The position numbers and the translations under genes are program-made. A DNA stretch of 64,000 nucleotides from Magnetococcales bacterium (GTDB lineage: Bacteria; Pseudomonadota; Magnetococcia; Magnetococcales; UBA8363), in the NCBI GenBank assembly GCA_015228815.1, contig JADGCV010000013.1:1-64000 (forward strand). The letters run 5' to 3'. Below the pieces are notes generated by a model. It saw only the letters and a list, made by a program, of their open reading frames with translations. It made no database searches and was not told the DNA's origin. How positions within the stretch are numbered: the stretch's first letter is position 1; each line of letters opens with the position of its first letter. Positions 1-64,000 of this stretch are shown here, in pieces.

Positions 1-456
1 CTCGGCAAAAAGGGTTTCGCAGGCTGGGGCGACGATGCCTTCGACGAACTCACCCCACCGGCTGCCCAGGTTGCCAACCTGCTGGCTGACCTCCTTGATT
101 TTTCGGTCGGTTTCCTTCATCTGTCGGTTGGTTTCCTGAAATTTGCGGTCCAACTCCGCGCTGATCTCTTTGATTGTGCGGTCGGTTTCCCTCATTTGAG
201 CGGAAACTTCCTTGATCTGCTGGTCGGTTTCCTTCATCTGTCGGTCGGTTTCCTTCATCTGTCGGTCGGTTTCCTGGATTTTTCGATCGGTTTCCTTCAT
301 CTGCTGCTCGGTTTCCTGAAATCTGCGGTCGGTTTCCTTCATCTGCTGCTCGGTTTCCTGAAATCTGCGGTCCAACTCTGCGCTTCGCTCACGATTTTCC
401 TGGACCATTTCCTGGAACATTTTCCAGATATCATCAAAAGTTACAGTCTGCGCCAT
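1..456 (-). CDS. Heptad-repeat coiled-coil protein with start of a C-terminal nuclease-like domain (3' end outside window)
   Basis: Only the first 152 codons are in the window; the frame is open to base 1. ATG at 456 is preceded by a GGGAGGT ribosome site. The protein begins MAQTVTFDDIWKMFQEM and continues as a long charged coiled coil of seven-residue units such as ETDRQMK, written in DNA as imperfect 21-bp repeats. It then reaches the conserved segment GNLGSRWGEFVEGIVAPAC, where a PD-(D/E)XK-like domain starts in the complete paralogue at 27900-28685. Compared with that paralogue the coil here is exactly one heptad longer. The coil probably sets oligomerisation. Function is unknown; the family resembles DUF3782-type predicted nucleases. 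Confidence 0.8.
   Translation of the reverse strand, partial: MAQTVTFDDIWKMFQEMVQENRERSAELDRRFQETEQQMKETDRRFQETEQQMKETDRKIQETDRQMKETDRQMKETDQQIKEVSAQMRETDRTIKEISAELDRKFQETNRQMKETDRKIKEVSQQVGNLGSRWGEFVEGIVAPACETLFAE
95..380. repeat. Imperfect 21-bp coding repeats (heptads)
   Basis: The coding strand (-) repeats a 21-base unit encoding (M/F)-(K/Q)-E-T-(D/E)-(R/Q)-(Q/R/K), interrupted by related units with EVSAQ and EISAELD. The paralogous gene carries the same kind of array at about 28345-28620 with a different unit number. This suggests growth and loss by slippage or recombination in whole-heptad steps that keep the frame. Confidence 0.75.
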
Positions 457-536
457 CACAATACCTCCCGTTGACGGTGCTTGTTGACTACCGCGAGCCT
501 GTTCATCCCGCATCACGGATTTCATTTTTCAATGTT
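457..536 (-). promoter_or_regulatory. Conserved 5' flank of the heptad-repeat gene
   Basis: About 80 bases upstream of the ATG at 456 match the 80 bases upstream of the paralogue start at 28685 (28686-28768) at most positions. Shared blocks include TTGAAAAATGA, CGGGATG, TAGTCAACAA and CACCGTCAACGGGAG. Upstream of this block the sequences are unrelated. The block therefore marks one boundary of a duplicated cassette and probably carries the promoter or leader. No promoter hexamers are assigned. Confidence 0.6.
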
Positions 537-748
537 TGCATGGCTTGACCATGTGTATCTTTCTGACCCGCCGGATGGGTGGAACCTTTGAACCCGTCTT
601 CAGGGGACCAGGTTACCTGATCCACATCATGTCCTCCACAATACGTTTGGTTGAATGGTATCACCAACGGTTGCATTTCCGGGGTCCACCATGGTCCGGT
701 AACAATGACGATATCGCCGACCCGGTGATCAATCGATGTACAGGTCAT
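503..748 (-). CDS. Small hypothetical protein (81 aa)
   Basis: The reading frame starts with ATG at 748, inside the last 20 bases of the preceding membrane-protein gene, so translational coupling is possible. The product starts MTCTSIDHRVGDIVIVTGPWW and is rich in Trp, Pro and Gly, with no signal peptide or membrane segment. Codon choice resembles its neighbours. Its last residues (LKNEIRDAG) are encoded by the conserved 5' flank of the downstream heptad-repeat gene, so the C-terminus may have been supplied by insertion of that cassette. I do not recognise the family. Confidence 0.4.
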   Translation of the reverse strand: MTCTSIDHRVGDIVIVTGPWWTPEMQPLVIPFNQTYCGGHDVDQVTWSPEDGFKGSTHPAGQKDTHGQAMQTLKNEIRDAG

Positions 749-1301
749 CGAAATCGCGGATCAGGTCGAGAAGATCGATTGCCGCTTCATTGGTTTGTTT
801 TGCCGGCATGCTTGTGGCCAGGCGGTGGAGCTGGTCGAGGATCCCGCCCCAGATTTCCAGGTGGTCGGCATCGATCTGGGCCGCGAGGACGGTCAGCGAT
901 TCCAGGGATACCAGACCTCGTTGCGCGTTTTGTCCCAGGGCTTGTCCCATTTTCTCCGTCAGTCCCTGGTCCATGATTTCCCGTTGAATCAGAGCCAGTG
1001 GCATCGGAGGATTGCCGGGTGGCGTGACATCGGGCCGTTCCAGGGGACGGATCAACGAACCGAGGGCGCTCCTGAGGGCAAACTTGTGACTTCTTTTGGC
1101 ATTCAGAGTGGTCCGTTTTTCGTAGACGGCGAAGACCACCACCAGGAACGCCCCTTGAAGGCAAAAGCCGATCAATTGTGGAAGAAGGCTGCGACTCAGA
1201 TCGTCCTCGGCGTACAGCCACAGGGTCAGAAACGGCGCCGCGGCAAAAAAGAGAACCAGGAAAATAAGATACAGGGCAAGAAGCCCGCGCATGAATGACA
1301 T
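729..1301 (-). CDS. Two-helix membrane protein of unknown function (190 aa)
   Basis: The chosen ATG at 1301 follows a G-rich ribosome site (GGGGGGACAG); an upstream ATG at 1331 would add ten residues. The N-terminal third has two hydrophobic helices (about residues 5-28 and 42-62) separated by a short acidic loop. The rest is a soluble, mostly helical cytoplasmic region containing a Pro-rich stretch (RPDVTPPGNPPMP). It lies downstream of the cysC-DUF3301 pair, separated from it by about 50 bases, and may share its transcript. No family is recognised. Confidence 0.6.
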   Translation of the reverse strand: MSFMRGLLALYLIFLVLFFAAAPFLTLWLYAEDDLSRSLLPQLIGFCLQGAFLVVVFAVYEKRTTLNAKRSHKFALRSALGSLIRPLERPDVTPPGNPPMPLALIQREIMDQGLTEKMGQALGQNAQRGLVSLESLTVLAAQIDADHLEIWGGILDQLHRLATSMPAKQTNEAAIDLLDLIRDFDDLYID

Positions 1302-1354
1302 CTGTCCCCCCAGTTTTTTTGTTTGAACCATGAGTGGTCCTGTCGCCTGGGAAA

Positions 1355-1663
1355 CTAATGAGTGGTCTGCCGGGTGTGTACCAGGCAGGATTCCAGTTCA
1401 TGGCCCGCGAGGATGATGGTTCCCTCGTGCAACAGGCCGTCATTGGCGACAAACCTGAATTCGTAGATCCGTTTCAGTACCAGACGTCCCTCGGTGGTGC
1501 GTTTGATCCTCATGGTACACAGGGCCACGGTGTCGTCGAGGAGTTCCACCTCCATGCGCCGGCAGAGGTCCCTTGCCACTTCATGGGATTTTTCTTTGGC
1601 GCGCATGCTGGCGAACCAGATCCAGGCGATGCCGAGCAAAATCCCGATGGCGGTCAGTTCCAT
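1355..1663 (-). CDS. DUF3301 family small membrane-anchored protein
   Basis: The 102-residue product starts at MELTAIGILLGIAWIWF, a single N-terminal membrane helix. A basic, amphipathic domain follows with the family pattern ExxxARxLCRRxxVxLLDDTVAL and then RIKRTTEGRLVLKRIYEFRF. That architecture is the DUF3301 family known from proteobacteria, whose role is undetermined. A longer reading from ATG at 1687 would overlap the end of cysC. The cytoplasmic domain probably sits on the inner membrane face. It is most likely cotranscribed with cysC. Confidence 0.75.
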   Translation of the reverse strand: MELTAIGILLGIAWIWFASMRAKEKSHEVARDLCRRMEVELLDDTVALCTMRIKRTTEGRLVLKRIYEFRFVANDGLLHEGTIILAGHELESCLVHTRQTTH

Positions 1664-1676
1664 GGTCGGGCTGTCT

Positions 1677-2327
1677 TTAGAGTTCACCCAGATCCACCTT
1701 GGCCAGGTCGGCGACCAGCAGGCGGGATTTTATGTTTTCCATGACTTTTTCGGTACATTCCGCGACGGACCATTCGCCGGTCTTCAAGACCAGATCGGGA
1801 TGATCCGGCCATTCGTAGGGCGATGAAATGCCGGTAAAGTCGCGAATTTCCCCTTCACGGGCTTTTTTGTAGAGTCCCTTGACATCCCTGGCTTCGCACA
1901 CTTCGAGGGGACAGTCACAGTAGACTTCGATGAAGTCGCCCGGATCCATGAGATTGCGCACTTTCTGCCGGTCGGCGCGAAACGGGGCGATCAGGGCGAC
2001 CAGGGCGATGACCCCTGCCTGGGTCAGGAGTTTGGCCGCCTCGCCGACGCGACGGACATTTTCGCTGCGATCGCTGTTGGAAAACCCCAGGTCGGCGCAG
2101 AGTCCCTGGCGGACATGATCGCCGTCGAGGGCGAAGGTGCGGTAGCCATGTTTGCACAGACGCTCTTCCATGGCGTGAATCATGGTCGATTTTCCGGAGC
2201 CCGACAATCCCGTGAACCAGATCACGAAACTGCGGTGGCCCTGCACGCGCTCACGTTCGTCCCGGGAGATGGACATGACCTGCCAGACACAATGGGAATT
2301 TTTCAGGTTTGGATTCGATTCATTCAT
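1677..2327 (-). CDS. cysC: Adenylyl-sulfate kinase
   Basis: APS kinase phosphorylates adenosine 5'-phosphosulfate to PAPS with ATP in the cytoplasm, for sulfate assimilation or sulfation. The 216-residue protein shows the Walker A motif GLSGSGKS (about residues 40-47), the LDGDHVRQGLCADLGFS segment that binds APS, SENVRRVGEAAKLL, the lid region IAPFRADR, and DFTGISSPYEWPDHPD near the C-terminus. All are diagnostic for CysC. It is a stand-alone kinase with no fused sulfurylase, and no cysDN genes are nearby. The polysaccharide-type epimerase across the divergent gap makes a role in sulfated glycans possible, but this is only inference from location. Confidence 0.93.
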   Translation of the reverse strand: MNESNPNLKNSHCVWQVMSISRDERERVQGHRSFVIWFTGLSGSGKSTMIHAMEERLCKHGYRTFALDGDHVRQGLCADLGFSNSDRSENVRRVGEAAKLLTQAGVIALVALIAPFRADRQKVRNLMDPGDFIEVYCDCPLEVCEARDVKGLYKKAREGEIRDFTGISSPYEWPDHPDLVLKTGEWSVAECTEKVMENIKSRLLVADLAKVDLGEL

Positions 2328-2383
2328 GGTACGTTCGTGAAAAATGACAGGCGGCCAGGAAGGCGAAGATTCGGGTGGTTTCT

Positions 2384-2435
2384 CTTGAGGTCGCCCCTTG
2401 AGGTCGTTCCTTGAGATCGTTTCTTGAGATCGACC
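2384..2435. repeat. Four tandem 13-bp repeats upstream of cysC
   Basis: Four adjacent copies of CTTGAGRTCGNNN start at 2384, 2397, 2410 and 2423 with no spacer. They lie about 57 bases upstream of the cysC start in the gap between cysC and the DUF465 gene. The core TTGAG(A/G)TCG is invariant apart from one purine. They could be a direct-repeat operator for a regulator, or slippage-generated filler. Confidence 0.65.
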
Positions 2436-2457
2436 CGAATTTTCGCGACGGCTGCGA

Positions 2458-2667
2458 TCAGTGTTTTGCCGGGTCGGCCAGGATGGTGGCCATCTGGTCC
2501 TTGAGCATGAGTTTGCGTTTTTTCAGCCGTTCCAGGGCGAATTGATCCATTGCCCGTCCCGCTTCGGCAATTTGCTGCTTGAGCATCTGGTGTTCATTAT
2601 GGAGGGCGCGAAACGTTTCGTTTTTTGCAAGCAGGGCCTGAACCAGCTCGGACTGATCCTCGAACAT
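2458..2667 (-). CDS. DUF465 (YdcH-like) small helical protein
   Basis: ATG at 2667 has a good ribosome site (AGGAG, about 7 bases upstream), so the 69-residue form beginning MFEDQSELVQALLAKNETF is preferred over an upstream extension. The protein is a charged helical hairpin with the family pattern F..L...H..L...I......D....LKKRKL.LKD.M. This is the DUF465/YdcH family of short coiled-coil proteins common in proteobacteria, with no established function. Confidence 0.85.
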   Translation of the reverse strand: MFEDQSELVQALLAKNETFRALHNEHQMLKQQIAEAGRAMDQFALERLKKRKLMLKDQMATILADPAKH

Positions 2668-2720
2668 TTTTTTCTCCTGTTTGTTTTTCGTGATAAAAAC
2701 TTTCCGATGCCTTGATGCCT

Positions 2721-3290
2721 TCATCCCTCGGAGGCAGGGGAAAAGGTCGGGACGACAGCCACTGCGTCAACCGGCAGCTCACCGGTTCGTCCGCGGCGGA
2801 TGGCCTCGCGGGCGAGTTGATCGGCCCGTTCGTTATCGGTGTGTCCGGCATGTCCTTTGACCCAGTGCCATTCTATATCATGTTGTTGGCAAACGGCATC
2901 CAATCTTTTCCACAAATCGGCGTTCAGGACGGGATGGCCATCTTTTTTGATCCATCCGCGACGTTTCCAATTGGGCAACCATTCGGTGATGCCGTTGCGC
3001 ACATAGGTCGAATCGGTGGTAAGGATGACGTGGCAGCGACGTTTCAGGGCTTCGAGGCCATGAATCGCCGCGAGAAGTTCCATGCGGTTGTTGGTGGTAT
3101 GGTCCTGATAGCCATGAAGATGTTTTTCATGAACGCCGTGGCGCAACACTGCCCCCCAACCGCCGGGACCGGGATTGCCGCTGCATGCGCCGTCGGTGAT
3201 GAGCTGGACCGGGATTGCGGGTGATCTGGAATGGTTGGGGGTCGGGATCACGGGATCGGGTCCGTCCTGGGGGTGCGTATCCTTGGCCAT
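2721..3290 (-). CDS. rnhA: Ribonuclease HI
   Basis: RNase HI cleaves the RNA strand of RNA-DNA hybrids in the cytoplasm. The 189-residue reading from MAKDTHPQD contains all four acidic metal ligands in family context: [14 protein letters not shown] (first Asp), [10 protein letters not shown] (Glu), LTTDSTYV (second Asp) and [12 protein letters not shown] (third Asp, with the preceding HWVKGHAGH His). The N-terminal 25-30 residues before QLITDG are a Pro-rich extension beyond the usual E. coli start. The gene is divergent from the epimerase at 3365. Confidence 0.95.
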
Positions 3291-3364
3291 TGGGATATGA
3301 TATACAAGAAGGGGTAATCTCTGGAAGATTTCATCGCGCAACCCAAGCACAAAGGATTCGTTCC

Positions 3365-4375
3365 ATGGCCATGGTTCTGGTGACCGGAGCAGCCGGTTTC
3401 ATTGGCTTTCACCTTGCCAGGAGACTGCTGGAGCGTGGCGATCGTGTCATTGGACTGGACAATCTCAATGATTACTATGATCCCCGGTTGAAGCGGGACC
3501 GGCTGGAGCGGTTGGCGTCCCTGGATGGTTTTCGCTTCATCCACGGCGACCTTGCCGACCGGGAGGGGATGGTCGATCTGTTTGCGACCCATGGGTTTGA
3601 TGCGGTCGTCAATCTGGCGGCGCAGGCGGGGGTTCGTCATTCCATTGAAAATCCGGAATCCTACATTCAGAGCAATCTTGTGGGGTTTGGCCATCTGCTT
3701 GAGGGATGTCGTCACGGTCGGGTGGGGCATTTGGTGTTTGCCTCCTCCTCCTCGGTCTATGGTGCCAACACCCTCATGCCGTTTTCGGTGCGGCAGAATG
3801 TCGATCATCCGTTGTCGCTCTACGCCGCGAGCAAGAAGGCCAACGAACTGATGGCCCACACCTATGCCCATCTGTTCCGTGTTCCGGTGACGGGGCTGCG
3901 TTTTTTCACCGTCTATGGGCCCTGGGGCCGGCCCGACATGGCCCTGTTCAAGTTTACCCGGGCCATTCTTGAAAATCGTCCGATGGAAATTTTCAATCAT
4001 GGGCGGATGCGGCGTGATTTTACCTACATCGATGACATTGTCGAAGGGGTTGTTCGGGTCATGGATCGTCCTGCCGCCCCCGATCCCCAATGGGATGGCC
4101 ATCGACCCGCGCCGGGCACAAGCAACGCCCCGTACCGTCTTTACAACATCGGCAACAACACCCCGGTCGAATTGATGCGCTACATCGAGGCCCTGGAGCG
4201 ATGTCTTGGCCGGAAGGGGGAGCGGCTCATGCTTCCCATGCAGCCGGGCGATGTCCCGGCAACGTGGGCCGACATCGACGAATTGACCGCCGACATCGGT
4301 TTTACGCCGGTGACCTCCATCGAGACAGGGGTGGAGCGGTTTGTCCAATGGTACCGGGATTATTATCAGGCGTGA
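3365..4375 (+). CDS. NAD-dependent epimerase, UDP-glucuronate 4-epimerase type
   Basis: A 336-residue extended short-chain dehydrogenase. The Rossmann motif GAAGFIG is at residues 8-14, followed by [18 protein letters not shown], which is characteristic of the UDP-glucuronate 4-epimerase/CapI group. The catalytic Ser region is SSSSVYGAN and the Tyr-Lys pair is YAASK. The motifs [15 protein letters not shown] and [13 protein letters not shown] also fit. It would interconvert UDP-glucuronate and UDP-galacturonate in the cytoplasm for surface polysaccharide. ATG at 3365 places the Rossmann motif at the usual distance from the start. An ATG upstream at 3215 would add an unrelated leader. Confidence 0.9.
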
Positions 4376-4505
4376 TTCCCGCGGGCGATCCGGTCCAGCC
4401 ATCACGTTCCGATCCGGGGGGGCGACCGTTTTTCGGGGGGTGGGGCGTTTCCGTCAAAGGTTCTGGTTGTGACGCTGGAGGGAATTTCGACCGGAGGCGG
4501 GCGGC

Positions 4506-6473
4506 ATGATTGGCTTTGGCATTCGTTCGAAGACGTATGCGGCGTTGTTGTCCATGGCCGTGGCGGCCATCATCGCCGGGGGAACGATGGTGCTTTCGAT
4601 CGAGCGGATCAAGGAAGACACCGATATCGTCGTCGCCCTGGACCGCCAGAGGATGCTTTCCCAGACCATGGCCAAGGCGGCCATGGGCTATGTCCTGGCG
4701 CGGAGCGGCTCTTCGTTCCTGGAACGGCAGGTCGCGATTCTCGATGCCTACATGACCCGGGTCGAGCGGATTCTGGTGATGGATGCCCCCGTTTCCTCCC
4801 TTCCGGGGTCATCGTCTCTTTGCCCTGCCCAGAGGGTGGTCCGGCAGACGAACGCAGTCTTCGGGACCGACCTGGAAATTCCCATCACCATGATGTCGCG
4901 CCATCCAAAAAACAGGGAAAACCGGTTTCAGGATGCCATCGACCGTCAGGCTTTCGACTGGTTGAGTGCCCATCCCGGACGTTTGTTCAGCACGGCCCTG
5001 AAGGGGAAGGGACCGTTGCGACTGCGTTATTATGCCGCCGTCCTTTCCGACGAGCGCTGTGGCGCATGTCACGAGTCCGAGGGCGGGAGTGCCGGGACGG
5101 TTCCCATGGCGGTTCGCCGGTTTGATTTTCGTTTTTCCGGGGACATCGCCCTGGGAAAGGCGGAACTGGAGCCGAGTCTGATCGAGTATTATCAATCCAG
5201 GGATCTGTTCAAGGCGACGCTTCAGGCTTTGCGTCATGGCGGTCTTTTGCCTCTGGAGCGCAAGGGCGCCTTGGCCAAGAGGATCGATCCGATCGCGGTC
5301 CCGGCGATCCGGACCCGTTTGGCGCGCATGGACGCTTTGTTCTCCGGTTTTACCGCGGCGGTGCAGGAGTTGTTCAAGTCGCTGCCGGGATCGGAATCCT
5401 ATCGTCAGGCGCGGCAGTCGATCGGCGAGGAATCCAATCGTCTGCGTGCCGTCAGTGAAGAGATGGTGCAACTTCATACCGCGATGCTTCTGGCGGAACA
5501 GGAACGGAGAATTCTTGGGGTGGCGGCGGTGGTCCTTGGGGTCATACTGGGGCTGACCCTGGTGGTGGCTTATGCGTTGCGCCGTACCCTTCTGGATCCG
5601 TTGGCCGCCCTCCATGCGACGACCGAGGCGTTGGCGGGGGGTCATTGGTCGGCGCGTGTCGATCTTGGCGGACGCCGGGATGAACTGGGACGGATGGGCG
5701 CGGCGTTCAATGTCATGGCGCTGCGTCTGACGCGGACGATTCAGGGGCTTGGCCTTCATGCCGGGACTTTGAAGGTGTTGACCGCGGCGTTGGTGGAACT
5801 GGAACAGGTTCTCGACAAGAACATACGCACCGGATCGGTTTTGAATCGCCAGGCGGAGGGGTGGCTGCGGCAGCTGGAACGATCATTGATGGATTGGGGA
5901 CGGTTGGTTGCCGATGCACGGGCGGAATCCGAATCCGAAGTCCTTTCGGAATTACGTTTGAATCTTGGGCGTTTGCAGACGACCATGGCGGAGGCGATCA
6001 AACTGGCCAATCAAAGTTATGGCGTTCTGGATCATGCCCGACTGTTGACGGGGAGCATCACCGAGGTCGGGCACGCCCTTGACGAGGCGGGACCGTCCGA
6101 CACCATCGGGCATCCGGCGGGACGGGTGTGGACGCTGCTCAAACAGGATTGCATGTCCCGATTGGCGCAGGTGATCGTCGTTTTGGGTGATTCATCGGGT
6201 CGGGTTTCCGTTGACGAGGGGATGAAACATCCGGAAGATGCGTTCTTCGACCGTTGGCTTGCAACCGAAGGAAAGACCCGGTATGGGCATCGGGCCGAGT
6301 TTGTCGAACTCGTGTCGGCTCATGAGGAATTTCTTGGGGCGGTGACGGAAGCGTTGCGGCAATCGCAACCCATGCAACGGGTCGTGTCGTTGCACTGGAT
6401 GGAACGTCTGGAAAGACTTCGCGGCAGGGTTTTTACCGTGTTGGATCGATTGGCCAATTCCGAATTGTCGTGA
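4506..6473 (+). CDS. Membrane sensor: PilJ-type N-terminus, c-haem DUF3365-like domain, HAMP, no signalling domain recognised
   Basis: 655 residues. A first membrane helix (about 10-30) precedes a periplasmic segment starting LDRQRMLSQTMAKA, typical of PilJ-type sensor domains. The following region ends in a single c-type haem site, CGACH (about residues 182-186), within a DUF3365/Tll0287-like domain. A second helix (about 340-360) leads into a HAMP linker (LLDPLAALHATTEAL...ELGRMGAAFNVMA). The cytoplasmic part is helical and ends in a segment resembling a chemoreceptor zinc-binding (CZB) domain, FFDRWLATEGK...HRAEFVELVSAHEEF, but without the usual Cys ligand. No methyl-accepting hairpin, kinase or cyclase domain is visible. 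It is probably a redox or gas sensor. Confidence 0.75.
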   Translation: MIGFGIRSKTYAALLSMAVAAIIAGGTMVLSIERIKEDTDIVVALDRQRMLSQTMAKAAMGYVLARSGSSFLERQVAILDAYMTRVERILVMDAPVSSLPGSSSLCPAQRVVRQTNAVFGTDLEIPITMMSRHPKNRENRFQDAIDRQAFDWLSAHPGRLFSTALKGKGPLRLRYYAAVLSDERCGACHESEGGSAGTVPMAVRRFDFRFSGDIALGKAELEPSLIEYYQSRDLFKATLQALRHGGLLPLERKGALAKRIDPIAVPAIRTRLARMDALFSGFTAAVQELFKSLPGSESYRQARQSIGEESNRLRAVSEEMVQLHTAMLLAEQERRILGVAAVVLGVILGLTLVVAYALRRTLLDPLAALHATTEALAGGHWSARVDLGGRRDELGRMGAAFNVMALRLTRTIQGLGLHAGTLKVLTAALVELEQVLDKNIRTGSVLNRQAEGWLRQLERSLMDWGRLVADARAESESEVLSELRLNLGRLQTTMAEAIKLANQSYGVLDHARLLTGSITEVGHALDEAGPSDTIGHPAGRVWTLLKQDCMSRLAQVIVVLGDSSGRVSVDEGMKHPEDAFFDRWLATEGKTRYGHRAEFVELVSAHEEFLGAVTEALRQSQPMQRVVSLHWMERLERLRGRVFTVLDRLANSELS

Positions 6474-6710
6474 AAGGTAACCGTTCAGACCCCTTTTTTC
6501 TTTCAATAATTTCAGACTTCCTGATCCCTTCCAGATAATGCTGGCTTTTTTGTCCACGAGACCGGAAGCGGCGGTGGCACTAAATCTAGCAAAATTGATA
6601 GGTAAATCAAAGTGCATGTTGCTCAAAAAGTGCCGTTAACGAATCCTGCGGGATCAGGAACTCTGAATTTTGAACACGGACATAAAGCAATCAACGTACC
6701 GGATGTCCTC

Positions 6711-7373
6711 TTATGTCGGGGCGATGGTTTTGCGCAATCCATCCCGGAATGACCGGAAACTTGGAGATCGGTTGTGTTCAACTTCCATGCGCGGGGCAAT
6801 CTTTGCCGCCCATTTCCGTTTGATCTCAAGAACTTTCGCCGATCTTTTCCCGAAAGATCCCAGGGCTTCCATGCCTCCGGGATGAATGGCATCGGCCAGT
6901 TTTTCCCATGTGCCGCATTGAGAATCTTGAACATAGTCGTCCAGTTCCTCCTTGATCAAGCTGGGATAGGATGCTTCAACTGCCGCCAAATCTCCCAGGA
7001 ACCAGGCTTCAAGTTCCTCGATGGCAATTCGAAACAGGCAGCGCGGTCGATCGGTGCAATAATCCAACATGTTTGCAAGTTCTTGTTTGAATGTGCGGCA
7101 ATCGGCCCTGTCGTCCAGGTCAACCAGGACGACGACCATCTCGTTTCTGCTCATATCCTTTCCATAAGCCCTGAGCTTCCAGGGAAGGTTGTAGAGAAGG
7201 GTCGGGTCCTTCTTGTTTCTGGGTACCTCGGGGTTCTCCGGCAATTTGCCAATTCCCCGATGTTTGTGAATCTTCCATGTGTGTGGTTTATCGTAAGGTC
7301 CGACTATTTTCTCCATCAATATGGAAAGTGCCGTCAATTCGGTCTGTCCCTCTACAAGAATCTCAAAATGCAT
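6711..7373 (-). CDS. DUF4276 TOPRIM-like protein, partner of the adjacent ATPase
   Basis: 220 residues. The N-terminus HFEILVEGQTELTAL carries the TOPRIM-like glutamate motif (EGxTE), and VVVLVDLDDRADC supplies the following DxD motif. Later IAIEELEAWFLGD matches the DUF4276 family. TOPRIM domains cut or bind nucleic acid with Mg2+. In ATPase-TOPRIM pairs of the OLD/PARIS kind the second protein is the effector. The start follows the ATPase stop by only a few bases, with an AAGG ribosome site, so the two are translated together. The effector role is inferred from motifs and context. Confidence 0.8.
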   Translation of the reverse strand: MHFEILVEGQTELTALSILMEKIVGPYDKPHTWKIHKHRGIGKLPENPEVPRNKKDPTLLYNLPWKLRAYGKDMSRNEMVVVLVDLDDRADCRTFKQELANMLDYCTDRPRCLFRIAIEELEAWFLGDLAAVEASYPSLIKEELDDYVQDSQCGTWEKLADAIHPGGMEALGSFGKRSAKVLEIKRKWAAKIAPRMEVEHNRSPSFRSFRDGLRKTIAPT

Positions 7374-7376
7374 GAT

Positions 7377-8660
7377 TTACCTTTCATCAAGATAGTCGCT
7401 GTACCACAACGCACCCAGAGGTTGTCCTTCTTCCACCATACTTTTGACATAGCGGATGTCGCTGGCGCGGCTGATCTTCGAGAAACCATCTTCTCCCTTC
7501 TCCAGAACCCAAACCTCATTCGGATCAAGGGCATCGACAAAATAGGGTTGATGGGTCGTAATGAAAACCTGCGTCCCTCCACGTTTGGAAGTCGCATACT
7601 CTCGAAATTCTTCGGCCAGTAAATCAAGTAATTTGTGATAGAGGCCGTTTTCCGGCTCTTCGACACAAAGAAAAGGGGGGGGATCGGGGTCATGCAACAG
7701 TAACAGGTAAGAAAATATTTTCAGTGTGCCATCGGACATTTGATAATGGGTCAATGGCTCTTTGAATGCCCTGCTGTAAAAAAGAAGGTAGAGATTTTTC
7801 GAAATATCATCCCGATGAATTTTTATATCACTGATGTCGGGTATCTTCTCGGATATTTTCTTGAGAATCTTATCGATTCGAGTTTTGTGTTCGCGTTCGA
7901 GAAATTGAACGACATTTCCAATATTGCTCCCAGACTCGTTCAGATGTTTTTGTGGGCCAGCCTTGGATATTTCACGCGCGGCATTTGGGGAAAAATAGCT
8001 CAGATACCATCCATCGAGGAAACTTATAAAACTTGTGATCCGGGGATGTTCTTTGAGCGAACCAAGAGTTACAATCCCCAATTTACGTTGGTCGGTCAAC
8101 GCGACTTCGATACGGTCGGGATCTTCCTGAAGGGGCAGGGTCTTGATGTCAACCCCTTTGGAAAGAGCCTCTTCAATGTCATCGTTGGCAAGGCTCTCCC
8201 TTCCTGCCCAGGCCCAGCCCTTTCCTTCGGAGAGACGCAGCAAGGAATAGGGACGTCCGTGTTTTTGACCCTTTCGTCGTTGTCGAAGGTGTTCCTCTTG
8301 AACGTAGGGGCGTCCATTCTTGTCAAGATTGATGGCCAATTCATAGGTCAGGGGACGCGCATTTGCCTCTTCACGATAGTAGAGTTCGAATTGGATGGGC
8401 TCTTTTTCGACACCTTGGGACCGGAGTCGTTGAAATCCACCACGTTCTCTCAGGTCACACGCCTCCTCGACTCCGACGCGCAGGCAGTCACCCAGGAAAC
8501 CAAACGCATCAAACAGTGAACTCTTCCCTGAGCCGTTTTTGCCGATGACGACGGTCAAAAGGGTCAAGGATTCGATTTTCTGAGTGTTCGATAATTTACC
8601 GAGTGTAACATCCCGCAGTGCCCGATAGTTTCTGATGCGCAGTCCCTCCAGTTTGGCCAT
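7377..8660 (-). CDS. AAA (ABC-type, AAA_21) ATPase of a two-gene defence-like module
   Basis: 427 residues starting MAKLEGLRIRNYRALRDVTLG, the usual opening of RecF/OLD-like ABC ATPases. Walker A is VIGKNGSGKSSLFDAFGF (about residues 38-55). The signature region YQMSDGTLKIFSYLLLLHD is near residue 305, Walker B is FLCVEEPENGLY, and the switch His is in QVFITTHQPYF. A helical insert of about 200 residues separates the two halves, as in AAA_21 proteins. A GGAGG ribosome site precedes the start. It is coupled to the TOPRIM-like gene downstream. A role in phage or plasmid exclusion is inferred from this organisation. Confidence 0.88.
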   Translation of the reverse strand: MAKLEGLRIRNYRALRDVTLGKLSNTQKIESLTLLTVVIGKNGSGKSSLFDAFGFLGDCLRVGVEEACDLRERGGFQRLRSQGVEKEPIQFELYYREEANARPLTYELAINLDKNGRPYVQEEHLRQRRKGQKHGRPYSLLRLSEGKGWAWAGRESLANDDIEEALSKGVDIKTLPLQEDPDRIEVALTDQRKLGIVTLGSLKEHPRITSFISFLDGWYLSYFSPNAAREISKAGPQKHLNESGSNIGNVVQFLEREHKTRIDKILKKISEKIPDISDIKIHRDDISKNLYLLFYSRAFKEPLTHYQMSDGTLKIFSYLLLLHDPDPPPFLCVEEPENGLYHKLLDLLAEEFREYATSKRGGTQVFITTHQPYFVDALDPNEVWVLEKGEDGFSKISRASDIRYVKSMVEEGQPLGALWYSDYLDER

Positions 8661-8753
8661 GAGTGTCCTCCACCATCCGGGTTACCTCGGGTCGGAAATA
8701 CGACTGATTATGCTGTTGATAACTTGAATCGTCAACAGTGATTCATAACATAT

Positions 8754-8783
8754 AAAAAAAGGCGCCTTGGGTCTCAAGGCGCC
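8754..8783 (-). terminator. Intrinsic terminator downstream of ppdK
   Basis: A perfect 9-bp inverted repeat (GGCGCCTTG at 8761-8769 and CAAGGCGCC at 8775-8783) with a 5-base loop. On the minus strand it is followed by a run of seven T. It lies 37 bases beyond the ppdK stop in the direction of transcription. Confidence 0.92.
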
Positions 8784-8819
8784 ATTCGAGTCGATCTGCG
8801 TTATTCTTTATGTGTCACA

Positions 8820-11486
8820 TCAACCCGCCTTCAATGCCGCCAGGGCCGCGGAGAGGCGGGCGATGGGAACGCGGTAGGGGGAGCAGGAGACATAGTGCAA
8901 TCCCACCGAGTTGAAAAAGGCGATGGAATCGGGATCGCCGCCATGCTCGCCGCAAATGCCCAGTTTGATCCCCGGACGTTTTTCCCGTCCCTTGGCCGCC
9001 GCCATCTTGACCAGTTGTCCCACGCCCGTCTGGTCGATACTGACGAACGGATCCTTGGCGAGCAGATTCTTGTGGACATACTCCTGAAGGAACGGGCCGG
9101 CGTCATCGCGCGAGATACCCATGGTCGTCTGCGTCAGGTCGTTGGTGCCAAAGGAGAAAAACTCCGCATGGTTGGCCAGTTCATCGGCCGTGAGCGCGGC
9201 GCGCGGCAATTCGATCATCGTCCCAATGTGGTACTCGAGACGAATGTTGAACTCGTCCATGACCTTTTCGCACACCGCGACGGCGCGGTCCTTGAGATAT
9301 TTCAGTTCCGTTTCGACCCCAACCAGAGGAATCATGATTTCGGGGGTGATGAAGAATCCTTCCTTTTTGACCAGATGACAGGCCGCCTCCATGATGGCCC
9401 GCGTCTGCATGTCATAGATCTCCGGAAAACTGATTCCCAGGCGGCAGCCACGATGCCCCAGCATCGGGTTGAATTCCTTCAAGCCTTCCACCCGGCGTTT
9501 GACCTTCTCAAGAGGCATGCCGAACACCAGCGCCACCTCGTTCTGTCCCTCTTCATCATGGGGAATGAATTCGTGCAGCGGCGGATCCAAGAGGCGGATC
9601 GTGACCGGCAATTCGCGCATCTCACGGAACAACCCTTCGAAATCGCTCCGTTGCAACGGAATGATTTTCTCGATGGCCCGGGCCCGATCCGCGTCGGTAT
9701 CGGAAAGGATCAAACCGCGCATGTGAATGATCCGGTCGGCGCCGAAAAACATGTGTTCCGTCCGGCACAATCCAATCCCCTGCGCCCCGAACTTGCGCGC
9801 CACGCGGGCATCGTCCGGAGTGTCGGCATTGGCCCGAACCTTCATCCGGGCAAAACCATCCACCCACTCCATGAACGTGGCGAATTCTCCGGTCATTTCC
9901 GGCTGGATCGTCGCAACCTGACCCGACATGATCTCTCCCGTCGAGCCGTCGATGGTGACCCAATCTCCCTTGTGTACCGTCACGCCGCCCAGGGTGAATT
10001 GCTCCTTCTCCTGCTCGATCATCAGCGCCGTGCAACCCGATACACACGGTCGTCCCATGCCACGCGCCACCACCGCCGCGTGCGAGGTCATGCCACCCCG
10101 GGCGGTGATGATCCCCTTGGCCGAATGCATGCCGTGGATGTCTTCGGGACTGGTTTCGTCGCGGACCAGCATGACCATCTGTCCGGCATTGGCCCATTGC
10201 TCCGCTTCGTCGGCATCGAAAACGACCTTGCCCGTCGCCGCACCCGGGGAGGCTGCCAATCCCTTGCCCAGAATCACCTTCTTCGCCCGCGGATCGAGCG
10301 ATGGATGGAGCAGTTGGTCGAGTTGTTCCGGGGATACCCGAAGCACCGCCTCGCGGGTGTTGATCAAGCCCTCATGTACCATGTGTACCGCAATCTTCAT
10401 TGCCGCCTTGGTCGTGCGTTTGCCGTTGCGGGTCTGCAACAGCCACAGCTTGTTGCGCTGGATCGTGAATTCGATGTCCTGCATGTCACGGTAATGAATC
10501 TCCAGCCGCTTTTGCAGGTTGAGAAGTTCCCGGTACAGTTCGGGCATCGACTCTTCCATCGCCGGCAGATTCGAACCGTTGAGACGTTTGCCTTCGATGG
10601 TGATCTGTTGCGGCGTGCGGATCCCCGCCACCACGTCCTCACCCTGGGCATTGATCAGATATTCGCCGAAGAACCGGTTGTCGCCGGTGCTCGGATCCCG
10701 GGTGAAGGCGACACCCGTGGCGCAATCGTTGCCCATGTTGCCGAACACCATCGCCTGCACGTTGACCGCAGTGCCCCAATTCTCCGGAATGTCGTTGAGG
10801 CGGCGATAGGTGACGGCCCGGGGGATGGTCCAGGAATTGAACACCGCGCCGATGGCGCCCCACAATTGATCCTGCGCATTCTCCGGAAACGGCTTGCCGG
10901 TGATTTCCAGCACCTTGGCCTTGTAGCGGGCCACAAGCCCTTTCCACTCGTCGGCAGTGACCGAGGTGTCCTCCTGTTTGCCCGCCGCCTCCTTCATGTG
11001 CTTGAGCATGTGTTCAAAATTATGATGATCCACCCCCAACACCACGTTGGAATACATCTGCACGAAGCGACGGTAGGAATCGAAGGCGAACCGCGCATCT
11101 CCGGTCCTCTTGATCAATCCCTGCACCGTGACATCGTTGAGCCCCAGATTCAGCACCGTGTCCATCATTCCCGGCATCGAAACCCGCGCCCCGGAACGAA
11201 CAGAGACCAGCAGAGGATTGTCCGCGTCGCCAAAACGGGCCCCCATCACCTTTTCGACCTCCACAAGCGCCGCATCCACCTGGGCCTTGAGACCTTCCGG
11301 ATAATCACGGCGTTGCAGGTACAACCCGCATACTTCGGTGCTGATGGTGAAACCGGAGGGGACCGGAATGCCCAGACGGGTCATCTCCGCCAGGTTGGCG
11401 CCCTTGCCACCCAGCAAATTGCGCATTCCCGAATCGCCTTCCGCCTTGCCATTCCCGAAAAAATAGACAAATTTCTCGCCGGACAT
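8820..11486 (-). CDS. ppdK: Pyruvate, phosphate dikinase
   Basis: PPDK interconverts pyruvate, ATP and phosphate with PEP, AMP and pyrophosphate in central carbon metabolism. The full-length 888-residue protein has the N-terminal ATP-grasp domain (LLGGKGANLAEMTRLGIPVPSGFTI... and SVRSGARVSMPGMMDTVLNLG). The phosphohistidine swivel domain carries GGMTSHAAVVARGMG. The C-terminal PEP/pyruvate barrel contains GIGLCRTEHMFF, GHRGCRLGI, MIPLVG and FSFGTNDLTQTTMGISRDD. A GGGAG site precedes ATG at 11486. The gene stands alone and ends in a strong terminator. It probably serves gluconeogenesis or a reversible glycolysis. Confidence 0.97.
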   Translation of the reverse strand: MSGEKFVYFFGNGKAEGDSGMRNLLGGKGANLAEMTRLGIPVPSGFTISTEVCGLYLQRRDYPEGLKAQVDAALVEVEKVMGARFGDADNPLLVSVRSGARVSMPGMMDTVLNLGLNDVTVQGLIKRTGDARFAFDSYRRFVQMYSNVVLGVDHHNFEHMLKHMKEAAGKQEDTSVTADEWKGLVARYKAKVLEITGKPFPENAQDQLWGAIGAVFNSWTIPRAVTYRRLNDIPENWGTAVNVQAMVFGNMGNDCATGVAFTRDPSTGDNRFFGEYLINAQGEDVVAGIRTPQQITIEGKRLNGSNLPAMEESMPELYRELLNLQKRLEIHYRDMQDIEFTIQRNKLWLLQTRNGKRTTKAAMKIAVHMVHEGLINTREAVLRVSPEQLDQLLHPSLDPRAKKVILGKGLAASPGAATGKVVFDADEAEQWANAGQMVMLVRDETSPEDIHGMHSAKGIITARGGMTSHAAVVARGMGRPCVSGCTALMIEQEKEQFTLGGVTVHKGDWVTIDGSTGEIMSGQVATIQPEMTGEFATFMEWVDGFARMKVRANADTPDDARVARKFGAQGIGLCRTEHMFFGADRIIHMRGLILSDTDADRARAIEKIIPLQRSDFEGLFREMRELPVTIRLLDPPLHEFIPHDEEGQNEVALVFGMPLEKVKRRVEGLKEFNPMLGHRGCRLGISFPEIYDMQTRAIMEAACHLVKKEGFFITPEIMIPLVGVETELKYLKDRAVAVCEKVMDEFNIRLEYHIGTMIELPRAALTADELANHAEFFSFGTNDLTQTTMGISRDDAGPFLQEYVHKNLLAKDPFVSIDQTGVGQLVKMAAAKGREKRPGIKLGICGEHGGDPDSIAFFNSVGLHYVSCSPYRVPIARLSAALAALKAG

Positions 11487-12020
11487 TTATTCTTCTCCCT
11501 GATGACAAAACGCCCTTTCCGGGCCATTGAGTAAAATTTTAAAGGTTCGGAAACATGTTGAAATTGTTCTGCCGCGATCCAAAAATTTCGTGGTTCTCAA
11601 ACGGTGCGCCACTCCTTTATCCAGGTTGGAATTACCCCTTCGGCCTGCATCAACGCCCCACCATGAAAACGACCTTCCATGACCTCCCCGCGCCGGCAAA
11701 TTTCAGGAAAATGGAATTGATGATATATACATTATTTTTATGTTAAAAATAGATACATACAAAACGTTGACAATGACACCGACACATCACGGCTCTTGCC
11801 ACCGATAACGTGGGCAAGTTAAAGCAAAAACGGACCGAAGGCAATGTAAAAAATGACCCGCGAACGGTGAATGGAAAAAGATTGGTGACCTTGAACGGGG
11901 AAGAAAAAATGGGTCTCGGATTGTCGAAGACCGAAGATGCGCGAGACGCCGGCCTAGTCGGCGAAGGGGGCGCCCCCCGAAAGCGGAATCGGTGTTTTCG
12001 GGGGGCGGCAAGGGGTGATT
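11487..12020. other. Gene-free interval between ppdK and the antiporter
   Basis: About 530 bases. The part near 11720-11760 is AT-rich, unlike the coding surroundings, and probably holds the ppdK promoter. The far end holds hairpins beyond the antiporter stop. No credible protein or RNA gene was seen. Confidence 0.55.
11971..12007 (-). terminator. GC-rich hairpin downstream of the antiporter
   Basis: A 12-bp perfect stem (CGCCCCCCGAAA at 11971-11982, TTTCGGGGGGCG at 11996-12007) lies just after the permease stop. A second short hairpin (CGCCG/CGGCG, 11948-11962) follows it. There is no long T-run, so termination would depend on the stems or on Rho. Confidence 0.55.
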
Positions 12021-13376
12021 TCAGTGAGTCGCCGGGGCAGTCGATTCGGTCTGTGCCGGATGACCGCCATTTCCGTTGGCATGGTAGCGGTCTTCGGTGG
12101 GATGCCAGCCGACGAGGGCGAGCATGACGAAGAAGCCGATGGTGTAGGCAACGGTGACGTGCCAGCCATATTTCAACCATTGGCCGACCGATTTGGCCTC
12201 GGGGAACAGGTTGGAAAGGGCGACGCCGGCGGAGGAGCCGAACCAGATCATCGAGCCACCGAAACCGACCGAATAGGCGAGGGTGCCCCAGTCGTAACCT
12301 CCCTGTTTGATGGCCAGGGCGGTCAAGGGAATGTTGTCGAAGACGGCGGAGACATAGCCCAGTCCGAGGGCTGCCTGCCAGGAGGCCAGGGGAAGTTTTT
12401 CGACCGGCATCAGCGAGGCGCAGACGACCAGTGAAAGAAGGAAAACGCTTCCCTTGAAGGTTTCGGGGAGGATGTTCCATGCCGGGGTCCGGACCGGGAC
12501 GGACAGGAGGATGGCCACCCATACCGCGGCGCCGATGAAGGGGAAGGTATCGGAGATTTCGTTGAATTTAATGTTGACGATCATGTTGACGGCAACGGCC
12601 ATGACCAGGATGAGGGCGACGATGAAGACGCGGGCGCCATCGATTTTGTCGTTGCCGGAGGTGCTGGTGTGAATGGGCGAAAGTTTATCCTGTTGCAGGG
12701 CGGCGGGGATGCCGGTGATGAACAGGGCGATCAGTGCCCCGGCATAGGCGTGGATGACTGCGCCGGGGCTGATGCCGGCGATCCACATCATGGTGGTGGT
12801 GGTGTCGCCGACGACGCTGCCCGATCCGCCGGCATTGGAGGCGGCGACGATGGCCGCGAGGTAGCCGATATGGACCTTGCCGCGGAACACTGTCCGGGCG
12901 ACGGCGCCGCCGATGAGGGCGGCGGCAATGTTGTCGAGAAAACTCGAAAGGATGAACACCAGGGCCAGCAGGACGAATCCTCCCTTCCAGCCTTCGGGGA
13001 GAAACCGGGGGAGAATCGCCGGAACCTTGCTTTCTTCGAAATGGTTGGAAAGAAGGGCAAATCCCATGAGGAGGCACAACAGGTTGGTCAGGATCACCCA
13101 TTCATGCTGAAAGTGAAGCGCCAGTCCGTGCAGTCCGTCGCCATGCTTGAACCCGGTGAAGAACAGTTTGTAGAGCGTGATGGTGGTGACGCCGATCAGG
13201 GCGACCTGAAGGGTGCTGTGGTGGAACAGGGCGACACCGAGGAGCACAAAGGCAAACAGGATGAAGTCGATGGGAATGCCAAGAATGGCGGGTAGATCCC
13301 CTTGTGTCCCGGGGTTGGCCCAGGCAACCGCCGGGACCAGGAATGCAGCCAGTAGTGAAAGGAGGAACCGTTTCAT
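12021..13376 (-). CDS. Na+/H+ antiporter NhaD-like / ArsB-NhaD superfamily permease
   Basis: 451 residues with an N-terminal signal-like helix (MKRFLLSLLAAFLVPAVAWA) and roughly eleven further hydrophobic helices. Segments typical of the ion-transporter superfamily include FILSSFLDNIAAALIGG, AAIVAASNAGGSGSVVGDTTTTMMWIAG and the second-half repeat VSAVFDNIPLTALAIKQGG, each with the conserved Asp-Asn pair at the helix break. The C-terminus is a His/Asn-rich tail. It would exchange sodium for protons across the inner membrane. Citrate- or arsenite-type substrates cannot be excluded. AAGGTAA, 8 bases before ATG, supports the start. Confidence 0.85.
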   Translation of the reverse strand: MKRFLLSLLAAFLVPAVAWANPGTQGDLPAILGIPIDFILFAFVLLGVALFHHSTLQVALIGVTTITLYKLFFTGFKHGDGLHGLALHFQHEWVILTNLLCLLMGFALLSNHFEESKVPAILPRFLPEGWKGGFVLLALVFILSSFLDNIAAALIGGAVARTVFRGKVHIGYLAAIVAASNAGGSGSVVGDTTTTMMWIAGISPGAVIHAYAGALIALFITGIPAALQQDKLSPIHTSTSGNDKIDGARVFIVALILVMAVAVNMIVNIKFNEISDTFPFIGAAVWVAILLSVPVRTPAWNILPETFKGSVFLLSLVVCASLMPVEKLPLASWQAALGLGYVSAVFDNIPLTALAIKQGGYDWGTLAYSVGFGGSMIWFGSSAGVALSNLFPEAKSVGQWLKYGWHVTVAYTIGFFVMLALVGWHPTEDRYHANGNGGHPAQTESTAPATH

Positions 13377-13909
13377 GCCGAGTTACCTTATTGAGGTTGG
13401 AAATGGATCAATGAATGAAGAATGATGATACGAAAGGCCGGTTTGGCGAACACTGGACGATGCTTTCTGCATGGACAAGATAGAGATAAATCGGAGAATT
13501 GTAAATGTTAATATTATGAAAATACAATAATTTAACACCCTCGCTCCCGGTCCATGGCACCCTTGACGACAATGAATGAAAAATCAGAAGGATCTTGTAG
13601 ATGGCCATTCTTTCGATGGTGCGGTCATGGGCGGAATTTGTGGGATATGAGCATTAAAATAATATAAATTTCGAATAAAATTTCGATTACGATGAATACC
13701 GATCAATGGCGGGCACACGAGGGCACTCTTCGTGGCATGAAGAATATGCATCCCATGTCAATGATGAATCCCCATGGGCGGAGGCAGTGTTGGTGGTAAC
13801 CGCGAGAAAAAAGAGTTTGTTTCGGAAGGCTGGGCTGGTTTACAGTCGAAACTGGGGAGGCGCGGGGTCTGACCAGGGGATCGGGGGATGATCCGACAAG
13901 GAGAAGGGG
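13377..13909. other. Gene-free, AT-rich interval between divergent genes
   Basis: About 530 bases between the antiporter start (-) and cytochrome b561 (+). The stretch 13480-13530 and 13640-13700 is markedly AT-rich (for example TAATATTATGAAAATACAAT), in contrast to the flanks, and probably contains both promoters. Open frames here are short, AT-rich and without ribosome sites, so none is called. Confidence 0.5.
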
Positions 13910-14500
13910 ATGTGGCGCAACAGCGAAGACCGTTACGGAACGCTGGCCCGTCTGTGGCATTGGGTGATGTTTGCGCTCCTGGTGGGGATGATCGTTCTGG
14001 GGTTGTGGATGACGGGATTGACCTATGGCGATCCCTGGTATCATCGGGCCCCGGCGTTGCATGAAGGATTGGGAATCATGACGTTCGTGGCGTTTGCCCT
14101 GCGTCTGTCCTGGCGGTTTTTCGATCCGCCGCCGCCCCTTTCCTGTGGGATTCCACGGTGGCAACGGCTGCTGGCCCATGGGACCCATTGGGTCCTTTAT
14201 GCGCTCATGGGGGTCATTCCGGTGAGCGGCTATTTGATCACGACGGCCCGGGGAGAGGGGGTGGCGGTTTTTGGCTGGTTTTCCATTCCCGCGCTCTTTC
14301 CGTCACGTCCGGGGATGGAGGACCTGGCGGGATCGGTCCATCTGGTTTTGGCCCTTGCCCTGGCCGGTTTGGCTCTGATGCACGCCACCGCTGCCGTGAA
14401 ACATCATGTCATCGATCGGGACGATACCCTTGTCCGCATGGTTCCCTTTCTCGAATTTCCTGAAAAACATCGTCCCACCAGCAAGGAGGAACGCTCATGA
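13910..14500 (+). CDS. Cytochrome b561 family membrane protein
   Basis: 196 residues with four membrane helices. The expected haem-ligand histidines are present in each: RLWHWVMF (helix 1), ALHEGLGI (helix 2), and VHLVLALALAGLALMHA (helix 4). AAVKHHVIDRDDTL ends the fold in the way usual for the family. It carries electrons across or within the inner membrane, often accepting from quinol. A GGAGA ribosome site precedes ATG at 13910. The stop overlaps the start of the YceI gene (ATGA), and b561-YceI pairs are a common arrangement in proteobacteria. Confidence 0.93.
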   Translation: MWRNSEDRYGTLARLWHWVMFALLVGMIVLGLWMTGLTYGDPWYHRAPALHEGLGIMTFVAFALRLSWRFFDPPPPLSCGIPRWQRLLAHGTHWVLYALMGVIPVSGYLITTARGEGVAVFGWFSIPALFPSRPGMEDLAGSVHLVLALALAGLALMHATAAVKHHVIDRDDTLVRMVPFLEFPEKHRPTSKEERS

Positions 14501-15096
14501 CGATCCAGAACATCACAGGCAAGGCGCAATGGCTTTCTGTCCTGGTCTTGGCCCTATCCATGAATTTCATGATCGTTTCCCGCGCCGGGGCCGTCGTCTA
14601 CGACATCGATCCGGCCCATTCGTTCGTCGAATTCCGGATTCTTCACCTTGGATTCAGTGTTCTCAAGGGACGATTCAATACGGTCCGGGGGGTGTTCGAA
14701 TATGATGACAAGAATGCGGCAACCGCGTCCATTCAGGTCGAGATCGAAACCGCAAGCCTCGACAGCAATCATGCCAAAAGGGACAAGCATTTGCGTGGAG
14801 AGGATTTTCTTGATGTGGAGCGGTTTCCACTGGCCACATTCAAGAGCGTTTCCTACAAGGAATCGGGCCGAGAAGGCATCGTGACCGGTGATCTGACCCT
14901 CCATGGCGTCACGAAACGGGTCGAGATTCCGGTGATGTTCATCGGCGCCGGCGCCGATCCGTGGGGGGGACAACGGCGTGGCTACGAGGGGCGTTTGGAG
15001 ATCCGTCGTGCCGACTTCGGGGTGAGCCACAATCTGGGGCCGGCGGCGGAAAACATGACCCTGGAGTTCTTTGTCGAGGGGGTGGCCCGCAAGTGA
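14497..15096 (+). CDS. YceI family periplasmic protein
   Basis: 199 residues with a cleavable signal (hydrophobic core about 12-30, ending SRAGA). The mature lipocalin-like barrel starts VVYDIDPAHSFVEFRILHLGFSVLKGRF and shows family motifs including LDSNHAKRDKHLRGEDFLDVERFP, GDLTLHGVTKRVEIPV and FGVSHNLGPAA. YceI proteins bind long isoprenoid or lipid ligands in the periplasm. Coupling with cytochrome b561 suggests that this one hands a quinone-like lipid to the membrane redox protein. GGAGG precedes the start, and the stop overlaps the GTG of the next gene. Confidence 0.94.
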   Translation: MTIQNITGKAQWLSVLVLALSMNFMIVSRAGAVVYDIDPAHSFVEFRILHLGFSVLKGRFNTVRGVFEYDDKNAATASIQVEIETASLDSNHAKRDKHLRGEDFLDVERFPLATFKSVSYKESGREGIVTGDLTLHGVTKRVEIPVMFIGAGADPWGGQRRGYEGRLEIRRADFGVSHNLGPAAENMTLEFFVEGVARK

Positions 15097-17384
15097 CGGC
15101 GTCGCGGTTTTGGATCGATCAGGGTGAGAGGCTCCAGGGTTTGGGGCGGCTCGAAGAGGCAGCGGAATGTTTTGTCCGGGCCTTGTCGATGGATCCCGGA
15201 AATCCGGGGGCCTTGTCCGGACTGGGCGTTGTCCGGCTGCATCAGGGGCGGCCCGATCTGGCCATCGAGGTATTGGATCTTCTGGTGCGCCGCAATTCCG
15301 GAGACTTGGCGGCCCTTTTCAATCTGGGGTTGGCATACCATCAATTGGATCGTCTCGATCACGCGGAGGAATGTTATCTCCGGATTTTGCAAAAGAACCC
15401 TGATGATCCCGGATCCCTGACCAATCTGGGGGCGATCCGGCAACGCCAGGGACGCCTGGAGGAGGCCCTTTCCTGTTATCGGCGGGTCTTGGGGATTCGG
15501 CCCGATGCGGTCAATACCCTGTGCAACCTCGGGGCGCTCCTGATGGAACGGGGGGAACTCGACGAGGCGGAGGAACGATTGCGTGCGGTCGTGCGTCTCG
15601 TGCCCGATCATCCCGAGGTGCGATGCAATCTGGGCCATGTCCTGCGGCGCAAGGGACGGCGGGAGGAGGCCATCGCGGCGTTTTCCCGGGCCTTGACCTT
15701 GCGTCCTGGCATGCCCGAAGCCTTGTCGGGGTGGGGGATGGTCCTGCTGGAGTCCGGGCGGGTCGGGGAGGCCATGGACACATTTCGTCAGGCCCTTCAA
15801 ATCCGTCCCGATTTTCATGAAGCCCTGTCCAATATGGGCAACGCCTGTCAGGAGATGGGACGGCTGGACGAGGCCATCGATCATTATCGCCAGGCGCTCG
15901 CCATCCAGCCGCGCAACCACGAAGCCCTGACCAACATGGGGGTCGCCAGGCACAAACAGGGGCAGATGGACGCGGCACGCTCCCTGTTGCTCCAGGCGTT
16001 GGCCGTGCGGCCCGATCATCCCGAGGCGCTGATCAATCTGGGGGTGATCCAACACAAGACCGCGGACATCGAGGCGGCCATCGACAGTTACCGCCGTGCC
16101 CTGAAGGGGCGTCCCGATCATCCCGAGACCCTGTCCAATCTTGGCAACGCCTTGCAGGACCTGAAACGATTGCCCGAGGCGGTCGATTGTTACGAGCGGG
16201 CGATCCGTCGCCAACCGGATCATGCCGAGACCTGGTCCAACCTGGGCAACGCCCGCAGGCTTCAGGGACAGCTGGACCAGGCCATGGTCTGTCATCGTCG
16301 GGCCATCGCATTGAAACCCGATTATCCCGAAGCGTTTTCCAATCTTGGCGTCGTCCTCATGGATCTGGGACGCCACGAGGAGGCCAAGGTTGCCTTTCGT
16401 CGCGCCCGCGACCTGCGGTCCGATTTTGCCGATGCCTGGTTCAATGAAGGTCTGCTGCATCTTTTGACCGGTTCATTCCGCGAGGGGTGGCGGGGTTATG
16501 AATGGCGCTGGCGCATGGAAGGGTTTGGCCGTCATCCGCACGACCAGCCGCAATGGGACGGTTCTCCCCTGGAGGGGCAGTCGATCCTGGTCCACTGTGA
16601 ACAGGGGTTCGGCGACAGCATTCAATTCATCCGCTACGTTCCAAGGGTTCAAGAGGCTGGAGGCCGGGTGACCCTTCTGTGTCCGCGTTCCCTGGCGCGA
16701 TTGTTCCAAAGCGCCCCGGGCATCGATTCCCTGGTGGTCCAGACCGAGCCGCTTGAACGCTGTGACCTTCAGATTCCCCTGCAAAGCCTTCCCGGCCTGT
16801 TTGGCACCGATGCGACCTCCATTCCCGCAACCGTTCCCTACCTGAAGGCCGAAGCAGTGGCGGTCGCGACCTGGGGTCGGCGTCTGGCCGATTTTTCCGG
16901 GGTCAAGGTCGGAATCGCCTGGCGCGGCAACCCAGGCCACCGCAACGACCACAACCGTTCTCTCGACTGCCACACCTTCGCCCCTCTGCTCGAACGACCG
17001 GGAATCACATTCTTCAACCTTCAGAAAGAGGCCAGGCCGGAAGAACTCGAATGCCTCCGGTCTCATGGCGCCGTGGTCGATTGTGCCTCCGACCTGACCG
17101 ACTTCGCCGAAACCGCCGCCCTCATGGCCCATCTGGATTTGGTGATCTCGGTCGATACTTCGGTGATCCACCTTGCCGGCAGCCTGGGTCGTCCTGCCTG
17201 GCTCCTTCTTCCCTTCAGTCCCGATTGGCGCTGGCTCCTGGAGCGTGACGACAGTCCCTGGTACCCAAGTCTTACCCTGGTGCGCCAACCCGCTCCGCGG
17301 GATTGGCGAGGAGTGATCCAAACGGTCCGGGAACGTCTGGAATTCGAGGAGAATAAAATACTCGAAAGAAAAAAGAGGACATGA
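15093..17384 (+). CDS. TPR protein fused to a GT9-like glycosyltransferase domain
   Basis: The GTG at 15093 overlaps the YceI stop (GTGA) and gives 763 residues; an upstream ATG frame would run far into YceI. Residues 5-445 are about thirteen 34-residue TPR units with the usual pattern (for example EALSNMGNACQEMGRLDEAI). From about 455 the C-terminal half matches a glycosyltransferase family 9-like fold: HCEQGFGDSIQFIRY, VKVGIAWRGNPGHRNDHNRS, ISVDTSVIHLAGSLG and PDWRWLLERDDSPWYP. The TPR part probably binds a protein acceptor or partner. The gene at 25980 has the same layout. A role in glycosylating surface or flagellar protein is inference. Confidence 0.88.
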   Translation: MTASRFWIDQGERLQGLGRLEEAAECFVRALSMDPGNPGALSGLGVVRLHQGRPDLAIEVLDLLVRRNSGDLAALFNLGLAYHQLDRLDHAEECYLRILQKNPDDPGSLTNLGAIRQRQGRLEEALSCYRRVLGIRPDAVNTLCNLGALLMERGELDEAEERLRAVVRLVPDHPEVRCNLGHVLRRKGRREEAIAAFSRALTLRPGMPEALSGWGMVLLESGRVGEAMDTFRQALQIRPDFHEALSNMGNACQEMGRLDEAIDHYRQALAIQPRNHEALTNMGVARHKQGQMDAARSLLLQALAVRPDHPEALINLGVIQHKTADIEAAIDSYRRALKGRPDHPETLSNLGNALQDLKRLPEAVDCYERAIRRQPDHAETWSNLGNARRLQGQLDQAMVCHRRAIALKPDYPEAFSNLGVVLMDLGRHEEAKVAFRRARDLRSDFADAWFNEGLLHLLTGSFREGWRGYEWRWRMEGFGRHPHDQPQWDGSPLEGQSILVHCEQGFGDSIQFIRYVPRVQEAGGRVTLLCPRSLARLFQSAPGIDSLVVQTEPLERCDLQIPLQSLPGLFGTDATSIPATVPYLKAEAVAVATWGRRLADFSGVKVGIAWRGNPGHRNDHNRSLDCHTFAPLLERPGITFFNLQKEARPEELECLRSHGAVVDCASDLTDFAETAALMAHLDLVISVDTSVIHLAGSLGRPAWLLLPFSPDWRWLLERDDSPWYPSLTLVRQPAPRDWRGVIQTVRERLEFEENKILERKKRT

Positions 17385-17613
17385 TGGATGGCCTACAGGG
17401 AGGTGATCATTATGTTTCCCATGGGCAGTCGGTGTATTTTTTTGGTTGCAAAATTTTTTTAATTACTGTTTGGCAATGTCTCCTTTTTGGTTTATGATCA
17501 GATCCTGATAAACGCCGACTGTGTGGAAACTGTCCCACAACGGACTGTCTGGATCAACTCATGATCCTTGGTCGCCTTCAGTTCAAGATCAACGTTTTTT
17601 CTGGGAGGACAAC

Positions 17614-18054
17614 ATGAGAAAGACTCTTGGCACTCTGGCCACGGCTGCCCTGCTGTTCGGGGCCTCCGCAATGACCGCCGACGATGCTTCGGCATGGTGG
17701 GGTGGACCCGGTTGGGGTGGACCGGGCTACAACAACTGGAACGACAACTGGAACAACAACTGGCTGGGTAACGGCAATGGCCGCGCCTCGGGCAACTTCG
17801 GGTTCAACATGAGCGGTGATGCCGCCGGTTCGGGCAACAACGGTTGGAACAACGGTTGGAACAATGGCTGGAACAATGGCTGGTATCCCGGATACGGCTA
17901 TGGTCCGGGTTGGGGTGGCTATGGTCCGGGTTGGGGTGGCTATGGTCCGGGCTGGGGTGGCTATGGTCCGGGCTGGGGTGGCTATGGTCCGGGTTGGGGT
18001 GGTCCGGCGGCGGATGCCGGGCAGGCCAACAAAGCCGACGATGGGAAAAAATAA
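17614..18054 (+). CDS. Secreted Gly/Trp/Asn/Tyr-rich repeat protein, sulfur-globule-protein-like
   Basis: 146 residues. ATG at 17614 has a GGGAGGA ribosome site and starts a clear signal peptide (MRKTLGTLATAALLFGASAMTADDASA). The mature protein is low-complexity: GGPGWGGPGYNNWNDNW, then WNNG units, then five perfect GYGPGWG units, then a short charged tail ending ADDGKK. Such Gly-, Asn- and aromatic-rich exported proteins resemble the envelope proteins of periplasmic sulfur globules in sulfur-oxidising bacteria. That assignment rests on composition only. A strong terminator follows, so it is a single-gene unit suited to high expression. Confidence 0.8.
   Translation: MRKTLGTLATAALLFGASAMTADDASAWWGGPGWGGPGYNNWNDNWNNNWLGNGNGRASGNFGFNMSGDAAGSGNNGWNNGWNNGWNNGWYPGYGYGPGWGGYGPGWGGYGPGWGGYGPGWGGYGPGWGGPAADAGQANKADDGKK
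17845..17880. repeat. Three 12-bp coding repeats (WNNG)
   Basis: TGGAACAAYGGY occurs three times in a row within the sulfur-globule-like gene, with a partial unit before it and a TGG start after it. It encodes the WNNG tetrapeptide. Confidence 0.85.
17896..18000. repeat. Five 21-bp tandem coding repeats (GYGPGWG)
   Basis: Five head-to-tail units of 21 bases begin at 17896, 17917, 17938, 17959 and 17980. They differ only at one third-codon base (GGT/GGC). Near identity even at silent sites points to recent expansion or gene conversion. Confidence 0.92.
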
Positions 18055-18126
18055 CCGTTCCTCCGCGGCCTTGCCGGGTGGCGTGACGCCTGGGCGAAGG
18101 ACGACCTCATCCGATGTCATTTTTCC

Positions 18127-18154
18127 GGGAGCTGTGACAAGCTCCCTTTTTTTT
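18127..18154 (+). terminator. Intrinsic terminator of the sulfur-globule-like gene
   Basis: A perfect 7-bp stem (GGGAGCT at 18127-18133, AGCTCCC at 18140-18146) with a 6-base loop is followed by eight T. Confidence 0.93.
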
Positions 18155-18207
18155 CGCTTTGGATCCCGGAGCGGGCGAGGAATCATTGTGCGGATGATGG
18201 GTGTTTC

Positions 18208-18906
18208 ATGAGTTCGGGACTTCGGTTTTCGCTGGTGTTTGTGGTCCTGGTTCTGCTGGTTCTTGGCGTGCGGTTTCTTGTTACCGGAGAATTCGCGGCG
18301 TTTTCCGACTGGGAACAGGTGGCCTCGGCCCTTTTTTCGATCACCATCGTCGGTTGGATGCTGTCCGGAAGCCGTTGGCGGGGGCTGGGGACGATGTTGC
18401 GGCGGACGGTGCCGTGGTTGGTGCTCGTGTTTGCATTGTTTGGCGGATATGTGTTTCGTCGGGATCTGGCGGCGGTCGGGCAGCGGTTGATGGGGGCCTT
18501 GCTGCCGCATGCGGGAATCGAGGAACAGCGGGGAAGCATCCGTTTTGTCCGCTCTTCCGATGGTCATTTTCACATTCAGGGACGGATTAACGGCGTGGGT
18601 GTGTTGTTTCTCGCCGATACCGGCGCCAGCGACATCATCCTCGACCGCAGGACGGCGGCCCGGGTTGGCATCGATGTGAACCGGTTGCGGTTCTCCAGGA
18701 TTTATGAGACCGCCAATGGCCAGGTCCGGGGGGCGCCGGTTCGGCTGGATCGGTTGACGTTGGGATCCCTCGATCTGGAACGCCTGCCCGCCAGCGTCAA
18801 TGAATCTCCCATGGCGCAACCGTTGCTCGGCATGAGTTTTTTCAATCGTCTCGACGGGTTCGAGGTCCGCGACGATACATTGACCCTTCACTGGAAGACC
18901 CCTTGA
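18208..18906 (+). CDS. Membrane-anchored retropepsin-like aspartic protease (clan AA, TIGR02281 type)
   Basis: 232 residues. Three hydrophobic helices occupy roughly residues 7-27, 40-55 and 70-85. A periplasmic-type aspartic protease domain follows with the catalytic motif FLADTGASDIILD (about 137-149) and the later hydrophobic-Gly pattern PLLGMSFFNRLDGFEVRDDTLTL. Single-lobed bacterial proteases of this kind dimerise to form the active site. Substrates are unknown. The ribosome site before ATG at 18208 is weak. The gene sits alone between a terminator and the ParA pair. Confidence 0.88.
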   Translation: MSSGLRFSLVFVVLVLLVLGVRFLVTGEFAAFSDWEQVASALFSITIVGWMLSGSRWRGLGTMLRRTVPWLVLVFALFGGYVFRRDLAAVGQRLMGALLPHAGIEEQRGSIRFVRSSDGHFHIQGRINGVGVLFLADTGASDIILDRRTAARVGIDVNRLRFSRIYETANGQVRGAPVRLDRLTLGSLDLERLPASVNESPMAQPLLGMSFFNRLDGFEVRDDTLTLHWKTP

Positions 18907-19144
18907 GCGACAGTTCTTTACACCGACCGGACATCTATTTCCGTCATGGCCATTTGTCGGATTTGCGCCGAACCTGCACGGAAAAACCATCACTGATGGC
19001 ATGGTGTTTTTTCAACCCATCGACTATCATCAGGATCGAAAGCGAAATTTGCGGTGATGCGCCCCGGACGGGAACGGTTTCGTGGATCCATGAACGTTCC
19101 GTCTTGATGAACAGGCCATCCTTGTCACCAGCCAGGGGTTTGCG

Positions 19145-19795
19145 GTGATCATTTCGGTAATGAATCAAAAAGGGGGGTGCGGCAAGACGACCATCGCCGT
19201 CAATCTGGCGGCGGTATTGAAAAAAGGGGGATACGACACCATCATCCTGGATGCCGATCCGCAATTGTCGGCCAGCCGCTGGGCCGGACAGGGGGGGGAG
19301 GGGTTTCCCCTGGAGGTGCGCCCATTGGACATGACCCGGGGGGCGCCCACGGTCAAAAGCGACATTCAGGCGTTGGCCGGGACGGTGGACATCATCGTCA
19401 TCGACTGTCCGCCCGAACTGCGGGAGCCGGCGATGCTCGCCTCGCTTCTGGCGGATGTGGTGCTGGTGCCGGTGACGCCGTCGCCGTTGGACATTTGGGC
19501 GGCGGAGGCGGCAACGGATCTGGCGCATGATGCACGGGAACTCAATGGCAACGACAAACCGGTGGTGGTATTGGTCCCTTCCAAGACCAACACCAAGACG
19601 GTCATCGCCAAGGACCTGGGCCAGGCCCTGGCCACGATGAAAGGGCGGGTGTCTCCGGTGGGGATCGTGCAGCGGGTCGTCCTGGCCGAATGCGTCATCG
19701 CCGGCAGCACCATCGATCGTTATGCCCCGACCTCTCCGGCCCTTAGGGAAATGGAAGCGTTGGGACAATTCGTCCTTCAATTCAGGCAATCATGA
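19145..19795 (+). CDS. ParA-family partition ATPase
   Basis: 216 residues from a GTG at 19145. The deviant Walker A motif KGGCGKTT (residues 9-16) comes right after the first strand. Walker A' (IILDADPQLSASRW) and Walker B (IIVIDCPPE) follow, as in the small, DNA-binding-domain-free ParA proteins. These ATPases form gradients on the nucleoid and position plasmids or protein cargos. No parB gene or parS-like repeats are near. The next gene, 12 bases downstream, encodes a coiled-coil protein that is the likely partner. The 238 bases upstream show no other gene and probably carry the promoter. Confidence 0.9.
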   Translation: MIISVMNQKGGCGKTTIAVNLAAVLKKGGYDTIILDADPQLSASRWAGQGGEGFPLEVRPLDMTRGAPTVKSDIQALAGTVDIIVIDCPPELREPAMLASLLADVVLVPVTPSPLDIWAAEAATDLAHDARELNGNDKPVVVLVPSKTNTKTVIAKDLGQALATMKGRVSPVGIVQRVVLAECVIAGSTIDRYAPTSPALREMEALGQFVLQFRQS

Positions 19796-19807
19796 GGAGT
19801 CTCGGGC

Positions 19808-20587
19808 ATGCCGCCAAGAGCCACGCTGGCCAAACTCAAGAAGCAGTTGGACGCATCCGGAAAAACGGGCGTCGAAGTTGCCGGGGGGGCACGAGGCGCG
19901 TCCGTTTCCGCCCTGGAACAACGTCTCCTTGGCGTGGAATTGCGTCTGGAAGAGGCGTTGCGTCACCTTCCCGCGACGCCTGTCGTTGCCTCGGACCATG
20001 AGGTCCGTCTGGCCGATGTCGAGCGACTTCTCGCTGAACTGAAGGAGGGTCTCCACGCTTTGGGTTCCGGGGTCTCTCCGGCGACCGCGGAGCGGTTTCT
20101 GGTCATCGAAAAACATCTTGGTGATTTGAACCGGACGTTTCAGTCCTTTTCCACTGCCGACGTGGAACGGCGGCTCGGGACCATCGAGGAACGGATGGGG
20201 GACATGAGTCGTGCCATGGATGCGGTCTCGACCGCCGACGTGGAACGGCGTCTGGTCGCGGTAGAGCGTTATCTGGGAGAGGTGGCGCGGCAGCATGAAG
20301 CGCAGGTCTTGGTCGATGCCGCGCGGCGTCTGGAAACGATTGAAAAACGTCTTGGCGAAATGACCCGATCGTTGGATGCGATTTCCCGGACTGAAGTCGA
20401 GCCACGCCTGGCGGCAGTGGAACAACGGGTGGATCAACTCAAGGACACTCCGGTCGTTCCTGTCGCTTCCGCCTCGTCCCAGGGGATGAGTCCTCCCGAA
20501 TTGTTGCTTCGGATGTGGTTTGCCCCTTTGACATTTCTGTGGAGTTTGAATCAGTCGATGCGGGTCGAGCCGAACAATCGTCGCTGA
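19808..20587 (+). CDS. Long coiled-coil protein, likely cargo adaptor for the upstream ParA
   Basis: 259 residues with an AGGAG ribosome site 12 bases after parA. A short basic N-terminus (MPPRATLAKLKKQL) precedes a coiled coil built of related units such as DVERRLGTIEERMGDMSRAMDAVSTA, repeated about four times at roughly 35-residue spacing. The C-terminus MSPPELLLRMWFAPLTFLWSLNQSM is hydrophobic and could be an amphipathic membrane anchor or cargo-binding tail. The basic N-terminus is where adaptors usually contact ParA. No homologous family is recognised; the adaptor role is inferred from arrangement. Confidence 0.75.
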   Translation: MPPRATLAKLKKQLDASGKTGVEVAGGARGASVSALEQRLLGVELRLEEALRHLPATPVVASDHEVRLADVERLLAELKEGLHALGSGVSPATAERFLVIEKHLGDLNRTFQSFSTADVERRLGTIEERMGDMSRAMDAVSTADVERRLVAVERYLGEVARQHEAQVLVDAARRLETIEKRLGEMTRSLDAISRTEVEPRLAAVEQRVDQLKDTPVVPVASASSQGMSPPELLLRMWFAPLTFLWSLNQSMRVEPNNRR

Positions 20588-20623
20588 GTCTTCCTGGCGA
20601 AAGATCGATTTTTTCCGTTACGA

Positions 20624-21736
20624 TCAAAGCCCCGAGTCGCCCATGTTGCGGCTACCATAGACCCCCGGATCGGCCACCGGTTCACAGCCCCTGGGGGGCA
20701 GATAGTAGCCTGTCAGGTCCGGGAGGGGAATCGTCAGGCCAATCCCCTGACACACGGAAGCCAGAAGAGGATGATAATGGGGAACGCGAAGGACACGAAT
20801 GCCGCGCCGCGCCGCATGATCCGCGGCAAAATCCAGGAGCGGAATCAGGTTCTTCCTTTCCGGCGGCGCGGACCAGAGATCCTGAGCCAGATAATGCTCG
20901 GAATCGGGCCAATCGTTTGTCCTGCGACGGGTAAACAGACCAAAGGCCAACAGTTCCTCGCCCCGTTGGTGGGCCAGAAGGTCGATGGTCCCACCAACGG
21001 GGTTGCCGTGCAGATACCACTCCAGGTCACGGGCCGCCCGCACGTTGGTCAGCGAAAAGTTGTGTCGCGTCCGTTGCCACAATCGATCAAATTCGGGACC
21101 GATGGTCGTGACACGCAACCGTTTGCCCGCGCCCCTGGATCCCATGCCCAAACGCCATCGATGTTGCACATACCGTTCCAAGGCCCGCCCCGCTCCCTGC
21201 CATCGACCATTGTTCATGATTTCCGGGCACCAATGGCCATGGATTCGCAAAACATCCTTCATTCCTTGCCAATACGTCGTTGCCGACGCGGGACGGATCA
21301 ACAGAGTCTGTGTCGTCATGGCGCGGGAAAAATGAACGAAAGGAACCCGTTGCAACATGAGTTCCACTTCCCGGGTCGGGGTGGTGTTGAACAGAGGATA
21401 GTCCTGGGCCTGGGTCATCAGGAACACAAACATGCGCATGCTGTGACTGCGCCATTCGGGAAGGACGCGCCAGCAGGACATGTTGGCCGCCAATCGTTCC
21501 TCCCCGTTCCACTGCACCCGGGTGGGAATCAAGGCAAACAGTCCGCCCACGTTTCCCGCCGCGTCAAGCAGGCATCCCCTGGGAAAACCAGAGGTGAAGG
21601 CAGGGTTGTCCTCCCACCAGAAACGAAAGCGCCGCAACCAGAATTCAACCGGACGCAACTCCCCGGGAAAGGCCGCGCAAAACCGAGCGAGCCTGAGACT
21701 GTCATCGGCCATGATGGGACGGAGGAGATCCTTCAT
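20624..21736 (-). CDS. GNAT-fold acyltransferase-like protein
   Basis: About 370 residues; ATG at 21736 is preferred, with GTG at 21745 as an alternative. The N-terminal half (RPIMADDSLRLARFCAAFPGEL... then GCLLDAAGNVGGLFALIPTRV, and ANMSCWRVLPEWRSHSMRMFVFLM) has the strand-turn-helix order of the GNAT acyl-CoA fold. A second, similar half follows after FDRLWQRTRHNFSLT. Proteins of this double-GNAT type occur with exopolysaccharide and peptidoglycan-peptide genes. It is last in the ribosomal-protein/obg/proB operon and faces the coiled-coil gene tail to tail. The assignment is moderate. Confidence 0.55.
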   Translation of the reverse strand: MKDLLRPIMADDSLRLARFCAAFPGELRPVEFWLRRFRFWWEDNPAFTSGFPRGCLLDAAGNVGGLFALIPTRVQWNGEERLAANMSCWRVLPEWRSHSMRMFVFLMTQAQDYPLFNTTPTREVELMLQRVPFVHFSRAMTTQTLLIRPASATTYWQGMKDVLRIHGHWCPEIMNNGRWQGAGRALERYVQHRWRLGMGSRGAGKRLRVTTIGPEFDRLWQRTRHNFSLTNVRAARDLEWYLHGNPVGGTIDLLAHQRGEELLAFGLFTRRRTNDWPDSEHYLAQDLWSAPPERKNLIPLLDFAADHAARRGIRVLRVPHYHPLLASVCQGIGLTIPLPDLTGYYLPPRGCEPVADPGVYGSRNMGDSGL

Positions 21737-21773
21737 GGGAGTCACTTCATGCCTGAATCAACGATCGCCACAT

Positions 21774-24099
<2,326 letters not shown>

Positions 24100-24251
24100 T
24101 CACGTCGGGCCATGGATAACGGTTGCGGGAAACCGGAAGAGAACAAATCGCAAATACACGCAAAGGCAGGCCCAGACCCTGCCCCCATTCCGACCAACAA
24201 AACCCTCGGAATGGGGATGGCCAAACAGGTCAACGATGTCAACGCCTGAAG

Positions 24252-24503
24252 TCAGGCGGGATTGACAATGACAAAATGCCGATTGTTGCGCCAAAGGAAG
24301 GAGACCTTTCCTTCGACCAGGGCAAAGAGGGTATGGTCCCGACCGATACCGACGCCATCGCCAGGGAACATGCGGGTACCGCGTTGCCGGACGATGATGT
24401 TGCCCGGAATGACCGCCTCGCCACCAAATTTTTTGACGCCCAGGCGCCGTCCCTCGGAGTCGCGTCCGTTACGGGTCGAGCCGCCCGCCTTCTTGTGTGC
24501 CAT
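24252..24503 (-). CDS. rpmA: 50S ribosomal protein L27
   Basis: 83 residues starting [28 protein letters not shown], the invariant N-terminal tail that reaches the peptidyl-transferase centre. [24 protein letters not shown] follows. The N-terminus starts directly, without the cleaved leader found in Firmicutes. A GGGAG site precedes ATG. It lies between rplU and obg. Confidence 0.98.
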
Positions 24504-24592
24504 GATTCATGCTCCCTTCAAGCGTGGGCCGGCATCGGCCTGAAAATGGAACCGAAAAAAAACAGGGTCGAAAAACCTCGTGCCGCAATCGT

Positions 24593-24910
24593 TTATTGGA
24601 TCGCGGTGATCTTGAGTTCGGTCAGGTCCTGGCGATGACCTTGATGCCGGCGATAATTTTTGCGCCGTCTTTTCTTGAAGACCAGGATTTTCTTGGCGCG
24701 CACCTGCTGCATGATGCGCCCGGTCACCTGAACCGAAGCGACGGCACTGCCGGTCCGTGGTCCATCCGCATCGGAAAGGAGGATCACATCCGGAAGGGTG
24801 ACATCGTCCCCCTTTTCACCCGGGAGGGTCTCGACCCGCAGGATGTCATTGACCGCGACCTTGTATTGTTTGCCGCCTGTGCGGACGATTGCATACGTTT
24901 GGGCATTCAT
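24593..24910 (-). CDS. rplU: 50S ribosomal protein L21
   Basis: 105 residues from ATG at 24910 (GGAGG about 12 bases upstream): MNAQTYAIVRTGGKQYKVAVNDILRVE, VTGRIMQQVRAKKILVFKKRRRKNYRRHQGHRQDLTELKI. This is the full L21 signature, at the usual length. A longer frame upstream would add a His-rich leader not found in the family. It is the first gene of the rplU-rpmA-obgE-proB operon; the promoter should lie in 24911-25345. Confidence 0.97.
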   Translation of the reverse strand: MNAQTYAIVRTGGKQYKVAVNDILRVETLPGEKGDDVTLPDVILLSDADGPRTGSAVASVQVTGRIMQQVRAKKILVFKKRRRKNYRRHQGHRQDLTELKITAIQ

Positions 24911-24997
24911 TTTTGGATGTTCCTCCCGGTCGGACAGCGCATCCGCCCGCCGTGTGTGCATGTGAACAGTGTGCATGTAAAAAAACGTGCGTGTCAA

Positions 24998-25345
24998 TTA
25001 AGAGTGCCAGCCATCTCATGATCCCAGGGATCCCCACGGTCCCCGCGAAGCCCGACCGGCGCGGGAAACTTCCGGTCAACCAACAAGCCCCGATCTGCCT
25101 TGCTCACGCCTCAACCAGAACCGCGCAAGCTATTACGAACGCACCTGAAAAGTCAAGATCCATCGTTGCTCCAGGCCTCCGTTCCCCATTTTTTTCGTTT
25201 TCCGGATGCGATCGACCCGCCCCGGGGAACTTTTTTCCCGATACCGGTTACCCAGTGATCAAGACCGCTTCGAACGAATGGGAAAGGTACCGTTGGAGCC
25301 AAATCGCGGAACACAAGGGACTAAGGATAACCAGGGAGAACGGCA
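24998..25345. other. Gene-free interval between divergent operons
   Basis: About 350 bases between rplU (-) and the glycine-zipper gene (+). It must contain promoters in both directions and probably a ribosomal-protein leader. No clear hexamers, hairpin terminator or small ORF with a ribosome site could be assigned by eye. Confidence 0.45.
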
Positions 25346-25891
25346 ATGAAAAGGACTGGAGTATGGCTGGCGATGACGGCGGCCATGGGCATGATGGTCA
25401 ACTCCGGTGTGGTCTGGGCAGGCAGCATCGATCCCCTCGGAGGGATGATCACCGGTGCATTGGTTGGATCGGTGTTCGGTCCGGACAAAAAACATCGGAC
25501 GAAAAACGCCCTGATCGGCGCCGTGGCGGGGGCTTTCCTGGGAAGCCAGGTCTCTTATGCCCAGGATCAGTCCGCCTCCGGGACCGGTTACGCTTATGTC
25601 GGCGGCTACCGCGGCGATGACGATGATTGGGATCGTCGCCACCATGATCGTCGCCATCACCGCCACCACCACCATACCACCACCATCATCGAACGGGTTC
25701 CCAGCCAGCAAACGGTCGTGGTGACGCCGCGCTACGATGACGAAGAGACGGTCGTCGTCACACGGTATGGCAATACCAAGGTGATCGTCGTCGATCCGCC
25801 GGAGACCCGGAGCTACATTCATGTGACCCCCGCGCCACGCGGATACACCAATTTCGGTTACGGCGCCTACACCACCTCCAGTTCCTACTGA
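25346..25891 (+). CDS. Exported glycine-zipper, His/Asp-rich protein
   Basis: 181 residues with a signal peptide (MKRTGVWLAMTAAMGMMVNSGVVWA). A glycine-zipper segment follows (LGGMITGALVGSVFG and NALIGAVAGAFLGSQ). Next is a striking metal-ligand-like stretch of Asp then His (DDDDWDRRHHDRRHHRHHHH, about residues 91-110). The C-terminus is Thr/Val/Tyr-rich (TVVVTPRYDDEETVVVTRYG). Glycine zippers insert in or pack against membranes. The Asp/His cluster could bind Zn, Ni, Cu or Fe in the periplasm. A GGGAGAA site precedes ATG. No specific family function is known. Confidence 0.75.
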   Translation: MKRTGVWLAMTAAMGMMVNSGVVWAGSIDPLGGMITGALVGSVFGPDKKHRTKNALIGAVAGAFLGSQVSYAQDQSASGTGYAYVGGYRGDDDDWDRRHHDRRHHRHHHHTTTIIERVPSQQTVVVTPRYDDEETVVVTRYGNTKVIVVDPPETRSYIHVTPAPRGYTNFGYGAYTTSSSY

Positions 25892-25979
25892 TCGTCATAG
25901 TTTACCACGGATCGAGGGGAGCCATCTCCCTTCGATCACGGGTATCCCGATCGCATCAACACTATTTGTGGATGGTGGG

Positions 25980-27824
25980 ATGAACCGGTCAACCCGGCGT
26001 CGTGAAGCCAAACTTGCCAAACGGACCGCGGTCGTCAGGATGGATGGGCCGTCCGTGGTGGAACTCCTGAATCAGGCCCGTGCGCATCGGCACGAGGGGC
26101 AATGGGAGGAGGCCTTCGCGGTGTACCGGGCCATTTTGCGGCGTTTTCCCGATCATTCCGAGGCATGGCATGATCTGGGGCTGGCATTTTCCACCCAGGG
26201 GCGCGTCACCGAGGCCATTCCCTGTTTTTCCCGGGCCGGACAATTGGCCCCCCACCAAACCGAACCCCTGCTGCACCTGGGACGCTCCTGGCAACTTCTG
26301 GGGCGCATCGATGAGGCGATGGGCTGTTTCCAGGAGATTGTCCGCCTGGACCCGGGTCATTTCGAGGCCTGGTTCCATCTGGGCAATCTTCTGTTGCTCG
26401 GCGGGCGGCTCGAAGAGGCGGTCTCGGGCTACCGGCAGGCGCTCGAAATCCAAAAGGATTCACTCGAGGCCCGGGTCAATCTGGGCAGCGCCTGCCTCAA
26501 ACTGGGCCTCTGGGACGAAGCGGTGGCGCATCTGGGGACGGCCTGGAAACTGGCGCCACACGAACCGGTGATCGGGACCAATCTGGGAACCGCCTTGCAT
26601 CAGATGGGCAACAGCGATGAGGCATTTGCCGTTTGGCGCGCGGTATTGACAAAACATCGCGATTTCCCGGATGCCCTGCTCAACCTGGGTCTTGCGGCTC
26701 AGGAACGGGATCGCTTCGAAGAAGGGCAAAACGCCCTTCTTCGGGTACTCGAAGTCCGGCCCGGATGCGCCGAGGCGATGACGGGTCTGGGAATCATGGC
26801 GCACAGGCGCGGAGAATTCACCCAGGCCCTGGAATGGTTCGATGCGGCCCTGAAACATTCACCCGACCTGGCGCTGGCCCATTACAACAAAAGCCTCACC
26901 CTCCTCCTGACAGGCGATCTGGCCAGAGGCTGGCGCAAATATGAATGGCGCTGGCGGACCGAGGGGTTCCCCCGCCCTGGTTTTTCCGCGCCCCCCTGGA
27001 ACGGCGGGTCGGCTGTCGGAAAGACGATTCTTCTCCATTGCGAGCAGGGGTTTGGCGACAGCATTCAGTTTGTCCGATTTGCCCCCCAGGTCGTCTCGCG
27101 AGGGGGGCGGGTGCTCCTTTTGTGTCCACCCCGGTTGCATCGTTTGTTCAAAACCGCTTCCGGAATCGACACCCTTGTGTCCCGATCCGAGGGGCCTTTG
27201 GAATGTGACGCGCACATTCCGTTGATGAGCCTTCCCGGCAGAATGGACATTGCGTGTGCTACCCTGTCCGGAGTCATTCCCTACCTGTCGGCGGCGGCGG
27301 ATGATGTGGCACGGTTTGAAGAACCGTTGCAAAAGATTTCAGGTCTCAAGGTTGGCGTGGCATGGCGGGGTCATCCCAAACACGTCAATGACCGCAACCG
27401 CTCCATCGATCCGGAATTGTTGCGCGAACTGTTCGCCATCGAAGGCTGTTCGTTCATCACGCTGCAACAGGAACTGACCTCCCGCGAGCAGGAACTCGTC
27501 TCCGCCAACGATCGTATATACCCCCTGGGCCTCGGGCTGGAGGATTTCGCGGTAACGGCGGGATTGCTGTCCCAACTGGATCTGATCATCAGCGTCGATA
27601 CGGCGGTCGCCCATCTGGCCGGGGCGATGGGGCGGAAATGTTGGCTTTTGTTGCCGAAAGTCCCCGACTGGCGTTGGCTGCTCGACCGGAGCGATTCACC
27701 CTGGTATCCCACCCTGAAACTCTTCCGGCAAACCGAAACGACCACATGGGAACCGGTCCTGCGCCAAATCACAAGCGAACTCAATACATTGCTTGCGTTC
27801 GGCGTCGGTTTGCCCAGACCGTGA
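25980..27824 (+). CDS. TPR protein fused to a GT9-like glycosyltransferase domain (second copy)
   Basis: 614 residues from ATG at 25980, preceded by GGTGGG; a GTG at 25968 has no ribosome site. A basic N-terminus (MNRSTRRREAKLAKRT) precedes about eight or nine TPR units (roughly residues 25-330, for example HFEAWFHLGNLLLLGGRLEEAV). The C-terminal domain is closely similar to that of the gene at 15093: RGWRKYEWRWRTEGF, HCEQGFGDSIQFVRF, VGVAWRGHPKHVNDRNRSID, IISVDTAVAHLAGAMG and PDWRWLLDRSDSPWYP. The two differ mainly in TPR number. They are likely paralogues serving different acceptors. Confidence 0.87.
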   Translation: MNRSTRRREAKLAKRTAVVRMDGPSVVELLNQARAHRHEGQWEEAFAVYRAILRRFPDHSEAWHDLGLAFSTQGRVTEAIPCFSRAGQLAPHQTEPLLHLGRSWQLLGRIDEAMGCFQEIVRLDPGHFEAWFHLGNLLLLGGRLEEAVSGYRQALEIQKDSLEARVNLGSACLKLGLWDEAVAHLGTAWKLAPHEPVIGTNLGTALHQMGNSDEAFAVWRAVLTKHRDFPDALLNLGLAAQERDRFEEGQNALLRVLEVRPGCAEAMTGLGIMAHRRGEFTQALEWFDAALKHSPDLALAHYNKSLTLLLTGDLARGWRKYEWRWRTEGFPRPGFSAPPWNGGSAVGKTILLHCEQGFGDSIQFVRFAPQVVSRGGRVLLLCPPRLHRLFKTASGIDTLVSRSEGPLECDAHIPLMSLPGRMDIACATLSGVIPYLSAAADDVARFEEPLQKISGLKVGVAWRGHPKHVNDRNRSIDPELLRELFAIEGCSFITLQQELTSREQELVSANDRIYPLGLGLEDFAVTAGLLSQLDLIISVDTAVAHLAGAMGRKCWLLLPKVPDWRWLLDRSDSPWYPTLKLFRQTETTTWEPVLRQITSELNTLLAFGVGLPRP

Positions 27825-27899
27825 CCGACGGAAGGGCGCCGTGGAAGTGAATGCCTCCTGGCGTTTCCATGATCTCAGCCGCCATGCAAAACGCCATCG

Positions 27900-28685
27900 T
27901 CACCAGGTACGTGGGACAAACGTTTTCTCATTGGCCAGCCTGACGCTGTCGCCGGACTGGACGATGACGAACAGCCCTTCATTCATGGCGAATCGATCGA
28001 CATCCTTATCGATCAGGATGCCGGCCACGGCGCCCATGACCCGTGCGCCACCTTCGCCTTCATAGAACTCCTTGTATTCACGCACCCGCTTCAGATGATC
28101 ACGGACATCCTCGGCGGTCAGACGACTCTTGACTTCCACCAGGACCACGCTGTCGGTGTTGTCCACCAACAGGTCAATCTCCATGCGCCGGCGACCGTCC
28201 AGGCTCATGGCCTTGACCCGAGGCGCAACACGATGCACGGGAACGCCCCGCTCGGCAAACAGGGTCTCGCAGGCCGGAGCGACGATGCCTTCGACGAACT
28301 CACCCCATCGACTGCCCAGGTTGCCAATCTGCTGGCTGATCTCCTTGATCTTGCGGTCGGTTTCCTTCATCTGCCGATCGGTTTCCTTCATCTGCCGGTC
28401 GGTTTCCTTCATCTGCCGATCGGTTTCCTTCATCTGCCGATCGGTTTCCCTTATTTGCACGGAAACTTCCCTGATCTGCTGGTAGGTTTCCTGGATTTTT
28501 CGGTCCAATTCCGCTCTTTCCTCCTTGATTTTGCGGTCGGTTTCTCTCATTTGAGCGGAAACTTCCTTGATCTGCTGGCCGGTTTCCTTGATTTCGCGGT
28601 CCAATTCCGCTCTCCGTTCACGATCCTCCTGGACCATTTCCTGGAACATTTTCCAGATATCATCAAAAGTCAAGGCCTGCGACAT
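27900..28685 (-). CDS. Heptad-repeat coiled-coil protein with PD-(D/E)XK-like domain (complete paralogue of 1-456)
   Basis: 261 residues from ATG at 28685 (GGGAG upstream). Residues 1-120 are a coiled coil starting MSQALTFDDIWKMFQEMVQE, with four consecutive METDRQ-type heptads. The conserved GNLGSRWGEFVEGIVAPACETLFAERG hinge leads into a domain with RRMEIDLLVDNTDSVVLVEVKSRLTAEDVRDHLKR, the D...ExK pattern of PD-(D/E)XK nucleases. MGAVAGILIDKDVDRFAMNEGLFVI ends the fold. DUF3782-like proteins share this plan. It probably acts on nucleic acid, but no substrate is known. Confidence 0.82.
   Translation of the reverse strand: MSQALTFDDIWKMFQEMVQEDRERRAELDREIKETGQQIKEVSAQMRETDRKIKEERAELDRKIQETYQQIREVSVQIRETDRQMKETDRQMKETDRQMKETDRQMKETDRKIKEISQQIGNLGSRWGEFVEGIVAPACETLFAERGVPVHRVAPRVKAMSLDGRRRMEIDLLVDNTDSVVLVEVKSRLTAEDVRDHLKRVREYKEFYEGEGGARVMGAVAGILIDKDVDRFAMNEGLFVIVQSGDSVRLANEKTFVPRTW
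28345..28620. repeat. Imperfect 21-bp coding repeats (heptads), second copy
   Basis: On the coding (-) strand the unit for ETDRQMK is repeated, with four nearly identical adjacent copies around 28350-28450, then degenerate copies to about 28620. The array is one heptad shorter overall than that at the left window edge. Confidence 0.8.
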
Positions 28686-28758
28686 CACGACATCTCCCGT
28701 TGACGGTGTTTGTTGACTACAGTCGCCCCTGTCCATCCCGTATCATGGATCTCATTTT

Positions 28759-29211
28759 TCAACGTTTGGCGTCAAGGCGATAGAGCAGCCAATCATGGAG
28801 CGGGGAAAATCCATGTGCCTGGTAAAATGAACGGGCGGCTTCATTCCACGACAGCACGTTGACATCCAGGCGACAACACCCTTTTTCCAGGGCCAATCGT
28901 GTGACTTCCGCAAGCATCGCCTTGCCGATGCCACGGCCACGCATCCCGGCGTTCACATGAAAATCGTGGACGGTCAACGTTGGCGCTCCGGCCCAACTGG
29001 AATAGGCGTGCAGCAGGGTCACCATGCCGTGAACAATCCCATCCTCTTCCGCCAGCAATACCGTAAGAGGCGCATTTTCCCTGAAAAAATCCCGGCGGAC
29101 GACCTCTTCGGTCACAGCCACGGTCTCCAGGGAACGCTCGAATTCGGCAAGTCGGCGAATCATCGCGACGATCACGGCGGCATCCTCGATTGTGGCGGGC
29201 CGAATGTTCAC
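28759..29211 (-). CDS. GNAT family N-acetyltransferase
   Basis: 150 residues from a GTG at 29211 that overlaps the FIST gene stop (GTGA), giving the typical opening NIRPATIEDAAVIVAMI; an ATG at 29241 would add ten residues inside FIST. The acetyl-CoA loop is VNAGMRGRGIGKAML, followed by VLSWNEAARSFYQAHGF. Residues around LTVHDFHVNAG resemble the diamine (spermidine-type) acetyltransferases, so a polyamine or similar amine is a possible substrate. The 3' end abuts the conserved flank of the heptad-repeat cassette. Confidence 0.88.
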   Translation of the reverse strand: MNIRPATIEDAAVIVAMIRRLAEFERSLETVAVTEEVVRRDFFRENAPLTVLLAEEDGIVHGMVTLLHAYSSWAGAPTLTVHDFHVNAGMRGRGIGKAMLAEVTRLALEKGCCRLDVNVLSWNEAARSFYQAHGFSPLHDWLLYRLDAKR

Positions 29212-30416
29212 GCCTGCCTCGACGGGGCGGTAAACAAGCACAAGACACTGGTAAAACCATGAAGACAGGTTTTTCCATGAATGGGGCCGATTTCGCCATT
29301 GCAGAAAAATCCCCCCATGGGGACGGAACCGAGTTTTTCCTGGAATATCCGGGCGTCATGGTGGGAAAGACCGAAAAAATCACGGCCACGACCCAGGCAG
29401 GTGAACATGAGGGCACCGGCGGGGAAAGGACGATCCTTGAAGTTGAATACATGCCGATCAATAAGCGTTTCCAACTCAAGATGCGCCGCCAAGGGATCCC
29501 GCAGATGAAACTGCACCGCCTGATAGGGATGAAGATGGCCGTTGATGGCCAGATGACCATTCTCCGGTTCGCCGCCCTTGATGCGTCGAATGAGAAAATC
29601 ACCCTGTTGCAAGGTATTTCCCTCGGGAGTCACGGCAATTCCAAGGGTCAGGGCATGCTGAAACAATTCCTGGTCCGGTTCGGACAATTCATTGAAAATC
29701 TGGCGCAAAACATCGATCGGATTTTGATTGTCGAGCGAAAGAATCAGATGTTTCCGACTCGCGGTGACAAAATAGGGTTGGCCTATGGGACGGCACCCCG
29801 GACTGACGATGGTATCGATCCGAATGGCCCCGGCCAGACAAACCCCCGCCAATCCCGATTGATAAATGCCATCATCAACCAACAGAAAATGATCGCCCCC
29901 CTTTTGCCCACCGCTGACGTGTCCGCCAACCTTGATCCCATCGGGGAATTCATCGTCCAGGACCTCAAGAAAGTTTTCCGTGTTGAACGTGAACGGATCG
30001 GAAAGGAGAATGAAATGAGGCGTTGCGCCAGAAATGGCCCCATGCGGCAATCCCAGGGCATCGACAACCCCGCGGGCATCGGCAAAGGCCCGTGGAACGA
30101 TGTGAAATGGATGAAGGATGACATCGGGCAGGTGGGCCAGGGTGATGGAAACCGCCTTCTTCCGCTCCAGCTCCATACCCTGGCCAACGACACCGCCACA
30201 CGAACAGCCAATCCAGTGTTGCGGCTTGAGACACGTCGGAATCAGGCGTGACAGGGCAGTGACCTCCTCTCGCGCATAGCCGCTGAAGAAAAGAAGCGCC
30301 AAATGCGGCTGCGTACCGGAGAACCGACGGGAAAAATATTGCGCCGCATCCGCCATTCCCTGTTCGATGCCCCCCGCGACCGAATCATCGGTGAGAACCC
30401 AGGTTTCCCATTTCAT
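29208..30416 (-). CDS. FIST-domain sensor protein
   Basis: 402 residues from ATG at 30416 with a GGGAGA site. The N-terminal FIST half contains LALLFFSGYAREEV, IGCSCGGVVGQGMELERKKAVSI and FADARGVVDALG. The FIST-C half contains VGGHVSGGQKGGDHFLLVDDG, GLAGVCLAGAIRIDTIVSPGCRPIG and MFTCLGRGRDFFG...PMGGFFCNGEIGP. FIST is a predicted small-ligand (perhaps amino-acid) sensor, usually fused to or partnered with signalling proteins. Here it stands alone. It is translationally linked to the GNAT gene, which suggests a shared metabolite. Confidence 0.9.
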   Translation of the reverse strand: MKWETWVLTDDSVAGGIEQGMADAAQYFSRRFSGTQPHLALLFFSGYAREEVTALSRLIPTCLKPQHWIGCSCGGVVGQGMELERKKAVSITLAHLPDVILHPFHIVPRAFADARGVVDALGLPHGAISGATPHFILLSDPFTFNTENFLEVLDDEFPDGIKVGGHVSGGQKGGDHFLLVDDGIYQSGLAGVCLAGAIRIDTIVSPGCRPIGQPYFVTASRKHLILSLDNQNPIDVLRQIFNELSEPDQELFQHALTLGIAVTPEGNTLQQGDFLIRRIKGGEPENGHLAINGHLHPYQAVQFHLRDPLAAHLELETLIDRHVFNFKDRPFPAGALMFTCLGRGRDFFGLSHHDARIFQEKLGSVPMGGFFCNGEIGPIHGKTCLHGFTSVLCLFTAPSRQA

Positions 30417-30505
30417 GAAATTCTCCCGGTCACGATGGCTCGAGCCACCAAGGAGCCTTTGCTCCAGCCCATGATTTCCGACCCGAACCTTTCCCATCGA
30501 TACAT

Positions 30506-30536
30506 GAAAAAAGCGGGCCGAAAAAATCGGCCCGCT
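30506..30536 (-). terminator. Intrinsic terminator downstream of the OmpA lipoprotein gene
   Basis: A perfect 10-bp stem (AGCGGGCCGA at 30512-30521 and TCGGCCCGCT at 30527-30536) with a 5-base loop. It is followed on the minus strand by a T-run, 27 bases past the stop at 30563. Confidence 0.92.
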
Positions 30537-30562
30537 CGATCGACTGCCATGAATTCATCCGA

Positions 30563-31366
30563 TCATTTGATCGGATCCAGTTGTACACGACGGTTCGCGG
30601 CGCGGCCCTGGGGCGACACATTGTCGGCAACGGGTTTATCCTTGCCATAACCAACCGTGGTGATCCGGGCCTTGGCGACCCCCTTGCCCACCAGGTAGGC
30701 TCGAACCGCTTCGGCCCGTTTTTCCGACAGTTTTTGATTGTATCGACGGCTGCCGGTGGTATCGGTGTGGCCTTGAATCTCGACCTTCATGGAGGGATTC
30801 TTGTTCAACACGCCGAGGACGCCATCCAGAAGCGGAAAATCGACAGCCTTGATGACCGCCTTGTCGATGTCGAAGTGAAGGTTTTCCAAAACCCAGCATC
30901 CGACATGATTGACACTGGCCCCCTTGGGCGTTCCGGGACACTTGTCGGCATCATCCACGACGCCATCGCCATCCGAATCGACCGGAGGAAGGGGAACCGG
31001 ACAGCCCTTGGCATCGACCTGGGTGCCACGCGGCGTTCCAGGACATTGATCGAGGCCATCGACAACCCCATCGCCATCGGAATCCAGAGGACACCCCCTG
31101 GCATCGACCGGAAAGCCCTTCGGCGTGTTGGGACATTGATCCTTGTCGTCGGTGACGCCGTCGCCATCGCTGTCCATCTCGGTGCGTTCACAAAAATAGC
31201 ATTGGGTTCCGGCAACGCCGACGGTTTTTTTTCCCGCCTGGGGATGCCACTGTTTGAATCCGCCATATTGCCACCCCTCGGGGACGGTCGGGGCGGTACA
31301 CGCGGTCAACGCCAGGGTGAGCAGCCCCACCGTGGCCAAAGCCGCCATTCTGAATATCTTCATCAT
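30563..31366 (-). CDS. OmpA-family lipoprotein with thrombospondin type-3 repeats
   Basis: 267 residues. A lipoprotein signal ends at the lipobox LTAC (Cys about 23). The mature N-terminus contains CYFC. Three Ca2+-binding type-3 repeats follow: DSDGDGVTDDKDQCPNTPKG, DSDGDGVVDGLDQCPGTPRG and DSDGDGVVDDADKCPGTPKG. The C-terminal OmpA/MotB-like peptidoglycan-binding domain has VEIQGHTDTTGSRRYNQKLSEKRAEAV and GRAANRRVQ. It should tether the outer membrane to peptidoglycan. The gene is monocistronic, divergent from the two-CW gene, and ends in a terminator. Confidence 0.93.
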   Translation of the reverse strand: MMKIFRMAALATVGLLTLALTACTAPTVPEGWQYGGFKQWHPQAGKKTVGVAGTQCYFCERTEMDSDGDGVTDDKDQCPNTPKGFPVDARGCPLDSDGDGVVDGLDQCPGTPRGTQVDAKGCPVPLPPVDSDGDGVVDDADKCPGTPKGASVNHVGCWVLENLHFDIDKAVIKAVDFPLLDGVLGVLNKNPSMKVEIQGHTDTTGSRRYNQKLSEKRAEAVRAYLVGKGVAKARITTVGYGKDKPVADNVSPQGRAANRRVQLDPIK

Positions 31367-31746
31367 TTGCTCCTTTTGATAATGGATATATCGCAGGTCA
31401 CGATTCCAGCAAACTGTTTGAAAGCCTCCACTGTATCACACTTTTACCTTAATATTGACCTCATGCCAACCATCAATAATCGAATCAATCCTTCGGGAAC
31501 CCCAGATTACCGCAAACATCCAATGACAAGGACACCATCCGCGCCCCCGAGGGCATTCCGGGTTGCCGACCGGTGGCATTGGAAAAAAAATGGATGCCTC
31601 ATCAAATTGTTACCCCCTTCGGAAAATGAAATCCACCCGCTTGGGCAAACTGTTGTTTACTTCCCTGTTTTTTGCGGATATTGTTTTTCCATGGGGTGGC
31701 ACCGCGACCTCGGACACGATCGACTCGGACACATGGAACGGATACG
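31367..31746. other. Gene-free divergent promoter interval
   Basis: About 380 bases between the OmpA lipoprotein start (-) and the two-CW protein start (+). It is less GC-rich near 31380-31480. No ORF with a credible ribosome site was found. Confidence 0.45.
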
Positions 31747-32058
31747 ATGGGCACTGTCAATTGTTGGGAAGTCAAACGTTGTGGATTCGACAAGGCGGGT
31801 CCAGGGGATACGGTGTGTCCCGCGGTGACCTGGGAAGAGGCGGACGGATTCCTGGGGGGACGAAACGGAGGACGGGCCTGCTTCTTCATTCCCGGGACAT
31901 TCTGCGGCAAGGATGGGCCCTGTTCGACCCGGGACAAGGCGGAAATCTGCGTTCAGTGCCGTTTTTTTCACGATCTCAAGGAAAACTACGGCGCGGCCTT
32001 CAATGCGGCCAACTTTCGTCGGTTCGTCAAGAATTCCGCCGCCAGAACGTTCGTCTGA
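31747..32058 (+). CDS. Two-CW domain Cys-rich small protein
   Basis: 103 residues starting MGTVNCWEVKRCG, the mark of the two-CW domain family. It continues with spaced cysteines in CPAVTWEEADG, GGRACFFIPGTFCG, GPCSTRDKAEICVQCRFFHDLKENYG. The second CW position reads CFF rather than CW. Eight cysteines suggest Zn or Fe-S binding in the cytoplasm. Such small proteins accompany sensory and chemotaxis genes in many anaerobes and microaerophiles. Its function is unknown. Confidence 0.8.
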   Translation: MGTVNCWEVKRCGFDKAGPGDTVCPAVTWEEADGFLGGRNGGRACFFIPGTFCGKDGPCSTRDKAEICVQCRFFHDLKENYGAAFNAANFRRFVKNSAARTFV

Positions 32059-32201
32059 CCGTTATCTTTCTCCTTTCCCCCATGGATTTCCGATTGGTTT
32101 TACATTAGCATTCCTCGACGGGAACCGAAGACGACCCGGACATGTCCATGATGTGGGAAGCGTGGGCGTTTCCCGAAGGACAACGGGAAAGGAAATCGGA
32201 C

Positions 32202-32417
32202 ATGAAAATCAATATTGGCGGCATCGACCGCGCGGTGCGTGTCGTGGCGGGGGTGGTGCTTATCTCTTTTGTCTATGTCGGACCGCAGTCGGTGTTGGGA
32301 TGGTTGGGGCTCGTCCCTCTGGTTTCGAGCGTGTTTCGCGTCTGTCCGTTCTATCTTCTTTTCGGTATCGATACCTGCCGCATGTTCGGAGTCGATACCT
32401 GTTCCACCACGACCTGA
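32202..32417 (+). CDS. DUF2892 (YgaP-like) small membrane protein
   Basis: 71 residues from ATG at 32202 (GGAAAGGA upstream). MKINIGGIDRAVRVVAGVVLISFVYVG is the canonical DUF2892 opening (N.G..DR..R...G). A second helix (GLVPLVSSVFRVCPFYLLFGI) and a Cys-containing tail with DTCRMFGVDTC follow. The family often sits beside or is fused to rhodanese domains in sulfur metabolism. Here the neighbours are a Cys-rich protein and a peptidase, so that link is only suggestive. Confidence 0.87.
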   Translation: MKINIGGIDRAVRVVAGVVLISFVYVGPQSVLGWLGLVPLVSSVFRVCPFYLLFGIDTCRMFGVDTCSTTT

Positions 32418-32479
32418 AGGGGCTTGCGGGCCATCCATGGGGTCATGGCTGGATCCAACGTCAATCTTGTGGTTCAAGG

Positions 32480-33217
32480 ATGCCGGCAAACCCCATGGAA
32501 AGGGTGATCGATCAACGAAAAATCGTCATCGCGGGCCGGGAAGAATCCGTTCAGATCGCCTTCGTCGGCAATCGCAAACGCATCTCGATCCGAATCGACG
32601 ACGCGGGGGCGATCCAGGTGCGATGCCCCCCCGATGTCCCCCTCAAACAGGTGGAGGCGCTTCTTCATCGAGAAACCGACTGGCTCGACCGTCGCCTTGC
32701 CGATGTCCGGTCGAAAAACCTCGATCGAAGCAGGCTCGGTGAAGGAAGTCCCTTGCCTTTTCTTGGCGATTGCCTGACATTGCGCCTGGGAAACTGGGGA
32801 CGGGGTACGGTTTTCCGCTGTGGCGATGACCTCTGGATCACAGGTGGCAACCCGGGATCGCCGGACCTGAATCTTGATATTCTCCGTCCCTTGGAACGAT
32901 GGTATCGCCGGGTCGCCCAGGCCTACTTTCGACGGCGTCTCGACCATTGGTCACGCATCATGGAAACCCCCTACAACGATCTTCATGTACGGGGACAAAA
33001 AACCCGCTGGGGCAGTTGTTCCGGTCGTGGCAACATCAATCTTAACTGGCGGTTGATGTGGGCCGACCCGCGGGTTGCGGACTATGTGGTGGTCCACGAA
33101 CTGAGTCACCGGCGTCACATGAACCATTCTCCTGCCTTTTGGGATCTGGTTCGGCGCCATTTTCCCGACTTCATGGAGTGCCGCGGGCGTTTGCGGAACA
33201 TCAATTCCCCCTGGTAA
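32480..33217 (+). CDS. YgjP-type (DUF45) zinc metallopeptidase
   Basis: 245 residues from ATG at 32480; ATG at 32495 is possible. The family motif KTRWGSCSGRGNINLNWRLMWA is followed by YVVVHELSHRRHMNHSPAFWDLVRRHFPDF. The HExxH zinc site and the downstream NHS/FW pattern are intact. N-terminal segments (RKRISIRIDDAGAIQVRCP, ETDWLDRRL) match too. The family (SprT-like fold) includes UTP-diphosphatase-type and predicted protease members, so the exact substrate is not determined. Confidence 0.92.
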   Translation: MPANPMERVIDQRKIVIAGREESVQIAFVGNRKRISIRIDDAGAIQVRCPPDVPLKQVEALLHRETDWLDRRLADVRSKNLDRSRLGEGSPLPFLGDCLTLRLGNWGRGTVFRCGDDLWITGGNPGSPDLNLDILRPLERWYRRVAQAYFRRRLDHWSRIMETPYNDLHVRGQKTRWGSCSGRGNINLNWRLMWADPRVADYVVVHELSHRRHMNHSPAFWDLVRRHFPDFMECRGRLRNINSPW

Positions 33218-33281
33218 CCCTGATCCGTGGCCGTCATCGAAACAATGTTTCGCCCCTTCCGTTTTCCGTCCCACGGATGGC

Positions 33282-36200
33282 ATGGTTGCGATGGAAACAA
33301 CATTCAAGGTCTCTCCCAGATCCAAATTTCTCCCCATCTTTCTCCTTCTTCTGGGAATCGCCCTGTCCAACATCTATTGGGCCTATGCCACCGCCGAAAA
33401 AAAAGAGTTTTCCCGCCGCTATTTCGACCAGGTGACCGAAAACGCCTGGGACATGATGAACAAAAGGCTGTTCCTCCAGGAAAACCTTTCACGGGCGGTC
33501 AGTGGCCTGTTCACGACCTCCGATGCCATTTCCACGGTGGAATGGAACCGCTTTCTGGATGCCATGGATTGGGAAGTGCGCTACCCGGGCCTCCAGGAAA
33601 TCGCCTTCGTGGTACCGGTGACCGAAGAAGAACGGGAACGGTTCGAACGGCGCATGCAATTTCCCTTCAGTCCCTACTTTCGCGTCGAGAGCGAGGAAAA
33701 AAGAGATGATTATTTTGTCGTCACCTTTCACCGCGCCTTGAATCCACAGCAGGTATTCTACAAGGCTGGAACCGATCTTGGCTCGGAAAAAGGGCGAAGA
33801 GAAGCGGCCCGGCAATCGCGAGACTGGGGCCGACCGGTATTTTCTCCGTTATTGATCCGCCGGATCGGCAACGAAAACCGCTGGGACCTGCTTTATTTCT
33901 ATCCGGTCTATCGCCCAGGGCGGGGACTGGCCACCGTCAAGGAGCGGCGGTCGGCCTTGTTCGGTTGGATCGCCACGGTTTACGACGCCCGCAAACTTTT
34001 CGAGTCCCTCTATGGCAGCGTCCATGTCGATATTCGTGCTTCGGTGTTCGATGGCCTGTTGATGTCGGGCAACGCCAAAATCTACGATACCCACCCCGAA
34101 ATGCCCATGGACCGTTCACCCCTCGAATGGGTCCGGATGGTGCAATCGACCTCGGGCCAGGGAGGATGGACCGTTCGTTTCTCGCCCAGTCCGATGTTTT
34201 TGGAAAACGATCAATCCCGGGCGAGCATCACGATTCCGGTGGCGGGATTCGTGATCAGCGTCGCCATCGCGCTCGCCTCGTGGGTATTGATTTCGGGACG
34301 GGAACGGGCCATGGAAGAGGCGTTGCAGATTACCCGCCGTCTGGGGGTGAGCGAGGAACGATTCATGCGAATCGTCCTTTATGCCCCGATTCCCGTCATG
34401 ATCCATTCCGCCGTCGATGGTCGGATCATCCAGGCCAATCAGCGCTGGCTTGAACTTTCGGGACAACGCCGGGATCAGAAGCTGTCGGTCGCGGATTGGG
34501 TCGATCGAATCTGCCCCGAGGAACGGCGGGCGGCGGTGATGAATCTCCTGGGACCGCCCTTTCCCGCCGACAATCCCCTGAAGGAGGGGGAACTGACCTT
34601 GTATCCCATGGAAGGGGGCCCGCGTGTGTGGATGGTCCGTTCGCGGCCCCTGGATCATTCGGCGGTCGAGGGGGGGATGATTATCAGCATGGGTATGGAC
34701 ATCACCGAACTCAAAGCCACCGAATCCTCCCTGGTCCAGGCAAAAAGAGAGGCGGAAGCGGCCAATCTGGCCAAAAGCGAATTTCTGGCGACCATGAGCC
34801 ATGAAATACGCACGCCGATGAATGCGATCGTCGGCATGGCCGAGGTGCTGGAAGAAACCCCCCTGACCCCGGAACAACGTGAATATGTGGCCGTGTTTCG
34901 CCGCGCCGGCGACAACCTGCTCGAATTGATCAACGATATTCTCGACCTGTCCAAGGTCGAGGCGGGACGGATGGAGCTGGATCGGGTCCCCTTCTCGCTG
35001 AAGGACCTTCTGCGACGTCTCATGGACATCATGATCCATCGCGCCCGGGAAAAAGGATTGGCGCTGGAACTGGAAGTTGCCAGTGGCACCCCCGACGGTT
35101 TGGTGGGTGATCCGAAACGATTGCGTCAGGTATTGATCAATCTGACGGGAAACGCGATCAAGTTTACCCATGAAGGGACGGTTTCCATTCATGTGGAAAA
35201 AAACGCCGGACACCCCGAACCGGGGGCGTTGATGTTCTGTGTCGAGGATACCGGCATCGGCATCCCGCGTGACAAGCATGAACGCATCTTCGAATCCTTC
35301 ACCCAGGCCGACACCTCCACCACCCGCGAATATGGCGGAACGGGGCTTGGATTGGCGATCACGCGGCGGCTGGTGAATCTCATGAAGGGAGACATTCACG
35401 TCACTTCGGCGCCGGGACAGGGGAGCGTTTTTTGTTTCACGGCGATCTTCGACGCGGTGGGCGCACAAGATCCCTTGCCGTCGCCCGGACGTGGCCATGG
35501 ACGCGGGGACCTTGCGGGACGCCGGATCCTGCTGGTCGAGGCCCAACCCGATCACCGTCTGGTCCTGACGCGATTGATCGAGGGACTGGGAGGAAACGTG
35601 GTGGCGGTGGACCAGTCGGAGTTGGCTTTGACGGTGTTGGCGGAGCAGAAAAAACAGGGGGCCAACGTGGATGTCGTCCTCCTTCCCCCCCCCCCGGGAC
35701 CGATGGACCTGTTGGAAAGCGTGCAAAACTTTCGCACCGAGGCCAATCGCCCCGATCTTCCGGCGGTGGTCATCAGTTCCTATCAACAACAGGGGGACCT
35801 GGCCCGGGGGCGGCAGTTGAACATTGGATTGTTGTTGCGACCGGTCAAGGGAGAGGAATTGTTGGAAGTCCTGCATTCGGTCCTGGAGGGCAGCCCCAGG
35901 GAACAGGGAACACCTCAACCGGTCGATGGAACCCTGCACAAGGATGCAACCTTGACAGGACACTCGGACCGGTGTCGTATCCTCCTGGTGGACGATTCCG
36001 AGGACAACATCCTGTTGATCCAGGCGTTCTTGAAAAAGACCACCCATCAGGTGACCGTGGTGCAAAATGGCAAGGACGCGGTGACGGCAGTCCAGGAGGG
36101 AACCTTCGATCTGGTGTTGATGGATGTCCAGATGCCGATCATGGACGGCTATACCGCGACCCGCCTCATTCGCCAGTGGGAGCGGGAACAACAACGGCCT

Positions 36201-36365
36201 CCCATCGTCATCATCGCCCTGACGGCCCATGCCTTCGCCGAAAACGAACGCCAATCCCTCGACGCGGGATGTACCGCCCACCTCACCAAACCAATCACCA
36301 AACCAAGGCTTCTGGAGGCAATTTCAAGGTATGCTCCGGAAAATAATGGAAATATTCCCGCTTGA
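33282..36365 (+). CDS. CHASE-PAS hybrid sensor histidine kinase with pseudo-receiver and receiver
   Basis: 1027 residues. The N-terminal helix (about 17-37) and a second helix (about 312-332) bracket a periplasmic CHASE domain (YPGLQEIAFVVPVTEEERERFE). The cytoplasm holds a PAS domain (IPVMIHSAVDGRIIQANQRWLELSG), a HisKA phosphosite (SHEIRTPMNAIVG, about residue 507) and an HATPase with N, G1 and G2 boxes (LINLTGNAIKFTHEG, EDTGIGIP, YGGTGLGLAI). A first receiver-like domain has lost the phospho-Asp (VVLLPPPPGP). The final receiver (LLVDDSEDN, LVLMDVQMPIMDG, ALTAHA, LTKP) is intact. A run of 11 C lies in the pseudo-receiver. Confidence 0.95.
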   Translation: MVAMETTFKVSPRSKFLPIFLLLLGIALSNIYWAYATAEKKEFSRRYFDQVTENAWDMMNKRLFLQENLSRAVSGLFTTSDAISTVEWNRFLDAMDWEVRYPGLQEIAFVVPVTEEERERFERRMQFPFSPYFRVESEEKRDDYFVVTFHRALNPQQVFYKAGTDLGSEKGRREAARQSRDWGRPVFSPLLIRRIGNENRWDLLYFYPVYRPGRGLATVKERRSALFGWIATVYDARKLFESLYGSVHVDIRASVFDGLLMSGNAKIYDTHPEMPMDRSPLEWVRMVQSTSGQGGWTVRFSPSPMFLENDQSRASITIPVAGFVISVAIALASWVLISGRERAMEEALQITRRLGVSEERFMRIVLYAPIPVMIHSAVDGRIIQANQRWLELSGQRRDQKLSVADWVDRICPEERRAAVMNLLGPPFPADNPLKEGELTLYPMEGGPRVWMVRSRPLDHSAVEGGMIISMGMDITELKATESSLVQAKREAEAANLAKSEFLATMSHEIRTPMNAIVGMAEVLEETPLTPEQREYVAVFRRAGDNLLELINDILDLSKVEAGRMELDRVPFSLKDLLRRLMDIMIHRAREKGLALELEVASGTPDGLVGDPKRLRQVLINLTGNAIKFTHEGTVSIHVEKNAGHPEPGALMFCVEDTGIGIPRDKHERIFESFTQADTSTTREYGGTGLGLAITRRLVNLMKGDIHVTSAPGQGSVFCFTAIFDAVGAQDPLPSPGRGHGRGDLAGRRILLVEAQPDHRLVLTRLIEGLGGNVVAVDQSELALTVLAEQKKQGANVDVVLLPPPPGPMDLLESVQNFRTEANRPDLPAVVISSYQQQGDLARGRQLNIGLLLRPVKGEELLEVLHSVLEGSPREQGTPQPVDGTLHKDATLTGHSDRCRILLVDDSEDNILLIQAFLKKTTHQVTVVQNGKDAVTAVQEGTFDLVLMDVQMPIMDGYTATRLIRQWEREQQRPPIVIIALTAHAFAENERQSLDAGCTAHLTKPITKPRLLEAISRYAPENNGNIPA
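35685..35695. repeat. C11 homopolymer inside the hybrid kinase
   Basis: Eleven consecutive C encode the Pro run of the pseudo-receiver. A one-base slip here would shift the frame and remove the only intact receiver. It is therefore a possible contingency site. Confidence 0.85.
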
Positions 36366-36414
36366 TAAATATTGTTTGTAACTACCCAGGTACCTCCCGG
36401 TTCGAGATTATTGA

Positions 36415-36666
36415 TCAGCCTCCTTTTTTTGCCTGGATCAACGCGATCAAATCGCCAACCTCGGCCACCGAAACGAGTTCGGCCAAGCTGAACCGAATGT
36501 CGAATTCCTGTTCCGTCGCGGTGATCAGGGCCATGTGACTGATGCTGTCCCAGGAGGGAATGTCCTCCATGCGGGTTGTTTCGGTGAGTTTGAGGGTATC
36601 ATCGCCGAAGGCCTGCCGGAACATGGGCTGGAGGCGATGCAACAACGATTCGATGGACATGTCCAT
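36415..36666 (-). CDS. Acyl-carrier-protein-like carrier domain
   Basis: 83 residues. It is helical with the phosphopantetheine attachment region PSWDSISHMALITATEQEFDIRF; the Ser of DSI is the expected modified residue. The start is ATG at 36666 or 36660 (GGAG fits the second better). It lies 40 bases after the stop of the synthetase-like ligase and is most likely the carrier that the ligase loads with an amino acid. It is not the housekeeping fatty-acid AcpP, because the sequence lacks the acidic DSLDTVE form and there are no fab genes. Confidence 0.9.
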   Translation of the reverse strand: MDMSIESLLHRLQPMFRQAFGDDTLKLTETTRMEDIPSWDSISHMALITATEQEFDIRFSLAELVSVAEVGDLIALIQAKKGG

Positions 36667-36705
36667 GGACTCCGGGAAAAGGGAACAATGGTCACAGGCG
36701 CGGGA

Positions 36706-37917
36706 TCAACGTGACGATCGACCTTCCATGTCGTGGGTTCCCGCGCGCACCTGTGCCGGCCAATGATCGGGATTGATGCCAAATTGGGCCAGAAAGGCGA
36801 AGGCCAGCCGTTCCAGGCCCAGACCGATGCAACCGGAGTGGGCCGGACTGCCATCGGCCAGTGAAATTTCGACGCCACGGCCAAAAAAGTCGATATGATA
36901 ATTGCGCGAGCCGATACTCAAGGTTTCATTCTTGAACGGCAGGAGTGCGCGGTATTCATATTTCAACTCGTAGATCTGTTGGAAACCCGATTGGCTGCCG
37001 AATTCCCGGATGAAGAACGGATCGTTGGCGTTTTCGAGGCGATAGGCCAGTCCAAGTTCCTGAAGAAACGCGCTTGTTTTTTGCCCGGCTCCGGTCAGCA
37101 GCTCTTTCACCTCCCGGCTGGAACCGACGAAAATCACCTCCCACATGGTAAAGTTCCATAACCGTTCCAGAGAGTGCATGTTGATGGATTCATAACGGAA
37201 ACAATTTCCATGAGCGGTGGCGATCATGGGTTTTTCTCCCAGGGTTCGACCCGAGAGCATTAAATAGAAGTTGTGACAGACCGTCGGCGAAAGAAGGTTT
37301 TGCACTCTGGAGAAGGAGCCATGCGGTTGAAACAGTGTATTCTCGGTGCAGCGGGTTTCGCGGGCGAATCGTTCGATGATGTCCAGGTCTTCCTTGAGAT
37401 GGGCGACGAATCCCAACGAATGGGGAAAATTTTTGAAATAGTGAATTTTTTCCAGGAACCTCGCCGGGATCATGGCGGGAAAACGATACACCTGTCCGCC
37501 CACGGACATTCCCAGGGCGAACAATCGTTCCTCGAAGTACCGGCACAGAGAGGCAACCCTCGGTCCCAGGGAATACATTCCATCACCCGTTTGAAAAACG
37601 TGTCCGCCATCCATCAGTGCGCCCATGGGGTCCTGGGCATGACGAAGCGGCTGGTCCATTCGATCTTCAAGAATCTTGACCGGAGGTTCGCGGGTGGTCG
37701 TCACCAGGAGGGTCAGGGTTCGTTGCACCTTGTCCAGCAGGGACAGCCGTTCCTGGTCCTCGGGGGTCCGCCGCAGTCGGAAGAGCAGGGTGTCACCGTC
37801 ATGCCAACGGACATGCGCCACCAGAGGATCCACATAGGCCAGTTTGGCGATGATCTCCTGTTTCAGGAATCGGGGGACCGTGATGGCGGGCTGAATGATA
37901 CATGTCGGTTCGGACAT
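36706..37917 (-). CDS. Amino acid:[carrier protein] ligase-like class II synthetase homologue
   Basis: 403 residues with an AGGAGA ribosome site. The class II synthetase core is recognisable: a motif 2-like CFRYESINMHSLERLWNFTMWEVIFVGS and a motif 3-like SGCIGLGLERLAFAFL with the invariant Gly-x-Gly-x-Glu-Arg. No tRNA-binding arm is seen. This matches the atypical seryl-tRNA-synthetase homologues that activate small amino acids and transfer them to the phosphopantetheine of a dedicated carrier protein. The adjoining carrier gene supports that strongly. Amino acid identity (Gly or Ala are known for the family) cannot be told by eye. The product's fate is unknown. Confidence 0.82.
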   Translation of the reverse strand: MSEPTCIIQPAITVPRFLKQEIIAKLAYVDPLVAHVRWHDGDTLLFRLRRTPEDQERLSLLDKVQRTLTLLVTTTREPPVKILEDRMDQPLRHAQDPMGALMDGGHVFQTGDGMYSLGPRVASLCRYFEERLFALGMSVGGQVYRFPAMIPARFLEKIHYFKNFPHSLGFVAHLKEDLDIIERFARETRCTENTLFQPHGSFSRVQNLLSPTVCHNFYLMLSGRTLGEKPMIATAHGNCFRYESINMHSLERLWNFTMWEVIFVGSSREVKELLTGAGQKTSAFLQELGLAYRLENANDPFFIREFGSQSGFQQIYELKYEYRALLPFKNETLSIGSRNYHIDFFGRGVEISLADGSPAHSGCIGLGLERLAFAFLAQFGINPDHWPAQVRAGTHDMEGRSSR

Positions 37918-38342
37918 GGGGCTTCTCCTTGAGAATCTGTTTTCAGTAGGGTCCGGGCGTATCCAAGCAGGTCATCGAGATGGGTGGTGATGATGGCGAT
38001 GGTGATGGGGAGTTGCAGGGTCTGGTAGTCGTGTACCGCGATGTTGCGGAAACCCACCATGGGTTTGAGTTTCCCGGCCATTTCCCGGGTAATCCATCCG
38101 CCTCTGGCCAGCAGTTCGAACACATCCCGCGCCCCCTGGGGAACGCCCAGCCGTTCCCGTCGTACCAAATGCTGTCCCAGGTCCAGGGCTGCCTCGCAGG
38201 CGCGTTGTATGTTCAGGATGGCGGCATCCTGGCGGGTGAAGTCGCTGGCGAAGGTTTCGGGATGTTTGGCATATTCCTCGCGGGCGCGGGCGACCGCACG
38301 TTCGATGAGGGCGGCCTTGTTGATCAACACCTCATCGACCAT
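37863..38342 (-). CDS. hepT: HepT-type (DUF86) toxin ribonuclease
   Basis: 159 residues with the HEPN Rx4HxY active-site motif RNIAVHDY (about residues 101-108) and the family context GVPQGARDVFELLARGGWI and AGKLKPMVGFRN. HepT cleaves RNA and is silenced when its partner MntA adenylylates the motif tyrosine. The gene starts 11 bases inside the end of mntA. Its last 18 codons overlap the start of the carrier-protein ligase, so the C-terminal tail (NRHVSFSPPSRSPDS) is beyond the usual family end. Confidence 0.9.
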   Translation of the reverse strand: MVDEVLINKAALIERAVARAREEYAKHPETFASDFTRQDAAILNIQRACEAALDLGQHLVRRERLGVPQGARDVFELLARGGWITREMAGKLKPMVGFRNIAVHDYQTLQLPITIAIITTHLDDLLGYARTLLKTDSQGEAPCPNRHVSFSPPSRSPDS

Positions 38343-38727
38343 GGATGGTTCCTTCCCGTTGGATGATGGCCATGAGCGGGGCGCGGGCCTCGTCCAGGGC
38401 GGTTTTTTCGCTGAGAATGAAACTTTCGTAGAGGAGGGCGCGATGGTCTTTGGTCCAGATCCTCTGGCCGGTGGTGATGATGTGGTACTGCATCACCGTG
38501 CTGGCGGCGCGCAGATCCAGAAGATCGACCGGACAGCCGGCAATGTCGGCCAGTTCGCCCGCCAGTCGCCACAGAATCACCGCATCGAGCTTGCCCATGA
38601 CCAGTATCCCCAGGTCAAGGTCGCTCTCCGGACCGGCGTCGCCACGGATACGGCTGCCGAAGGCATACAGCGCCAGCAGTTCCGGAAGGCAACTCCTCAG
38701 ACATTCGATCAAGCGGGTCCAGTCCAT
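38332..38727 (-). CDS. mntA: MntA-type nucleotidyltransferase antitoxin
   Basis: 131 residues from ATG at 38727. The minimal nucleotidyltransferase motif GSx10DxD is present as GSRIRGDAGPESDLD (about residues 24-38). WRLAGELADIAGCPVDLLDLR supplies the next strand and Asp. MntA protects cells by AMPylating HepT. The gene order antitoxin then toxin, with overlapping ends, is typical. A longer upstream frame has composition unlike protein and is not used. Confidence 0.9.
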   Translation of the reverse strand: MDWTRLIECLRSCLPELLALYAFGSRIRGDAGPESDLDLGILVMGKLDAVILWRLAGELADIAGCPVDLLDLRAASTVMQYHIITTGQRIWTKDHRALLYESFILSEKTALDEARAPLMAIIQREGTIHGR

Positions 38728-38940
38728 GTTTCGGAAAAAGAAACCTTGAAAGAAAAAAGGGGGACCGAAGGGATCGTTCCCAGGGTTGGTTTTGCCCGCA
38801 GGGCATCGTGGTTCATTGGTCGAACCGTGTTCCGGGCATGAAAAAATGGAACCAGGAACCACCATGGGCCGACGGGGTGATCCGTCGCAGGGATGAATTT
38901 CAGGTTCGACCCTGATTCGGGCCGGCCCGGGCTTCTGGAC

Positions 38941-38989
38941 CAACCGCGGCTTTCTCGTGCGGAAACCGGACGAGAAAGCCCCTCGGTTG
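38941..38989. other. Long hairpin-forming sequence
   Basis: Inner perfect 11-bp stem (GGCTTTCTCGT at 38948-38958, ACGAGAAAGCC at 38970-38980) with an 11-base loop. It is extended by an outer 6-bp stem (CAACCG/CGGTTG). There is no adjoining T-run on either strand, so it is not a simple terminator. It may be an RNA element or attenuator. Confidence 0.7.
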
Positions 38990-39042
38990 CGAAATCGCCG
39001 GCGGTTGACCCGGTTCATACCTTTCTGTTCGGTTCCTGGTCC

Positions 39043-39058
39043 ATGACTCATGAGTCAT
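39043..39058. promoter_or_regulatory. Perfect 16-bp palindrome (possible operator)
   Basis: ATGACTCATGAGTCAT is fully self-complementary. It lies in the gap upstream of the Nudix gene and resembles a dimeric regulator site. No nearby regulator gene is evident, so the binding protein is unknown. Confidence 0.5.
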
Positions 39059-39324
39059 TTGCTTCAAGGACGGTCCTTATGGAAAGATTGCATTTTGCAT
39101 GCCTGAAATGGTTTCCGCTCCGGGGCCATCGGTCGCGGTTTTGACGCGGCATGGGCGGCAAAGGTGTCCTGGGTGGGGGGAAGGGGTTGCCCTGTCGGGG
39201 GCAATGCATGGATCATGGGGAGGGCGCGTGTTCACGGGAACCCGGGATCCCTTCATGGCGAAAACAACGTCGCCGCTTCCGGACATCCCAGGCGCGGGGC
39301 GATGACAACAAAGGCGAGGTGGTC

Positions 39325-39921
39325 ATGGATGTCGAAATCAGCGAGACCCGGGAGGTCTATCGGGGGTTTTTTCGTCTTTTCAAAATATTCCTGCGTTATC
39401 GACGTTTCGACGGTCGCATGAGTCGGACCATCGCCCTGGAAGCGCTGGAACGGGGGGAGGGGGTGGCGGTCATTTTGTATGATCCGGTGCAGGATTGTGT
39501 CGGTCTGGTGCGTCAGTTTCGGATCGGAGCGCATTTGCGCGAAAATAAGGGTTGGGTCCTTGAACTGGCGGCGGGATCCTGTCAGGGGGCGGAAGATGTC
39601 CGGGCGGTGGCGCTCAAGGAGGTCCGGGAGGAGACAGGATGGACCCCCTCGGTCATGGAACATGTCATGACCTTCTACATCAGTCCCAGTGGCACCACGG
39701 AACGGATCCATCTGTTTCTCGGTATCTTCGACAGCCGCATCCCCCCTTCCGCCTCCGGAGTCCCCGAGGAGGAGGAGGACATCCAGACGGTCTGCGTCTC
39801 CTTTTCCGAGGTGATGGCCATGATGACCCGGGGAGAAATCAACGCCGCCTCGGTCATCCTCGGGATGCAATGGTTGCAGCTCCATCGTTCGGAATTGCGG
39901 CAGCGGTTTGTCGATGGTTGA
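39325..39921 (+). CDS. nudF: ADP-ribose pyrophosphatase-like Nudix hydrolase
   Basis: 198 residues from ATG at 39325 with a GGCGAGG site; longer frames upstream look non-coding. The Nudix box GSCQGAEDVRAVALKEVREE continues TGW (about residues 90-112) and fits Gx5Ex7REUxEExGU, with Lys for the usual first Arg. The surrounding VAVILYDPVQDCVGLVRQFRIG, ELAAG and TFYISPSGTTERIHLFLG are typical of NudF/TrgB ADP-ribose pyrophosphatases. It probably clears ADP-ribose in the cytoplasm. No NAD-related neighbours are present. Confidence 0.88.
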   Translation: MDVEISETREVYRGFFRLFKIFLRYRRFDGRMSRTIALEALERGEGVAVILYDPVQDCVGLVRQFRIGAHLRENKGWVLELAAGSCQGAEDVRAVALKEVREETGWTPSVMEHVMTFYISPSGTTERIHLFLGIFDSRIPPSASGVPEEEEDIQTVCVSFSEVMAMMTRGEINAASVILGMQWLQLHRSELRQRFVDG

Positions 39922-40011
39922 GCCGGGGCCGGAAGGTTCACCTGGAGGAGCGGTCATGCATGGTTCGAGATATGTTTATGGTAGCAGGTTTGTGATTTAT
40001 ATGTTACAGTC

Positions 40012-40335
40012 ATGAATACGATTCGTCGCTACCGCACCGAGGACGGCCACGAAATTGTCACCGAGTGGCTGGCCCGGCTGAGAGACAGGCAAGCCAAGGC
40101 CAGAATTCATGCCCGCATTTTAAGATTGGCGGCAGGCAACTTCGGGGACTGCAAGCCGTTGCGGGATGGCGTGGCGGAGTTGCGGGTGGACTGTGGTCCT
40201 GGCTACCGGGTTTACTATGGGATGGTTGGCAAGACAATCGTATTGTTGTTGGGCGGAGGGGACAAACACTCCCAGGATGTGGATATTATTCAGGCCGTAG
40301 CCTGCCTGAAGGATTTCAAGCGGAGGCTGACATGA
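40012..40335 (+). CDS. HigB/RelE-type addiction-module toxin
   Basis: 107 residues, MNTIRRYRTEDGHEIVTEWLARLRDRQAKARIHARILRLAAGNFGDCKPLRDGVAELRVDCGPGYRVYYG. This is the phage-Gp49-like killer family (TIGR02683 type), a ribosome-dependent mRNase fold. It overlaps the antitoxin start by four bases (ATGA). Toxin-first order is usual for this family. Confidence 0.93.
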   Translation: MNTIRRYRTEDGHEIVTEWLARLRDRQAKARIHARILRLAAGNFGDCKPLRDGVAELRVDCGPGYRVYYGMVGKTIVLLLGGGDKHSQDVDIIQAVACLKDFKRRLT

Positions 40336-40682
40336 AGCATTTGGATCGGGCGAGCGTGTCTCATGACGAGTCCCTGGTACGGGAACTGCGTGATGATCCG
40401 GAACTGGCAAAGGAATATCTACAGGCCGCCATGGAGGACGAGGAGGAACCGGCGGTGTTATTGTTGGCCTTGCGTCATGTGGCCGAGGCCTATGGCATGC
40501 CCAGGGTGGCCGAACTGGCGGGAATCCAGCGCGAAAGCCTCTATCGGGCGTTGTCTCCGAGGGGCAATCCCACCTTGCGCACCCTGACGGCGGTTTTGAA
40601 GGCTGTCGGCTTGCGGTTGACCGTAACTCCGGGTCGCCATGGTCCTTTTCAAGCCTCTGTATCATCGGAATTCGGGCGGTGA
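40332..40682 (+). CDS. Helix-turn-helix addiction-module antidote
   Basis: 116 residues. The family opening is DESLVRELRDDPELAKEYLQAAMED, followed by a helix-turn-helix (GMPRVAELAGIQRESLYRALSPRGNPTLRTLTAVLKAVGLRLTV). It matches the TIGR02684-type antidotes that pair with Gp49-like toxins. It should bind and silence the toxin and repress the operon promoter just upstream of 40012. Confidence 0.93.
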   Translation: MKHLDRASVSHDESLVRELRDDPELAKEYLQAAMEDEEEPAVLLLALRHVAEAYGMPRVAELAGIQRESLYRALSPRGNPTLRTLTAVLKAVGLRLTVTPGRHGPFQASVSSEFGR

Positions 40683-40831
40683 ACCTTGGGCGGCTAAAAA
40701 CTGTGCCTGAATCCTCTATTGCCGCCCTGCGGTGTTCCCCGGATGAATTCGTGCGAGAAATGAAGCTGGCGGCAGCGAGGTGTTTCCCTTGACGGAGGAA
40801 AGCCTTTTCCGGGCGTTGGGATTGGGGGAAC

Positions 40832-41073
40832 CACCGCTCATGTTGCAAGCTGTGTGACGCTGCATAGAATCCCGAGGAATTCCAACGTCACTTTTTGAAT
40901 TCTACATTGCCGCACCGATAATGGCATAGGTCTGCTCATCCCTCTTTGAAAAATCTGCGTCCATCTGCGAAATCCGCGGATTCACGACCTGTGCGATCCG
41001 CAGATTTCGCAGATTCGCGCAGATTCAAGACGAAGGATTCTATGCGGCGTCACACACTTTGCAACATGAGCGG
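40832..41073. mobile_element. MITE-like element with 39-bp terminal inverted repeats
   Basis: Arms at 40834-40872 and 41035-41073 are inverted repeats with three mismatches in 39 bases. An internal nested pair (40963-40981 with 40996-41014, 19 bp, one mismatch, plus 40952-40959 with 41018-41025) makes a second palindrome. The same 8 bases (GGGGGAAC) occur at 40824-40831 and 41073-41080, flanking the element like a target-site duplication. No transposase ORF lies inside. It sits between two converging genes. Confidence 0.75.
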
Positions 41074-41098
41074 GGGGAACATCGGCAATGAGCGAAGA

Positions 41099-44000
41099 TC
41101 AAAAGGCCGATGCGAAATCAAGACTGCTGCGGGTCAGGGTGACTGTGTTGTCCTGGATCGATACCGAAGCGATCAATCCGGGAAAATAATAGTCCAGACG
41201 TTGACTCAGGGGGATGAGAAGGCTCCCCTGTTGGCTCCGGTCGGACAGGGTGCTGGTGGCGCGGCTGGCGGAGGCGTCCAGATTGAGTGTGTTGTTGTAT
41301 TGGCCGACGCGCGCGGCCAATGCGGCGTTGCCAAGGCTTTCGGTGAGGAAATGATTCGGTGGACGTGCCCCGCCACCCAGGAAAAAGGCGAGAAGATCGT
41401 TGCTGGCCAGGGCGTTGACCATGCTGTTGTAGGTGGAGATCAACGTCCCCATGCCAAAGGTCACGGTCGGGATATAATCGGATTCATCGACAAAGTCCAC
41501 GTAGGAGGAGGCCGTGTCCAGGGACACGTCAAGCCCGCTCAAGACCGGTTTGATCCGCATCCGGACCCCCAGGACATAGCCCGAGGCGTAGGGGGCCAGG
41601 GCATCGAGCACCGTTTGCGCCAGGCTTCGGGTCGTGGTCGAAATGCGTGAATAAATAAGATCCACCAGCGCCACCTTGAGGGTGACGGTGATCTGACTGG
41701 CGGTGATCTGAATGTCGAACTTGTTGATGACCTCGCCCAGGGTGTGGGAAAAAGTACCTGCCTCGGTCAACTGTTGCGCCAGCTTGCCCAGGACCATGCT
41801 TTCGAATTCCTCTTCCGAGACGATGATCTGTCCCCCAGCCTGCGCCGTGACCAGATGGTTGTAGATGCTGGCATAGGTGGTCCTCGATGAAGAAAGCAGG
41901 GTCGCCACATTGGGGGTCTCGGGGATCGATTCCACCGAAAACCCGACCACCGTGATCGAAAAGGTCTTGTCGAAGGTCAGACCTCCCTTGTCGGTTACCC
42001 GTACCCCCAGGTCGAAGATGCCATGGATCGGGGTCGTGGTCTCCACGACGAGCAACTGATCGCCAAGGATGGCGAAGCGACCGTTCAGGGTGTCCGGGAG
42101 GGAATAGGTGAACTGTTCGTTGCCATCGGGATCGGTGGTACTCAGGGTGCCGACCGCCGCATTGCTTGGTCGCGAAAGAAAGGGAAGGACATTGTTGCTC
42201 AGGGAAATGTTGGTCGGCGATTCGTTCAGGTCGTTGACGGTGATGGTCACGGTGGCCGAATAGGATCCAAGGGCGTCACTGTTGGAAATGAGGACGCTGT
42301 AGCTCGACTTGGTTTCATGATCGAGGGTGGTTCCCGCCTTGATGTAGAGTTGCGTCCCCACGACCGTGAAGGAACCCTGATCCGCCCCGCCGGCGATGGC
42401 AAAGGTGTTGTTGCCGACCGCGGTCAACGTTCCGAGGCTTACGTCGCTGGCGGTGCTCGTGTTTTCATTGATCGATGTCTGCGCAACGGTGATCGAGCGA
42501 TCGATCGCCTGAAGGGTGACCGTCAGGGTCTTGGTGAGCGACAGGTTTCCCGTGTCGCTACAGGTGACCGCCACCGTGTAGGTGGGTTTGGCATTCAGGT
42601 CGAGGACCGAGCCTGCCTTCAATTGCAGTTGGGCGCCGCTGATCTGGAAACTGGCGGCGTCCGTCCCCCCGGAAACGGTGCAGGTGTGGGTATTGTTGGC
42701 GTCGGGATCGGTGACGGTCAGGGTGCCCGCGCTCATGGCGGCACTGGTATCGACATTGCTGTAGATGATGCCGGGGCTCAAGGTAATGTTGGTCGGGGCC
42801 TCGTTGACATCGTTGACGCTCAGGGTAAAACTCTTGGCGTAGGACAGGTTGCCCGAATCGGTGGCGGTGAGTTCCACGACAAGGCTTGGTGTCGTCATCG
42901 CCTCGAAGTTGAGCGTCGTTCCCCCCTTGATCTGAAGATTGCTGCCGCTGACAGTGAAATAATCCTTGTGGGTACCGCCGGTGACGCTGTAGGTCACCGA
43001 GTCGGAACTGTCGGGATCGATCACCCCCAGGGTGGCAAACGTGGTGGTGGCGCTGGCTCCGGTGTTTTCATCCACGGAAGAGGCCGACAACAATACCGAG
43101 GTCGGGGCCTCGTTGACATTGTTGACCGCGATGGTGACATCCTTGGTATACGTCAGTCCGCCGCCGTCGGTGACTTTGATTTGCACCTGCAACGCTGGCG
43201 TGGTCATCGCCTCGTAGTTCAGCGCCGTTCCCGCGACCAGTTGCAGGTTTTGACCACTGAGGGCAAAAAGTCCCTGGTCCGTTCCACCGACGATGGCAAA
43301 GGTGTGGGTCGCGTTGGGACCGGTCTTGTCGGGATCGATTCCTGAAAGGGTCGCGATGGTCGCATTGCCGGTCGTGTTCGTGTTTTCGTTGACCGAGGAG
43401 GCGGAGAGGGCGATGTCGGTGGGCGTTTCATTGACATCGGTCACCTGGACGGTGAACGGCTGGCTCGCGCCTTCCGCGGTCACCTGGACGCCAAGACTGG
43501 CCTTGCTCTCGTGATTCAGAGTCACACCCGATTTGATCCACAGTTCGTTGCTGTTCTGGATTTCGAAGGAGGTGCCGTCGCTCCCGCTACTGACGCTGAA
43601 GACGGTCCCCGTCGCCTCGGGATCGCTGTAGGTCAGGGTGCCGACCTTGACGGGAGTCGTGGTATTTTCCGCCAGGGTCGCGGATGACAGGGAAATCGCC
43701 CCCGCCAGCAGGGTGAATCCCTGTTCGTAGACCCGTTTGACCGGCATCGTCCCGACCGACCAGAGATAACCGCCCGGATTCAGTTCGATGGACGGCGTGA
43801 CGGAACAGTTTCCCGTTCCCGCGGCGCATCCCGCCTGGGTCGGGGTGTAGATCTGGTTGTGGAAGGTTTGGGGAATGGCGTGGGTCGAGACGATCTTCAC
43901 CAGATACTGGGTGGCGTCGGCGACCGCGTTCCAGGTCAGGGTCGGGCTCCGGTCGTAGGTGTTGCCCGTGGGGGAGACGATGATGGTCCCCACCACTTCG

Positions 44001-46510
44001 ACGCTCAACGTGAAGGAAAGGCTTGACGAGACCGTTCCATTAAGGTTGGTCTCCGAGTTGTAGGCCTGCACCGTCCAGGATCCCGCCCCGGCGGTGAACG
44101 GATTGGGAAAGGTGGTGGCGCAGGTGGCCCCAGTCGTCGGGCATCCCGCCTGGGTCGCCGAGACGATCCGGGTCGCGGTCGTTTGGCTGGCATCGGTCAC
44201 CTTGAGGATGTATCCATTGGCATCGCTGGCGGCGGTCCAGGAAAAAGTCGGCGTCAGCGAGGTGACCGCGCCGGTCGGGGCGATCAGGGTCGGCGTTCCG
44301 GGGGTCGATGCGGGTTGCGTGATCGAAAAGGAGGTCCGGCCCGATTCGGCGCTTTGGGTTGAATTCGACGTGTGCAGGGCCATGATGGTCCAGGTCCCCT
44401 TGCCGATGGCCAGGGTCGTCCCCGGTGCGATCGAACAGCTTCCCGAGCCGCTGGAACAGGAGGTGGCGGCGATCGTATAGGTTTGATCGATGACCAGACT
44501 CGATGTGGCATCGGTGACCCGCAAACGGTAATGGGTCGCCCCCTGGACCGCTCCCCAGGAAAAGGAGGGTGTCAAAGTGGCAACCGTGCCGTTCGGGGCG
44601 ATCGGCGTGGGGGTGGCGAGGGCTGGGGTCGGAACATTGATGGTGGCCTGTCCGGTGGTCTTGGAGGGGACCACGGCCACCGACCAGGTGATCGTCCCGG
44701 CGGGAAGCGATACCGCGGGCGTCACCGAACAGGTACCCGTGCCGCTGGCGCAGCCTGCCGCCTCCGGGGTCATGTTGGCATAGTGCAGCACAAGACCATT
44801 GGCGTTGGTGACCTTGAGCAGGTATCCGGTGGCCCCCGATTCGGCGTTCCAGATATAGGTCGGGGTATTGGTGGTCACCGAACCGATCGGAGAGACCAGG
44901 AGTGGCGTGGTCGTCGCCGGGGCGGAAAGGGTGAAGCCCAGAGCCGCCGAGGCGGTTCCGGTAAGGTTGTCGGTGGCATTGTATCCCTGAACGGTCCACG
45001 ATCCCGCGCCGGCGACGAACGGGTTGGGGAAGGTGGTGGCACAGGTTCCGCTCGAAGAGGGGCATCCCGCCACCGTGGCGGTGACGACCCGAGTGGCGAC
45101 GCTGCCGCTGCCGTCGGTGACCCGCAGAATGTAGGCGTTGGCATCGGTGGTGGCATTCCAGGTGAAGCTGGGCGACAGGGTGGTGACGCTGCCGCTCGGA
45201 GAGACAGGGGTCGGTGTTCCCGGTTTGGTCGTCGGTTGGACGATGGTGAACCCTTGACGGCCCGACTGTGCGCTTTCGGTGCCGTTGGTGGTATTGGTGG
45301 CCATGATGGTCCACGACCCGACACCGACCGCCAGGGTGGTCCCCGGAGAGACCGAACAGCTTCCGGAACCGCTGGAGCAACCGGCGGTGGCGGCTGAATA
45401 GGTTTGATCGATCACCTGGACATTGCTGGCGTCGGTGACCCTCAGGCGGTAATGGCTCGCCCCGGAAACGGCGCTCCAACTGAATCCCGGCGTCAGGTTG
45501 GCGACGGTTCCCTTGGGCGAAACCGGGGTCGGGGTGGACAACGTCGGGGTGGGAACCGTGATCGTGGCTTCCCCGGTATTTTTCGAGGGGGTGACCGCGA
45601 TCGACCATTTGACAAGCCCGGCGGGAAGGGTGACCGAGGGGGTCCTGGAGCAGGTGCCGCTGCCACTGGCGCAGCCCGCCGCCGTCGGGGTCAACGTTTC
45701 CTGGTGCAGCACCAGACCGTTGTTGGTCGTTACCTTCAAGGTGTAGCCACTGGCCCCCGATTCGGCGTTCCAGACATAGGTCGGGGTGTTGGTGCTGATG
45801 GTCCCGGTTGGCGAGACGATCAGCGCCGTGACCGTGGTCGTCAGGGTGAAGGTGGCCGAGGTCGAAACAGCCTGGAGCGAGGTGGTGTAAGGCTTGACGT
45901 CCCAGGAATAGGTGCCGTTGGTGAAGGTCATCGCCAGGTCGGTGCGGCAGGTACCACTGCCGCTCGCACACCCGGCGCTGCTGGCCGACAGCCACTTGGT
46001 GACCGGCGTGCCGCCGCTCTTGGTCACGGTCAGGAGATAGAACGTGCCTCCCGAAACCGCTCCCCAATTGAACGAGGTCGGGGCGGTCGTCAGCTGGCCG
46101 CTCGGGGAGCCCGTGGACTGCGTCACCGGCACCACGGAGAAACTTTTGGCCACAAGCGCCTTGGCCACCCCGCTGTTGGCGATGGCATACCAGGTGTAAC
46201 TTCCGGCGGCGAGGGCCGTGGACGGCGTGACCGAACAGCTGCCACTGCCGCCCGAACAGTTGGACTCCTCCTTGGTGTACCAAAGATCGACAAGCGTTGC
46301 ATTCTTGGAATTCTTGACGACGAGGCGATATTTGCTGGCCTGGCTTTCGGCGGTCCAGACGTAGGTCGGCGTTGTCGTGGTGACGCTGGAATCGGGGGAA
46401 ATGGCGGACACGGCGGCAGGCCCGGCAATCGCGGCAGCCGAAAATCGCAGGATGGCCAGCCACACCAGCAGCGCCATCGGGATTCGTGTCAACAGCTTTC
46501 CCACATCCAT
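41099..46510 (-). CDS. Giant secreted surface protein with Cys-looped Ig-like and cadherin-like repeats
   Basis: 1803 residues from ATG at 46510, with a signal peptide (LLTRIPMALLVWLAILRFSAAAIAG); ATG at 46573 would add 21 residues. Residues to about 950 form nine Ig/FN3-like domains, most with TPTYVWNAESGA-type strands and a short Cys loop (CASGSGTC, CSSGSGSC). Three successive domains are duplicated as a block (period 921 bp). About six cadherin-like repeats follow (SASSVDENTG, GTDQGLFALSG, TLNYEAM, VNDVNEAPT). The last 280 residues are an unclassified C-terminal domain ending LTRSSLDFASAF, lacking a clear type I signal or LPXTG. It is probably an adhesin or matrix protein. Confidence 0.88.
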   Translation of the reverse strand: MDVGKLLTRIPMALLVWLAILRFSAAAIAGPAAVSAISPDSSVTTTTPTYVWTAESQASKYRLVVKNSKNATLVDLWYTKEESNCSGGSGSCSVTPSTALAAGSYTWYAIANSGVAKALVAKSFSVVPVTQSTGSPSGQLTTAPTSFNWGAVSGGTFYLLTVTKSGGTPVTKWLSASSAGCASGSGTCRTDLAMTFTNGTYSWDVKPYTTSLQAVSTSATFTLTTTVTALIVSPTGTISTNTPTYVWNAESGASGYTLKVTTNNGLVLHQETLTPTAAGCASGSGTCSRTPSVTLPAGLVKWSIAVTPSKNTGEATITVPTPTLSTPTPVSPKGTVANLTPGFSWSAVSGASHYRLRVTDASNVQVIDQTYSAATAGCSSGSGSCSVSPGTTLAVGVGSWTIMATNTTNGTESAQSGRQGFTIVQPTTKPGTPTPVSPSGSVTTLSPSFTWNATTDANAYILRVTDGSGSVATRVVTATVAGCPSSSGTCATTFPNPFVAGAGSWTVQGYNATDNLTGTASAALGFTLSAPATTTPLLVSPIGSVTTNTPTYIWNAESGATGYLLKVTNANGLVLHYANMTPEAAGCASGTGTCSVTPAVSLPAGTITWSVAVVPSKTTGQATINVPTPALATPTPIAPNGTVATLTPSFSWGAVQGATHYRLRVTDATSSLVIDQTYTIAATSCSSGSGSCSIAPGTTLAIGKGTWTIMALHTSNSTQSAESGRTSFSITQPASTPGTPTLIAPTGAVTSLTPTFSWTAASDANGYILKVTDASQTTATRIVSATQAGCPTTGATCATTFPNPFTAGAGSWTVQAYNSETNLNGTVSSSLSFTLSVEVVGTIIVSPTGNTYDRSPTLTWNAVADATQYLVKIVSTHAIPQTFHNQIYTPTQAGCAAGTGNCSVTPSIELNPGGYLWSVGTMPVKRVYEQGFTLLAGAISLSSATLAENTTTPVKVGTLTYSDPEATGTVFSVSSGSDGTSFEIQNSNELWIKSGVTLNHESKASLGVQVTAEGASQPFTVQVTDVNETPTDIALSASSVNENTNTTGNATIATLSGIDPDKTGPNATHTFAIVGGTDQGLFALSGQNLQLVAGTALNYEAMTTPALQVQIKVTDGGGLTYTKDVTIAVNNVNEAPTSVLLSASSVDENTGASATTTFATLGVIDPDSSDSVTYSVTGGTHKDYFTVSGSNLQIKGGTTLNFEAMTTPSLVVELTATDSGNLSYAKSFTLSVNDVNEAPTNITLSPGIIYSNVDTSAAMSAGTLTVTDPDANNTHTCTVSGGTDAASFQISGAQLQLKAGSVLDLNAKPTYTVAVTCSDTGNLSLTKTLTVTLQAIDRSITVAQTSINENTSTASDVSLGTLTAVGNNTFAIAGGADQGSFTVVGTQLYIKAGTTLDHETKSSYSVLISNSDALGSYSATVTITVNDLNESPTNISLSNNVLPFLSRPSNAAVGTLSTTDPDGNEQFTYSLPDTLNGRFAILGDQLLVVETTTPIHGIFDLGVRVTDKGGLTFDKTFSITVVGFSVESIPETPNVATLLSSSRTTYASIYNHLVTAQAGGQIIVSEEEFESMVLGKLAQQLTEAGTFSHTLGEVINKFDIQITASQITVTLKVALVDLIYSRISTTTRSLAQTVLDALAPYASGYVLGVRMRIKPVLSGLDVSLDTASSYVDFVDESDYIPTVTFGMGTLISTYNSMVNALASNDLLAFFLGGGARPPNHFLTESLGNAALAARVGQYNNTLNLDASASRATSTLSDRSQQGSLLIPLSQRLDYYFPGLIASVSIQDNTVTLTRSSLDFASAF
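43990..45832. repeat. Duplicated 921-bp block (three domains) within the giant gene
   Basis: Corresponding points such as the codons for ESGA at 45752 and 44831 are exactly 921 bases (307 codons) apart. The order of three distinct domain types is repeated, so the unit of duplication was three domains rather than one. Boundaries are approximate. Confidence 0.7.
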
Positions 46511-46573
46511 AACCCTGATCAAGTTACCGATGGTTAATGGCAAAGGAAAATCCCTTGCCCGCACGGACTGCAT

Positions 46574-47192
46574 CTCGGGATGTTCCGACTATACATGACC
46601 CGTTGAAAAACACAATCCGCTTGTCCTGACACAGGTTGACGCATGTAACGCTTTGTAAAACAGATCCGATGCTTTTATTGTTTCATCATTTTGTTTCATG
46701 TGCATGATTTTGTGCCGGATCGAACCGGGGTTCCCTTGAAAAGGATGACGAGGGGACATTCATCGCTCTCGAAAGAGATCCGTGACATGAACACACATTC
46801 ATCCTGAACTTTGTCGTGTTTTGAATCGTGTCATGAAACATTCGGCGATCCGGAACTTCGTTACAAAAAAATTCACGACGTGTACTCCCTGACGTCCCTT
46901 ATCCATTGTGACGGTGGGAAAAATCTGCTGCCCGAACCGGGACCGGGGGAAAAAGTGGACCTCTTCATCACATCCCCGCGATATTCCATGATTGCGTTAT
47001 CGGAAGCCATTTCCCGATTCTTGAATCAATTATCTTCCGGGGTGCGGCGGGTGTTTTCATTGTCTGATCATTCTGTTCGGGGCATGGTTCGGTCGATCGT
47101 TTCCAGGTCGGGCCACAACCGGACGTTTGTGCCGTGTCGTTCGGCGGATGTGGACGTCCAACCCGGCTTGCATGAATCGGACCGAATCAATT
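46574..47192. other. Gene-free interval
   Basis: About 620 bases between the giant gene start and the TPR gene stop, both on the minus strand. The part near 46620-46740 is AT-rich with TTTCAT repeats and probably holds the promoter of the giant gene. One possible ORF on the plus strand has atypical composition and no good ribosome site and was not accepted. Confidence 0.5.
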
Positions 47193-49562
47193 TTACGGCG
47201 AGGGTGCGGTCTGGCCGATGGATTCGACCTCCATGGCCTCGGTGGTGCGATTCATCCGCCTGAGAAGATTGGCATAATTCTGGGTGACTACCCGGATCTG
47301 TGCCTGATTGGCGAGGGGAGCGCCGGTCAGAATGTCGAGGGAACGGCGATACAGGGGAAGGGCTTCATCGAAGCGTCCTTCCTGATCCAGGGTGCGCGCC
47401 AGATTGTTCAGGCTTGCCGCGACCTCGGGATGGTCCATTCCCAGAACTTCCTGGTGAATTTCCAACGTTTTCTTCTGAAGTTGTTCCGCCTCGCCGTAGC
47501 GGTTGCGGCGGCTGAGGATGGCGGCGATGTTTTTCATGCTCGTCGCCAGGGACAGATGGTTTTGCGGCAGGGTTTCCTGTTTGATCTTCAATGATTTTTC
47601 AAAAAGCGGCAAGGCTTCGTCATAGCGACCGAGGCTTGCGAGGATCGAGGCCAGGTTGTTCATGCTGGCGGCGACGGTCGGATTGTTTTCTCCAAGGCTC
47701 TGGGTCGAGAGTTCCAGGGAACGCTGGAACAGTTCGAGGGCTTTGTCGTAGTCACCCTGGCTGTAATAGCGCGAGGCCAGGCCATTGAGGTTTGATTCGG
47801 TGGCTTTGCCGTCGATGGCGGAGGTATCGCCGGCAGGGGGAGGGGTGATGTCGGCGGGCGTGGTGGTTCGGGATTCGGGAACAGGGGGGGATGGGATGAT
47901 CGAGGGGACGGGGGGGCTGGGTGTGGCGGTGGGATTTTCCGGCGACTGGGTTGATTGGGGCGTGGCGAGGCGTTCCTGGGGTTTGGTTTCCGCGGCGTCT
48001 GGCACGGATGGTTGTGCATTTTGCGTCGCCGTCGGGGTTTGTTTTTCGATTTCCAGGATGCGTTCATGGGTCGCTTCCGCTTCGGCGACCCGCCCCTCGC
48101 CGAGAAGAATTTCGGTGATCGGGGCCAGGGTGTCGATCAGTCCGGGATCCGAGGTTCCCAGAAGCGATTCTTTGATCCGCAGGGATTGTTCCAGGAGGAC
48201 CAGCGCTTCATGGGATTGATTTTTCTGGGACATCACCTGTGCCAGAAGGTCGATGGTTTCGGCGGTCTTGAGCGTGGCCGGTCCTTGAATCTCTCCCTGG
48301 AGGGCGAGGGCTTCGCGCAGCACCGGTTCCGCCTGTTCCAACTGTCCCGTCGATTCGTAGTGGCGCCCCAGACCGGAAAGCGAGGAAATGACCAGGGGAT
48401 GTTTGGGACCGATTTTTTCCCTGGCGGCATGAAGCGATTGCAAAAGAGATTGTTCCGCCGCCAGGGTGTCGCCCGCCAGGTTCTGGGCCGATCCTCGTCG
48501 TTGAAGGAACTGGACGTGCTGTTCGGCGGAGGATGCGGTTTCAGCCGCGTCGGCAAAGGATTGGGCGGCGGCCGCGGGTCTGGACTGCAACAGGTGAATG
48601 TCTCCCAGCGAACCGAGAAGGTCGGCGGTGATGGTGCGCAAATGGTCGTCCTTGAAGGGCAGCAGTTTCTGCTCCTCCCGAAGATCGGTGACGGTCGCTT
48701 CGAGAAACTCCCGAGCCATCTGGAGGTCGTTTCGTGTCAGCGCCTCGATCACCCGATCCCGTCTTTGCCCCAGTTCCTTGAAGGGAAAATCGATGAGCGC
48801 CAGTTCGGCGATCAGTCGCTGCCGTTCTACCTGCTCCGTGTTACGGGCGGCGGGGAGGGAGGAGAATGGACGTGGAAGATGGCGCGACAGGAGGGCCGTG
48901 GTGGCGGAAGGTCGTGGTGTTCCGTTCGGGGGCGCGGCATGCCAGGAGGGGACCAGAAGGGGCCAGAGAATGGCCACGAGGGAAGCAATGGCCGCCGTGA
49001 CGGGCAGATGGGCCGGAAGATCGGGAAAGCGGGTCATGAATCTTTCGAGGGGATCGTGTTCCGTCGCCCGCGGGATCCCGGGCGGTTCGAAACGGCAGTC
49101 GATGCCGCAGCCATTCATTTGACGCCGATAGTTTTCCGCCTGGGAGCGTAAAATATTGTTCAAACGAAACGTTTTTCCCGGTTTCTGATACAGTTTCGCG
49201 GCAAGCGAGCGGATCGCGGGATTTTGCATGTTCACGATCGCCTGAAGTCCTGCCTCGTCCCCTGGATCCGATTCCTTCTTCCATTGGAAGACGGCATCGC
49301 ACCGGTCGCCGGTTGCCGGTTCCTCGGTTTCGGGGACCGGCGTCGGCGGAGGGGACCGATGACGCCGGAAAAGGATTCCCAGGGCAAGGCTTCCGCCAAG
49401 GGTGGTGACGCCGATGGCGGAAACGATCATCGGAAACAGGAGCGGATGATCGGGCTTGTGTGACAGGTGGGCGAATGTCAGCGGCAGAAAGATTCCCGCC
49501 AGTCCCGTCAACAGGACGACCCACCCGGTATACAACAGAGAATGATTGCTGCGTGCGTCCAT
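47193..49562 (-). CDS. Membrane-anchored TPR (kinesin light chain-like) protein
   Basis: 789 residues. Two helices near the N-terminus (about 10-30 and 42-64) and one at about 190-208 anchor it. Residues 260-500 and 600-780 hold two TPR arrays of the 42-residue kinesin-light-chain type (for example NNPTVAASMNNLASILASLGRYDEALPLFEKSLKIK). They are separated by a Pro/Thr/Ser-rich linker of about 100 residues (QPSVPDAAETKPQ...PSPPVPSIIPSPPVP). Such scaffolds hold protein complexes. Neighbours give no clear partner. Confidence 0.8.
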   Translation of the reverse strand: MDARSNHSLLYTGWVVLLTGLAGIFLPLTFAHLSHKPDHPLLFPMIVSAIGVTTLGGSLALGILFRRHRSPPPTPVPETEEPATGDRCDAVFQWKKESDPGDEAGLQAIVNMQNPAIRSLAAKLYQKPGKTFRLNNILRSQAENYRRQMNGCGIDCRFEPPGIPRATEHDPLERFMTRFPDLPAHLPVTAAIASLVAILWPLLVPSWHAAPPNGTPRPSATTALLSRHLPRPFSSLPAARNTEQVERQRLIAELALIDFPFKELGQRRDRVIEALTRNDLQMAREFLEATVTDLREEQKLLPFKDDHLRTITADLLGSLGDIHLLQSRPAAAAQSFADAAETASSAEQHVQFLQRRGSAQNLAGDTLAAEQSLLQSLHAAREKIGPKHPLVISSLSGLGRHYESTGQLEQAEPVLREALALQGEIQGPATLKTAETIDLLAQVMSQKNQSHEALVLLEQSLRIKESLLGTSDPGLIDTLAPITEILLGEGRVAEAEATHERILEIEKQTPTATQNAQPSVPDAAETKPQERLATPQSTQSPENPTATPSPPVPSIIPSPPVPESRTTTPADITPPPAGDTSAIDGKATESNLNGLASRYYSQGDYDKALELFQRSLELSTQSLGENNPTVAASMNNLASILASLGRYDEALPLFEKSLKIKQETLPQNHLSLATSMKNIAAILSRRNRYGEAEQLQKKTLEIHQEVLGMDHPEVAASLNNLARTLDQEGRFDEALPLYRRSLDILTGAPLANQAQIRVVTQNYANLLRRMNRTTEAMEVESIGQTAPSP

Positions 49563-49587
49563 CTTGATTCATGCCACGGGTGATGAT

Positions 49588-50379
49588 TCAGGACCATTCA
49601 GGTTCGATGGTTGCGCGCAGGAGGCGGTGAATCATGGGGGAGGCGGCCAGGATATTCCCCGAATCCAGGACGTTGCCGTTGCCTGTGAAATCGGTGACCA
49701 GTCCGCCCGCTTCCGTGACCAGGAGCACTCCGGCGGCGATGTCCCAGGGTTTGAGTCCCGCTTCCCAGTATCCATCATAGCGTCCCGCGGCCAGATGGGC
49801 CAGGTCGAGGGCGGCGCTGCCGAGACGGCGGATGCCACGGGATCCGGGGATCAGCGCCATCACCGTCTTCAATTGGCGTTGCAATCGTTCGGGATGATCG
49901 ATGGGAAATCCCGTCGCCAGCAGGCACTGGTCGAGGCGGTGGTTTTGCGTCACCCGGAGGCGTTGGCCGTTGAGAAAGGCGCCACGGCCCCGTTCGGCGG
50001 TGAACAATTCGTCGGTGGCGGGGTTGAAGACCACGGCGGCATGGAGTTCATTGTCGTTGGCCAGGGCGATGGACATGGCAAAGTGGGGCAGGCCATGTAT
50101 GAAGTTGGTGGTGCCGTCGATGGGATCGACGATCCAGCGCCATCCCTTGGCAACTTCACTCCGGCTGCTCTCCTCGGCGAGGATGCCGTATTGCGGCGTG
50201 GCCTTGCGCAGATGGTAGAGGATTTCCCGTTCCACCGTGGTGTCGGCCTGGGTGACGAAATCGTTCTTTCCCTTCGTTTCGAGGACCAGTTCGTGCCGTC
50301 GCTTGAAAAACGTCAAGGCTTCCCGTCCAGCCGACCGGGCGGCGCGGATGGCGATGTTGGTGTGCGGCGATACGTTCAT
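49588..50379 (-). CDS. suhB: Inositol-1-monophosphatase family protein
   Basis: 263 residues with the metal-site motifs in order: GKNDFVTQADTTVE, YGILAEESS, WIVDPIDGTTNFIHGLPHFAMSIAL and YWEAGLKPWDIAAGVLLVTEAGG. These are the Li+-sensitive phosphatase signatures WxVDPxDGTxNF and WDxAA. E. coli SuhB also binds transcription complexes at rRNA operons. Length and motifs match SuhB. It is separated from the flagellar cluster by about 490 bases. Confidence 0.95.
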   Translation of the reverse strand: MNVSPHTNIAIRAARSAGREALTFFKRRHELVLETKGKNDFVTQADTTVEREILYHLRKATPQYGILAEESSRSEVAKGWRWIVDPIDGTTNFIHGLPHFAMSIALANDNELHAAVVFNPATDELFTAERGRGAFLNGQRLRVTQNHRLDQCLLATGFPIDHPERLQRQLKTVMALIPGSRGIRRLGSAALDLAHLAAGRYDGYWEAGLKPWDIAAGVLLVTEAGGLVTDFTGNGNVLDSGNILAASPMIHRLLRATIEPEWS

Positions 50380-50871
50380 GATGGGGAAGGTGGACTGGAG
50401 AAGGGTTCACGGGGACCTCGGGAGCGGATTCCGGAGGGATCGGAGCGGTTGCCGGGTTTGCGACACGCATGGACAACGACAGTTTCAAGATTAGCACGGT
50501 CCGGATGCTGCGTCACCTTGGTCGATGATCATTTCGAATCTTGCCGGTGGGTTTTTCGGGATGGCGGGTGGGCGACGGTAACATTTGCCGCATGAGGCGC
50601 GGCCATGGGGGGAAATTTGCCCGGAATCGATGATAAACGTTTATTGGCATATCTATTGCACAAGGCGTTCGCGGATGGTTCAGGGAAAATCCGGAAATGG
50701 AAACGCAAGTAAAACACGAATAACGGCAGTGACTTGCCCATGGTCGTCCCCGGTTCGCCGACGGCCCCCGGAGGATGGACTCATGAAACGATCAACTGGC
50801 ATGGTCGGTGCATAATAGCTTGGCAACGGAGTTTACCCGGCATTTTCCTTCCAACCCTAGGAATCGTTTTC
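50380..50871. other. Divergent promoter interval before the flagellar cluster
   Basis: About 490 bases between suhB (-) and flgK (+) without a supported gene. It contains the sigma-54 promoter match at 50797. Confidence 0.55.
50797..50812 (+). promoter_or_regulatory. Sigma-54 promoter upstream of flgK
   Basis: TGGCATGGTCGGTGCA matches the -24/-12 consensus TGGCAYR-N4-YTGCW at nearly every position, with GG and GC ten bases apart. It lies 59 bases upstream of the flgK start. Confidence 0.75.
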
Positions 50872-52647
50872 ATGGCCATCACCAACGTGTTGAACATTTC
50901 CAAGCAGGGGATCTTCGTGTCCCAGGGGGCGTTGCAGACGGTTTCCCACAACATAAGCAACGTCAACACCCCCGGGTATTCGCGACAGGTCGTCCTTCAG
51001 GAAAACACCGCCGGGGACAAACAGGATCCGGGTGGTTCCGGGGTCAGGATGAGCGATGTCGTCCGCAACTTTGACCAGTTGGTGGACCGGAGGATGGAAC
51101 TGGGGACCGGGGAGCTGGGACGGTTGGAAACCCGCGAACACTATCTGACGATGATCGAGGATGTGTTCAACGATTTGGACGGAGAGGGGTTTTCGCAACG
51201 TCTGGAGGCGTTTTACGCCGCGGCCGATTCCCTGGCGGACAATCCCACCAATCCGGTCGGACGCGAGGAACTGGTGGTCGAGGCCGATTCCCTGGCCCGG
51301 ACCATTCAGAAGATGTACACCGCCCTGACCGAGATGACGATGCCGGTGGACAAGGAAATCAATGTCGTCATGGAGGACATCAATACCCGGTTGAAGGCGA
51401 TTCAGGATGTCAACCGGACGATCGTGGCCAATGAAAATTCCCATCCCGCCCTGGACCTCAAGGATCAACGGCGGCAGATGGTGTTGGAGCTTGGCGAACT
51501 GATCGACATCCAGACGCTGCCGATGGAGCAGGATGGTTTGCGGGTGATGACCTCCCGGGGGCAGGAAATTCTTGCCGACCCGGTGTTCGCCGCCACCCTC
51601 GAACGCAGTCCCAAGACCAATGCGGAAGGGTATCTTGGGATCAATATCAATGGCCGCGAATTTGCGAGTTCCGACCGGATTCGTGGTGGCAAGCTGCGGG
51701 GCCTGTTGGAAGTCCGCGATGAGATCATCCATGGGCCGAAAGGTTTTTTGACACGGCTGGAGGCGATCACCGACGAATTGCGCTGGCAGGTCAACCGGGT
51801 GCATAGCCAGTCGGTGAGCCAACAGATGTATTCGTCGCAACAGGGGATCACCGATCTGGGGCTTGATCTTTCGACACCCATCAAGAATCTGGTCACCAAG
51901 GAAAAGGATGTGAACTACAAGAAATCGCCCGAGGATGTCGGTCGGGTGGTCGATGGCGCCATCACCTTCGTTTCCGGGGCGAACACCGATGCGCTGACGG
52001 TCGGCAAGCCGGTGACCATCACCACGGGGATGTCGCTGCGTGAGATCAAGGATGCCATCAACGCTTCCGAGGCGGTGGATGCCGCCATCGTCACCGAGGG
52101 GGACAAGCGGTATCTGAAGATCACCCCGGCCAAGGAAGGTGGTGTGTTCGGGGTTCTCGGGGATACGAGCGGGGTCTTGGCCGCCCTTGGCGTCGGAGCG
52201 ATTTTTACCGGGACGGGGGCGGGGACGATCCAGGTGGGCAAGAGCCTCAAGGAGGATTCCAAACGGGTGGGATTGGCGCGGTTTGGCGTGGACAACGAAC
52301 TGGCCCCGACCCAGGCGACCTTCGACGATGGCAACAGCCAGGGCGCGCTTGCCCTGGGCAATCTCAGGACCATGAAATTCACCATCAACGGCCAGAACGC
52401 CTCCCTGACCAGCCATTATGCGACGTTGTCGGGCAACCTGGGGTCGCTGATCAATCAAAACAATGAAAGCCTGGTGGCGCAGCAGTCGGCCCAGGAGTTT
52501 GTCAGTGACATGCGCGAATCGATTTCGGGGGTGTCGCTGGAAGAGGAACTGACCGACCTCATCCGTTTTCAGAGGGCGTTTCAGGCATCGAGCAAGATGG
52601 TCAACGTGGCGGATGAACTGCTGCAAACCTTGATTTCCATGGTCTAG
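50872..52647 (+). CDS. flgK: Flagellar hook-associated protein 1
   Basis: 591 residues, forming the first hook-filament junction ring. The N-terminal rod-like motif NISKQGIFVSQGALQTVSHNISNVNTPGYSRQVV and the C-terminal helix LEEELTDLIRFQRAFQASSKMVNVADELLQTLISMV are diagnostic. The middle is a variable domain. ATG at 50872 gives the standard opening; TAGGAA precedes it. It is first in the filament cluster, directly before flgL. Confidence 0.96.
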   Translation: MAITNVLNISKQGIFVSQGALQTVSHNISNVNTPGYSRQVVLQENTAGDKQDPGGSGVRMSDVVRNFDQLVDRRMELGTGELGRLETREHYLTMIEDVFNDLDGEGFSQRLEAFYAAADSLADNPTNPVGREELVVEADSLARTIQKMYTALTEMTMPVDKEINVVMEDINTRLKAIQDVNRTIVANENSHPALDLKDQRRQMVLELGELIDIQTLPMEQDGLRVMTSRGQEILADPVFAATLERSPKTNAEGYLGININGREFASSDRIRGGKLRGLLEVRDEIIHGPKGFLTRLEAITDELRWQVNRVHSQSVSQQMYSSQQGITDLGLDLSTPIKNLVTKEKDVNYKKSPEDVGRVVDGAITFVSGANTDALTVGKPVTITTGMSLREIKDAINASEAVDAAIVTEGDKRYLKITPAKEGGVFGVLGDTSGVLAALGVGAIFTGTGAGTIQVGKSLKEDSKRVGLARFGVDNELAPTQATFDDGNSQGALALGNLRTMKFTINGQNASLTSHYATLSGNLGSLINQNNESLVAQQSAQEFVSDMRESISGVSLEEELTDLIRFQRAFQASSKMVNVADELLQTLISMV

Positions 52648-52679
52648 TCGTTGGTCGAGTCGTTGCGAAGGGGAAGAAT

Positions 52680-53870
52680 ATGCGCGTCACCCACAATCTG
52701 ATGTTCAAGACGGGAACCAGCGCCATGCAGGCGCAACAGCAGGATATTCTGAAGATTCAGGAAAAATCGCTGACCGGCAACCAGACCAACCGTCCGTCGG
52801 ACGATCCGACGGGGATCTATCGGCACATGTTGTTTTCCGCCGACCTGACCGGGGTGCAAAGCCTGAAGAAGACCACCGAGTTCGCCGCCGAACGTCTGAC
52901 CCTGGCCGACAGCCATGTCAATCAGGTGCATGAGCGGATGCTCGAAGCCAAGGACCTGGCGTTGAAGATGGCCAACAGCCAGGTGGGCGGCAATCCGGAG
53001 ATCATGAAGGCGGTGGCGGAGGATGCCGAGGCGATCTATCTGGACATCCTCAAGAGCGTCAATTCGGAGTTGGATGAAATTCCCCTCTTTGGCGGCAGCC
53101 GCACCCGGATGCCCTACGATGCCACCCATCTTCAGACGACGGCGGTTCAGGTGCGCGCCGATGGCAAGGGACCGATGACGGCTGCGGCCACGGGGATCAC
53201 CGCGAGCGTCGCTGACGGCCATGGTGTCACCGACCTGCCGCTCAGTGTCAAAGTTACCTTTCAGTCATCGACGGGGCTGTACGAGGCGGACATCAATGGC
53301 GTCAAGAATCCTCCGGTGGCCCCGACCGGAACGCCTCCGGTCATCGACATCGGCCAGGGGATCCGGTTGACGATGGGGGCCGAACCCAAGGCGGGCGATG
53401 TCTACTACTTCGAGGTGGTTCCCGAATATCAGGGGGGCCAGGCGGACCGGCCCATCAAGGTCTTGAATGGGCAGACCCTGCCGGGAAATGTCAATGCCCA
53501 GGAGTTGCTCGAAGGGACGGGATCGGTGGGACGCAATGTCAACGTCCTGGGGGCCGTGGCGGCATTGAGGGGGGCGTTGCTGCGCGCCGACCCCGACGAG
53601 GTGTCGTTTCTGATCGACCGGTTGCAGGAGGGGCGGGCTCAGGTATCGGACTTGCAAGCGGTGACCGGTGTGCGGGTGACCCAGGTGGAAGCGGTTGGGA
53701 AAACTTTGGAAATTGATGAGCTGGCGTTGGAGGAGGCGAAGGCGACCAACATCGAGGCGGACATTCTGGATGTCTTATCGACTCTGGAACAGACGACGCA
53801 GGCGATGCAGGTGATGACCATCACGGAACGCCAGGTGCTCAATACATCGTTAATCGATTTTATTCGGTAG
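52680..53870 (+). CDS. flgL: Flagellar hook-associated protein 3
   Basis: 396 residues, the second junction protein. It opens MRVTHNLMFKTGTSAMQAQQQDILKIQEKSLTGNQTNRPSDDPTG and closes with EEAKATNIEADILDVLSTLEQTTQAMQVMTITERQVLNTSLIDFI, both flagellin-like D0/D1 helices of FlgL. GGGGAAG precedes ATG at 52680. It is 32 bases after flgK and shares its transcript. Confidence 0.96.
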   Translation: MRVTHNLMFKTGTSAMQAQQQDILKIQEKSLTGNQTNRPSDDPTGIYRHMLFSADLTGVQSLKKTTEFAAERLTLADSHVNQVHERMLEAKDLALKMANSQVGGNPEIMKAVAEDAEAIYLDILKSVNSELDEIPLFGGSRTRMPYDATHLQTTAVQVRADGKGPMTAAATGITASVADGHGVTDLPLSVKVTFQSSTGLYEADINGVKNPPVAPTGTPPVIDIGQGIRLTMGAEPKAGDVYYFEVVPEYQGGQADRPIKVLNGQTLPGNVNAQELLEGTGSVGRNVNVLGAVAALRGALLRADPDEVSFLIDRLQEGRAQVSDLQAVTGVRVTQVEAVGKTLEIDELALEEAKATNIEADILDVLSTLEQTTQAMQVMTITERQVLNTSLIDFIR

Positions 53871-53895
53871 CATCCTTTGGGAGTGGAGATAGAAC

Positions 53896-54435
53896 ATGGA
53901 GATTCATGGAACCCGGTTTGGGGTACTGGAGTTCGAGGAAAACGAGATCATCACCATCGAGGATGGGCTGTTGGGGTTTCCGTTGAGCAAGAGGTTTCTG
54001 TTGTTCCCCTACGGTCAGGATTCCTCCTTTTTCTGGCTCCAGTCGGTGGATGAACCCGAGATTGCGTTCATCGTGGTCAATCCCTTCGACTTTTTCGCGG
54101 ATCTGGAGTTTTCCATCCAGGACGAGGACACCCGGACGCTCGGTCTTTCACGCAGCGAGGATGTGGAGGTGTTTTCCCTGGTGACGATTCCGGAAGGGCG
54201 TCCCGAGGAGATGCGTACCAACCTGGCGGGACCGGTGGTGGTGAATACCGGCAACCGTCGGGGCAAGCAGATTCTGATCAAGGAGTTTTCTCCGCGACAG
54301 CCGTTGATTCCCAGGGAGTTGCGGGCGCGCTATCTGAACGAGTCGGATCGGAGGAAACCGGTGACCAAAGGGAGCCGCCGGCGTTCGCGGCAGACGGAAA
54401 AACAAAGATCGCTGAAGGTTGCCGCGGTTGGGTGA
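53896..54435 (+). CDS. fliW: Flagellar assembly factor FliW (copy 1)
   Basis: 179 residues. FliW binds CsrA and flagellin and so lets flagellin be made only when it is being exported. Family motifs: GTRFGVLEFEENEIITIEDGLLGFPLSKRFLLFPY, SSFFWLQSVDEPEIAFIVVNPFDFF and RTNLAGPVVVNTGNRRGKQILI. It has a basic C-terminal tail (SRRRSRQTEKQRSLK) longer than in copy 2. It directly precedes the large flagellin gene, its likely target. Confidence 0.95.
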   Translation: MEIHGTRFGVLEFEENEIITIEDGLLGFPLSKRFLLFPYGQDSSFFWLQSVDEPEIAFIVVNPFDFFADLEFSIQDEDTRTLGLSRSEDVEVFSLVTIPEGRPEEMRTNLAGPVVVNTGNRRGKQILIKEFSPRQPLIPRELRARYLNESDRRKPVTKGSRRRSRQTEKQRSLKVAAVG

Positions 54436-54478
54436 TTCGACAGAGGGATCGCAGGATACGTAACGAGAGGAAATGACC

Positions 54479-56524
54479 ATGCCACTCTATATCAACACCA
54501 ATATCTCCTCCCTCAATGCCCAACGCAATCTGTTGTCATCGACGGGGGATCTCAACAAGGTATTTGCCAGGCTCTCCTCGGGTCTGCGCATCAACACTGC
54601 CGGCGACGATGCCGCCGGTCTTGCCATCAGCAACCGCATGACGGCGCAGATTCGCGGATTGTCGCAGGCGGTGCGCAATGCCAACGATGGTATTTCCGTC
54701 TCGCAGGTCGCCGAGGGCGCCCTGGCGGAACACGCCAACATGCTGCAACGGATCAACGAACTGTCGGTGCAGGCGGCCAATGCCACCAACAGCCCGCAGG
54801 ATCGTGAGAATCTGCAACAGGAAGTGGTGCAACTGCTGTCGGAAATCGAGCGGGTCGCCAACGAGACCGAATTCAATAACTGGCCGATGCTCAACGGTCA
54901 GACCCAGCCCCTGGTCTTTCAGGTCGGGGCGCAGGAAAATCAAACGATCGTCGTCACTCTGGCCGATGCCCGGTCGCAAACGTTGCTGGCCGCGCCAAAA
55001 CTTGCCGACCCCAACAGCAAGGAGAGCGTCAACAATCCCAAGATCAAGGGGTTGACCATCAAGGCTCCGGCGAAAGCGCTCGAAAACTCCAAACTGTTCA
55101 GTTCCAAGGCGGGGGCGATGGTCGGGACCCTGGCCAACGCCAATACCCAGGGCAAATCGCCGGCGACCACCCTTTCCACCGAAGTCTCCACCAACATGTT
55201 GACCGTCATGGACAACAAGAACGTCACGGCGGTGGCGGCGGCGGTGGATGCGGCGGTGGTGAGCGGCACCGGGGTTGTCAATGCTTTGGAAAACGGGATT
55301 ACCGATGGGGCGACGGTGGATCAGACGGCGACGACCATCGTGACGCAGCTTCTGGGGGCCCCCGATGCCACGATCAACACGGCCATCGCCAATGGCATTG
55401 CCGATGGCGATACGGCGGCGGAGATTGCCGCGGACATCACCGCCGCCAACGCCCTGGTGACGGGGACCGATGCCCTGGGATTGGCGTCCGCCTCCCTGGC
55501 CGCCTTTGGCCGGACCAACGATGGCGCGACCAAGGTGACGGGGGGCTCGGGCAAGAAGGCGACCATCATCGCCTCGTGGGTTGCCGAGGCGACGGTGAAA
55601 CCGACCGATCCGACGATCAACTCCGACCAGGCCCGGGTCATCGCAGCGGCGGCCTATGAGGCCAAGCGGTCCTACACGGCGACGGAAAACGTTCCCACTG
55701 CCTATAAGACCCTGGCGGGGACGACCAACGGGGCGTTGACCAAGAATGTGACCGATCCCGCCGAGGTGGTGGACAATGCGGTGACCAAGGGGACGACGGT
55801 CGAGGATGTCCCGGTGGGCAACATTCGGATCGTGATTCAGGCGTTCGATGCGCAGATTTCGCAGAACAAGGACATCGAGACGATTGCCGCGACGGCGAAA
55901 GCGGCGGACAAATCGGGAAAACTGACCCTTTCCGAGGCCAAGATCATTGCCGCGGCGGGGCTTGCGGCGGCGAAGCCGGGTGGCACGGTCGCGCTGGCCG
56001 GGACCGCCGGCAAGAACATGGCGCTGGTCCTGGCATCGCGGGATGGGGCGGTGAATGCCGCGTCGCAACCGACGGGCGGGGAATATGTGACCGTTCCGGA
56101 GTGGTTGATCGACACCTCGGGCAGCACCCGGTTTCCCCCTTCGCCCCTGGTGGACATCACCGGCAGTTCGATCCCGACCGATCCGACGTTGCCGTTCAAT
56201 CCCCCGACCACCGATGCCACCAATCCCCCCTTGTCGGGGCAGGATGCGGCGGCGCGGATGATCGCGATCGTCAAGGAGGCCATCGACCGGGTTTCCGCCA
56301 CCCGCGCCGAGCTGGGGGCGATCCAGAATCGATTCGAGGCCAATATCAAGAACCTGTCGAACGTGGTGGAAAACGTTTCCGCCGCCCGGTCACGGATCCT
56401 GGATGCCGACATCGCCTCCGAGACGGCCAATCTGACCAAGCTGGCCATCATGCAGCAGGCGGGAACGGCGATTCTTGCCCAGGCCAATCAACAACCTCAA
56501 CTGGCGCTGCAACTCCTCGGTTGA
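54479..56524 (+). CDS. Flagellin with a very long central insertion
   Basis: 681 residues. The N-terminal D0/D1 region ([61 protein letters not shown]) takes about residues 1-140. The C-terminal region ([77 protein letters not shown]) takes the last 85 or so. Between them lie about 450 residues, Ala/Thr-rich and lacking aromatic residues, making this more than twice the size of the neighbouring flagellin. ATG at 54479 is preferred to 54473 by motif and ribosome-site spacing. Confidence 0.96.
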
Positions 56525-56971
56525 GGTGCGGGCCCCAGGGAAATTCGCCGGCCATCCCACTCCCAGGCCGGCGGATTTCCCCGCCCGAAAGGGATGAGGG
56601 GGGCCAGAACAAAGTTTGCCGGCGGGATGGGCAACAAATTCCCCCACAAGGGAAGAAAAGGGGGGAAGGGGAGGGGGGAACATGAGCAAATACGGGGAAA
56701 AATGGAAACAATTAAGATGGCACGCAAGCTGCAGTATTACAGGTAGATGGAAAGTGACGGGACGGGGCCTGGACGGCGGTAAAAGGGTAACGGATTGTTT
56801 GATTGATTGATGAATCGATTGATTGGCGAATCACTGGAACATCGAGACTGGACCGAGGTTGCACAGGGTACATTGGTTTAACAGACGGGATCCTCGAAGG
56901 GGGCCGGCAAGGAAGCGTCGAACGCCCGCCGGAGCCGCGAAGACGAGGTGCCCAATGACAGGGAGATGACG
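56525..56971. other. Interval between large flagellin and second fliW
   Basis: About 450 bases without a supported protein gene. It holds purine-rich sequence after the flagellin stop, a GGCCGGCG-type inverted stretch near 56545-56570 that may terminate flagellin mRNA, and the sigma-54 promoter at 56718. Confidence 0.55.
56718..56733 (+). promoter_or_regulatory. Sigma-54 promoter upstream of fliW copy 2
   Basis: TGGCACGCAAGCTGCA is an almost perfect -24/-12 element (TGGCACG-N4-YTGCA). The start codon of the next gene lies about 240 bases downstream, implying a long untranslated leader. This is a plausible place for CsrA or other post-transcriptional control. Confidence 0.82.
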
Positions 56972-57463
56972 ATGATGGAGGTTCAAGGCACCCGTTTCGG
57001 AACCCTGAGTTTTGACGCGGAGGACATCATCCAGTTGGCGGACGGTTTGTTGGGGTTTCCCATGAGCAGGCGGTACATCATGTTTCCCTACTCGGATGAT
57101 TCCTCCTTCTTCTGGCTGCAATCGGTGGATGAACCGGAGATTTCCTTCATCGTCATCAATCCGTTCGACTTTTTTGCCAACATCGAGTTCGAGATTGCGG
57201 ATGAGGATGCGCGGGCGATCGGGTTGGAGAAGAGCGAGGATGTGGAAATGTTCACCCTTGTGACCATTCCCGAGGGACAGCCCGAGGACATGAGGACAAA
57301 TCTGGCGGGACCGGTGGTGGTCAACACCCGGACCCGGAAGGGCAAGCAGATTCTTTTGGGTCAGTATTCGGCGCGTCAACCTTTGATTCCGAAGGAGCTC
57401 CGGGCCCAGGCCAAGGAGCAGGCGGTTCGCGAGATGCGGCAACCGCGGATGATGGCGGTATGA
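56972..57463 (+). CDS. fliW: Flagellar assembly factor FliW (copy 2)
   Basis: 163 residues, similar to copy 1 across its length: MEVQGTRFGTLSFDAEDIIQLADGLLGFPMSRRYIMFPY, SSFFWLQSVDEPEISFIVINPFDFF and RTNLAGPVVVNTRTRKGKQILLGQYSARQPLIPKEL. It lacks the long basic tail. ATG at 56972 is favoured because GGGAG is six bases before it; 56975 or 56966 are possible. It precedes the small flagellin gene, so each flagellin has its own FliW. Confidence 0.95.
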   Translation: MMEVQGTRFGTLSFDAEDIIQLADGLLGFPMSRRYIMFPYSDDSSFFWLQSVDEPEISFIVINPFDFFANIEFEIADEDARAIGLEKSEDVEMFTLVTIPEGQPEDMRTNLAGPVVVNTRTRKGKQILLGQYSARQPLIPKELRAQAKEQAVREMRQPRMMAV

Positions 57464-57764
57464 AGACAAGGGAAGTGCTGGACTCTTTAGATCGATTGAA
57501 TTGAACGCAAGAACCTGAATACGGATGGAGTGACCTCCCGGTGGAGGGGATTCGTCGAAGAAGCGGCGGAAGGGATGAAGCCCAGGTGTCGGGCGGAAGG
57601 ATGACCCGGCAGCCGACGAATTCCATCTCCAGGGTATCCCGAAGGCCTGGCTGGCCTGGGAAAAGAAACGACGACGGGCAAGAGGCCCGACTTCATCGGC
57701 AACCGAAAACCGATCCGGGAGGATTGGGCTGGGTCGAGAGATCCCAGGAAAAGGGGAATGAACC
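57464..57764. other. Interval between second fliW and small flagellin
   Basis: About 300 bases without a supported gene. No clear sigma-54 or sigma-28 element was seen, so the small flagellin may be read from the upstream sigma-54 promoter. The length allows a structured leader in which a CsrA site might lie. Confidence 0.45.
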
Positions 57765-58613
57765 ATGCCGCTTTTTATCAATACCAATGTCGCTTCGCTC
57801 AACGCCCAACGCAATCTGGATCGCTCGACCAATGCCCTGGGCAAGACGTTTGCCCGCCTGGCCTCGGGTCTGAGGGTCAATTCGGCCAAGGATGATGCTG
57901 CCGGGATGGCGATTTCGCAACGGATGACGTCGCAGATCCGCGGCCTGACGCAATCGATCCGCAACGCCAATGATGGAATTTCACTGGCTCAGGTGGCGGA
58001 GGGGGCGTTGGAAGAGACCACCAATGCCTTGCAACGGATCCGGGAACTGGCGGTCCAGGCGGCCAACGGTACCAACACGGCGTTGGACCGTTCGGACCTG
58101 AACAAGGAAGTGCAACAGTTGGTCCAGGAAATTCAAAGGATCACCAACGACGTTGAATTCAACGACAAGGGTGTGTTGAATGGATCGATGGTTGGCGTTG
58201 CGTTCCAGGTGGGCAAGGACGAGGGGCAGACCATTCGGGTATCCATTGCCAGCCTGCATGTGGATGACTTGAAGTTGGGAAGTGTCACCAACGGCACGGT
58301 CGGCAAGTTTTCGGTCGGGGTATCGACGGCGGCGCGGGCTTCCAAGGCCCTGGGGCAGGTGGACAGTGCCCTGGACATCGTATCGCGGGTTCGGGCCGAT
58401 CTGGGGGCCATTCAGAATCGGTTCGAGGCGGTGATTGCCAATCTTTCGAATGTGGTCGAGAACATGTCGGCGGCCCGCTCGCGCATCGTCGATGCCGACA
58501 TTGCCGCCGAGACTGCGACCTTGACCCGCAACGCCATCCTGCAACAGGCGGGAACGGCGGTCCTGGCCCAGGCCAATCAGCAACCGCAGCTGGCTTTGCA
58601 ACTGCTCGGATAA
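57765..58613 (+). CDS. Flagellin, short form
   Basis: 282 residues, consisting almost only of the conserved D0/D1 helices: [82 protein letters not shown] at one end and [74 protein letters not shown] at the other. The surface-exposed D2/D3 is nearly absent. AAGGGGAA precedes ATG. It probably co-assembles with the large flagellin or forms a distinct filament segment. Confidence 0.96.
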   Translation: MPLFINTNVASLNAQRNLDRSTNALGKTFARLASGLRVNSAKDDAAGMAISQRMTSQIRGLTQSIRNANDGISLAQVAEGALEETTNALQRIRELAVQAANGTNTALDRSDLNKEVQQLVQEIQRITNDVEFNDKGVLNGSMVGVAFQVGKDEGQTIRVSIASLHVDDLKLGSVTNGTVGKFSVGVSTAARASKALGQVDSALDIVSRVRADLGAIQNRFEAVIANLSNVVENMSAARSRIVDADIAAETATLTRNAILQQAGTAVLAQANQQPQLALQLLG

Positions 58614-58690
58614 ATTGACGCAAGTTTCGCCGGAATCATCCGATAAGTATGGTGTGGGCGATGGTTTCGGCTGGGGATGGTGGACCAGTC

Positions 58691-58972
58691 ATGGGCAATT
58701 CGATGGGTGTGGCAGGGGAAGTGATTTGCGGGAATGGTTGCGAAGGCGAGGAATGGGGGGAGGTTTCGTCCCTGGTGGATCAGGCGAACCGGGTGTTGGG
58801 ATTGATTTCCGCGCTGGTTGTGAATGTGGTGGATCCGGTGGACAAGGATGGAGTTTTGCTGGTCGAATCGGGGGATGGACGGAGTGGAAACCGTCTGGAC
58901 GAAATGGCGTTGCGGGATTTGTTGGGAAAGGTTCGGGTGTTGGAGGGGATGTTGTGCGACCGGGACGTTTGA
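58691..58972 (+). CDS. Small ORF between flagellin and fliD (unknown)
   Basis: 93 residues from ATG at 58691 (an ATG at 58649 in the same frame would add 14). The C-terminal half, VSSLVDQANRVLGLISALVVNVVDPVDKDGVLLVESGDGRSG then LRDLLGKVRVLEGML, looks like a helix-strand protein with coding-like codon use. Its place between flagellin and fliD is where flaG usually lies. It does not show the FlaG motif, so it is left unnamed. Confidence 0.4.
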   Translation: MGNSMGVAGEVICGNGCEGEEWGEVSSLVDQANRVLGLISALVVNVVDPVDKDGVLLVESGDGRSGNRLDEMALRDLLGKVRVLEGMLCDRDV

Positions 58973-59025
58973 TGCCGGCGTGAATCAAGGTGATGCGAGA
59001 GAGACGGTGAAAGGAAGGGTGTGCC

Positions 59026-60831
59026 ATGGCACTGGGCAATATTACATTCGGGGGATTGGCCAGCGGACTGCCTTCCGACATGGTCGATCAGTTGATGAGT
59101 TTCGAAGAGAAACGTCTGACGTCGCTGAAGGCGGACAAGACGGCGATCACCAAGAAACAGTCGGCACTGAGTGAACTTGGATCCAAGCTGTCCGCCCTGA
59201 CGAGTACCGCCACGACCCTTCAGACCGAGTCTTCCTGGTCGCCCCATACGGCGGCGAGTTCCGATTCGGACAAGGTTGCGGTCACGGCTTCTTACAAGGC
59301 GGTGGCGGGAACCCATACCCTGGAGGTGTCGCGTCTGGCGAGCAGCCAGACTTTGATGAGCGCGGCGGGGGTGACCGATTCGGAGAATACCGTCAGTGCC
59401 ATCAATACCTTTTCCTTTTCCTACAATGGGGTCGCCTATACCAATGCCGACTTTGGCATTGCCGTTGGCGATACCCTGGCCGATGTCGCATCCAGGATCA
59501 GCAGTACCGATTATGGGGATGACAATGGTGTCAGTGCCAGCGTTTTGTATGATGGATCGAACTATCGTCTGGTGTTGACCGCCAAGGATCAGGGAGCGCT
59601 GTCGCGCAATTCCGATGGGACGACGAACGGTACCCGGTTGACGGGACTGACGATCGACATGACCTGGGATACCGATAGTGTCGATGATAATAACGATACG
59701 GTCTGGAATACGGCAAACACTGATGGAAATACCGTGGTCCTGTCCGCATCGGGGACGGACATGACGGATGCTTCGGCGACGACGACTGTTGCCGCTGTTG
59801 GAGACTTTAGTTTCACCTATAATCAGAATTCCTATAATCTTTCAGATTTTGGATTTGCTGTTGGTAATATTATCACCCTGGAGGACATTGCTGATGGAAT
59901 CAACAGTGCCAATGTGAGCGGACTCAAGGCAAGTGTTGTCAATGATGGTTATCAGAACCGGTTGGTCATTGACGGATATACGGCCTCGCCAACGGTGTCA
60001 GGGGATACTGGCATCTTTAGTCTGACCTCCACTTTGGCGTTCAGTAATGGTTCGACCATGGATACGGTCGGTACGGGTACATTTCAATCCGACATCGGTC
60101 TCGATGCCAAGATGAAGGTCGATGGTCTGAGCAACATTTACAGCTCCAGCAATACCGTCGAGGATGTCCTGCCCGGGGTGACCATGACCCTGAAGGAGAC
60201 GACTTCGTCGGCGATCACTGTCACCGTGACCGACGATACCGCGACGCTGAAAACGACCCTGAGTTCATTCACGACCGCCTTCAATGATGTCCTGGACTAC
60301 ATCAATCAGAACAAGACCGGATCGCTTTCGGGGGCGACGTTGGTTCGGACCATCGTGTCGCAGTTGCGCAACGAACTGAACAGTTCCACCACCAAGGATG
60401 ACGCCTCCGGCGATGTGTTGAGTCCGTTTTCAATCCTGGCGGAATTGGGGCTCAGGACCGATCAGAAGACCGGCAAGATCAGTTTTGACAGCGACGAACT
60501 TGATGATGCCCTTTCGACCAACTTTAACGTTCTTTCCGATCTGTTCACCAATACCGAGACCGAGGTGGGGACGACGGGCAACGCCGGTCTGGCCTATCGG
60601 CTCGAAGACCTGCTGGACAACATCACCAACAGCACCAACGGTTCTCTGACCGGGGCCAAGGACAGTGTCGAGGCCCGTCTTGAGAGTCTGGAAAAAAGCA
60701 TCGAGCGGGAGGAGAGCCGTCTGGAGAAGGTGCGCGAAATGTTGACCAAGAAGTTTTCCAATCTGGAGCAGTTGGTCAACAGCATGAACAGCCAGGGGAC
60801 GGCGTTGACCTCGGCGATGGCGAAACTCTAG
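59026..60831 (+). CDS. fliD: Flagellar filament capping protein
   Basis: 601 residues. The FliD N-terminus (FGGLASGLPSDMVDQLMSFEEKRLTSLKADKTAITKKQSALSELGSKLSALTSTATTL) and C-terminal coiled coil (SLEKSIEREESRLEKVREMLTKKFSNLEQLVNSMNSQGTALTSAMAKL) bracket a Thr/Ser/Asp-rich variable centre. It is longer than the E. coli protein (468). Within the centre two similar beta units start near FSFSYNGVAYTNADFGIAVGDTLADVA and FSFTYNQNSYNLSDFGFAVGNIITLEDIA, suggesting an internal duplication. It directs flagellin folding at the filament tip. Confidence 0.96.
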   Translation: MALGNITFGGLASGLPSDMVDQLMSFEEKRLTSLKADKTAITKKQSALSELGSKLSALTSTATTLQTESSWSPHTAASSDSDKVAVTASYKAVAGTHTLEVSRLASSQTLMSAAGVTDSENTVSAINTFSFSYNGVAYTNADFGIAVGDTLADVASRISSTDYGDDNGVSASVLYDGSNYRLVLTAKDQGALSRNSDGTTNGTRLTGLTIDMTWDTDSVDDNNDTVWNTANTDGNTVVLSASGTDMTDASATTTVAAVGDFSFTYNQNSYNLSDFGFAVGNIITLEDIADGINSANVSGLKASVVNDGYQNRLVIDGYTASPTVSGDTGIFSLTSTLAFSNGSTMDTVGTGTFQSDIGLDAKMKVDGLSNIYSSSNTVEDVLPGVTMTLKETTSSAITVTVTDDTATLKTTLSSFTTAFNDVLDYINQNKTGSLSGATLVRTIVSQLRNELNSSTTKDDASGDVLSPFSILAELGLRTDQKTGKISFDSDELDDALSTNFNVLSDLFTNTETEVGTTGNAGLAYRLEDLLDNITNSTNGSLTGAKDSVEARLESLEKSIEREESRLEKVREMLTKKFSNLEQLVNSMNSQGTALTSAMAKL

Positions 60832-60844
60832 GGGTGGCGCGTTC

Positions 60845-60860
60845 TGGCATGAGTAATGCT
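60845..60860 (+). promoter_or_regulatory. Sigma-54 promoter upstream of fliS
   Basis: TGGCATGAGTAATGCT fits TGGCAYR-N4-YTGCW well, with a slightly weaker -12 half. It lies in the fliD-fliS gap, 66 bases upstream of the fliS start. Confidence 0.65.
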
Positions 60861-60925
60861 TAATGTCTCTTGTCGTTCAATCGTGTCGATCAACCGCAAC
60901 ATGAAGCAGAAAGAGAGTCGAATCC

Positions 60926-61297
60926 ATGAACACGCCAATGGTCCAGAGTCAGGACAATCCTTCGCTGAATGCCGGACTGGACATTTTGATCCAGCTGTAC
61001 GAAGGGTGCATCGGGTTCTTGAATCAAGCCTCGGAAGCGTGTGAGAATGGACGGGTCGATGATTTCAAGGACCGTTTGTACCGGGGCCAGAGGATCATCG
61101 AGCATTTCCAGAACACTCTGGATTATGAACAGGGTGGGCAAGTCCCCAACCAGCTCAACGATCTGTACAATTTCATGCTCGACAATCTGACCCAGTCGGG
61201 TTTGACGCACGAGACCGACTATATCGATCAGGTGGTGGAGCAGTTGGAAATTCTGCTGGATGGATGGCGCGGTGCCCGGCCTTTGGTTCTCTCCTGA
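60926..61297 (+). CDS. fliS: Flagellin export chaperone FliS (copy 1)
   Basis: 123 residues; FliS clamps the C-terminal helix of flagellin before export. Motifs: LDILIQLYEGCIGFLNQASEACENGRVDDFKDRLYRGQRIIEHFQNTLDYEQGGQVPNQLNDLYNFMLDNLTQSG. It differs from copy 2 in having a shorter N- and C-terminus. The genes lie 18 bases apart. Confidence 0.93.
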   Translation: MNTPMVQSQDNPSLNAGLDILIQLYEGCIGFLNQASEACENGRVDDFKDRLYRGQRIIEHFQNTLDYEQGGQVPNQLNDLYNFMLDNLTQSGLTHETDYIDQVVEQLEILLDGWRGARPLVLS

Positions 61298-61315
61298 TTT
61301 TCGAGGCCAACCTCC

Positions 61316-61747
61316 ATGTCGTATGGTCTGAAACGGTACAAGACATCGCAAGCCAATACCGCATCGCGGGAGGATCTTTTGATTCTTCTGTACGAGGGGG
61401 CGATCCGGTTTCTGGAGCGTTCCATCAAGGAGAAGGAGGCCAAGCGGTTGAGTGAGCACAAAATGTTTCTCCGCCGCGGGCTGGCGATTGTTTCGGAGCT
61501 TCAGGCGACCCTTGATTTCGAGAAGGGGGGGGACTTGGCGATCCAGTTGTTCGAATTGTACGGCTACATGTTGGATCGTTTGACCGAGGCCAACATCAAG
61601 CAGGATATGGAGCAGATTCGCATTGTGATCAAGAATCTTGGCACCCTTCTCGAAGGATGGCGGGAGGCGGTCAAGCAGGTTCAGGGGCAGGCGGCGGTGA
61701 CGGCGGCTGCGGCCCCGGTTCGGCGTTTGGCGGGTGGGGCCTACTGA
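61316..61747 (+). CDS. fliS: Flagellin export chaperone FliS (copy 2)
   Basis: 143 residues starting MSYGLKRYKTSQANTASREDLLILLYEGAIRFLERSIKEKEAKRLSEHKMFLRRGLAIVSELQATLDFEKGGDLAIQLFELYGYMLDRL, closer to the canonical FliS than copy 1. It has an Ala-rich C-terminal tail (QGQAAVTAAAAPVRRL). The stop overlaps the next start (TGATG). With two flagellins present, one FliS may serve each. Confidence 0.95.
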   Translation: MSYGLKRYKTSQANTASREDLLILLYEGAIRFLERSIKEKEAKRLSEHKMFLRRGLAIVSELQATLDFEKGGDLAIQLFELYGYMLDRLTEANIKQDMEQIRIVIKNLGTLLEGWREAVKQVQGQAAVTAAAAPVRRLAGGAY

Positions 61748-62100
61748 TGACACCGGAACGGATCATTTCCCGGCTTGAGGATCTATTCAAGCGTCTGGAA
61801 CGCCCCGAGACTCTGGACGCGGCGGCGCTTGAGGAACTCAACAACGACTGGCTGACCGCGACGCGGCGGTTGGACGCCCTGCCGGAAGAAGAGATGAAAC
61901 GGGCGGGGGCGTTCGATCCTTTTCTCAAGGTGCGGCTGGAACTTCTGGTCGAGCGCTTGCCGCGGATCAGGGAGGGGTTGATTTCCTGCAAGGGGGAGGT
62001 GAGTCAGCAACTCATGGCGCAGAATCGACGGCTGCAATCGGCCCGTCGCGGGTATGGTCGCAAGGAGAGTGGCTTGGTGCTGGTCCGGTACCAGGCTTGA
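61747..62100 (+). CDS. FliT-like flagellar helical protein
   Basis: 117 residues from ATG at 61747 overlapping the fliS stop. It is wholly helical and charged (RIISRLEDLFKRLERPETLDAAALEELNNDWLTATRRLDAL... LISCKGEVSQQLMAQNRRLQSARRGYG). A small helical protein at this place after fliS is usually FliT, the FliD chaperone. The C-terminal GEVSQQLMAQNRRLQSARRGYG resembles the FliT pattern of a helix ending in a Gly/Tyr tail. Sequence similarity is weak, so the name rests partly on location. Confidence 0.6.
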   Translation: MTPERIISRLEDLFKRLERPETLDAAALEELNNDWLTATRRLDALPEEEMKRAGAFDPFLKVRLELLVERLPRIREGLISCKGEVSQQLMAQNRRLQSARRGYGRKESGLVLVRYQA

Positions 62101-62148
62101 GGTCCTTCGGGCCGCATCATCACGATGAAGAAATAATGAACAACCCCT

Positions 62149-62176
62149 CTTGAATGGGGCGAAACGTTTCCTATCT
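62149..62176 (+). promoter_or_regulatory. Sigma-32-type heat-shock promoter upstream of hsp20
   Basis: CTTGAAT (62149-62155), 14 bases, then CCTATCT (62170-62176) matches the RpoH consensus CTTGAAA-N11-16-CCCATNT with one difference in each block. It lies about 73 bases upstream of the hsp20 ATG. Confidence 0.6.
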
Positions 62177-62248
62177 TTTCGGGTATGGTGGGCGCCGACA
62201 CCGATCCTAAAGATAAAATGGACGTTTTTCCCGAAAGAGGAGGTTTCC

Positions 62249-62686
62249 ATGTCTACCATCGTCAATTATGATCCGTTCCGCAATTTTCGTACCCTGCAAC
62301 ACGAGATCAATCGTCTGTTCGATCGTGATCTGGAGGACACCACCGGTCAGATGACGCAATGGCCGATACGGGTGGACATTCGCGAGGATGAGAACCAGAT
62401 TATCCTCAAGGCGGATGTCCCTGGGATGGAGCAGAAGGACATCAAGGTCAATGTCGATAATGGTCGTCTGACCATTTCGGGGGAACGCAAGTTCGACGAC
62501 GAGATGCACAAGGAGAGCTACCAGAGGGTCGAACGTCTTTTTGGCCGCTTCAGCCGCACGTTTCAACTGACCAACACCACCGATATTTCCCGGATTGGCG
62601 CATCGTATCGCAACGGTGTTCTTGAAGTGACGCTGCCCAAACTGGAGGAGGCCAAACCGCGGACCATTCAGGTGCAGGTGCATTGA
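62249..62686 (+). CDS. Small heat-shock protein, Hsp20 family
   Basis: 145 residues from ATG at 62249 behind a strong AGAGGAGG site. The alpha-crystallin domain covers about residues 40-145: WPIRVDIREDENQIILKADVPGMEQKDIKVNVDNGRLTISGERK, FGRFSRTFQLTNTTDISRIGASYRNGVLEVTLPKLEEAKPRTIQV. The final short I-Q-V motif serves oligomer packing. It holds unfolded proteins in the cytoplasm under heat or oxidative stress. It is monocistronic. Confidence 0.95.
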   Translation: MSTIVNYDPFRNFRTLQHEINRLFDRDLEDTTGQMTQWPIRVDIREDENQIILKADVPGMEQKDIKVNVDNGRLTISGERKFDDEMHKESYQRVERLFGRFSRTFQLTNTTDISRIGASYRNGVLEVTLPKLEEAKPRTIQVQVH

Positions 62687-62800
62687 GGAAAGGTAGAGGT
62701 ATCGATCGGGCCGGGAAGGGGGGGGGGAACCCTTCCCGGCAGTGTTTGGTACGACTCCCAGCCCCTTTTTTTTCAATGATTGAACCCGGACGTTTGGCCG

Positions 62801-63997
62801 TTACGAATCTCTCAGACCGCCAAGGCAATCCGGCCACCAGTAGATGGTTTCCCTGTCTTTCTGAACCAGCCCCGCCACCGGGCCATCCTGGGAAATGACG
62901 AAAGCGATGGCCCCCGGACAGTGGCCGATGAAATTGACCGCCGAGGTGTGCCGCGCCCCGAGCCGGGACAGATCCATCCGCACCGACGGAAAAAACCGCT
63001 CCTCCACCCATGAGACGATCCCCCCCTTCCAGGGTTTGGCGGTGATCATGGCGCCGAAGGTCAACGCCGAAAGACGGTCCGAAAGAAACAACGCCCCATC
63101 CACCCGGGTCAACCGGGAAAGAAGGTCGGCATAGCCCATCAATTCCCGTTTCAGACGAAGGCGTACCATCTCCTGGCGATGCCAATCCTTCGTTTCCTGA
63201 TTGAACTCGCTCCACTCTTCCATCTCACGGAAGGTTTCAAGAAGCTGGGCCCCATCCGGGGCGCCCGCCAGGGCAAAACGTGGTTCCGCCCCATGCCAGG
63301 CGCATTCCACCGTTCCTTGCGGCAACCAAATGATGGTACCGCCATTCTTCTTGGCCGCGGTCGCCAGCAACAGGCGGTCGATGAACGCCCGGTAGACATG
63401 CCAATATCCCATGCCGAACCGGTGATAGCCGGAATGATTCTGCACCTCCCGCAACAGATTCCAGGCCAGAGGACTGTCGGTGAACGGTGGCGGCGTCGGC
63501 TCCGAAAAGAAACCGGAATCAAATCCGCCAATGACATCGTTCCCCTTGAATACCTGGAGACACCCCACCTTGCGCACCATCACCGTGAGCATGTTTTTCG
63601 GTGACCGGTTGAAACTGTGGGCGTCGAATCGATGATGGGAGGCGCAATTGAAATAAATGGCCCCCTGGATTTCCAATTCGCCCGGGTCTCTCCTGGAGGC
63701 GACCAGAGCCAACGTTGTCGTCACCGGATCGAAAGAGCGTGCCAATGCCACCAGGGCATCGACCTGAAACGGGATGGGATGCTCGAAGATCAAGGACATG
63801 GCATTGCATTCTTCGGTGCGCACATCGACCCCGTTCGGCGGCAACAATGAAACGCTCAGTTCGATGCCAATCTCCTCCTTGCGTTGCAGACTCGCCTGAA
63901 ACACCACCTCCAGAATTCGCCCGACATGGATCGGATCGGGGACAAATGCCGCCGGATCCGCCGGTTCACGCCACAACGCCACCAGTTTCTCGATCAC
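62801..63997 (-). CDS. DAC-like putative sensor protein (DACNV type); may extend past the window edge
   Basis: 398 residues in the window; the GTG at 63997 is at the extreme end, so the true start may lie outside. The C-terminal third resembles diadenylate cyclases: VDGALFLSDRLSALTFGAMI (the DGA motif, about residue 300) and SRLGARHTSAVNFIGHCPGAIAFVISQDGPV (RHT in place of RHR, about 347). The N-terminal 280 residues contain a GYHRFGMGYWHVYRAFIDRLLL helix and strands typical of the DACNV putative sensor family. Active-site change makes c-di-AMP synthesis doubtful; ligand sensing is more likely. Confidence 0.6.
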   Translation of the reverse strand: MIEKLVALWREPADPAAFVPDPIHVGRILEVVFQASLQRKEEIGIELSVSLLPPNGVDVRTEECNAMSLIFEHPIPFQVDALVALARSFDPVTTTLALVASRRDPGELEIQGAIYFNCASHHRFDAHSFNRSPKNMLTVMVRKVGCLQVFKGNDVIGGFDSGFFSEPTPPPFTDSPLAWNLLREVQNHSGYHRFGMGYWHVYRAFIDRLLLATAAKKNGGTIIWLPQGTVECAWHGAEPRFALAGAPDGAQLLETFREMEEWSEFNQETKDWHRQEMVRLRLKRELMGYADLLSRLTRVDGALFLSDRLSALTFGAMITAKPWKGGIVSWVEERFFPSVRMDLSRLGARHTSAVNFIGHCPGAIAFVISQDGPVAGLVQKDRETIYWWPDCLGGLRDS

Positions 63998-64000
63998 ATA

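Follow-up and report, generated by a model that had tools for sequence, protein, structure and literature searches.

A GNAT-fold protein is linked by synteny and co-occurrence to an N-terminally extended amino acid:[carrier protein] ligase of the Magnetococcales

The closest described relative of the ligase analyzed here is Bll0957 of Bradyrhizobium (PDB 3mey and 4h2s), a structurally solved glycine:[carrier protein] ligase that binds zinc through Cys131, Glu176 and Cys279. For the short-form system, Iyer et al. 2010 predicted that an amino acid is attached, by way of Atu2574, to an amino sugar at the cell surface (PMC2922099). The GNAT-fold proteins MprF, FemX and VlmA move an aminoacyl group that is supplied by an aminoacyl-tRNA synthetase or by a paralogue of such a synthetase (PMC2922099). 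Within the GNAT superfamily, catalysis by a C-terminal carboxylate has been described as unique to N-myristoyltransferase, NMT (PMC4964394). Here a locus of a Magnetococcales bacterium is compared with these systems; the window is the whole stretch of DNA that was analyzed, 64,000 nucleotides long, and all coordinates refer to it. The ligase gene and its main features are as follows.

36706-37917, minus strand: predicted amino acid:[carrier protein] ligase of an N-terminally extended subfamily, 403 aa, assigned by phmmer, NCBIfam and tree
37648-37917, minus strand: N-terminal region of ~90 residues, not present in Bll0957-type ligases according to the ligase alignment, the alignment with Bll0957 starting at residue 94
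37276-37278, minus strand: Cys214 codon, predicted zinc ligand (Bll0957 Cys131), invariant in the 19-sequence ligase alignment and aligned to Bll0957
37189-37191, minus strand: Glu243 codon, predicted zinc ligand (Bll0957 Glu176), invariant in the 19-sequence ligase alignment
36829-36831, minus strand: Cys363 codon, predicted zinc ligand (Bll0957 Cys279), invariant in the 19-sequence ligase alignment

In the phmmer search the top PDB match of the window ligase was 3mey (E 4e-31, 111 bits; 30% identity, from window residue 94 onwards) and archaeal-type SerRS (aSerRS) scored lower (80 and 73 bits, E 1e-21 and 1e-19); the best match is hence neither a true SerRS nor a HisZ-type protein, either of which the preliminary description had named as fatal to its own assignment, and this check came out in favor of that assignment. 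The NCBIfam model PRK07080 matches at 1e-44, under its cut-off, and the NCBIfam model of amino acid:ACP ligases, NF005479, gives 152.8 bits against a cut-off of 357, a score so far under the cut-off that the protein is no orthologue in the sense of that model, though it belongs to the wider superfamily. The window ligase resembles Bll0957 in its class II synthetase-like core, where CFRYES is motif 2-like and GLGLERLAF motif 3-like, in the zinc triad, in the nearby carrier and, as far as the full domain of aSerRS is concerned, in lacking a tRNA-binding domain; it differs in the ~90 additional N-terminal residues, in subfamily-specific residues such as R338 in place of a phenylalanine, and in belonging to a sister clade. 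Neither the coiled-coil arm of SerRS nor the complete aSerRS tRNA-binding domain is present, and to this extent the earlier statement that there is no tRNA-binding arm holds; it passed over a ~90-residue N-terminal region, which Bll0957 lacks and which has no family match in Pfam or NCBIfam. A derivation of this region from the aSerRS tRNA-binding domain was considered but is not claimed, since the NCBIfam SerRS alignment begins only at residue 62 and the Foldseek match of the whole model does not isolate the domain.

The predicted structure of the ligase is of moderate confidence (pLDDT 82), and Foldseek finds with it both aSerRS and Bll0957, the E-values being slightly better for aSerRS. Residues F301, S337 and N339 of the window ligase align with W396, N435 and S437 of M. 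barkeri SerRS, the serine-binding residues of that enzyme. A reading of the amino acid from this pocket was abandoned because the alignment shows the residues of the window ligase in M. kandleri SerRS as well, so that they do not discriminate. A canonical SerRS (523 bits) is encoded elsewhere in the same genome. An assignment of the window protein as an amino acid:[carrier protein] ligase is supported by its top database match, by the conservation of the zinc site, by its place in the tree and by the separate canonical SerRS. The family named in the preliminary description is thus retained, with the amendment that the protein falls into a separate subfamily, one that misses the cut-off of the curated model (152.8 of 357 bits). 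Directly upstream of the ligase lies a HepT/MntA toxin-antitoxin pair (37863-38342 and 38332-38727, minus strand), the HepT frame overlapping the ligase start by 55 bases; its membership in the ligase unit was discarded, as the searched loci of relatives yielded no match to HepT.

The carrier protein is encoded immediately after the ligase.

36415-36666, minus strand: carrier protein, 83 aa, with a DSI serine; best match PDB 2lml (E 2e-16), Pfam PP-binding 20.7 bits
36544-36546, minus strand: Ser41 codon, predicted phosphopantetheine attachment site, invariant in 18 aligned carriers

Both reading frames, the two synthetase-like elements and the DSI serine are located as had been described, and the carrier frame begins 39 bases past the ligase stop codon. 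Shine-Dalgarno-like sequences precede the ligase (AAGGAG) and the carrier (GGAG), and the carrier contains the motif WDSIS; its Pfam PP-binding score is just under the cut-off of 20.8 bits. An AcpS-type PPTase is encoded in the same genome, on contig C21. Fourteen further ligase loci were found in 13 genomes of the same order (45-74% identity). The carrier follows the ligase directly in most of them, with no carrier at L031 and L033 and a carrier of a different type at L040/L041; the pairing of ligase and carrier is far beyond chance.

Besides the Magnetococcales, the groups with extended ligases of ~400 aa are the Chloroflexota, Anaerolineales among them (45-52% identity across the greater part of the protein), and one genome each of the Rhodospirillaceae and the Phycisphaerae. 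The long forms cluster with only moderate support (93/83) in a maximum-likelihood tree; the short Bll0957 type is separate from them (99/99), and SerRS is split from both types (100/99). A short sequence from Blastocatellia (L119) falls among the long forms on a very long branch, its placement being unsure. Judged by its sequence, the window ligase is a member of a sister subfamily of the Bll0957 type and not an orthologue of Bll0957. The acyl-CoA dehydrogenase that neighbours short-form ligases was not found at the window locus. What is new is the subfamily and its partners, the chemistry of the ligase itself not being so.

The preliminary description had noted no transferase next to the ligase and had left the acceptor as a blank. 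The first statement is literally true in the window but misleading, since relatives of the following protein, of which the window holds one copy, adjoin the ligase in other genomes, and the blank now has a candidate linked by synteny and co-occurrence.

20624-21745, minus strand: tandem-GNAT protein of 373 aa, a putative transferase and, on the grounds of synteny, co-occurrence and fold, the candidate acceptor enzyme

In the window this gene lies 15 kb from the ligase and adjoins a proB-like gene. A separate single-domain GNAT (28759-29241, minus strand) is encoded beside a FIST-domain protein, and no link between it and the ligase was found. The tandem GNAT has no family match in Pfam or NCBIfam; its distant relatives match GNAT domains. 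Its AlphaFold model is a tandem GNAT (pLDDT 92), whose best 50 fold matches in the PDB are all NMT, the first of them with E 5e-12, a TM-score of about 0.5 and about 12% identity. The likeness to NMT lies in this fold and in a conserved C-terminal end: GDxGL is near-fixed at the C-terminus of the tandem GNATs, and all 17 Magnetococcales proteins stop exactly 3 residues past the last GD, an arrangement reminiscent of NMT, in which the C-terminal carboxylate is catalytic (PMC4964394). By analogy, the tandem GNAT would use its own C-terminal carboxylate as NMT does. It differs in being bacterial, and neither an acyl-CoA nor a protein substrate is implied by the comparison. Sequence homology with NMT is not claimed, given that a profile search of the PDB yielded E 0.0027 with one alignment and only 0.07 with a cleaner one, and the Pfam NMT models gave no match to the GNAT partner up to E 10; the comparison concerns how the protein may work and nothing further.

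Both synteny and co-occurrence connect the GNAT-fold protein with the ligase. In eight loci of the same order (L034-L040 and L043) a member of the ~371-aa GNAT cluster adjoins ligase and carrier in convergent orientation, with one small GNAT gene lying in between at L040. Co-occurrence was determined over 398 genomes with a profile of 16 Magnetococcales GNATs and no Bradyrhizobium sequences; the first search had used the window protein alone, and the statistic rests on the Magnetococcales-only profile because an iterated profile had absorbed Bradyrhizobium sequences, inflating their E-values. Outside the order a GNAT match was present in 13 of 350 genomes, and the ligase in 12 of these 13 versus 29 of the 350 overall (Fisher p 1e-13), while within the order the GNAT was present in 13 of 14 ligase-positive versus 9 of 34 ligase-negative genomes (p 5e-5); both tests assume independent genomes, an assumption that does not hold, six of the 12 belonging to one genus and three to another. 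As a further likeness to the Bll0957 type, the GNAT also adjoins the ligase in the Bradyrhizobium group, at a distance of 107-187 bp in all six genomes (G040, G114, G160, G334, G364 and G383); it is ~3.6 kb away in G187 and elsewhere in the genome in the remaining out-of-order genomes. The homology between Magnetococcales and Bradyrhizobium GNATs spans the first ~140 residues only. Nine members of the order (G005 and eight others) have the GNAT without the ligase, and in two (G003 and G004) the only GNAT that accompanies the ligase is a distant one (31-32% identity), encoded beside another carrier. Carrier-GNAT gene pairs recur with no ligase nearby (L074-L078), which suggests that carriers in general are partners of this GNAT family.

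The gene contexts of relatives bear on the acceptor. In Chloroflexota the order is SDR, CMP-transferase, NeuB, capsule-synthesis-like protein, methyltransferase, carrier, ligase, GNAT, Antibiotic_NAT, DUF4910, sulfotransferases and glycosyltransferase, the Pfam names being those of L102 and the gene content differing between loci; the Phycisphaerae locus (L113) retains the stretch that runs from the carrier through ligase and GNAT to Antibiotic_NAT. The Chloroflexota GNAT is an ordinary single-domain GNAT that keeps the RxxGxG motif. The layout of the Chloroflexota clusters is that of a nonulosonic-acid glycan pathway, and legionaminic acid with an N-linked D-alanyl group is a known O-antigen sugar (PMC10609480). 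For the Magnetococcales a glycan reading would be carried over by analogy from these other phyla: the Magnetococcales ligase loci have unrelated neighbors and contain no sugar cluster, and neither of the two NeuB genes of this genome (contigs C4 and C32) is near the window ligase. At L042/L107, L044/L112 and L105, ligase and carrier lie beside MBOAT proteins, of which that of L044 matches DltB (TIGR04091) with E 2e-48, under the cut-off; KASIII-like proteins are also found at these loci, together with an SGNH/AlgX-like protein in L105 and DUF1574 in L042. In effect, L042 and L105 are Dlt-like sets with a class II synthetase-like ligase in the place of DltA and an extra KASIII-like protein. The genome of the window itself has a second carrier of the same type as the window carrier (L087, G000:C32:21000-40900), which is accompanied by an FkbH-like protein, a MaoC-like protein and a protein like the MBOATs of L042 and L044 and lies ~5-6 kb from a NeuB gene.

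On balance we favor, with some reserve, a joint reading of these data that runs from ligase to aminoacyl-carrier to GNAT to an amine, probably on an envelope sugar. The ligase would use ATP to activate a small amino acid, which it would load as a thioester onto the phosphopantetheine arm of the carrier, as its family supports; the tandem GNAT (20624-21745) would then accept the aminoacyl group of the carrier and join it to an amine as an amide, as synteny, co-occurrence and fold suggest; and the acceptor, the weakest step, would most likely be an envelope amino sugar or another small amine, to judge from the related clusters. The net result would be an aminoacyl transfer like that of FemX or MprF with a carrier protein in the place of tRNA. 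The difference from MprF, FemX and VlmA is that their donor is an aminoacyl-tRNA and not an aminoacyl-carrier, and no sequence match to these three was found here. The Agrobacterium-type DUF1839 system (Atu2573/Atu2574) is alike in that a ligase loads a carrier and is linked to a putative amide-forming enzyme; its partner consists of DUF1839 and a glycosidase instead of a tandem GNAT. An extended version, which we regard as doubtful, would make the tandem GNAT a bacterial NMT-like enzyme that takes the aminoacyl group from the carrier with its own C-terminal carboxylate as the base, and would make ligase, carrier and GNAT a general tRNA-independent module of aminoacyl transfer for the modification of amino sugars or other amines; such a module would supply the role that has been missing for amino acid:[carrier protein] ligases.

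It is also possible, although it is not the reading we prefer, that ligase and carrier are correctly assigned and the GNAT is unrelated to them, acylating something else while the aminoacyl-carrier feeds a pathway elsewhere, for instance through a ketosynthase or another amide-forming enzyme. The 15 kb between the two genes in the window, which do not form one operon, and the nine same-order genomes with GNAT and no ligase would fit this, as would the KASIII-like, MBOAT or DUF1839 partners that the ligase has in other sublineages; however, adjacency in eight same-order loci and in six Bradyrhizobium-group genomes, and the ligase in 12 of 13 out-of-order genomes with GNAT, argue against it. The MBOAT-type loci raise the prospect of a Dlt-like aminoacylation of an envelope polymer outside the cytoplasm, with the ligase as DltA, the carrier as DltC and MBOAT/SGNH proteins as DltB/DltD. 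The likeness to Dlt lies in the carrier-bound amino acid as the donor for envelope modification and in the MBOAT and SGNH partners of one ligase sublineage (an SGNH/AlgX-like protein at L105, DUF1574 at L042), whereas the fold of DltA, an AMP-forming ligase, is a different one. For the window this explanation is improbable: homologues of DltB/DltD were not found beside its ligase and are present only in the L042, L044 and L105 relatives, no MBOAT was found beside its close orthologues, and the MBOAT-type loci represent a different branch of the ligase subfamily.

A tRNA-charging archaeal-type SerRS, or the decayed remnant of one, would account for the real though weaker aSerRS matches (E 1e-21 and 1e-19) and for the Foldseek E-values. 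It is nevertheless very improbable, as Bll0957 is the better match by sequence (111 versus 80 bits), the tree splits the ligases from SerRS (100/99), the genome has a canonical SerRS, the full aSerRS tRNA-binding domain is absent and a carrier follows the gene.

The recurrent GNAT, together with the nonulosonic-acid and Dlt-like contexts, leads to concrete tests of which enzyme unloads the carrier and of what receives its aminoacyl group. The data presented here support the general idea of Iyer et al. 2010 that an amino acid is placed onto a cell-surface amino sugar, with a different transferase.
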